41,963 bases of DNA, taken from positions 13,217 to 55,179 of the forward strand of contig BCIH01000001.1 of the NCBI GenBank assembly GCA_002897115.2, written 5' to 3'. The number at the start of each line of letters is the position of its first letter. Within the stretch, counting starts at the first letter, position 1. Of this stretch, positions 1 through 41,963 are shown piece after piece. The notes beneath the pieces are model-generated. The model did no database searches and had not been told where the DNA came from. It saw nothing but the letters and a program-made list of their open reading frames with translations. Made by a program: the position numbers and the translations under genes. Source of the stretch: Prototheca cutis. Its lineage: Eukaryota > Chlorophyta > Trebouxiophyceae > Chlorellales > Chlorellaceae.

Positions 1-2110
1 CCAAAGACGGAGCTTCCGGAAGATGGGCTTGGCATAGTGCTTGCTGAGCGTCGGCTCGACCTCAGCAAACACGCGCAGGTACGCCAAGAAGTCTGCCACA
101 GTGCAGGCCCTGGCCCCGTTGGGTGCCTCGGCGGCCAGGCGCTGCAGGGCCTTGCGCACACCCTTGGTCATGAGCCTCTCGCATACCCTCCGGAACTTGC
201 GCGACCGTGTGAGGAACGCCCACTCCCTGCTGCTGATCCGCATGGTCAGGCGGCATCCCTTCTTGTGGCTCGAGTCCTCGTGCATGCAGTACATCAAGTC
301 CCCNCGGCCGGGGTCAATGAACACACACTTGCCGAGCTGCTCCAGCTCCTCGGGGCTGAGGTCATCGACGTAGCGCAGGCCCTCGAGGCCTCGGCGCTTC
401 ACGACCCTGCGTCGTGCGGCCGGCTGCTGCGCGCCCGCGCGATCTTGCTGAGGGGGNTCAATGCCGTCCGACTCCGCGCTAGCGGCGGTGCCAGCAGTAA
501 TGCTGGCGGCCCTGCCACGAACCACGCGGGAGCCGGTCGCTCCCTCTGCCTCGACTCGCGCGGCGCGGGTGCTGCCGCCGCCGTCCTCGTTGTCATTGCT
601 GTTGTCCCCGCCATCGCCAGGGAACTTCCGTTTCGCAGGCTGCGTGCGGCTGCTGCCGCCTTCGTCACCCATGTCACCGCGGCCCTCGCCGCCAGCGCCG
701 CCGCCACCAGCGCCGCCTCCTCCGTCGCCGTCGCCACCACCGCCGCCAGGGTGGCAGGCCCAGCGAGTCTGGCCCGGTGGCTTCTTGATGAAACTGCAGC
801 TCATGCCGTCAGAGCTTACGACTCCCTGGAACTTGTTTCCACTGACATCCTTGACCTCGCGGCGATCTGGCATCAGCAGTGTTCCCCAGATGAACTCCAA
901 GTTGGCCGCGAATGAGCCAAGCTTGCTGTCCTTCAGGAACTGCTTCGCAACGATGTAGTTGTCCATCTGCACCGCCCCAGGCACATGTGAGGTGTGCATA
1001 GGGATTGCCCGGAATGTGCGCATTCCCTCCTGGACGCGGAAGCGGGACATCGCGATCATCGCGCGAACGTGCTCCCTCGGGTTGNCCTTGGAGTCGTAGT
1101 AAAAGGTGCCCTTTTCGAAGCGGTANCCCGGGGGGTAGGCGTTGCGCAAGAGCTGCAGCAGCCGGTCGTACTTTGCCTGCTGCGTGGCGTCCATTCCCTC
1201 CACGGCCGCCTCCAGGCGCCCGAGCGCCTCCTTGATGCGCCTCGCGGGGCCGTTGACCTCCTGATCGCACGTCTCGTTGCGCCTCTCGCGATCCCAGCGC
1301 TCCCTGCGTGCCCGCGCATCCACCTCCTTCCGGCGGTCCTTGACGTTGAGGATCAGGTTCATGGTGCCCCGCACGTGCTCACCAAAGTGCTTGCGAACGT
1401 TGGCCTCCACTGCCGCGCACTGGGCCTTCCCCAGTACTTGGCATCCTGCACGTCAAGGAGCACCCGGCTCGTCTACCACGTGGTCTGGGCCATTGCGTGC
1501 CAATCCATTATAGACAATCCTGCATTCAGCCCGCGATGCCAGCAACACATGCAACCACAACTCAATCAGTCACCTGGTTCGGTGCGTGGTAGAACTGCCG
1601 CCGCTCGTACGCAGTCGCCTGCTGGAACATGGGCCAGGACCTCTGGAAACGGGCACGGAAGTACGTCGTTTCGTCGTTGCGTGTTTTCCTCCTAGGGTAG
1701 CTGACCATGTACAGGAAGGCCTCGGAAAAGAACCTGGGACAGACGAACCGCGTTGCAAAGTCCGAACTGCCCGCCTCGTCCTCCTCCAGCAACACGAGTG
1801 CGGCGAAGAACGAGGCATGCTGCTTCACGGGATGCATCTTTTGGACATACTGCTCCTGAGGACGATGGAACATGAGCTTCCAGGTGGCCAGCACCGACGC
1901 CTTGGCGGTCCTAAAGACGCCCTTGAGCGCCTCCCGGCCGCGGCCCAAAAGTCGCGGTCCATCGACCTCGCAATCCTGCCTGTTGTAACAAATGGGCGGA
2001 CGGATTGGGCAGGGCGGCGTGAAGTCTCCCACCTTCGGCACCTTCGGTTGGGGGGCCGTTAGAATGCCAATGCGCACGGGACAGCACCGCCTTCCAGAAC
2101 GGGAACTCAC
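1..2110 (-). CDS. Fanzor-type (eukaryotic TnpB-like, OMEGA) RNA-guided nuclease, partial at left edge
   Basis: Predicted RNA-guided DNA endonuclease of a transposon-linked family. The exon from about 1419 down to base 1 reads open for about 473 codons and runs off the window, so RuvC-II, the zinc finger and RuvC-III would lie outside. Visible landmarks in order are: a basic helical region (VEANVRKHFGEHVRGTMNL); the Fanzor signature RTFRAIPMHTSHVPGAVQMD at about 1010-950; SSDGMSCSFIKKPP; a Gly-rich linker with a basic AKRKFP patch; and the RuvC-I block CVFIDPGRGDLMYCMHED near 330-280, where the Asp is the expected catalytic residue. An upstream exon (about 2110 to 1574) ends CAG|GTGACT. The acceptor near 1420 is chosen because it keeps frame. 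That upstream ORF opens without an ATG, so the true N-terminus is unresolved. Family assignment is strong. Activity is unknown. Confidence 0.85.
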
Positions 2111-2279
2111 GAGTTGATGTCGACCTGGCTCTCCTATTCGTCCAGAAGACCATGGAACCTGCGCTGGCAGGTCGCACGCACTGACGCCTTGACGGTCGTC
2201 ATGGCGCCCCTGGGCGCCTCCCGCCCGCTACCCCAAAAGTTGCGGGCCATTCACGTTGCACCAGTTATTGTAATGGGTG
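1861..2279. repeat. Diverged direct duplication in the Fanzor 5' region
   Basis: Bases 1861-1997 and about 2147-2279 are recognisably the same sequence about 286 bp apart; both contain GACGCCTTG followed by a GCGCCTCCCG block and CCCCAAAAGT/GCCCAAAAGT. Read on the minus strand both would encode a GP(Q/R)LLG-type segment, but the outer copy (2147-2279) has a stop right after LLG. The inner copy lies in the open upstream exon of the Fanzor gene. This is seen directly. Whether it is an exon duplication or a repeat inside the mobile element is not decidable here. Confidence 0.6.
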
Positions 2280-2716
2280 CATGAAATAGATAGGTTCGCG
2301 GGGAATCCCCGTATGTTAGACCGGGTTCCCACTGGCCGACCCTCCTCGGAAGACGCAGGGCCCTTGGCCTGGGTCAATGGCCAGGACCTTGTAAAACCTC
2401 CTTGCACGACCTGTCCCATGAAGGAACTAAGCCCATTTTCTGAGCGACGCGGCAAGGGAATGTGGTGAAACAGACATTTTGGGAGACATGCCCTTGCTGC
2501 GCAGGTGGGAGTCGATGGATCTCGAGAAGGTTTCATCATTTTCTGCCGTCACTGTACGTCGGAAAAAAATGAAATTCGTGGCAATCCCCCGCAGGTCGGT
2601 CGGCACTGATCCAACATCATGGGCACCGTCGAGGTTCGTGACATCAGGCTTTTACCTCAGATGTAGAATTTGGAGATGTTTTGCTGATTTTGACTCGCTC
2701 CAAAGGGGGAGGCGCA
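2280..2716. other. Intergenic region between Fanzor and mini-RNase III genes
   Basis: The two flanking genes point away from each other. No convincing coding exon or RNA was seen. It would hold the promoter of the mini-RNase III gene and possibly 5' sequence of the Fanzor locus. Confidence 0.4.
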
Positions 2717-3677
2717 ATGGCGCGAGCTGGAGCGCCGGGCCTGATGGCGGCTCCAGGCCATAGGGGCGCCAAGCGCGGCCTGCTACCTAGCGCAGGCAAT
2801 GGCCCATTTCTTCCACACCCACATCGACCTTTTTGGAGTATATCTGCAAGACAATGCAGATTACCAATGCAGTCGACGGAACTTCCCCATGCCCAAGTCG
2901 CTCAGCCCACGGAAGGAGCATCGGACAAGCAGAACCCCATCCCCGAGGCCCTACGCGCCGCTTGCAGCCCCGCAGCCCTGGCCTTTCTTGGCGATGCCGT
3001 CTGGGAGGTGGGTTGTCTATTTCTTGTGCATTCCATGTGACCCGACGTGCACCCTTTTGATCACCTTGCTCCTTGGCCTTGCTTGTGACAATATGTGTTC
3101 CCCCCCACACACATGCCCCCCCCAACAGCTGGCGGTGCGGCGAGCTCACCTGCTGCCGCCGCGGCGGTTGGGTGACTACCACGACGCCGCACGTGCCGAG
3201 GTGCGGGCCGAGGCACAGGCGCACTGTCACGACCAACTGGTTCAGGGCGAGGTGCTGGGGCCCTCGGAGCGCGAGGTGCTGCGCTGGGGCGCAAACGCCC
3301 AAGGTCGGCTCGGGCATGGTTCCGGGGTTTTAGGGGCTGGCACGGAGCTGCCTCGTGGCAGGCAGAAACGCTGAGCCATCTGCCCCATGGATGCTCTTGA
3401 TGCAAGGACAATCACCTCAATCGGCTGTCGTAGTCACTTTTGCTAGACAACAAGAAACGACGACGGCAACGTCAGTCACCCCACCCCTGCCCTCCTTCTC
3501 GCAGGCGGCGTGCCGCGGCGGCTGGCCGGTGCCTCGCTGAACCGACTGACCTACCGCAAGGCCACGGCGGTGGAGTGCCTGTTCGGCTACCTGCACGTCT
3601 GTGACCCCGGCCGCGGTGACGAGCTCATGCGCTGGCTGCGGGCTGCTGGGGCGCTGCCCCCCACACTGCCGCCGTGA
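2717..3677 (+). CDS. Mini-ribonuclease III (RNase III-like, probably plastid)
   Basis: Double-stranded-RNA endonuclease lacking a dsRNA-binding domain; in bacteria and plant plastids the family trims rRNA and intron RNA. Three exons, 2717-3007, 3129-3303 and 3505-3677, join in phase to 212 aa. After a Pro/Arg/Ser-rich N-terminus of about 75 residues that could be a transit peptide come the family blocks ALAFLGDAVWE, a basic helix, REVLRWGANAQ, and LTYRKATAVECLFGYLHV, whose Asp and Glu are the expected metal ligands. ATG 2717 was chosen because the longer frame opens only with TTG. Convergent with the MYB gene, stops 148 bp apart. Confidence 0.85.
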
Positions 3678-3825
3678 TCACGGGAGTGTACACTGGAGAG
3701 GAAGAGAGAAGGGCACAGCATGGATGGGGCATACAGGCCCCGGCCCGACATCGCGAGGGTGCCCAGCCTGGCACGGATGAACTTGGGCAGAGGGCTTTCC
3801 AGAAAAAGGGGGCATCTCTGACCTG

Positions 3826-6270
3826 TTATGCGGGATCTCGTGGCGAGAGCTGAACGCCCACCTCGGCCGCCACGGCCGCCGAGTAGACGTGGAGCGCCGC
3901 CGCGTCCGGAGCCTGCAGGTTTGTTGTTGTTGTGGGGGTGGGGTCGTTGGAATGTGCAGCCACGTTGATAATGTGGGGAGGAATGAGTGCGTCCGGGGCC
4001 TTGGGAACAGAGCAGAATGCAGGGGGAGGCCGTAGGGCATCTCCAACCTGGACACACCTCAACTGCATGGGGGACAAGCCGCGTTGCCTGTTGCTTTCCA
4101 CTCACAAGGCCAAATTGGAAACTGTGCTCCGTCCTGCATGCATATAGGGAGAGGGAGAAGCCATTGAGGCGGTCTAGCATCAGGAGATCAGGGCCATAAG
4201 GCATGCACTCTGGAGCAGCATGGGCCACGAAATTCCTCAAACCGGGGGGGTAACGACTGGAAATACCCACAAACCTGAGCTGGCCGTCCACAGTCCCTGG
4301 ATCGATCGCCACAATCTGCGCGGCCAGAGACAACGGGGACGGCGCAAGTTGACATTGAACAGAGAGGCTTCTTGCGCTGGCCTGCCAGCTGTTGGAGCCC
4401 AGGAGCACGCATGTCCCTCAGGCCAGCGACCCTCCCCCTTCCCTCCCAACCTGCTGCGGCTGGCGGAAGAGTCCCGCGCGAAAAGCCGGCGCTGCGAGCT
4501 TGGCTGCCTCAAGCAGCGTGATCCGGATGTTTTGTGGAATGCTGGCAAGCAACGCCACCGACTCCTGTGCTTTGAGGTAAAGGTGGGAATGCGGATGGGA
4601 TGTGTGTTTTGCCTCGCTGGCATTTACTGCACCGGTCTCCCAACCGACTTGCCCCCCCCCCCCCCCNCNCNCACACACTGGGGGAAACTAGCCAAGTGCA
4701 TGCATGGCTATTCAAAGAGCTCAATCACACAACAAAGCCACCAGTCCAATCGTACCTCCAGACTTGGTGTTTCGCCCTTGCCTGGCCCCGGTGGGCCGAG
4801 CTCCGAGCCGGGGCTGGGCGGCTGGGCGCCTTCAGCCAGGTCCCAGACTCCCGTGCTGGCATGCCCTGCCCGCCGACTGCTAGGCCCCGAGGCACGCTCA
4901 CCGCTGGAGCACGGCTCATCCCGTCGGTGGGAGGAGGGGCCGCAGGGCGAGTCGCTGCAGTCCCAGCTCACCGTGGCACCAGTGTGTGTGCCCTGGCTGT
5001 CTTGCTGCAGCGAGGGGTCATGTCGGGTGGACAAGGGGGCTGGGTTTCAAAGGTTGGCTGCCAGAGTGGCACCAGCAGGGGTGGCCGGGCTGTCACCTGA
5101 CACGCCGGCGATCCGCTCCCAGGATTGGCCGAGTGGTGGTACAGTAAGCATTTCCCCCCACCATCTGTGCGTGGACATACAGATACACACACACAGCCAG
5201 ACAAGCAATGCAACACAAGCCACAGAAAGGAATCGGGATACCCAAGAGCAACCAAGGGGCACGAGCTGCAGCCAAGCCACTCGCTCACCGTGCCACAGCG
5301 GTCATAGGGATCGTGGGCTCGCTGCCGGAGCACCGTTTCCAAATCCATCCTCCCGTCCAGGAAGATGTTGGAGTCGTAGTTCCCAGCTTCAGGCAGTGGA
5401 AAATGGGGAGGAGCTTGCTGATGCAGCAGCCGGAGTTGGGGCATGGTGGGGGACCGCCAGCCAAAGACAAGTAGCTGCACGCAAGAGCATGGAACCCAGG
5501 CCTGCATCTGTCGAGAAAAGTCTCGTTGCCCCCCCCCCCCTCCTCCCCGCAACATGCATACAGAAGCCATACTCACTGAGGCTCATCCGCTTGAGTGTGG
5601 AGTTCCAGTGGTTCTTCACGGCGTTGTCGGTCCGCCCAGGCAGCAGTTTTGCGATGACTGCAGTGTGGGGGACAATGTAAGTGAGGACAGCTGCAGGTTG
5701 ATTTCCCGGACTCTTCTTAGGGCACGGTCCATGCAGCCAGGTCCTGACCGTTCCCAGCACCCATGAGATACATCTGTAAATCCAACAGCTCTGGCAGCCG
5801 ACTCACTGGCCCATTTGTTGCCGTGGATCCTATGGCTCAGCACAATCACCGCATCTTCCCATGCGTCAAATGGCTCTTTCTTGACGTGGGGATTCAGCTG
5901 GTTGCACCATCTGTTCACGTGGTGGAGGACAGGGACTGCCGCATCCCACTCGTCACTTCAGAATCCAGAGACATGCACTCGTTTAATACCGTGAACAAAG
6001 TCGGAGGCCCATGCAAAACCGGCTTACCGCAGGCGGCAGCTCTTCCCTGACCGACCCTCGATGCCCCCAGCAATGATGCTCCAGTTCTTGGGCCCGAACT
6101 CCTGGATCAGGTTCTTGAGCAGCTCGTCCTCCTGAAAAAGAGAATGTACATAAGGTACGAATCCATCGTACGAAGAGATCTTGCGGTGTTGCGCTGCCGA
6201 ACCTGCCCCACGCGCCAGGCCACACCTCGGGGGTCCATGGGCCACGCTTGAAGTTATCCTGTTTCCCCAT
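3826..6270 (-). CDS. R2R3-MYB transcription factor (subgroup-22-like)
   Basis: Sequence-specific DNA-binding regulator. Exons 6270-6226, 6131-6028, 5910-5807, 5657-5577, 5413-5289, 5004-4756, 4564-4451, 4388-4275 and 3912-3826 join in phase to about 340 aa. R2 spans about residues 8-58 ([16 protein letters not shown], then [20 protein letters not shown]). R3 spans about 60-110 (W of [37 protein letters not shown]). The third helix wording matches plant MYB44/70/73/77-type proteins (established knowledge). The C-terminal exons 5004-3826 are supported only by splice sites and phase; a small extra exon near 5125-5107 is possible. Starts 333 bp from the divergent ThDP enzyme gene. Confidence 0.8.
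4652..4678. repeat. Poly(C)-(CA)n microsatellite with assembly Ns
   Basis: A run of about 15 C followed by C/N alternation and CA repeats, inside a MYB intron (between the exons at 4756 and 4564). The Ns suggest unresolved length. Confidence 0.85.
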
Positions 6271-6603
6271 GCCGGACGGCCTGGCCCTTGGCACAGAACT
6301 ACAGTCGCTTCGTAATACTCTCTATCATTTCACAACCGTCCAAAGCATGTCGTTTCCTGGGGGCCGGGGCAGTTTTGGTGGCACCGGAACGGTCTGGCAT
6401 CTCCCCCCGCGTCAGGTGACGCGAAATTGAACTCCCGGGGTTTTCCGCCATTTTTCCGCCGTGCAGACCAAAATGCTCCCCCGACTCGTACGAAAAAGCC
6501 CATCGGTGCCTCCCAAGCCTTGATCGGGGTCTGAACCGCAAAGTAATGAGATAACATCTGGCATTGCGCTGAAGGCGTGGGTGGAGACGAGCGGCGGCTC
6601 ACG
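6271..6603. promoter_or_regulatory. Divergent promoter region, MYB / ThDP enzyme
   Basis: 333 bp between two start codons pointing apart, so both promoters should lie here. It contains CCCGGGG at about 6433, a repeated TTTCCGCC/TTTTTCCGCC pair near 6441-6460, and GCATTGCGCT at 6561-6570, a 10-mer also present in the ACK/PTA divergent region. No TATA box was obvious. Function is inferred from position only. Confidence 0.5.
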
Positions 6604-8462
6604 ATGACCAAGCCGTTGACGGGGGCGGACCTGGTGATGCAGGCTGCCGCGGATGTCGGCATCGATGTCTGCTTCGCCAACCCCGGTGCGTAGATTCCGG
6701 TTTATCATGCTTGTTTATGGTCATTAGCCCCCGCGATCGGTGAATCCCGAGGGAGTCAGGCCCCCTTGCCCGCGCACAGGGACCTCTGAGATGCACATGG
6801 TTGGGGCCCTGGACGGCACCCCCGGCATCCGGCCCGTGCTGGGCCTGCACGAGACGGTGTGCACGGGCGCTGCGGACGGCTATGCCCGCATGACCCGGCN
6901 CCCCGCCATGACCCTGCTGCACCTGGGCCCCGGCCTGGCCAACGGCCTGGCCAACCTGCACAACGCCCGCCGGGCCCGATCGCCCGTTGTTAACATTGTA
7001 GGCGACATGGCGCGCTGGCATGCATCCGCCGACGCACTGCTGAACATGGACATTCCCGCACTGGCAGGCACCGTCAGCGCGCGAGTGGTGAAGCTAGCGA
7101 CGGCCACGGACGCGGCGCGGGAGCTGGCCGCTGCGGCTGGGGAGCGTGGGGTCACCACGCTCATCGTGCCGCACGATGTGTCTTGGGCCCAGCACACAGG
7201 GGGTGATAAAAGGAGCGGTGCTGCTGCGGCTGTTGACCCTGTGGCCAGCCGTGCTACAACCGCCGAAGCCACCACCACTGCACCGACCGGTTCTCAATCC
7301 GGCAACCCGCTCCCCGAGGGCGCGATGCAGTTCATCCGTGACCTGGCGGCGGCGATGCGGTCGGCCCCCCCTGGCAAGCTGGCGCTGTACTGCGGCGGCG
7401 CGGCCGCGCTGCGAAACGACGGCGCGCTGCACGCGGTGGGGCAGATTGCCGCGGCCACGGGCGCGACCATGCTCTGTGAAAACGCGTTCGCTCGCGTCGA
7501 CCGGGGCGCAGGGCTGCCCGCACTCGTCCGTGTGCCTTACTTTCCACAGGATGCCCAGACTGCACTCAGTAAATTTGATACCATCGTGTTTCTAGATTCA
7601 CGACGGCCGGTGGCCATGTTTGGGTACGAGGGCGGGCCTAGCCAGCTCGTGAGCCAGCCTGACGAGAAAGTCTGGGAGCTGGACGCTCAAGTCGCCGACG
7701 TGCCCGCGTTGCTTGCCGCACTGCGTGACGAGCTGGGCGCGGGGGGAATCGTCCCCGGGAAAAACTGCCGCGGCACATTTGCCCCTTCAACACGCCCGCC
7801 GCTGCCTCGTGGAAGGTTGACCGCCACAGCCATGTGCACCGTCGTGGCCGCGCTGCAGCCCGAAGACTGCATCGTTGTTGACGAATCCATCACCAGCGGC
7901 GGCGCGTACTGGGCGGCATCGGCCGGGTGCCCGTCGTTCTCCCACCTGACCCTCACGGGTGGCGCCATCGGGTGCGGCATCCCGCTGGCCCTGGGCGCCG
8001 CCCTCGCCCGACCAGCCGCCCGCGTCATCACGCTGCAAGCCGACGGCAGCGGGCTCTACTCGGCGCAGGGCCTCTGGTCGCAGGCCCGTGAACGAGCGCG
8101 CGTGCTTACGATTGTCTGCGCGAACCGGACGTACGCCATCCTCAAGATCGAGCTGGCCAAGCAGCACATCGCGCCCGGGTCAGTTTGTCTGTTCTTTGTT
8201 GTTTTATTGTTATTTCTTCTTGCCCCTACACCGCTACAACCACTGCCAAGAATAAGCAAAGAAACAACCCCACAAAGAAAACAGGAATGGACCGGCGGCG
8301 CAGGCGCTGACAGACATCGGACGTCCGGCCATCGACTGGGTGGCGCTGGCCACGGGATTCGGCGTCCCCGCGGTGCAAGTGCAGACGTGCGAAGAGCTCG
8401 CGGAGCAGGTGAAGCACGGCCTGGAACTGAACGGACCCATGCTCATCGAAGCGCTGTTGTGA
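6604..8462 (+). CDS. ThDP-dependent enzyme, acetolactate synthase large-subunit-like
   Basis: Predicted thiamine-diphosphate enzyme of the acetolactate synthase/benzoylformate decarboxylase superfamily. Exons 6604-6685, 6780-8178 and 8285-8462 join in phase to 552 aa. The N-terminal pyrimidine-binding domain has [14 protein letters not shown] and [16 protein letters not shown] (Glu is the ThDP activator). The middle domain is about residues 190-340. The C-terminal domain carries [20 protein letters not shown] and then [11 protein letters not shown], the GDG...N diphosphate/Mg2+ motif with the first Gly replaced by Ala, as I recall also for bacterial homologues of this subgroup. No transit peptide is evident, unlike plastid branched-chain acetolactate synthase, so a cytosolic role on another 2-oxoacid is possible. 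The exact substrate is unknown. Resemblance to a bacterial subgroup suggests ancient transfer, unproven. Confidence 0.85.
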
Positions 8463-8858
8463 TTTGGAAAGAAAGAAAGGCTGCTGGAGTCTGGCAACGT
8501 GCGAGCGCCACCGCTATCAATGCTCCTTGTGCCCCTCAAAGAATACAAAATGACGATTGTCATCTCATTTCAATTGCACACACAACACGTGTTGATTGAC
8601 AATTTCTAGTTCTTGCATTCGGGGGCGTGGGCCGGACGGGAGCAGCGCGGGGCCCCGAACTTCCGGGGGGAAATCCCCCGGTCTCTTGCCACATGTCACG
8701 TGAGGATACCCCGCCCGGTTCCCCACGCGACCTGCTTAGCACGTGTCGTGTGTTGCACCTGGCATTCATCAGGTGCACCACATCGCCCTTTGATCTTTTT
8801 TACCCGCGGCCTGGATCCACCTCGACGCCCGCCCATCGAACACCCAAGCCCCGGAACG
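8463..8858. promoter_or_regulatory. Upstream region of the ornithine carbamoyltransferase gene
   Basis: 396 bp between the ThDP enzyme stop and the OTC start. It includes a perfect palindrome CCGGGGG/CCCCCGG (8663-8669 with 8675-8681). No coding exon recognised. It should hold the 3' UTR of the first gene and the promoter of the second. Confidence 0.45.
8663..8681. repeat. Perfect palindrome upstream of OTC
   Basis: CCGGGGG, five spacer bases, CCCCCGG. It can form a 7-bp stem. It lies about 180 bp upstream of the OTC start codon. Role unknown. Confidence 0.7.
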
Positions 8859-11424
<2,566 letters not shown>

Positions 11425-11467
11425 GCAGAAGAAAAGGGATGAGAAGATTGCACTCTTGCTGCTGCAT

Positions 11468-11481
11468 TTTACAGCACTTAC
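11468..11481 (-). terminator. Putative poly(A) signals of the ALIX gene
   Basis: Two TGTAA pentamers on the minus strand (11481-11477 and 11472-11468), about 42-55 nt past the ALIX stop. TGTAA is the usual chlorophyte poly(A) signal. Inferred from motif and spacing. Confidence 0.5.
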
Positions 11482-11522
11482 ATTTGGTTTCCATGATGGA
11501 TGCATGGATGTGCACAGCCGCA

Positions 11523-12786
11523 TCACCGCAGAAGGTCAGTGAAGTAGTTACCCGCACTCTGGGCCGTAGTCGGCGGCTGCTGGGGCTGGGGTGGGGGCGG
11601 TGGTGGCCGTGAGGTGCTGGACTGGCTGCCATACTGGCCATAGGAGCTGGGGGCACCGTAGCCATAGTGCTGCTGAGGGGGAGGGGGTGCCGGCGCATGG
11701 GCCCAGCTGCTGGCTTGAGCTGCCTGCTGCTGTTGGGCTTGGGGGGGGGGTGCCGAGCTGTAGCCCTGGTGTCCGTAGTGCTGCTGGCTCGGTGCAACAG
11801 GGTAGGGCCCGGCCTGGGTGCCAGGGTACTGCTGCTGCCGCTGCGAGTAGGCAGGATACTGCTGCTGCTGCTGCGAGTAGGCCGGATACTGGTGCGCATC
11901 GTAAGCTGGCCTGCCGACAGCCTGCTGCTGCTGCTGGGCTTGTGGCGGTGGGGGGGGAGGGCTCACTTGCAGCGTGGACATCTGCGTCGACAGCCACTCT
12001 GCCTCTGACCGTTTCCGCAAATCGTCCACCATCTCGTCCCTGGTGTGTGTGCAGGCAGGGAGGTGGGGTTGGTTGTGGTCCACGTTCTTCGACGCATCGC
12101 TGCACCCTAAGACCATGCACTACGACCATGCACCATCGCTGCCTCGCTCTTTGCCACCCACCAGCCAAATGCCAGCCAACAAGCGCTGTAGTTCGTGCCC
12201 TGGAAGAAGCACGAGTACCATCAAGCAAACACACGCACCGCTGCATGCGCCGCGTGAGCACATGGTCGCCGGCATGCTGCTTGAGCTGCTCCACGGCCTC
12301 CTGCAGGCTCATGTAGAACCGCAGGCCCTCCGCCAGGTTGTCCTGCATTTCCTTGAACCTGCTGCACTGGCTCCGGATCCCCGCCGCCGCAGTCTGTCAC
12401 CATGGGGATGGTATCGTTGGATGGCTCGGCGGCCAGCAGGATTGCTTGTCTGTGCGGTGCTCTCACAATAATTTAAACCCGAATAACGATGACATCACCA
12501 ACAAGCAAGCAAGCAAACAGACAAGCAAGCAAATGATTCCAACGGCATACCTGGCAGGCGCGGCGCCAGTCTTCGTAGCCGTGGTCTTCTTTGAACCGGG
12601 CCTGGGCGGTCCGCACGACGGCCAGGAGCTGGGCCTGCTTGGTAGCATTGGCTTCGACTTCTGCCACCAGGTCATCGTACTTGGCCAGCTCCTGCTTGAA
12701 AAGCTCCTCAGGGCTCCGCGGCGAAGCCAGCAGCTTGGGCAGGATGTTGTCCGACCGTTTGCGCTCCTGTGACAGATAGAGAGTTA

Positions 12787-12822
<36 letters not shown>

Positions 12823-15520
12823 GTAGTGGGGGGGGGGCATGTTTTCATGTTCTGCATGTGGTGTATGTATGTAATCAGAACGTGACAAAAAAACCTCAGT
12901 ACAGTACAGGAACCGACCTTGAGACCCTCCTCGAGGCTGGCCCGTTGAGCACTGAGCGTGGCCAGACCCTCCAGCGCAGAACGCAGCGTGCTGATGGTGG
13001 TGGCGGGCCCCATGTCGTCCACGCTGAGCATGGGGGCCTGCAGCCGCGGCATCTCCGCCGCGGCGGCCTGCACGTCCAGCGCCGCAAAGCCCGCCGCCTC
13101 GGCCGCCAAACGCTGCTCCAGCCTGTTTGAGTGTGATGGGCATTGCGCTGACAATGTCTACTATACTCGTCACACAGGGCAAGCGGAAAACCATGGCTCA
13201 ATTCCTCTCCCACCACCCGAAACAAAACAGCTTCCACACCTGGCATCGCTGTCGGCCGCGACACCGAGGTTGGCTCGGTAGCCGGCGATGCGGTCCCGCA
13301 GGCTCCGCGTGAGCTGCGCACTGGGGGCCCGCGCCCACCGAGTGCCGTAGTGCGCCCTGACGAGTTTGGGTGTTGCGATGGGGCTGAGGCGGGCAGTGGC
13401 TTTGGGTTCCTGGCCCGAAAAGTGGCGATCATGAGAAATTTCACACCCTGACCTTGTGTACCCCTGTGCAACAGGGCCAAAAAAAAAGAATAGCCGAAAA
13501 CAGAAACAGGCACCTGAGTGCTTCGTCGTCCGTCTCCTCAGCGTCCAGGTCCCGCTCCAGCGCAGTCAGCTCCTCCACCGCCACCCGCCGCACATCCTAT
13601 TCACAAGCAGGGTTTGCCCGCATTGTTAGCATGCATATTTCGTGGGTGGTACAAGCATCGGGGGAGGGGGGGGGGGNGGACGCGGGNGGGCATGAGAAAC
13701 CCGCCCATCTCGAGGCCTAGAATGCCGGCCACTCCCAATCCCCCAAACCCCGCCCAGTCCACACCCAGTCTCCAACAGACCCTTACCTTGACTTGGGCGG
13801 AGATTTCGTGGAGGTGCTGGACGCCTCCCGCACGTTCGACATCCTCGAGCTCTGCGCGGACGGCGTCCGGCAACGCAGCGGCCGACCCCGGGTCCAGGGC
13901 TTGGAGGGCGTCGGGCAGCTCCCACTCGCGCAGGCGCAGCCGCGCCTCATCTGAGGCCGCGTCCAGGCGCTCGGTTGCGGATCGGATGACCCCATCCACC
14001 TGGCTGGTGTACCGCGACAGCGCGCGCGCACAGGCATCAGGCACGACGCTGGTAAAGTGGGTCCGGGCCTCGTCGTCCACGGGGTCCAGGTCGCCCGGCG
14101 GCGTGGGCTTGGCGATGCTTGCAGGGACAATGCCTGGAAGGTCGGCATCCGAGGGCACGCGCTGGAGGTAGACGGTCGCGTTTTCTCTTTCGGCACGCGC
14201 CAGGCGCTTGGCAATCGCGGCCTCCTGGAAGGCCACGGATTCCTGCAATTCCTTGCTCGCACCGCGTGCCTCTTTCTTTGCTGTCGATAAAATCACCTGG
14301 GCCACGCGGAGACGTGCAATCTCGCGTGCGACGCCTACCAGCGGGTCGGCGGCCGCCATGGCCGCAGCCGACTGCACGGCAGCTTCCGCGCCTGCCAGGG
14401 CGGCTTTCACGACCGCATGCGCGGGCCACGACTTGTCGAAATGCGAGGAGAGTGGCGGCGAGCCCAGCAGGCGCGCGCAGTCATCGTAGTGCGTGGCCGT
14501 CTGCTTGGCCAGGCGCGCGAGCAGGGCGGCCGACTTGCCGTCGGCCGCGGCCTTTTCGTATGCGCACTCCTGCGCCTGCGCGAGCATCAGGCTGCACAGC
14601 ATGTCGCAGCCCTCGGGGCTCAGGTCCACGGGCGCGGGGCGCTCCAGCCGCAGCGCCAGACCCTCGCGCAGGCACGAAAAGTATCCGGCCGACTCCTGGA
14701 ACAGCCGCGCAGAATCACGCAGCCCGGCCTCGGTCGAGCGGTCGCAGGCCAGAGCCATCTGCGACAGCACCGCACCCAGATTGAAGAGCACCGCCGCACG
14801 CTCAAACTCCAACGACGCCTGCTCCGACCGCTTGGTAGACCTGGCGGAAGGGGGCGGTGTGTTTGAGAGTGGGGATTGGGGTATTTGGGAGGATGATCGG
14901 GAGTGTTGCTGTACATCAAGGGATCCGTCTCCCCTCTCAACAAAAAAAATTCCAAACCCGCAGCACACGTCATGCCACTCACCGAAACGCGTCGGCCCAG
15001 GCAAACTGGATGCGGACGTCTTCGGGCCCGCGGCCGATGGGCACACGGGAGGACAGCAGGTCCAGCAGGCGCAAGTACTTGGCCATCGCCCGCCGGAGGT
15101 CGGGCAGCGCGCCTGCCAGATTGACGATGTCATTGCGCAGGTCCTGCAGCTCCTGCATGTCCTCCCCAGCCTCCTCCACGGCCTGCACGATGTGATGGGG
15201 GTGGTTGGAGTGGGTTGAGAAGGGGAAGGGGCCCACAAAGGCGCAGCCACCAGTGTGGGTGCACACATGGCAGGGGTGGTTGAAGCATGGATGGATGGAC
15301 CCCATGAACACCCCCCTACACCCGTGCCTCTACAGCAGGAGCCTTCCCCCAGGCAGACCCAGGGGGGTGTCTGCCTCCCACCGGCAAACCCTGCACTCCA
15401 ACACCCATTATCGCGGACCTGCGCTCCATACGTGGAGGCCACATACTTCACCACCGGGGTCTTGATGTCGATCGCATCTGATTTCTTGCAGTGCACCGCC
15501 AGGAGCAGGGTGCTCGGCAT
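11523..15520 (-). CDS. ALIX/Bro1-domain ESCRT adaptor (PDCD6IP homologue)
   Basis: Endosomal-sorting adaptor that binds ESCRT-III. Exons 15520-15419, 15182-14983, 14840-13787, 13596-13514, 13356-13240, 13122-12918, 12766-12551, 12366-12239 and 12039-11523 join in phase to 873 aa, close to the human length. The Bro1 domain covers about residues 1-370 (RSEQASLEFERAAVLFNLGA is the diagnostic block, with downstream TPR-like helices). The coiled V domain follows (about 400-690, with YGTRWARAPSAQLTRSLRD). The C-terminal tail is Pro/Gln-rich with two YPAYSQ units and polyQ. Tyr-Pro repeats in this tail are the usual partner-binding and self-assembly elements in the family. Start ATG 15520 opens directly into the Bro1 fold. 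Convergent with OTC. Confidence 0.93.
12791..12837. repeat. (TG)15 plus poly(G) tract in ALIX intron
   Basis: (TG)15 at 12791-12820 followed by GGGG and a run of ten G. On the coding (minus) strand this is poly(C)-(CA)n lying just upstream of the acceptor before the exon at 12766, the same composition and position as in OTC intron 7. Confidence 0.9.
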
Positions 15521-16508
15521 GGCGGTGGGTCAAAGCCGGCAAGTGATCCTGGCACGCACGTCCCGCACAGCGAACGGGATGCTGAGCAATCCTCCAAACT
15601 CGGCACCTGCCAAGCTTGATTAATTATAAGCAGGTGCGAGGGGGCCCTTTTCTCCCGGGGGCATCAGCCTGGACCAAACCTGCCTGTCCTTAACGCGTTT
15701 TCCCTTAACCACGGAAGGCGCCGGTCTGAGCGTGGGTGGCACATTCTTAACAAATGGTCTTAGGGGCTTTCCTACGCCCACCAACCTCGCCCGCTGCACG
15801 ATAATTTTTATCCCAAAGTACTGACGCAGTCTGCGGAGGGTACCCCTCGGAAGGAGGTGGGTGTGCCTGCACGCAGTCAGTCCTCGTCCAAAGCACCCGC
15901 GGAGCGCCGTACCACGGATCGAGCCCTTTGAACAGCGTGGATAGGCCTTTGCAACGCCCGTTCCTTTCAGAACTATGTATATTAGAAACATTTAGGAGAT
16001 CAGGAATGGGAAAGAGCACCTGGTATTCACGATTGAAGTGGTTTCAAGAGCACCCCTAGAGACCCTTGAGCAGGACTGCGGGAAGGAAGGTGGCTGACAG
16101 CAGCCTGCCATTTGCCCTGTTTGGGGGAGCCCTCGGTACAACCCCGACCATCTGGGATATTCCCCGTGGTTTCACTCTGCATGATTATTGCATTGGTGTA
16201 TTGACAATCCAAAGCAGAACACATTTGGTCAGGGAGTTGTAGACAGTTCAGCCTGCCCGTGAACTTGCGCTGCCAGGAGCGTGGAGAGAGTAAGCGGCAC
16301 CCTGGAGATTTTGCCCGGATTGTTGCACTCTTCTTGGGATTGACATCCAGGCAAGGCTTGTGCATCCTCGTCGACCTGGTGCTGGTATTGCTGTGGGATC
16401 GCCGGAAATAGCGATACTATCGCTTCTGGCGAGCCACCAACGCAGAGCAGACTATGGGTTAGAGTTCAGATGCCATTGCCTTGAAAGTCGGCAGAACTGC
16501 ATGCATGC
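15521..16508. other. Intergenic stretch, ALIX 5' side to Fanzor remnant
   Basis: About 990 bp without a gene I can support. It should contain the ALIX promoter. GCACCTGC at about 15603 and GCAGGTGC at about 15630 form a small inverted repeat around an AT-rich core. A 123-codon minus-strand frame at 15991-15620 has no recognised motif and is not called. The upstream part of the Fanzor remnant may be decayed into this region. Confidence 0.4.
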
Positions 16509-17114
16509 TTGCCATGGTACGACAGCCCCCCGTGTGGGTCCAGGCCAAGCTATCAGCGATGGACGCTGTTAGCCAGATGGCCGTGGCATGCATGTGTGCA
16601 GGACGACAAGGAAAGCACCGTCGGCCGGTGGCCCCAGGTGACGTCGCGGTCGCTGCTGCGCCGCCTCCCTTATGTGATGGCGGGGCTTGTGCGGGTGCAG
16701 GGTGAGCACACACATGCACACGCGTGCACAGCCATGCACGGCCGGTTTCCAGGGGCTGTGGGTCACGCCTACGCCAAGTGCGCCACACCGCAGGTTTGCT
16801 CGGCGTGCAGTAAACCCCTGCGCCTGGGCGACTGCCCCACCGCCGCGCAGAAGCACTTTGTCCGGCAGTGTCAGAACGAGGCCTGCGGCGTCGTGCACAA
16901 CCGCGACAAGAATGCTGCGCAGAACATGTGCTGTGTGGCACTGGGCCTGATCTTCAACGGCGTCCGGCCAGAGCCTTTTGACAAGCAGCTCCCCTCCTGG
17001 CCCGTGCCTGAGTTCAGCCTGAATATTCCCCACCAACTTGTCCAGCTACTGATTTCTGCTGGTCTCAAAGGAGGCTTTCGCTTCCTCCCTCCATGCTTGA
17101 ACAGGCATCAATGA
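16509..17114 (+). pseudogene. Fanzor/TnpB-like C-terminal remnant (RuvC-II to RuvC-III)
   Basis: The reading frame ends with the tell-tale C-terminal half of a Fanzor: SLLRRLPYVMAGLVRV leading into RuvC-II, the zinc-finger pairs CSAC and CQNEAC, and the RuvC-III block VVHNRDKNAAQNM carrying the catalytic Asp. A 51-bp in-frame intron (16702-16752, GT...AG) may separate the first block from the finger. Where the family has Asp/Glu-Glu before an aromatic-x-Thr-Ser stretch, this copy reads VGHAYAKCATPQVC, so the RuvC-II Glu appears lost. No RuvC-I or N-terminal domain was found upstream. It therefore looks like a decayed or severely truncated copy of the family seen at 1-2110, on the opposite strand. 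Degeneration is inferred. Confidence 0.75.
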
Positions 17115-18582
17115 CCCCCACCCTGCACGCACATTCGTTGCCGGGATGGGGGTTGCCCCAGGGCACCGTCAATGTTGTGTTTCCTGCTTGCATGTTGTTT
17201 TGTGTTTAGCCTGCATGATGAATGGTCCAAAAATTGGCACGCGCATCTGAGCGTGGCGTTCGTAAATGCACATCCTGCCGAGCAAAACTCCCCCCAAGTC
17301 CAGGCCCAAATCTTGATTGATTGATTGCAATATGTGTCTTACAACACCTTGATCTGCCATCACGGAAGGCAGTTTTGTAGAGAAATTTCATGGACAACCG
17401 GGGCCACCGCGGCCCATGGGGGGTGGGGGTTTCGTGGGGCCGGCCTGCGGCGGCCGGCCCGGGCACGCCAGCCCGCTTGTCGAAAGCGCAAGCAAAGGGC
17501 AAGACAGTTTGCGCCGCCGTCGTCGCCCAACCGTATCGTTCAAATTTTGGGAGGACCAACGACGGCGATATGGGCAAGCAGAACAAACTTACGCCACTCA
17601 TTCAAGTGTGGGTCTGGGGAGGGCGGAGGGGAGGAGCGCCCGCCCGCCCGGGGAAACGCGCGAGGTGAAAAAAGTCCGAGGCCACTTTTGACCGTGGAGC
17701 CTGCCAAGCGCGCGTCATCGTCAGACCCGTGACAGATGCGGGCAGTACAAGGGCAAGGGCCGTCGCAAGAGAGCGGGGTTGAGGCACGGCGGCGGCCGCC
17801 CGGCCCACGGGACCGGGAGCGGCACAGCGCCCCGCGCACAGCAACCCCTCGGAGCCTGGGGAGTAATATGGAGAAGAATGCCGTAGCGGAAATAGTAGGG
17901 ACGACCAATTGGAGAATAACAGATCTCGGCTGGAAGAACGGGGCGTCGCGCCGGTACAAGGCCGTTCTGGGAGCCTGGATCTCGCACGCCAAACCGCGGA
18001 AAGCCCCTCCCATCGGGAGGCTGCTCCATCGCCTCACAGGACAGGGTCCCTTCGGAGGCCCAGCGACGACGCGGCCTTGCCTTTATTATGTTTCGCGTGG
18101 AAGAACGGGGGGCCCGCACCGGGCAGCTGGGCGGGCGGGCCAGCGGACCACGGCCCGACCCACTGCCGTCATAGGCGCCAATGCAGATAATCCAAGGGTC
18201 AGGGCGAGTAGAAAAAAGCAACAAGTGGTACAGCACTCTGCGGTCTTGCCGCGCGCGCACGCTGCTGACTGGCAGCACGCCCGCGCACCAAAAGGGGAAA
18301 AGGGTGGGGTGGCGGAAAAGACAGGGGAAGGGGCAGTGCATGCGACGGGCTCCCTATGTCAAGTGTGGGAAGGTTTCTGGAGTACATACATTTTCAATCG
18401 CTCAAAGGACGTCAACGAGGACGACGTAGAAAAAAGAGCGGCGGCGGCCGGCCAGGGGGGGAGAGGGTGGGATTGGTGGTAGGGATTCAACCCCCGACAA
18501 CCAATCACCCTTCGCTCCAAAATCAAACTCCTACCTGCCAACCCCCCTCCTCGCACCCAACCACCACCCTCCTCGACTCCCA
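17115..18582. other. Unassigned region downstream of the Fanzor remnant
   Basis: About 1.5 kb with overlapping open frames on both strands (plus 17736-18482, minus 18341-17721) but no recognisable domain. The plus frame contains an internal WKNGASRRYKAVLGAW stretch. A GTGGAAGAACGGGG/CTGGAAGAACGGGG motif occurs twice (about 17931 and 18088). It may be remnant mobile DNA or UTR of the GAF gene. I do not call a gene. Confidence 0.35.
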
Positions 18583-19796
18583 TCAGCACATGATTGGGCG
18601 GATGACGAGGAGGGAGCGTGTGCGCTGCATGCGGCCAGCCGACGAGCTCCGCGTGGGCTGCGCCGCACCGCCGCTGGTGCCGTCGCGCGTGCTGTCGCCC
18701 GCCGGGGCCGACACGCGCATGACCGAGGGCAGGCCGCGCCGCGTCGACCCCACGCGGTCCAGCGGCGTGGGGCTGGGCGGGCCCGACCCGGGCAGCGAGC
18801 ACGGCGTCCCCGCGCGCGAGCTGGACAGATGCATGCCCAGTGCGTCCAGCGACCGCGCGACGCAGTTGATCGTGCCCGCAACGACCTGCGGGTCCTGCGC
18901 ACGCGAGGAGACCATGAGCTCCAGCACCGCCACCACGCCGCCCGACACCGCGGCCTCCGTGTCGTAGATGGGGATGTAGATGATCTCCGCGATCGCGTCG
19001 AGCTCCGCCGCCGGAAGGTGGTCGCGCGGATGGCAGTCGGCGGGGAGCGACCGCACGTCCTGCACGACCTGCACCGACCCGTTCTCCCAGACCTTGCCCA
19101 TGGGGCCAAGGCTTCCCAGCTGCACGCCCGCATTCCGGCTGCACATGGAGAAGGCGTGGGAAGCTGTGAGGAGGGGCCAGTACGCAAGGCAGGGATGCAC
19201 CCGACGCTGGGCCATCGCACATGGCCCCAGCGAAGCAACCGAACACGCGGAAACATAAGAGTCTGGCAAATGCAGGCACGCAAGCTGCTGGCCGGGCCCT
19301 CGTGAGCTCACGTCCAGGCACCCGGGACCCGGCTCCCGACAAAAGCCCCACTCGGGTCCCGACCAAACCCACCAGTGCATCTGGAAGTCGATAAGCGGCT
19401 GGTGGTTCGTGAGGCACATCTCCGCCGTCTTTAGCGCTCTGCTGCCCTCAACAAGCACTGGAAGGTACGTCCATGCCTGATCGGTGGGGGAGAGGGCTTG
19501 TCGTGAGCATTCCAGCAGTTCAACCGAGAGCTGCTCGCTCGGGATCCCTACCTAACCAGCGCACCCGAGCGCACCTGAGCAAGCACCAAATTCACTGCCT
19601 CGGGCTCGGTCGCCAGACGACCAAAAAGCTTGGCCAGCTTGGGGCTGATATGTTGCTGCCAGGCATGCTGGAATGCCAGAGCCTGAGGCGTGGGCCCGAA
19701 CTGCGCCTCGGGTCCGGGCGACACCCGCACTGGGGTCACCGCAGGGCCCTGCACGACCTCGGTAGTGCATGGTGCTGCCATGGCAACGTCTGCCAT
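18583..19796 (-). CDS. GAF-like domain protein resembling NIN-like (NLP) regulators
   Basis: Exons 19796-19575, 19476-19373 and 19138-18583 join in phase to 293 aa. The N-terminal half is helical (FQHAWQQHISPKLAKLFGRL). The middle, about residues 105-200, has the GAF-like pattern GPMGKVWENGSVQVVQDV, then IAEIIYIPIYDTEAA and VAVLELMVSS, which resembles the sensor half of plant/algal NLP/NIT2 proteins. No RWP-RK DNA-binding segment was seen; the Ser/Arg-rich tail ends at TGA 18585-18583. It could be a stand-alone GAF protein, a truncated NLP, or a gene whose last exons I missed. The gene call is moderate and the family call is tentative. Confidence 0.55.
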
Positions 19797-20990
19797 ATCG
19801 CCCGAGCGAGCAAGCTGCGCAGAGAGCTGCGCAAGACTGACCTAGGAGAGTGACTAGGAAAAACTCGGCCAAAAACGTTGCACCCGGTGGCGACAGAAAT
19901 TCTGCAGCACCGGCGCGCCACCTACTACAAAGTAATCTAAGATTGGCAAGTCCACCTCCAATGCGCTGTCAATGCGTCATGAGCACATGCCAGTTAAGGG
20001 CCCCTCGGGGCTGAATCCTTGGCACTGCACTGGGGCCACGGCCCCTGTTCCCGCTTTCCTTCGATCGACGCAAGCCATCCGCCCCGGCGTCATCCGCGGC
20101 AACCATGCCGTAATCTTGGCGTGTCCACGGCCCTGGAAGACCCGCATTTCTGTCCTTTTTCATTAATTTGAGCCAGATGGGTGCGGGTCCACAGGCCGGC
20201 GCAAGGGTTGTTCCCAACTTGCCGTCCAGGACGGGGACACGCAAGCAACTTCGCCTGGTTCTGGACGCCACCTCGGTCCCCCGTGCCATGCCGCATCCAC
20301 GCGGCCCACGGTGCTGACTCAAGCATTGTTGTGAGATCTTCCGTCACCGCATGTTTTTTGAAGCTTTTGGGAATCAGAATGCAGCTGCCCCATCGCGGCA
20401 CCACGCCTGTGCTGGAAGCGTACGGGAGGAATGTGCCCCTTGCCCACGGCAACTTGCGGGTGGTGCGGACAGGTTTTTGCGGAGCAAACTGCTGCGATCG
20501 ATCCACAACGGGCATGTCAAGGCAAGATTCAGCAAATTGCAAGGAATTCTGAACTGACATGTATAAATTACAAAGAGCTTCCAATTAGGACAGGAAGTGC
20601 TGTAGACGCGTCAGATCGCTGTGCCTGCCCTGTCGCCAGCGAGACATGGCTTAAGCAGGGCAGTCGGGGCGGCCTGCCCGCGCAAGCCCTCGTCCGCAGG
20701 CGCCATTTAATCCGTTCCGGGGATGTTGAGGTGCGTGAGTCCGACTATAACACGCGGGAAACTTGCACAGTCGCAGCGGGTATCCATCTGCGCTCCCAGC
20801 CTGGCTGGCTGGGCAGTGCGGCATGTTGCTAGGTGGTGCGCGCCAGAAAAGGTAGATCGGGCGCGACGACTCAGCATCTCTCCTGCCCAGCAGAGCATTT
20901 CCCCTTTTCGACTGCGTGCACAGGCAAAGGGTGTGCCGGTGCTTGTCCAGACTGGGAGGCTGGGTGGAGGATGTGACAGAGTCGCGGACG
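19797..20990. other. Intergenic region between GAF-like and DHHC genes
   Basis: About 1.2 kb between divergent genes. A TATA-like TGTATAAATT lies near 20560. Open frames here (minus 20584-20090, plus 20181-20552) show no recognisable protein. The true 5' end of the DHHC coding sequence may extend into the last 80 bp. Confidence 0.4.
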
Positions 20991-22598
20991 ATGCTGTTCC
21001 AGGCACTGTTCCTGGCCCTCTATTGCACGGCGTTCTGGGTATACTACCGATCCGTGTTTGCCCTCCTCCCCCTCCCCGGCATCTCTAACTGGCACACGTA
21101 GGTTCCCGGTCACTTGTGTGTGGGATGGGGTTGGGGCTCAGTGAGAAGCGGGGAAGCGCCAGAAAGCCCCCCGCAGCCATCTTGGGGGGAGGCTCGGAGG
21201 GGTCGCCACTTGCGCATGTGTGGGCAGACGCCGGAGTCGTGGTGACAGCGTCTCTCCCCACACACAAGCCCAATTCTCGAGGAGTCTGACCACCACTTCC
21301 ACGAACGCTTGGTTCCGGCAGGGTGACTGGCGCGCTGGCTGCGGTGCCGTGCTTGGTGCTGTTTTTCCTGGCCAGCTGCACCGACCCAGGGACGATTACC
21401 AAGGACAATGTGGCTGCCTGCCTGGCACGGTACCCGCACGACGGCGTCCTCTACACACGCCGGGCCTGCGGCACCTGCAACCTGATGAAGCCCGCCCGGT
21501 CCAAGCACTGCCGCATCTGCAACAGGTGTGTGCTTGGGCGGGGCCAGTTGGCGGCAGGAGGGCTGTTCCTGGGGACCGAACAGTGGGAGGGCTTGCACCT
21601 CCCTCTGCTGATCCTCGGGCTGCTTGGCTGCCTCGCTCGACGGTCCCTCAGACGACCAATACGGAGGCCAAACGCACGGCCTGTACCCCATCACAGGTGC
21701 ATCGCACGCATGGACCACCACTGCATCTGGCTGAACAACTGCGTCGGCGAGCGCAACCTGGGCCTGTTCCTCGCTTTCCTCGCGGCCACCAGCGCCGTCT
21801 GCGCCTACGGTGGGTTGGTCTATGTGGTTGGTTGGGGGGGGGGATGGAAAGGGGCACTGCTTCGGGGAAGCCGTGGGAGTTTGATTGTGTCGGCGAGCAT
21901 GCCCCAATCACAGCAAGCCGCCCCTCTTCTGACCCCGCATTCTGTCACCCACGACCCCACCCATCAGGCGCCGTGATGGGCGTCCGCATCATGCGGGCAC
22001 ACATGGCCGCATCGGGTGCATGGCGCTTGGCCCGTGTGCACCCGACCACGGGGGACCTGCAGTTTGTGGGAGATTCGGGCTACAGCATGCTGGCTTACGT
22101 CTTGGCCCGCTACCCACCTCAAGTACGGATGGGTGGTGAGCAGTTGGGGGGAAACGCTGCTGCTGGGGGGGTCCCCCTTTTTCGTCCCAACAACACACTG
22201 AATATTCTCGCTCTACAGCAAAGAGTAAGAGCAGCAGCAGCAGCTTGTAAATACGTGCACAAACAGAGACACAGTTTGTCGACGCTCTCGACATCCCCCG
22301 CACAATTCCCCACCACCCACACACCCACGCACAGGTGTGCGTGCTTTTCTTCCTCGGCGTCATCGCCTGGCTACTGATGGGTTTCTTGGGCTACCACGCC
22401 TACCTTGTCGCGGCGGGCATGACGACCAACGAGGCCGGCAAGTGGCGGGTGCTGCGCCGAGACTTGGCACGGCAGGCGACCTACGATGGCCCCGCCGCCG
22501 CGGGGGTGAGCCTGCTGCCACGCAATGCCTACGACCGGGGCGCCTGGGCCAACCTCCGCGAGGCACTGGGGATTGCTGGCCATGCCAAGCTCTGCTGA
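20991..22598 (+). CDS. DHHC-type protein S-palmitoyltransferase
   Basis: Attaches palmitate to cysteines of membrane proteins from the endomembrane system. Exons 20991-21097, 21322-21525, 21697-21809, 21968-22122 and 22335-22598 join in phase to 280 aa. Two N-terminal membrane segments (LFQALFLALYCTAFWVYY; LAAVPCLVLFFLASC) precede the DPGTIT motif, the Cys-rich block CGTCNLMKPARSKHCRICNR and the catalytic MDHHCIWLNNCVGERN. Two further membrane segments follow (VCVLFFLGVIAWLLMGFLGY among them), and TTNEAGKW is the TTxE-like element. It resembles the plant PAT/ZDHHC4-type subgroup. ATG 20991 is the first Met, but the frame stays open upstream, so extra N-terminal residues are possible. Confidence 0.9.
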
Positions 22599-22696
22599 CT
22601 GAGTTGTCGCGGGCTTGGTGGACGGTCGCCGGAGCAGGACAGAGAATTCCGCCTGCTCTCTGGCATGGTCAGGGACCGACCGACCGACTGTTTCTC

Positions 22697-23705
22697 TCAG
22701 AGGAGGCGGAGGTCGCCGGTGATGGCGTCCAGCGCGCTGCGCGGCGCGGGCCCGATGGCCAGCACCGTCTTTGAGCCCGGCGCCACCTGCGTTCGGCCGG
22801 CGTCAGCCACCACAAAGGCCGGCAGCCCGGCCCGCTCCGCCTTGCGCGCAAGCTGCTTCTGCATTTGGTGCACCATGAGGGAACGGCAGTTGCACTTTGG
22901 AGTTTCTCTGTTTGGATCAAATGCAGTGGAACCACGAGTGTCCACACAGCAGGCAGTGTGCCACCCTGTAAAGAGGAACGAAGCAAGGACAACAACACAC
23001 ACACACCCCCACCCTCGCCCTAGCGTCAACAAACTACTTTAAAAAAACATTCTGCTGGTCACACCAGTTCCGTGGTGTCTTTGCAGCGCAAGCAGATCTT
23101 GGCCTGGCCATTGAGTTCCCAGGCGTCCAGCAGATGAGGCCAGCGCAGCTCCGCTCGCTGCACGGCGCCCACGGCCGCATGCGCACACTGTGCCCCCGTC
23201 TTGCCTTTTCCCATCTTCAGCTCGTCGTTCACCTGCCACAGGTTTGGGCCCGGAGTACAAAATTTGCACATGAAGGGTGGGAGGGCGATGGCCAATTCCA
23301 AGCAGCGCTCTGCTCTGCTCCGCTCCGCGGCACGCCTGTCCCAACAGAGCCGCCGGAGCATGCACATGCACGGTTATGATTCGCATGAGCATCAATCACT
23401 ACTCCCGCAAACACCAACTAAAATGCAAGCCAGCCATCATCTCAGGACTCACAACCAAGACCATCTTGTGTTGCTCGGTGACGCTGCCATAAGCTCCACT
23501 CAGCCGCCGCCTGCTGCCGTGCTCAGGCTGCACAGGGATACAGAAACAGCGGGCTGGAAAGTGCAGTCAGTGCTACTGTGTCCATCCAATTGCACTCCCC
23601 CATGCAACACCATACCTCCAAGAAGAGCCGTGTGAGAAGCCAGTGCAGCGAGTAGCCGGCGAGGACGCAAGCCCCCCGTATCAAGGCTTCAGACCCGACG
23701 CCCAT
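22697..23705 (-). CDS. PTH2: Peptidyl-tRNA hydrolase 2 (Pth2 family)
   Basis: Cleaves peptidyl-tRNA that drops off ribosomes. Exons 23705-23616, 23527-23453, 23232-23065 and 22858-22697 join in phase to 164 aa, typical for the family. Residues about 5-30 form a hydrophobic stretch ([18 protein letters not shown]) that could anchor or target the protein, as in other eukaryotic Pth2. The catalytic domain starts [20 protein letters not shown], continues CAHAAVGA, and ends [20 protein letters not shown]. All signature blocks are intact. Convergent with the DHHC gene, stops 98 bp apart. Confidence 0.93.
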
Positions 23706-23922
23706 CGGAATCCCCTGGCGCGAACAGCCTGCGGCCTAGATTCTCAACAATGCATTCCGGTGACAGAACTGGCTCCTGGACTTTTGACAACTGCATTCAT
23801 TTCCAATGACAGGAATTGCAGTCGAGAGCTCGGGGGTTGCGGTTCCCGCTCATAAGGTGCAAAATATGAGCGACTGGCACGTGAAATCGGCCCCTCGATG
23901 AGGGGATATGCAATGGCATGTC
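23706..23922. other. Region upstream of PTH2 and of the permuted tRNA
   Basis: Contains the presumptive PTH2 promoter and the leader of the tRNA precursor. CCCCTC-GAT-GAGGGG at 23891-23905 is a perfect 6-bp hairpin 17 bp upstream of the first tRNA base. Confidence 0.5.
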
Positions 23923-24020
23923 ATCGGCAGGTCATTGGTTCAAACCCGATACGGCCCTGACAAGGGGTGGGTCGTTAGCTCAGTGGTAGAGCAGCCGACT
24001 GCAGTTTGCCTTTTGCCATT
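23912..24020 (+). other. Leader/trailer complementary blocks of the permuted tRNA precursor
   Basis: Leader AATGGCA (23912-23918) is the exact reverse complement of trailer TGCCATT (24014-24020). A nearer TGCC at 24007-24010 also matches leader GGCA at 23915-23918. These flank the 37/38 junction and could build the helix of a bulge-helix-bulge substrate for tRNA splicing endonuclease. Pairing is inferred, not folded by software. Confidence 0.6.
23923..24004 (+). tRNA. Circularly permuted tRNA-Cys (anticodon GCA)
   Basis: The 3' half lies first: 23923-23958, comprising A38, stem TCGGC, variable AGGTC, T arm ATTGG-TTCAAAC-CCGAT, acceptor ACGGCCC and discriminator T73. Ten intervening bases (23959-23968) follow. 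Then comes the 5' half, 23969-24004: acceptor GGGTCGT, TA, D arm GCTC-AGTGGTA-GAGC, A, stem GCCGA and loop CTGCAG. Joined as 5' half plus 3' half this gives a 72-nt cloverleaf with 7, 4, 5 and 5 paired stems (two G-U pairs only) and loop CTGCAGA carrying anticodon GCA. U73 is the cysteine identity base. The split is at 37/38. T runs follow at 24011 and 24031, fitting Pol III termination. No 5' half precedes and no 3' half follows, so this is not two ordinary tRNAs. Confidence 0.92.
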
Positions 24021-24314
24021 TTCTGTTCTATTTTTCTTATTTTTCTATTTCTAGGCTCTCAGGGTGTGCTTGGGGGGAATGTCCAGCCTGGTGGAGGTTC
24101 GTGCCCTGTTTTGTGGTGGGTGGTTCGGGCAGGCCCTGGAAATATTGCAAGGGGCCCACCGCCACAGGATACTTCCTGCGGAAGGCTCCCTGTGTATTCT
24201 GCAGCATTTCGCATGGCTGGTTGGCATATTCACTGCGCATAATTTTTAATTATTTCAGTTTCTGGATTGTCTAGTTGTGGGGTGGTGTGCCAGAGCCTGT
24301 TGGAATCGGACGCC
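24005..24314. other. Spacer between the tRNA and WDR89-like gene
   Basis: AT-rich start with several T runs (24011-24014, 24031-24035, 24041-24045) that suit Pol III termination, then about 200 bp without a recognisable gene. ATTTCAG at about 24253-24259 could be an acceptor of a 5' UTR intron of the next gene. Confidence 0.4.
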
Positions 24315-26308
24315 ATGCACGTCCACTACGACAGCGACGGCGAGGCGGAGCGGGTGGATTCGCACGGGCAGGCGGGTCCCAAGCCCCACTTTCCCCGGGC
24401 ATGCTGTGTTTCCTCTATCCCCGCGGCTGCATCGGCGCCAGGCCAGTGCTACGTGCTGCACACGGCCTGGATGCCAGAGTCCAACACGCTGGCTGCCGCC
24501 CTGTCCACCCGGGCCACGGAGCTCTACGCCGTCAGGTGAGGTTGTGTACGCGGTACCATGGTTCTTATGAAAGTGGTGGGATTGCCTGCATGCATGTCAT
24601 TGAGGGAGGAGGGAGGCCTGATGGTCGAGCAGGCCTCGTCTTCCGCTGCGGGGCGGGCGCCAGCATGGTGTTGCCACCTTGGTGTTGTCGCTGTCCTGCA
24701 CTGCCGCTCCGATGGGACCCCTTGATACATACAGCCATGTACATGCACAGCTCCCAAAACGACCGCAAAGCGCCACTGCTACTTCTGCAGTCCCGCCGGA
24801 CTGCGGCCATGCGGGTCACTGGAGCGGCACCCTCGCTCCGTGACGGCGCTTCTGGCTGGGCCACCTGGCAGCGCAGCGCCACTGCACACTGCCTGCGCCG
24901 ACGGCATCGTCCGCGCCTGGGACCCGCGGCAGCCCGGTCCCGTGTGCAGCTTGGCCAGCGCTTCGCGGGCCGAGGCGCTGAGCGTGGCCGCGGGGCCGGC
25001 GCTGGTGGCCGCGGGCGTCGGCGACACCGTGGCGATCTGGGACACGCGCACGCGGCACCAGCTGGCGCACTGGGGCGACACGCACGCGCAGGACGTCACC
25101 GCCGTAGCCCTGCATCCGACCCTGCCAAACGCCTTGCTGTCGGGGAGCGAGGACGGCCTCCTGGCCGTGTTTGACTTGTCCTCGGGCCTAGGTGGGTGGG
25201 TGATGGAGTCGCCAGAGCTGGGACTTTTGTCGTAGTGACATTGCATTTGTGGTGGTCATGATGTGGCTGGGTGGTGGTGAGTTCTCTGGTCATCCACTGG
25301 CCTGGAGACTCTGGCTCTTTTTGGAAGGATTACACAACAGGACGACAAGAAACCCCCCCCCCCCCCCCACACACACACAATCCCAAACTCGAAACTCAAA
25401 CAAACAGATGAGGACGAGAGCTTCCGCGCGGCGCTGAATATCGAGGATGCCGTGGCGGCCATGGGCTGGTACGGCGCCGGCGGTGCCAAGCTCTGGGTCA
25501 CCACGGGCACCGAGTCACTGCACCTCTGGGAGTGGCAGGCGGCCTGTATGGAGGAGACCGGAGGTAAGCCGCTGCGAGTTTGGTCTTTCTGTTGTTGGGA
25601 TGTGAGGTGTGGACCATCATGGGTGTGGACCCGCAGCAGAGGTCTCTGTCGCTGGATGGAACTGCAAATGGGAGCGGGGGGGGAGGATGACGCACAAACC
25701 GCAACGACAAATAAGAAAAAATGATGCTTGCTTTCTTTTGTTTTGTTTTGGTGCAAAGCACATGGCACACCGCTGTCCCCCGCGCCAGCTTCTTCCCTTG
25801 CATTTGAAATGAAAATTGCACAGGTGGGCAGGGGGCGTTGGCGTCGATGCGGGAATTGCGGCAGGAGCTGTCGCGGCTGACCCCCGAGTTTGAGGACGGC
25901 GTGCAGTACCTGGTGGGATGCCAGTACGATGCCGGGGCTGACGCGCTGGCGGTGCTGGGTGGCAGTATCGAGGGCGGGCTGGCCCTGTACCCCATGGACG
26001 ATCGTCGGCCAGGCGGCGCAGCGGGCCCACCCCGGGCAGCGCTGGCGGGAGGGCACAACGATATCGTGCGCTGCGCAACAGCACTGGGCGGAGGCATTTT
26101 GACAACGGGTGGTGAGGATGGCCGCATCTGCCTGTGGGACCTGAACCAAGAAGTGGGGCCCAGCGGCGCCAGGGAAGGAGCACCAGCATCGGCAGCAGCC
26201 ATCGCCGGAATGCCCCCACCGCCGGTATCTCAGCCGCGGGCGGGGGCCAAGGCCGGCTCGTCCAAGCATCACGGCCCGGCGCATACCCGCCGGGCCAGCC
26301 CCTACTGA
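24315..26308 (+). CDS. WD40-repeat protein, WDR89-like
   Basis: Beta-propeller scaffold; the family's molecular role is poorly defined. Exons 24315-24535, 24791-25191, 25408-25563 and 25824-26308 join in phase to 420 aa. Propeller blades are visible at CADGIVRAWDPRQPG, VGDTVAIWDTRTRHQ, LLSGSEDGLLAVFDLSS, WVTTGTESLHLWEW and GGEDGRICLWDLNQ. The order and the DEDESF...LNIEDAV linker resemble WDR89. A 66-bp GT...AG stretch inside exon 1 (GTCCCAAG to GCGCCAG) keeps frame, so 22 residues near position 23-44 may be intronic. The C-terminal 50 residues are low complexity. Start ATG 24315 is the first reasonable Met. Confidence 0.8.
25353..25379. repeat. Poly(C)16-(AC)n tract in WDR89-like intron
   Basis: Sixteen C followed by AC repeats about 28 bp upstream of the acceptor at 25407. 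Another instance of the composite tract near a 3' splice site. Confidence 0.85.
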
Positions 26309-26632
26309 TGGACCGGTCGGCGACTGCCAGCCGAGGGACAGGGGTTCTGAGGCCCACATTCCATAAAAGTTTGGCAACAAAAACACGAATCGTTGCTCGG
26401 TCATGCTTGGTGTAAACAAAAACTTCCCACGGAATGCGCTTGGGTTCCAGATTCGACATGGGATCATCGAGAAATATTGAGGGTGCCGCAGGTGCCTGTG
26501 GGTTGCACCGTCCCCGCGACTTGGCCATCCACTGGGTGATCCAATGGCCAAATGATGTGTGCTGCTTGCACGAGCTGACATGCATGCATTTCGTGAGATA
26601 CAGTGCATTTATGTACACATAAAAACCCCAGG
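26309..26632. other. Intergenic region, WDR89-like to DUF760 gene
   Basis: 324 bp between genes in the same direction. TGTAA at 26411-26415, 103 nt after the WDR89-like stop, is a likely poly(A) signal. The remainder should hold the DUF760 promoter. No gene seen. Confidence 0.5.
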
Positions 26633-28617
26633 ATGACGGCGTCAGGATTGTTCGTGACCGCGTCGCCGGGGCCCGTGTGTCCTCCCATGAAGCCATTCCG
26701 GACTGTGCCGCCCGGGAGCCTGGCGCGCCATGCCCTGCGCGCAAGAATACATTCCTTGCAAGCTATGCGACGTGGCAAGGTTGCCGCCGCGTCAACCTCG
26801 GGAGGCGAGCCTGACGCCGACGGGCCCCCTCCTGCTCTGGTGAGTGTGGTGTGTTCATGGGGGGTGGGATGGTCCGTGACTGCATGCCTTGCAGCTTGTT
26901 CCCAAGACAGCGGCGCCCAATCTCCCCAGCCTGGATGGAGCATGTCATGCCACAGGGATGATGCAGGACACTCACGCAGTGGCCCCTCAAAAACACACGA
27001 ACGCACGCACATACCAGGCGCCTTCCCGACCCCAGACGGCGCTGGGGGAGATGGCCTCGTATTACCTGTCCGTGCAGCCGCACCTGTTCGAAGAGACGGT
27101 TGACCGGCAGTTTACGATGCTCCGTGAGGCGCGGGATGAAGAGGAGGCACGGCACGCCGCAGGCGCCGCGGTGCCCTCCACCGCCACCGACCTCGTCCTG
27201 TCCAGGTTAGGAAGAAAGGGGGGAGGGGGAGGGCCTGGCAACCCTGCGATGAAAACACTCAAAAACGGCTCACCCTGTACAATGCAAATGCCTCAGGCGT
27301 ATGGAGGAGGTCCGGCGGGGGGAGCGGGTGCGGTCCGTCGAGGATCTCATGTACATTTGTGTTCTGGCCCGGTTCCGGGACTTGGGCGTGGCATTGCTTC
27401 CACGGCCCGACGAGGCCGACGGCGGCGATGCGTCCGCGCTGCGTGCGCTGGCCGAGGGCGTGCACGGTCGGGAGGCCCTGGACCTGGTGCGCGAGCACGT
27501 GCTGAGCGTGCTGGGCCCCGCGGGGCCGGCGGCGCCGTCGGCGCGACTACGCATGGCGCGCCTGCAGGCCGCCCAAGTCTACGCGGCTTCGGTGCTGTTT
27601 GGATACTTTCTGCGCCGAGCTGACGCACGATTCAGGCTCGCCCGTGCCGCGGGGGTACTACCGGAGAGCCGCGAGGAAGCCGTCGAGCGTCTGGAACGCC
27701 TGTTTGCCGCGGTGGGCTTTCTGTAGAAATTGTTAATTTTTTTATTTAAAAAACCCTTATTTATGACTCAAGGGTTAGGGTTGGGATTTTTTACTGTTTC
27801 TTTTAATTTTTTTTAACAATAGACTTTTAGGGTAGCTTTTGGTCTGTGCGAACAGAGGAGTCCCTCAACAACAACGAATGACCCAACAACCCACCAGTTT
27901 ACGTAATCATACCCACCCACCCGCCACAAATAATAGGCGGATGAGGTTCCTGCAGAGGGGAGTGCCCCCCACCCCGAAGCGCCCACCGCGGAGGACGCCG
28001 CTCGGACCGTGGCCCCCACCACACACTCTCAGCAGCCGGCGCCCCCCCGGCGCAAGGGTGCACTGCGGCAGTACATCGAGTCCTTTGACCAGGAAACTAT
28101 GCTCAACATGGCTCGGCTGGTGACGCAGGAGGGCGCCGCGCTCGTCGAGCGCCAGACCCATGCGCTGTTTGGCGACCCCAAAGCCCTGCAGCGGCAGATG
28201 CAGGATGCCGTGGGCACCGACGTCGCGACCCTGGACGACCTCATGCAGCGCGTGCACCAGGTCTGTTGATTAGGGTTAGGGTTTGTTTTTAATATTTCAT
28301 TGGTAAGACCAAGTGAACTGGATTCTAACCCATGCATGCATGGATGCGTCATGCCAATCACACAAACCCGAAATGCCAATACCAACCAGGCGGTGGCAGA
28401 GGGGCGCGTGGAGACGGTGACAATGACGGTGGGCACACAAAGACGGGCAGTGCTGGAGGCGGTGGCTTATGGCGTGTTTCTTCGTGACGTGGAGGCATGG
28501 GTGGACGGGCGGTACGGTCTGCTGACACCACACGAGGGCGGCGACGATCCAGGCACGCCGCCAGACCTGGCAGGTGGGCCCCCGTCCCGCCCGGGGCCCC
28601 AGGACGTCCGGGCCTGA
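26633..28617 (+). CDS. DUF760 protein, UV-B-induced At3g17800-like, predicted plastid
   Basis: Plant/algal/cyanobacterial family of unknown biochemical function. Exons 26633-26839, 27036-27205, 27297-27711, 28033-28260 and 28390-28617 join in phase to 415 aa. An N-terminal Ser/Arg-rich transit-like stretch (about 65 aa) precedes the first DUF760 unit (YYLSVQPHLFEETVDRQF; RMEEVRRGERVRSVEDLMYI; LQAAQVYAASVLFGYFLRRA). The second unit has LRQYIESFDQETMLNMARLV and RAVLEAVAYGVFLRDVEAWV. The same two-unit order occurs in the Arabidopsis protein. The AT-rich 321-bp intron 27712-28032 must be spliced: reading through gives a stop at 27724. ATG 26687 is an alternative start. If the intron is not removed these would be two genes, which I consider unlikely. 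Confidence 0.85.
27771..27785. repeat. Telomere-like GGGTTAGGGTTGGG in a DUF760 intron
   Basis: AGGGTTAGGGTTGGG in the AT-rich intron. A second tract, TTAGGGTTAGGGTTT, lies at 28270-28284 in the next intron of the same gene. Too short to be a telomere array. Confidence 0.7.
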
Positions 28618-29289
28618 TGAATGAGCGGGGTTGCTGTGACTGATACGATATGGAGGAGGGGAGGTGTATGGGAATGCTGGGATGGATCCGCCCAGTCCTC
28701 AGGTATGGGCCCACATGGCGTACCAGAATCTGTCGCCAAATGCTTGCATAGAAAGACCCCACCTATGCCTCCCAATCGTCTGCTCATCCACAACCGTGAA
28801 GCTTGGCTACGTTCCTCTTCCGCTTCTTTAAAGGGGGGGCTGCCCAAGCCGCAGAAAATGGGGCCCAATTTTTGGTCTCGGCTATTGGGAAAAAGAGGGT
28901 CTGGGTGCATGCATCTCAATGCCGCTGCGCTGGCGGTGGTGGGTGCACGCCTGGGTCCATTGCCAGGCAGGCGATTTACCAAAACAGGGTTGGAACACAT
29001 TCAGAACGGGCCCGTCGGGGCACCGGGCATGCATTCTCGGCAAAGCAAGCTCTAGAATTGGTGGCCATCGCGCATGGATGCATGCATGCACCGGGGAGGA
29101 GTGGCCGCCCAAAACCCATTTTTTGACCCAGCCACCGCCGCCATTCCTCTTGCCAGGATACGAACCGACTCCACAAAATTGTGCTCGTTCAAACATGTTT
29201 TCTGAGCAACGTTGGCGTCATCGCCCCGCGGGGGCGGGCGGATGCCCCGGAACGACACGATTCCTCCTTTCCAACTCAGCACCATCAAC
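28618..29289. other. Convergent intergenic region, DUF760 gene and ACK
   Basis: 672 bp between two stop codons. It contains GCATGCATGC-rich low complexity near 29066-29080. No protein-coding or RNA gene recognised. Confidence 0.45.
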
Positions 29290-31296
29290 TTACGCAGAGT
29301 CGCCAACGACGGCGATGGTCTGCTGGGCAATGGACAGCTCCTCGTCGGTCGGGATGACCAGGATCTTGACCTTGGAGTCGGCAGCAGAGATGACACCAGA
29401 CACGCCATCGACACAGGCCTTGTTGGCGGCATCGTCCAGCTTGATGCCGGCCCACTCGAGGTCGTCGAGCAGGTAGGCGCGCAGGATGGAGCTGTTCTCG
29501 CCGATGCCAGCAGAAAACACGAGCGTGTCGAGGGGTGCACCCAGCAGCATGCCGTAGGCGCCAATGTACTTGAGAATCCGGTGGCGCCAGACTTGCAGGG
29601 CGGTGACATCACGCTCCACGCCGGCGTCTGCGCCGTCAATCACCGCGCGGAGGTCCGCGTGCCCCGCCAGACCCAGGAACCCACTCTTCTTGTTCATCAG
29701 CGTGTCGACCTCCTTGGCGCTCATGCCCTTGCCCATCAGGTACGTCACGATGGCGGGGTCGATGTCGCCGCAGCGCGTGCCCATCACCAGACCCTCCAGC
29801 GGCGTCAGGCCCATGGTCGTGTCCACCGACACGCCGCCACGAACGGCGCACATGCTGCTGCCGGCGCCGAGGTGACAAAACACGCCGTTGATCTCGCTCT
29901 CCGCCTTGCCCAGCATCTCTGCCGCCTTGGGGACGAGGTACTTGTACGAAGAACCATGGAAACCGTACCTGCCATTTTTTTTAAGGGGGGAGGGGGGTTG
30001 TCGATGATTGTTGCTTGGGTGTCTCTTTGTTTTGCTGTTATTGTGAGGTGGGTGTGGTTGGAAATCCACAAAACAAGATTCCCACACCGGACGAATCCCT
30101 TGTCCCACACCAACCCAAGCAGCGACACGCACCTGCGCACGGCCTGATCGTTGTAGAGCTCGATGGGCAGGGCGTACATGAAGGCAGACTTGGGTATGGT
30201 CTGGTGGAAGGCCGTATCAAACACGGCCACCTGTGCAAGGAATAAGGGGAGTGGAGGGAGAGCAGCGGGTGGACAACGCTGCCGCGTCTCTTGGGAGTTT
30301 CCGGTGACCAACCAATGAGACACAACGACAACCTACCCATTCACTGGCCCAGATTCTTCCTTTTTTCCATAAGAGCCCCCCACGGCAACCAAACAAATGC
30401 ACCTGGGGGGTGGAGGCAAAGGTGTGCATGGCGGCGTTGATTCCTTGCAGTCCGGCCGGGTTGTGCAGCGGCGCGAGGTCCGTGGCCCGTTCGATGGTCT
30501 CAATCACCTTGTCACTGCACAATTTTTTTGGCGGCGGGGAGAGGTTGCGAGTTCATGGCAGCAGAATGGGTGGGGTGGCAATGAAGTTGGAATGTGATGT
30601 TCGTCACAGCACGCGCCCGGGTGGTGGCGTGTGGGCGGGCTCACATTTCACAGGCGGCCCAGCCTCCATTTACACACTCCTGCCTCTAGAAAGCAAGCAA
30701 ACAAAGCAATGTAGAGAATGAAACAGCATCGCACAAAACTCTCTCATGCCAGACTCACTCGATGAGGACGGGGGCGCTGATGGTCAGGCCGTGCACGACG
30801 CGGTGGCCCACGCTGTGCATGCCGTTGAGGAACGACTGGGAAAAGGAGTCGGTCAGGAACCGGGAGGCCAGCTGCAGGGCGTCCTCGTGGTTGGACATGC
30901 CCTCCTGCACCGTGATGGGGCCGTCGCCCTCGGCGGAGGCCTGCGTGCGTGTGCGGGGCAGGGAAGGTGTTTTGTTGACCTTGGGGTTCATTACGTAAGG
31001 CACGCGAGCCCCGCAGAAGGCCGGGTTAGGACGATGTGGGCAGCAAGGCGAACCACAACGCACTGGGGACCCCGACCAGGCCTGCCGCAGACAAGTCTGA
31101 CTTATCGACTCCCGCTGCCAGGAAGCAAGCCTCGCAGGCGCACCTTCATCCTCGAGTTGGCGGCATCGCCGATGCGCTCGCAGAGGCCCGTCGCCAGGGC
31201 CTGCAGCTTGCCATCTGCCGTCTTCTCGAACACCTTGAACTTGAGGGAAGAGCTCCCGGCATTGAGCACCATGGTGAGGTTCCTGGTGGGCGCCAT
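29290..31296 (-). CDS. ACK: Acetate kinase
   Basis: Converts acetyl phosphate plus ADP to acetate plus ATP, the last step of the PTA-ACK pathway. Exons 31296-31144, 30940-30759, 30514-30403, 30230-30133 and 29968-29290 join in phase to 407 aa, normal length. Conserved blocks: [15 protein letters not shown] (nucleotide/phosphate), [23 protein letters not shown] (catalytic Asp/His region), [56 protein letters not shown] and [10 protein letters not shown]. The protein starts almost directly at the enzyme fold, so no long targeting peptide is apparent. It is divergent from PTA with 511 bp between start codons; enzyme and partner may be co-regulated. Confidence 0.96.
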
Positions 31297-31807
31297 GGTG
31301 CCAAGATCGGGGGCCGGCTAGCGTGAACGGTTTGGGTTGAGGCGACGTGAACGATCGCCCGGTTTGGCTGCTGCTCGGCGCCGGGATGCGGAAAGAGCAA
31401 ATGGGCGGTCTGAAAACAAATGGTACCAGGTTTCCCGGGGATTATGAAATCGCAATGGGAGGGCATTGCGCTCGGGGCGCGATGAGATCACTCGCCGCCT
31501 GCGGCATCGTAACTGGCGTGCCGAGGTGTTGGGTACTTACATCATCGCCGGCACGGGTTTACGACTGGTGGCGCAGCCAGGTGCGGGATAAGAACCCAGT
31601 TCGATCTCTCAAGGAAACCGAGAAATGCCGACCACATTTGCATTGGATTCCGTGTCCCTTTGTTTTTGTTCTGTAATTGTGAGTTGGTGACCGGAGTCGG
31701 AGCCGGTGCGTTGCCATTTCCCACCTGCGATCCGTGGGTGTACGTGATCCAGGGGACACTCCGTCGCCAGGCGCTGTATTCCCCGGGCACGGCCTGTCAG
31801 GACAGCC
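31297..31807. promoter_or_regulatory. Shared divergent promoter region, ACK / PTA
   Basis: 511 bp between start codons of two genes acting in sequence. It includes TTTCCCGGGG at about 31430 and GCATTGCGCT at 31463-31472, the latter shared with the MYB/ThDP divergent region. No clear TATA box. Joint regulation is an inference from arrangement. Confidence 0.55.
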
Positions 31808-34399
31808 ATGCGCTCGGCAATCCGTTCTTTGCGTGACCTCAGTCGCCTGCGGAACGCGAGCAGGTGGGTTGAGGGAGGGAGGCCTGTGGGCTGCGTGTCC
31901 TCGTTTCAGGCCGGCCTGGTTTGGTTAGGGGGGTTGTCATGGCCGAAGCGGCGGCGCGGCCTTTGGGCCGTGATCGGACTTATTTTTCCTTGGCACGTAC
32001 ATGGGCCAAAAATCTGCTTCTTTCTGTGTTGTAGCTCTTGTTGTGATGTTCATGACTGCACCTTGCACTACCTCACCTGACCACCCATGCGCCAAGAATA
32101 ATCATCATTGCATAATCGATCACCCGTTGCACCCCCAAAAACTACGCGCAGGTTTGCCGGTGGCCGTGCGTCGCTGAGCTCTTTGACGGGCGGCGCAACG
32201 GACACGGTGTACTGCACGGACGCGTCGAACCAGCGCGGCACGTCCCCCATCCTGCTGGGCCTGGTGGAGTACTTCCAGCGCCAGACGCCGCATGTCGGTT
32301 TCTTCCAGCCGATCGGCGCTGCCCCGCTCACCGACTATGCCGCGTGGCCCGGCGCGCCCAAGCACGCCGCGCTGATGAAGGAGGCCATGGGCCTGAAGGA
32401 GGACATTGGCGCCATGTACGGCGTGACCGAGGCGGAGGCCAAGAAGCTGGTGACCCAGGGCCGCTTTGATGAGCTGCTGGACCGCGTGTTCATCAAGTTC
32501 CAGGAGGTCAAGCGCCGGAACGACGTCGTCGTCCTGGAGGGCGCGACGGTGCGTGGCCTGACCGACGCCGAGTTCCAGGCGCGGATCGCCGCCGAGCTTG
32601 ACACCCCCGTGCTCATGGTCGTCGACGTCAACCGTGACAACCCCGGCACGCCGGCCGAGGTCGCCGACCGCGTGCTGCGGCACCGTAACGAGATGGAGGC
32701 CGCACGCGCCAGCATCCTCGCGGCCGTGCTGAACAAGGTTCCGTTGGACGTATTTGACAACATGGTCTCGGGCGTGGGCGAGGTGCTGAAGGAGGCCGGG
32801 CTCCCGCTCGCCGGCGCGATTCCGTTCAACCGTGTCATCGGCACCGCGCGCATCAACGAATTCGCCGCGGCCCTGGGTGCGCGGCGCGTGTACGGCCGGT
32901 CGGAGCTGGTGGACTCTGACGTGACGGGCATCATGGTCGCGCCCCAGCGGCCCTCAGACTTCCTGGAGAAGCTGTCCAGCATCCGCGCTCGCCGCGAGGC
33001 CGAGGGTCAGGAGTTTTTCCGCCCGCTGGTGCTGACCTCTAAGGACCGCCACGACCTGCTCATGTCGCTCGCGCTCGCGTCCCTGTCTGGCACGGGCCCG
33101 CAGCTGGGCGGGCTGATCCTCACCGACGCCGACCTCAACGCCATCCCCCCCGCGACGCACGCTGTGCTGTCCAAGCTCTCCGACGACATCCTGCCCGTGC
33201 TGGAGGTCCCCTTGGGCACGTTTGAGGTCACGCGGCGCATGGTGGGCGTCAACCCCGGCATCCTGCCCAACTCGCAGCGCAAGGTCCGCGAGGCCAAGCA
33301 CCTGTTTGCCAAGCACATCGACGCCAGCGTCGTGGCCAAGGGCATGGCCGCGCCCAAGGAGCCCAAGCTCACGCCCAAGCGCTTCCTGCACCAGATTGAC
33401 GAGATTTGCCGTGCCAGCCCGCAGCGGGTTGTGTTGCCGGAGAGTTACGACCCGCGCGTGCTGTCTGCCGCGGCCGAGGTCGCGGCCAAGGGCCTCGCAC
33501 GGGTGACGCTTCTGGGTGCTCCCGAGGAGGTCGCCGCAGCGGCAACCAAGTACAATGTGGACGTCTCTGGGTGCGACGTCGTGGACTTCCGGAACTCGCC
33601 CAAGCTGCCCGAGTACGCGGCGTGGCTGGTCGAAGCGCGCAAGGCCAAGGGCCTGACCACCGAGCAGGCACTCGACCAGTTGCAGGACCTCAACATGTAC
33701 GCCACGGTCATGGTGGCCGTCGGTGACGCCGACGGCATGGTCTCTGGCGCGACGTGCACGACGGCCAACACCATTCGCCCCGCGCTCCAGGTGCTCAAGA
33801 CCCCCGACCGCAAGCTGGTCAGCTCGGTCTTCTTCATGTGCCTGCCCGACCGCGTCCTGGTCTACGGCGACTGCGCAGTCAACGTCGAGCCCACGCCCGC
33901 GGAGCTGGCGCAGATTGCCACCGTGTCGGCCGACACCGCTGCTGGTTTCGGAATCACGCCCCGCGTCGCCATGCTGTCCTACTCTACCCTGGGCTCCGGC
34001 TCCGGTCCCCAGGTTGACCTGGTCAAGGAGGCCGTGGACCTTGCTCGCACCTCCCGCCCGGACCTGTTCATCGAGGGCCCCATCCAGTACGACGCGGCTG
34101 TCGACCCGGCCGTGGCCGCGACCAAGATCAAGACGCACAGCGAGGTCGCGGGCAAGGCCACCGTCTGCATCTTCCCAGACCTCAACACGGGCAACAACAC
34201 GTACAAGGCCGTGCAGCAGTCGACGGGCGCCATCGCCATTGGCCCGCTCATGCAGGGCCTCGCGCGGCCGGTCAACGACCTGTCTCGCGGCTGCACCGTC
34301 GCCGACATCGTCAACACCGTCGCATGCACCGCCGTCCAAGCCGCCGCCCTCAAGGCCAGCGGTGCGGGTGCGGAGGCCGGTGCAGCCACCGCCGCATGA
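31808..34399 (+). CDS. PTA: Phosphate acetyltransferase (long, DRTGG-type)
   Basis: Interconverts acetyl-CoA plus phosphate and acetyl phosphate plus CoA. Exons 31808-31863 and 32152-34399 join in phase to 767 aa, the length of long bacterial/algal enzymes. The first about 30 residues (MRSAIRSLRDLSRLRNASRF) are Arg/Ser-rich without acidic residues apart from one Asp, resembling a mitochondrial or plastid presequence. Domains: N-terminal P-loop-derived region (about 40-250, VVVLEGATVRGLTD, VLMVVDVNRDNPGTP), DRTGG region (about 260-400), then the catalytic PTA_PTB domain (about 430-745) with VVLPESYDPRVLSAA, GDADGMVSGATCTTANTIRP, VAMLSYSTLGSGSGP, FPDLNTGNNTYKAVQQ and AIGPLMQGL. Complete. A TGTAA signal lies at 34735-34739. 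Confidence 0.96.
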
Positions 34400-34844
34400 A
34401 CGGCGTCTGTCGAAGATCCCCCTCGCCTGCGTTGGCGGGCGGTCTCTCCCCGAGTACAATGCTGGCTTGCTTGCCTGCATGCATGAAGCTGCGGATCTTG
34501 GCCTTTTTCTTATCCCTGCACTCCAGCTTCACTCCGTAAGTGGCCGCACCAGTTGGTGCTATTGGCCAACACCCCCCCACCTGACCCCCGCCTTGCACCC
34601 TGTTTTTGGGGGTAATTTTGGTGATTTGCCGAGGAAGCTGGGGAGCATCGATGCGACCATCGATGCGACCACTGCCCCTCCTGTCGGTGGACCCTATCCC
34701 CCCCCCCGTTTCTGCTGGGGCTGGTTTTGCAAGTTGTAACACATCACCAAATAAAAAGTTCATTTCAGCCCCAGTGCAGCAACGACAGGGATGTGGGTAT
34801 CGGGAACACGCTCGCACACGCCGTAGTAGGTGGGGGGAAGGGAA
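34400..34844. other. Convergent 3' region of PTA and plastid bS20
   Basis: 445 bp between two stop codons. TGTAA at 34735-34739 fits a poly(A) signal for PTA. ATCGATGCGACC occurs twice in tandem at about 34648-34671. No gene recognised. Confidence 0.5.
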
Positions 34845-35820
34845 TCAAAGGGCGGTAGTAGTGTCCTCTTCAGGAACGTCGGGCTCCGTACTGGCATCCT
34901 GCCCATCTGCCGGCAGCACAGCGCCCCCACCACCCGTCACACTTTCCACCTCTGCTTCCACCGCACAGTTCTCTTCCCCCTCCAACACCGATGGCGGTGT
35001 GTAGAGTCCCGCAGCGATGAGCAGGCGCTGCCGCGCGAGCGCGACGCGCGACTTGCGCCGTGCGCCGGCGTTGCGATGGAGCGCGCCCTTGCTCACGGCC
35101 TTGTCCACTGCCTTGTACGCCTCGCTCATGAGCCGGGTCAGCCCGCTGAGCTGTGTTTCTGACTGCACGGGTGGTTCTGCTTCCGCCATTTCCACGGCCT
35201 TGAGCACCTGGTCATGTCGCGCATTTTGAAGGGTATGGGGACACGGTGACGGTGGGCTGGAGGGGCAGGGGCGAGGGCCAGGGATCATGGCGTCGTGTGC
35301 ATTATGATGTTCCGCTCAAATCATGCCAGAGATGGATCACCGCATCCTGCAGTCAGCCACTCCATCAAAGACCGGGTTGCAGCCGGATTTTGCCAACCAG
35401 CCAGTGCACCCACCCATCGCAGTTGGCCAACCTTTTTGATGCGGGTCTTGGCCTCCGATTTGCGGGCCTTGTTTCGTAGCCGAGCCTTCTCCGATGTCCG
35501 CTGTCTGCGCAGCGAGTTCTGCTTGGCCTCTATCGTCAGCGTCGCGGTGGCCCTGGCCAGCACTGGGCGGCTCGTGGCTGCGGGGGGAGGGAGCAGAGCA
35601 CCATGAGGGCCCTGAGCACCGTGCCCGGCAAGCCCTAGCCCCCTCGTCGAGCTCCTTCATGCATGGATGGCATCTGCATTGCGGGCAATGACGTGGGCGA
35701 ACAGGACCACGACGCACCTCGCATGCGCAGGGGGGAGAGGGAGGCCTTGAAACTCATCGGCACGGGTGGCCTCTGCGATATGCAGAGGCCACCAAACATG
35801 CCACACAGCGACGCACTCAT
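34845..35820 (-). CDS. RPS20: Plastid 30S ribosomal protein bS20, nuclear encoded
   Basis: Binds 16S rRNA early in assembly of the plastid small subunit. Exons 35820-35718, 35577-35432 and 35207-34845 join in phase to 203 aa. The first about 40 residues are Ser/Pro/Arg-rich, fitting a transit peptide. The S20 core reads KQNSLRRQRTSEKARLRNKA and RKSEAKTRIKK, then after the intron VLKAVEMAEAE, LMSEAYKAVDKAVSKGALH and RNAGARRKSRVALA. The C-terminus carries an extra acidic tail of about 55 residues (EGEENCAVEAEVE) beyond the bacterial length, common in plastid versions. It diverges from the phosphatase gene with 257 bp between starts. Confidence 0.93.
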
Positions 35821-36077
35821 CGTCGCTTAGGGGCGCACGATATGAATGGATGGGTGAAACAATATAAATCAGGGCTCAACTGTGCACTGCCTTATCGAGC
35901 TGCTCCTGCCTTTCGGGGCAGGGAACGGCAGCTGCGTTTACTCGTGCATTGTGCAATCACAGATGGGCTGCAGGACCCGCCCGCAACGTCATCCGAGCAA
36001 GCACGTAGCAAGCATGTGCAACGCACAGGGCGCCTGCATGAAGCAATTTCCACAATGCATGTTCATTACAGATCCTC
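35821..36077. promoter_or_regulatory. Divergent promoter region, bS20c / tyrosine phosphatase
   Basis: 257 bp between start codons. ATATAAATCAG at about 35861-35871 is a TATA-like element roughly 210 bp upstream of the phosphatase start. Function inferred from position. Confidence 0.45.
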
Positions 36078-38037
36078 ATGGAGGACATCTTGACTGATGA
36101 TCAGACCAAGGCGGAGGATCTCAGCACCAATGCCAACGAACCTCTCTCCGAGAGGGCAGACAGCGCCCCCGGCGCCAGTGTCAACCTGCGCGACCTGTCC
36201 TCGGTAGACAATGCTATCAAACCTGGAGCGGGATTTCGATCATCCCAAGTCATTTTCCAGGGCGACGCGGTTCGACTTGGTATCCGGGTGAGTACTCGCA
36301 GGGGTGGCTGCGTGGTGGAAGGGCCGGCAGCTTCCAACGCAACTGCTCCCGTGGTGGTGGTGGTGCTGGTACGCGTGGGCTGGGCATGGCACGGCCCGGA
36401 CCCACCTCTCGCGCCTGTCCAGGCCCATGCAATTTTTGCACATGGACATGCCCATTCAACCCACTTGCATCCTCTCTGTGGCCACAGACAGTGCTGGACC
36501 TCCGGAGGATGCCGGTGCTTTGCCGGGCTGACCCCACAAACACGGGACAGCTGCTGCGGCACACCTTTTTCAAGGGCCGCGTCTGGTTCTCGGGACTGGT
36601 GCGCAGGGTTATCATCGGTGTGTCTTTTTGGGTGGGAGGAGGGGTGTCCAAGGCAGTGCTGCAGGTGACATTCTCGTGCGCAGGAGAGGGCACCGTGCTT
36701 TTCCTGTGTGCCGTGCCGCCCGGGGCGACCCGAACAACCGGTGCAGCCATGCCACGCCGCACCTTGCCTGAAAATTTGTGTGCTCTCAACCACCTGTCTT
36801 GCGACATGGATGTGGTCTCGTAATCTCCCATCTCGATGCATCCACCACAACGACAGGGGCGGTGCCATGTCCGGCTGGGCCCATCAAAGGAGGCCGACCA
36901 CAATCGGGCACTGCCGTGCAAACGATGCACGGCAGCTTCGGTCGATCTGTATGGCGTCTACTGCGTCGTGTACCATGGTGAGTGGATGGGTCAGGGTGGT
37001 GGTTGAAGCATGTTCCAAGAATACAGCAGGGCTGGCTGTCTGCATTCCGAGTTTTCGGGTGGTGTGGGCAGGCGATTGCACGGCCCTGCTCCAGCCCCCT
37101 CTCTCTCCTGGAATTGTCTCCGGTAACACCCTCCCTGCCCGCGCTGCAGTTGACCTGCTGCCAACCAGGGTGTCACTGAGTGTGCTGGGCAAACTGCCCG
37201 CAAGGCTCCAGCTCAAGGTTGTGGCCTGTGCTGCACGGAAGCAGGGCCCCGAGCCTCTCGTGGCAGGTCTGACTGGGCGTTGATGGTGGGCTGGGGGACC
37301 CGACAATCAAACAGATTGTCGAAACAACTTCCCAAAATATGCCCCCGCCCCACCCACCTGCAGCTGCCATTGCCAACCCTGACGTGATGGGGTACTTCAA
37401 GTTTTACAAGATATTGTTAAAAAAGGCGCAGCTGCAGATCGTTCGGGCGGTGCGTATCTTTGCCAACCCGGGGGCGCCGCCCGTGCTCATGCACTGCATC
37501 CACGGCAAGGACCGGACAGGCCTGATCGCGGTTTTATTGTTGCTGGTCTGCGACGTGCCGGTGTCGTCTATTACGAACGACTACATGCAATCAGAGCTCA
37601 TCCTTCGCGAATCACGGGAAAATAACCAACTAGTCAGCCTGCCCGGTATGAGTGTGTGGTTTTTCGGCGCGATGGTGGGTGGGCGTGGGCTGCTTCCCTT
37701 GATGCCCTGTGTGCACATGCAGCGATAACCCTAAGCCAACCACTTCCAAACCGCAGAGCACCTCACGACGAACGAGGTGATTGCGGCGCAGGCCAGCGTC
37801 ATCAATTCTGCCATCGAGTACATCAACCGCAAGTGGGGCAGCGCGCGGGGGTACCTGCGCGACGGCGGGCTGCTGGACGAGGAGATTGCCGCCATCCGAG
37901 TCAACCTCATGCTCCATCCAAACGCCAAAGACGCGACCCTGGCACGCACGGTGTCGAAAGGGAAGGGCGGCGAAGCCCTCGCGGACTACACCCGCGTCAG
38001 CATGCACATGGACCACTTGAGCACCAAGCCGCACTGA
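36078..38037 (+). CDS. Tyrosine phosphatase, Y_phosphatase3-like (DSP-fold)
   Basis: Cys-dependent phosphatase. Exons 36078-36287, 36488-36607, 36857-36977, 37150-37266, 37364-37645 and 37757-38037 join in phase to 376 aa. Family marks: VNLRDLSSVDNAIKPGAGFR and FRSSQVIF near residues 35-60, GIRTVLDLRRMP, YHVDLLPTRVSLSV, and the P-loop VLMHCIHGKDRTGLIAVLLL with catalytic Cys and Arg at about residue 253. EYINRKWGSARGYLRDGGL follows. The NLRD...HCxxGKDRTG combination is typical of bacterial/fungal/plant Y_phosphatase3 proteins; substrate (protein or phosphoinositide) cannot be told. Exon 2 to exon 3 joining (AGG|GTTATC to CGACAG|GGG) is the least certain junction. Confidence 0.85.
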
Positions 38038-38708
38038 TATGTGTGGGGGGGGCTTAGAGCCGGGAAGGAGGAGTGACTGTGTTGCACCTTTGACGTGCAC
38101 CCTGGCTGCAGCCAGCACAGGGTCTGCTGCCCTCCCAGCCTCACACACACCGACCCCGCTCTGCCCCACAGTCCCCGGCGGGACAGCTGTCGCAACCCAT
38201 ACACTGCCACCAAACAGCATAGCCCAGTCCCCCACCGAGCCATCTCCAGTAGTATTCGAAACTTTCATTCTTCGTATCTCCCCCCAGAAGCCTTTTGCCA
38301 GCCCCTCTTTTGACTATTGATTTGGGAACTGACCGCTGTTGCTGCAACCCCCTTATCCCGTGCGCCCACAAAGGTCCTGGCACGGTGGCGTCTGGATGAA
38401 TTCCTGGACATTGCCGTGTGCATTCTGTTCCTTCGCCGGCATGCGCGAACAAACCCCTCCGTGTGTGGCATGCAGTTGGCTCTGCGTACATGCCCTGTGG
38501 ACGCAGAGGGAACGCGGCAGGGGGTCTTCAGGAAGCGGGCGATCCATCGACGGGAAAAAGTGATCTTCCAGTAAAGGAGAAACCGCACCCGGGCGTAGCC
38601 CTGCGCCATCGTCCAAGAATACGGACATTCATATACGTAGAATAAATTGATCATTTCGATCCTATTCTCCCATTTACAAACCATCAGGCGGGCTCGCGGC
38701 CCCCCGGC
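38038..38708. other. Intergenic region, phosphatase to UFSP2
   Basis: 671 bp between genes in the same direction, comprising 3' UTR of one and promoter of the other. An 85-codon frame at 38317-38574 has no recognisable motif. AT-rich TAGAATAAATTGATCATTT lies at about 38638-38656, 55-70 bp upstream of the UFSP2 start. Confidence 0.45.
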
Positions 38709-41580
38709 ATGGCTGGTGTGGCGCGCGTCCACCCGGGCGTGGAGGAGTCCCTGAGAGCCGCCCAGAGCCCTGGAGTGCTCATCGGCGTCGAGAGCAGCGA
38801 TGGAATATCGATCATTGGAGCCCTGACCACCATCGCGGAAACAGGTCGGGAACATGGCCGTGGGCATGCTGTGGGTCGCCGTGGATTGGACCCACAGGGC
38901 TGGTCCCACCAGGCAGTGCCACGACATGCCCGCCCCGTGCAGCACAGAGCCCCCTTTGAACTTCGGCACTGTAGGCCAGTTGCAGGATGTGCTTCCACTG
39001 CCTTTGGCTGTGGCAGGCACGTTCCAGCCCGCCGGTGAGACGGGTGGCAGGGCAGAAGGCTTGCTCCGTGTGAACGTGGGAGAGGATGGCGACCTGGCAT
39101 GGGAGTGGCGGGGGGCCGACGCCGGTGGCTCGGCGCCCACGCCAGCCCAGGTTCTTCCCATGGAGCAGCCCTGGCATGAGGACTGGGTCACGCTGCGCGT
39201 TCGGGCTGCAGCCAGCGTCGCGTTTGTCCCCGGCGATGCCCAGTGCGCCATGGATGCGATCGGCGAACTGTGTGCCAGGATTGCCGGCGAGGATACGCTG
39301 TATTTGACGGAGGGTGGCGGCGTGAATCTCGCAGGCACGTGTGCTGGTGTGTGTGTGAGTCAGCCGGTCGGCCTCTACGGGGCGTTGCCAGTCATGCTGT
39401 GCTACCCAACCCCTCGTTGCCATGCCATGCAGAGGTCAATGACTGGTCGGAGCTGGGCGCCAGTGCAGGGACCTTGGATTCTCCGGTCTCGCTGCGGCCC
39501 TTTGCAGCGTTGACGACTACGCAGCCGGCCACACGACCCGAGGTCGTCAGGCTTCCCGGGGTCGCGGCGGGGGAGCTCCGGACCGTGCGCCTGGCACTGG
39601 ATATCCTGTGTTATGTGGCCAAACCCACCTCGGGCGCTGCTGCCGTTGCCTATGTGAGCGTGGCCGTATTGAGTTTTGTTTGGGTGCAGCTTTTATTGTC
39701 TGATTTGAAGGATTACAGGCCAGGGTTGTGTATTTGAGAGGTGTCTGGGGCTGGGGTGTGCGAGGTAGAGGAAAATGCCACACACCACAGCACTTTCCTG
39801 TGAATGGATGTGATTTACAGACCGCAAGTGCGAAGGATCGCAAACAAAAGCGCGCTCTCCCCGCACCCACCCTCCCCCCCACACACAGAGTGTGAGGCCA
39901 GCGGTGCAGGAGCAGTTGGCGAGGGTTTCTCTCCTGCTCGGTGGGGAAGCAGGCCCGCCAGCTTCCATCCATGCCTACCACTTCCTGCCGCCAGGCTTTG
40001 CGCACCACATCACAATGGTGTGCTGTTGAGGGGTTTGTTGCCTCGAGCTGCTGGAGGGGCTCTTTTTTTGGGGGGGGGGGGGGGGCACGGCCCCCTGCAC
40101 GTACAAACTCGATTCTGGCGAGCAACAGAACCCCTGATCAACCAACCAGCAATCCAACGAAATCATGGACAGCTGTATCCGTCCGCATCGGACACGGTGG
40201 ACCGCAAGGCGGAGGAGGCGCTGGAGCCGGTGCGTCGCAGCGTGCACAGCATGCTTGGCCTGGACATGCGACGGCCCCTGCTCCGCATAAACCACAGCCT
40301 GGCCTGGCAAGGTTGGTGGTGAACGAGTGTTTTTTTCGTTTGTTTAAACCTGTGCATGCATGCACAGGCGCATGCATCCACGTGCACACGCATGCACAGG
40401 CGCATGCATCCACGTGCACATGCATGCGTGTCTCCTGCGGAAATGAATCTGGGGACGATGCGGACCTTTCTTCTGGGTGGCCCCTTTACAAGCACCAAAA
40501 AAGCCTTCATGCAGGTCCGTCTCCAGGCAGCAGCGGTGCAGCGCAGCCTGACGGCAAGCTACGGGATGCGCACGTTGGCATCCCACCCTCCAAGGTCAAG
40601 GGCGGCACGCAGCATCTGGTCAACGGGTCCTACGTGTACCACCACTACATGCAGGCAAGTGCGGGGGAAGGGGGGCCTTGACTGGCTCCTTGTTTTGCTA
40701 GTGAATACCAAACCCCACCCGGGGTTTGATTGCTTTTGTTATTTTTAAAAAAGACGGCGCAGTGGAGCGGGGTGTCGTGTGTTGTAGCAGCGTGTGGATG
40801 TCCTGTGGTGACCGAACAACGGAAAGTCTTGCCTCCCCCGGAACTGCACAGCGCAGCATACGCAAAAAGCCACAGCACCAACAACAAAACATCCGTGCAG
40901 GACAAGATGAATGACAAGGGCTGGGGTTGCGCGTACCGGTCGCTGCAGACCCTGTGGAGTTGGTTCCAGGACGCCGGGTACACGAGCGAGCCGGCCCCCG
41001 GGCACGAGCTCATTCAGACCACGCTGGTGAAGCTGGGTGACAAACCGGCTTCTTTCCGTGGCTCACGGCAGTGGATTGGTGCACTTGAACTGTCGTTCGT
41101 CCTGGAAGAACTGCTGGGCATCGAGAGCAAGGTCATGCCGCTGGCTTCCGGGGCCGACCTGCCGGCCCAGGCCCGAGCCCTTGCGCATCACTTTGACACC
41201 CAAGGTACTTGGGGTTATTTATTTGTTTGCTTGCTCGAGATGATGTGAGAGGGTGCGGTGGGGGGGATGATGTCATTCCACCCCGCAACCCTTCCCTCCA
41301 ACACCCCCTCCCCTCCCTACACGCAGGGACACCTGTCATGGTGGGCGGGGGCGTGCTGGCGTACACGCTGCTGGGTGTGGACTGGAACGAGGAGACGGGG
41401 GCAGTCGCGTTTTTGATCCTGGATCCCCACTACACGGGGGCCGAGGACCTGAAGAAAATCCACGCGGGGCAGTGGGTGGCCTGGAAGCAGCATGGCGATG
41501 CCGCGGCAGCTGGCGGGAAGCTGCTGCATGACGACACCTTTTACAACTTGCTCTGTCCCCAGCTTCCCCGTGGCGTGTGA
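38709..41580 (+). CDS. UFSP2: UFM1-specific protease 2
   Basis: Cysteine protease that matures UFM1 and removes it from substrates at the endoplasmic reticulum. Exons 38709-38844, 38948-39346, 39433-39653, 39889-40017, 40173-40311, 40515-40654, 40901-41204 and 41327-41580 join in phase to 573 aa. The C-terminal peptidase C78 domain has [18 protein letters not shown] (catalytic Cys), [33 protein letters not shown] and [12 protein letters not shown] (catalytic Asp-Pro-His). The N-terminal half includes [19 protein letters not shown], the conserved linker of UFSP2 rather than the short UFSP1. Intron 6 (40655-40900) starts with GC in the context CAG|GCAAGT. Complete. Confidence 0.95.
40358..40421. 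repeat. 32-bp tandem duplication in UFSP2 intron 5
   Basis: Two units, 40358-40389 and 40390-40421, both beginning GCATGCACAGGCGCATGCAT and differing at the last base. Rich in GCATGC palindromes. Confidence 0.85.
40655..40900 (+). other. GC-AG intron of UFSP2
   Basis: Donor CAG|GCAAGT, acceptor GTGCAG|GAC. Reading frame and protein similarity (HHYMQ then [10 protein letters not shown]) fix both ends. No usable GT donor nearby. Confidence 0.85.
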
Positions 41581-41963
41581 ACGTTTGTGTGACTGCTTGA
41601 GATCGCGCTGGAGACCCCGTTGAAATTCTGTGTTGCGTTTGGGGCAAAGGCAAGGTATACCGTGCAGGGCAAAAATAATGCAACCAGCTCAGCCAGCAAC
41701 AGCGTCACATCACCCCGAGGGTTGCTGGGCATCACTGATGAAAATTTTCACACTCTGCAGGGCAATAGGAAGGTGGACCACCTCAATGATGGACCACCTC
41801 CGGGACTGTTTTCCCTTCCCGGGGCAAGGAGCACTGGGCTCGTTGCCCCGGGAAGGGAGCCCCCAGGATTTCGACCCCCGGGGCTGCTTTCCCTTTCCGG
41901 GGAAGGGAAGGAGCCCCGGGAGTTCCCACCCCCGTTGGAAGGCTATAACCTCCCAGGATGGAT
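41581..41963. repeat. Foldback repeats after UFSP2 at the right edge
   Basis: TCCCTTCCCGGGGCAA (41812-41827) is a perfect inverted repeat of 41843-41858 around a 15-nt loop. A second hairpin pairs CCCGGGGCT (41877-41885) with AGCCCCGGG (41912-41920), with further Y/R pairing inside. TGGACCACCTC occurs twice just before (41774 and 41790). No gene in this stretch. Confidence 0.75.

Follow-up and report, generated by a model that had tools for sequence, protein, structure and literature searches.

A circularly permuted tRNA-Cys(GCA) locus among at least 27 permuted tRNA genes of Prototheca cutis

Described permuted tRNA genes and the tRNA-Cys(GCA) locus

A 2014 review lists 34 permuted tRNA genes over all organisms, with no more than 11 in a genome (PMC3978253). 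The closest counterparts of the locus studied here are the tRNA-Cys(GCA) genes of the prasinophytes Ostreococcus lucimarinus, O. tauri and Micromonas pusilla, which are permuted at the 37/38 junction (type II), contain no intron and have spacers of 26, 38 and 12 bp, respectively (Maruyama 2010, via PMC3978253). According to the same review, these three genomes contain 4, 6 and 6 permuted genes. In Cyanidioschyzon merolae, 11 of 43 tRNA genes are permuted with four junction types; the 3’ half comes first, followed by a short spacer, the 5’ half and a downstream T run, and the circular intermediate has been demonstrated in this species (Soma 2007, via PMC3978253). For Auxenochlorella UTEX 250-A, a close relative of the present organism, a 2025 report describes an incomplete tRNAscan-SE set and the subsequent identification of permuted genes, while the accessible text gives neither their number nor their isotypes (PMC12636532; preprint PMC12633428). 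The first-pass annotation of the DNA analyzed here, which knew of no permuted tRNA in a core chlorophyte of this type, is superseded in this respect.

We analyzed a 41,963-nt stretch of the Prototheca cutis genome (contig BCIH01000001.1, positions 13,217 to 55,179), hereafter the window. Protein identity places the host in the Auxenochlorella-Helicosporidium-Prototheca lineage, whereas the prasinophytes belong to a different green algal class. Direct reading of window positions 23923-24004 on the forward strand reveals the 3’ half of a tRNA-Cys(GCA), a 10-nt spacer and the 5’ half, followed by a T run. The 3’ half (23923..23958) begins with A38 at 23923 and continues through the 3’ strand of the anticodon stem (23924-23928), the variable loop (23929-23933), the T arm containing the B box (23934-23950) and the 3’ strand of the acceptor stem (23951-23957) to the discriminator U73 at 23958. 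The intervening sequence between N73 and G1 (23959..23968) leads into the 5’ half (23969..24004), which consists of the 5’ strand of the acceptor stem (23969-23975), the D arm containing the A box (23978-23992), the 5’ strand of the anticodon stem (23994-23998) and the CTGCAG part of the anticodon loop (23999-24004) with the anticodon GCA at 24001-24003. All of these elements lie on the forward strand. The arrangement that the first-pass annotation had proposed, with the 3’ half first and 10 bases between the halves, is thus correct to the base.

When the halves are rejoined, they form a 72-nt tRNA with complete pairing in the acceptor stem (7/7, one U-G), D stem (4/4), anticodon stem (5/5) and T stem (5/5, one U-G). 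The fully paired stems, the CTGCAGA anticodon loop, the TTCAAAC T loop and U73, all noted at first inspection, are recovered in this way, the two U-G pairs included. The rejoined sequence folds at minimum energy (-25.1 kcal/mol) into an exact cloverleaf, and ARAGORN identifies it as tRNA-Cys(gca) whether or not CCA is added. U73 is the cysteine identity base. Together with the GCA anticodon, the rejoined tRNA has the canonical U8, G18G19, U33 and T-loop TTC, matching the invariant positions as listed in PMC3978253.

The locus has the order of a permuted gene, in which the 3’ half lies upstream of the 5’ half and the acceptor ends are joined by a short spacer, and not that of a conventional or intron-containing gene, in which the 5’ half is upstream. 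As encoded, without rearrangement, the window yields no gene with ARAGORN and no Rfam match at the gathering score, so these standard tools miss the permuted tRNA-Cys, as had been anticipated. Our scan for tRNAs permuted at 37/38 gives the locus a score of 21 out of 21 pairs. We put the probability that this nuclear locus is a functional tRNA-Cys(GCA) gene of the circularly permuted type II, with its junction at 37/38, at about 0.93. It shares the isoacceptor, the junction and the lack of an intron with the prasinophyte genes, from which it differs in its 10-nt spacer, and with these and the Auxenochlorella genes as precedents (PMC3978253; PMC12636532), the locus adds to a known kind.

The window contains other features besides this locus. 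An open reading frame at 16485-17111 (+) matches the Cas12f1-like TNB domain at 24.9 bits, below the cut-off of 26.3, and is possibly a TnpB/Fanzor-like remnant in an algal nuclear genome. An acetate kinase reading frame (PF00871; 29290-30216, -) and a phosphate acetyltransferase reading frame (~32222-34396, +), the product of which is 71% identical to Auxenochlorella and Prototheca wickerhamii proteins, lie within ~2 kb of each other on opposite strands, together a pair for acetate fermentation in the nucleus of a green alga.

Predicted leader-trailer pairing, transcription signals and proposed processing

The sequences flanking the two halves are predicted to pair with each other. In a constrained fold, the end of the leader (23910..23922, +) pairs with the trailer (24005..24014, +) and with the anticodon: GGCA at 23915-23918 pairs with TGCC at 24007-24010, positions 23910-23913 pair with 24013-24016, and leader positions 23919-23921 form a 3-bp helix, including one G-U, with the anticodon at 24001-24003. 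The predicted order is therefore the outer GGCA/TGCC helix, a 3-nt bulge (G37-U-U) that holds the 5’ cut, the anticodon-leader helix and the anticodon stem, and this fold may represent a bulge-helix-bulge-like splice structure of a relaxed rather than strict kind. The free fold of the precursor (23905-24020) was not informative (z = -1.15).

The same comparison was extended to all 27 permuted genes that we found in the genome. None of the 27 trailers pairs better with the tRNA-Cys leader than its own. Over the whole set, constrained folds of leader, anticodon stem and trailer give own leader-trailer pairs a mean energy gain of -5.8 kcal/mol compared with -4.9 kcal/mol for swapped pairs (p = 0.0045, with related copies counted separately). 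The pairing is uneven: at most one other trailer is better in 8 of the 27 genes and at least 14 are better in another 8, with Trp near the bottom. The two Gln genes have differing leaders and trailers, and both pair strongly (-11.3 and -11.0).

The trailer of the tRNA-Cys locus ends with TTTT (24011-24014), which resembles an RNA polymerase III terminator, and further T runs extend to ~24050. In all 27 permuted genes, a run of four or more T residues starts no more than 20 nt downstream of the 5’ half, whereas this is so for 4.6% of background positions. Inside the genes, no T4 occurs in any of the 27. In the tRNA-Cys locus, the TTTT starts at +7 and there is none in the spacer, a sequence signal that points to a single transcription unit. 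This bears on the idea of a split tRNA, in which the halves would come from neighboring transcripts and be combined in trans, as is known from archaea (PMC3978253). Since a single 82-nt unit holds both halves, complete and complementary to each other, with a T run after the unit and none between the halves, we regard a split tRNA as highly improbable, and the permuted gene as the preferred reading.

The upstream signals are less clear. AT content in 5-nt bins is 39-61% against a background of 39% for the 14 of 27 genes with 75 nt upstream, which is only mildly raised, and G+C is ~61% in the long loci examined. TATA-like words occur upstream of some permuted genes with no clear shared element, and a CAA word found upstream of 12 of 24 genes, compared with 25% of background 20-mers, is only suggestive. 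Upstream of tRNA-Cys we found no clear TATA-like element, whereas an upstream TATA-like promoter is a feature of C. merolae, and TFIIIC is not expected to bind the A and B boxes in the order found in permuted genes (PMC3978253). The inverted boxes and the lack of a clear TATA-like element count against the reading of the locus as a functional tRNA-Cys gene.

In the genome, the tRNA-splicing-endonuclease family PF01974 has two matches over the cut-off (56.9 and 43.7 bits); among 14 control genomes, only the 4 archaea match. The Tau95 family (PF09734) has a match above the cut-off and no match in any of the 14 control genomes, but this match is short (31.1 bits over 30 positions). The match to the B-block TFIIIC family (PF04182; 25 bits) is weak because the family also matches in 8 of the 14 prokaryote controls and passes the cut-off in 4. 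Homologues of TFC1 and TFC3 are reported as not identified in C. merolae (PMC3978253), so this lineage, with its Tau95 match, would combine permuted genes with TFIIIC if the match is confirmed.

The pathway demonstrated in red and green algae leads from the permuted precursor through a circle and removal of the spacer to CCA addition (PMC3978253). From the biochemistry of Cyanidioschyzon and green algae, we infer the processing of the tRNA-Cys precursor as follows. RNA polymerase III would transcribe the leader, 3’ half, spacer, 5’ half and trailer as a single RNA, in which the splicing endonuclease would cut after G37 and before A38 within the leader-trailer structure. A ligase would then join 37 to 38 to form a circle, from which tRNase Z and RNase P (the enzymes suggested by PMC3978253) would excise the 10-nt spacer, and the tRNA would finally receive CCA and be charged with cysteine.

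Permuted and conventional tRNA genes in the genome

The locus turned out to be one of at least 27 permuted genes in the genome, which is beyond what could be seen from the window. The scan covered 140 overlapping loci (297,488 letters) with a cut-off score of 19 out of 21; its short regions (138-221 nt) may truncate genes whose spacers are long. In this partial survey we found 27 distinct permuted genes with 21 anticodons on 12 contigs, and the finding that all 27 are permuted at 37/38 reflects the restriction of the scan to this junction. They comprise Ala (AGC in three copies, CGC and TGC), Cys (GCA), Glu (CTC in two copies), Gly (TCC and CCC), Ile (AAT), Asn (GTT in two copies), Arg (TCT), Thr (AGT in two copies, CGT and TGT), Trp (CCA), Leu (AAG), Pro (TGG), Gln (CTG in two copies), Ser (CGA, TGA and GCT) and Val (TAC). 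Ser(GCT) scored 19 and the other 26 scored 20 or 21, with Trp at 20. Their spacers range from 9 to 80 nt, with a median of 13. Once rejoined with CCA, ARAGORN gives the expected isotype for all 27.

Could such arrangements arise by chance or by misassembly? In 400 first-order Markov random windows (16.8 Mb, both strands), the scan gave no match at 21, two at 20 and 20 at 19, a rate at which ~0.4 matches would be expected in 297,488 letters compared with the 27 found. Reversed copies of all 140 loci gave three matches, none above 18, and one mononucleotide shuffle of all 140 loci gave one match, at 19. A chance origin of the tRNA-Cys arrangement is very unlikely. Runs of N in the assembly (for example, in locus L101) indicate that local errors exist, but the same order is found at 27 loci on 12 contigs, and thus it is not the product of one assembly error. 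We therefore consider chance juxtaposition of unrelated tRNA-like stretches or misassembly the least probable of the explanations weighed, and return to permuted genes as the reading for these loci.

A covariance model for which the Cys gene in its permuted order was the only input recovered 14 of the 27 genes at E up to 0.1 and missed 13; it also gave two rows that are not permuted genes (locus L009, 1814-1881, E 0.018; locus L140, E 0.26). ARAGORN at a relaxed score produced 577 calls, which were mostly spurious and were discarded, and its Arg(TCG) call in locus L051, by eye unlike a tRNA, was excluded from the counts.

Conventional genes were counted with a genome-wide Rfam tRNA search, in which 63 of 246 candidates were scored, so that the 17 genes obtained are a lower bound. 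Ten have no reported intron, namely Lys (CTT, two), Arg (ACG, two, and CCT), Phe (GAA), Leu (CAG, three) and Met (CAT), the last of which we take to be initiator-like from its T loop. Another seven contain anticodon-loop introns of 30 to 48 nt: Asp (GTC, three), Pro (AGG, two, and CGG) and Leu (CAA). These intron-containing genes are disrupted at the same 37/38 position as the permuted genes, presumably for the same endonuclease, but their halves are in the normal order. No anticodon is common to the 27 permuted and the 17 conventional genes. Eleven amino acids (Ala, Cys, Glu, Gly, Ile, Asn, Thr, Trp, Gln, Ser and Val) have no conventional tRNA among the 17 matches, and this partial survey recovered neither form for His, Tyr, elongator Met and several isoacceptors.

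Six D-arm patterns, which are independent of the order of the halves, matched 81 sites (23, 22, 3, 16, 14 and 3). Sixty-eight were read or were known tRNAs, and the 13 excluded were weak (three mismatches, or two in two cases); tRNA genes account for 29 of the 81 sites (17 permuted and 12 conventional). This sample is not fully neutral because at least one pattern was modelled on a permuted Gln gene. A B-box pattern gave 237 matches compared with 231 in the control, which indicates that most are chance matches; 76 were read among the 100 matches listed. From these counts, permuted genes apparently predominate over conventional ones, and it is this rather than the Cys locus itself that is unusual. 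For comparison, 27 permuted genes in a scan limited to 37/38 stand beside 17 conventional genes here, whereas the permuted genes of C. merolae are the minority of its set.

The tRNA-Cys locus itself matches the genome (19,886,974 bases, 23 contigs) only once, at itself (E 0.001), and a conventional tRNA-Cys, the presence of which the first-pass annotation had asked about, was found neither among the 17 conventional matches, a lower bound, nor in the D-arm pattern search. These results bear on the view that the locus is a non-functional remnant of a tandem tRNA-Cys duplication, reduced by decay to its inner halves, and that a conventional gene is active elsewhere. Among the proposals for how permuted genes originate is a duplication with later loss of the outer halves (PMC3978253), and since 63 of 246 Rfam candidates were scored, a conventional tRNA-Cys may have been overlooked. 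Against a remnant, the stems contain no mismatch, the identity base is right, the T run is in place, and the same pattern occurs in 26 other genes, the duplicate copies of which are conserved. In addition, a search up to 400 nt from the genes that have long flanks, 14 of the 27, found no remnant of the lost outer halves (the best ungapped matches were 15-20 of 35-44); the best matches for tRNA-Cys, 19/36 and 15/36, are no better than those of the other 13 genes and hence give no trace of a duplication. We consider a remnant very improbable, if somewhat less so than a split tRNA, and a functional permuted gene remains our reading of the locus.

The relatives P. wickerhamii and A. protothecoides have reported tRNA counts of 64 and 71, which are said to cover all tRNAs except Sec (PMC7941945), and these counts, which may include organelle genes, appear to conflict with a shortage of conventional genes in the lineage. 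Two Prototheca genome papers (PMC8847788 and PMC11302234) leave tRNAs unmentioned.

Copies, descent and significance of the permuted genes

The permuted genes present in several copies (Ala AGC, three; Asn, Thr AGT, Glu and Gln, two each) have mature identities of 71/72 to 73/73. Their spacers are more variable: they differ between the copies of Asn, Thr and Gln and in one of the three Ala copies, while the other two Ala copies have a common spacer and the Glu copies agree at 7 of 9 spacer positions. Permuted Ala(TGC) and Ala(CGC) (loci L110 and L118) differ at 2 of 72 positions, with spacers of 16 and 46 nt, an instance of anticodon switching among permuted genes. The 80-nt spacer of permuted Ser(TGA) (locus L107) exceeds the range of the 2014 review, 1-74 bp (PMC3978253). 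Some permuted genes lie close together: Gln(CTG) and Thr(AGT) are on opposite strands ~150 nt apart (locus L094, 1420-1765), and Thr(CGT) and Asn(GTT) are on one strand ~1.3 kb apart (locus L051, 1489-2920).

The permuted Pro(TGG) gene (locus L104) and the intron-containing Pro(CGG) gene (locus L017, 1501-1620, minus strand) have the same mature sequence at 71 of 72 positions, the sole difference being anticodon base 34. This identity links the permuted and the intron-containing architectures by descent. The link is probably recent, judged from the sequences, and its direction could be either way. The next closest pair of a conventional and a permuted gene, Leu(CAG) and Leu(AAG), is 78% identical.

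A permuted set as large as this in one genome is not described in the literature that we searched (permuted tRNAs; green algae, Prototheca, Trebouxiophyceae and Chlorella), and the Auxenochlorella supplement may show one. On permuted tRNAs, the literature search for Prototheca led to the Auxenochlorella work only, and that for Trebouxiophyceae to this work and a paper on nucleomorphs. The prasinophyte genomes carry 4 to 6 permuted genes as reviewed (PMC3978253), compared with at least 27 here. We think it likely that permuted genes are the rule among the nuclear tRNA genes of this organism, that they outnumber the conventional ones and are the sole source of tRNAs for at least the 11 amino acids listed above as having no conventional match, and that there was recent passage between the intron-containing and the permuted form, as in Pro(CGG) and Pro(TGG), which have a common body. 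Most translation would then run through circular intermediates, although TFIIIC is apparently present.

The annotation of tRNAs by standard finders can accordingly be badly incomplete in this lineage. Permuted tRNA genes have so far been curiosities, and at least 27 of them in one genome make several questions testable, including how polymerase III starts with inverted A and B boxes, whether the circular intermediate has a role of its own and how permuted genes originate. For the last of these, Pro(TGG) and Pro(CGG) are a natural pair, resembling a before-and-after comparison. From the genes found here, the cell very likely depends on the cutting and re-joining of permuted tRNAs for protein synthesis.
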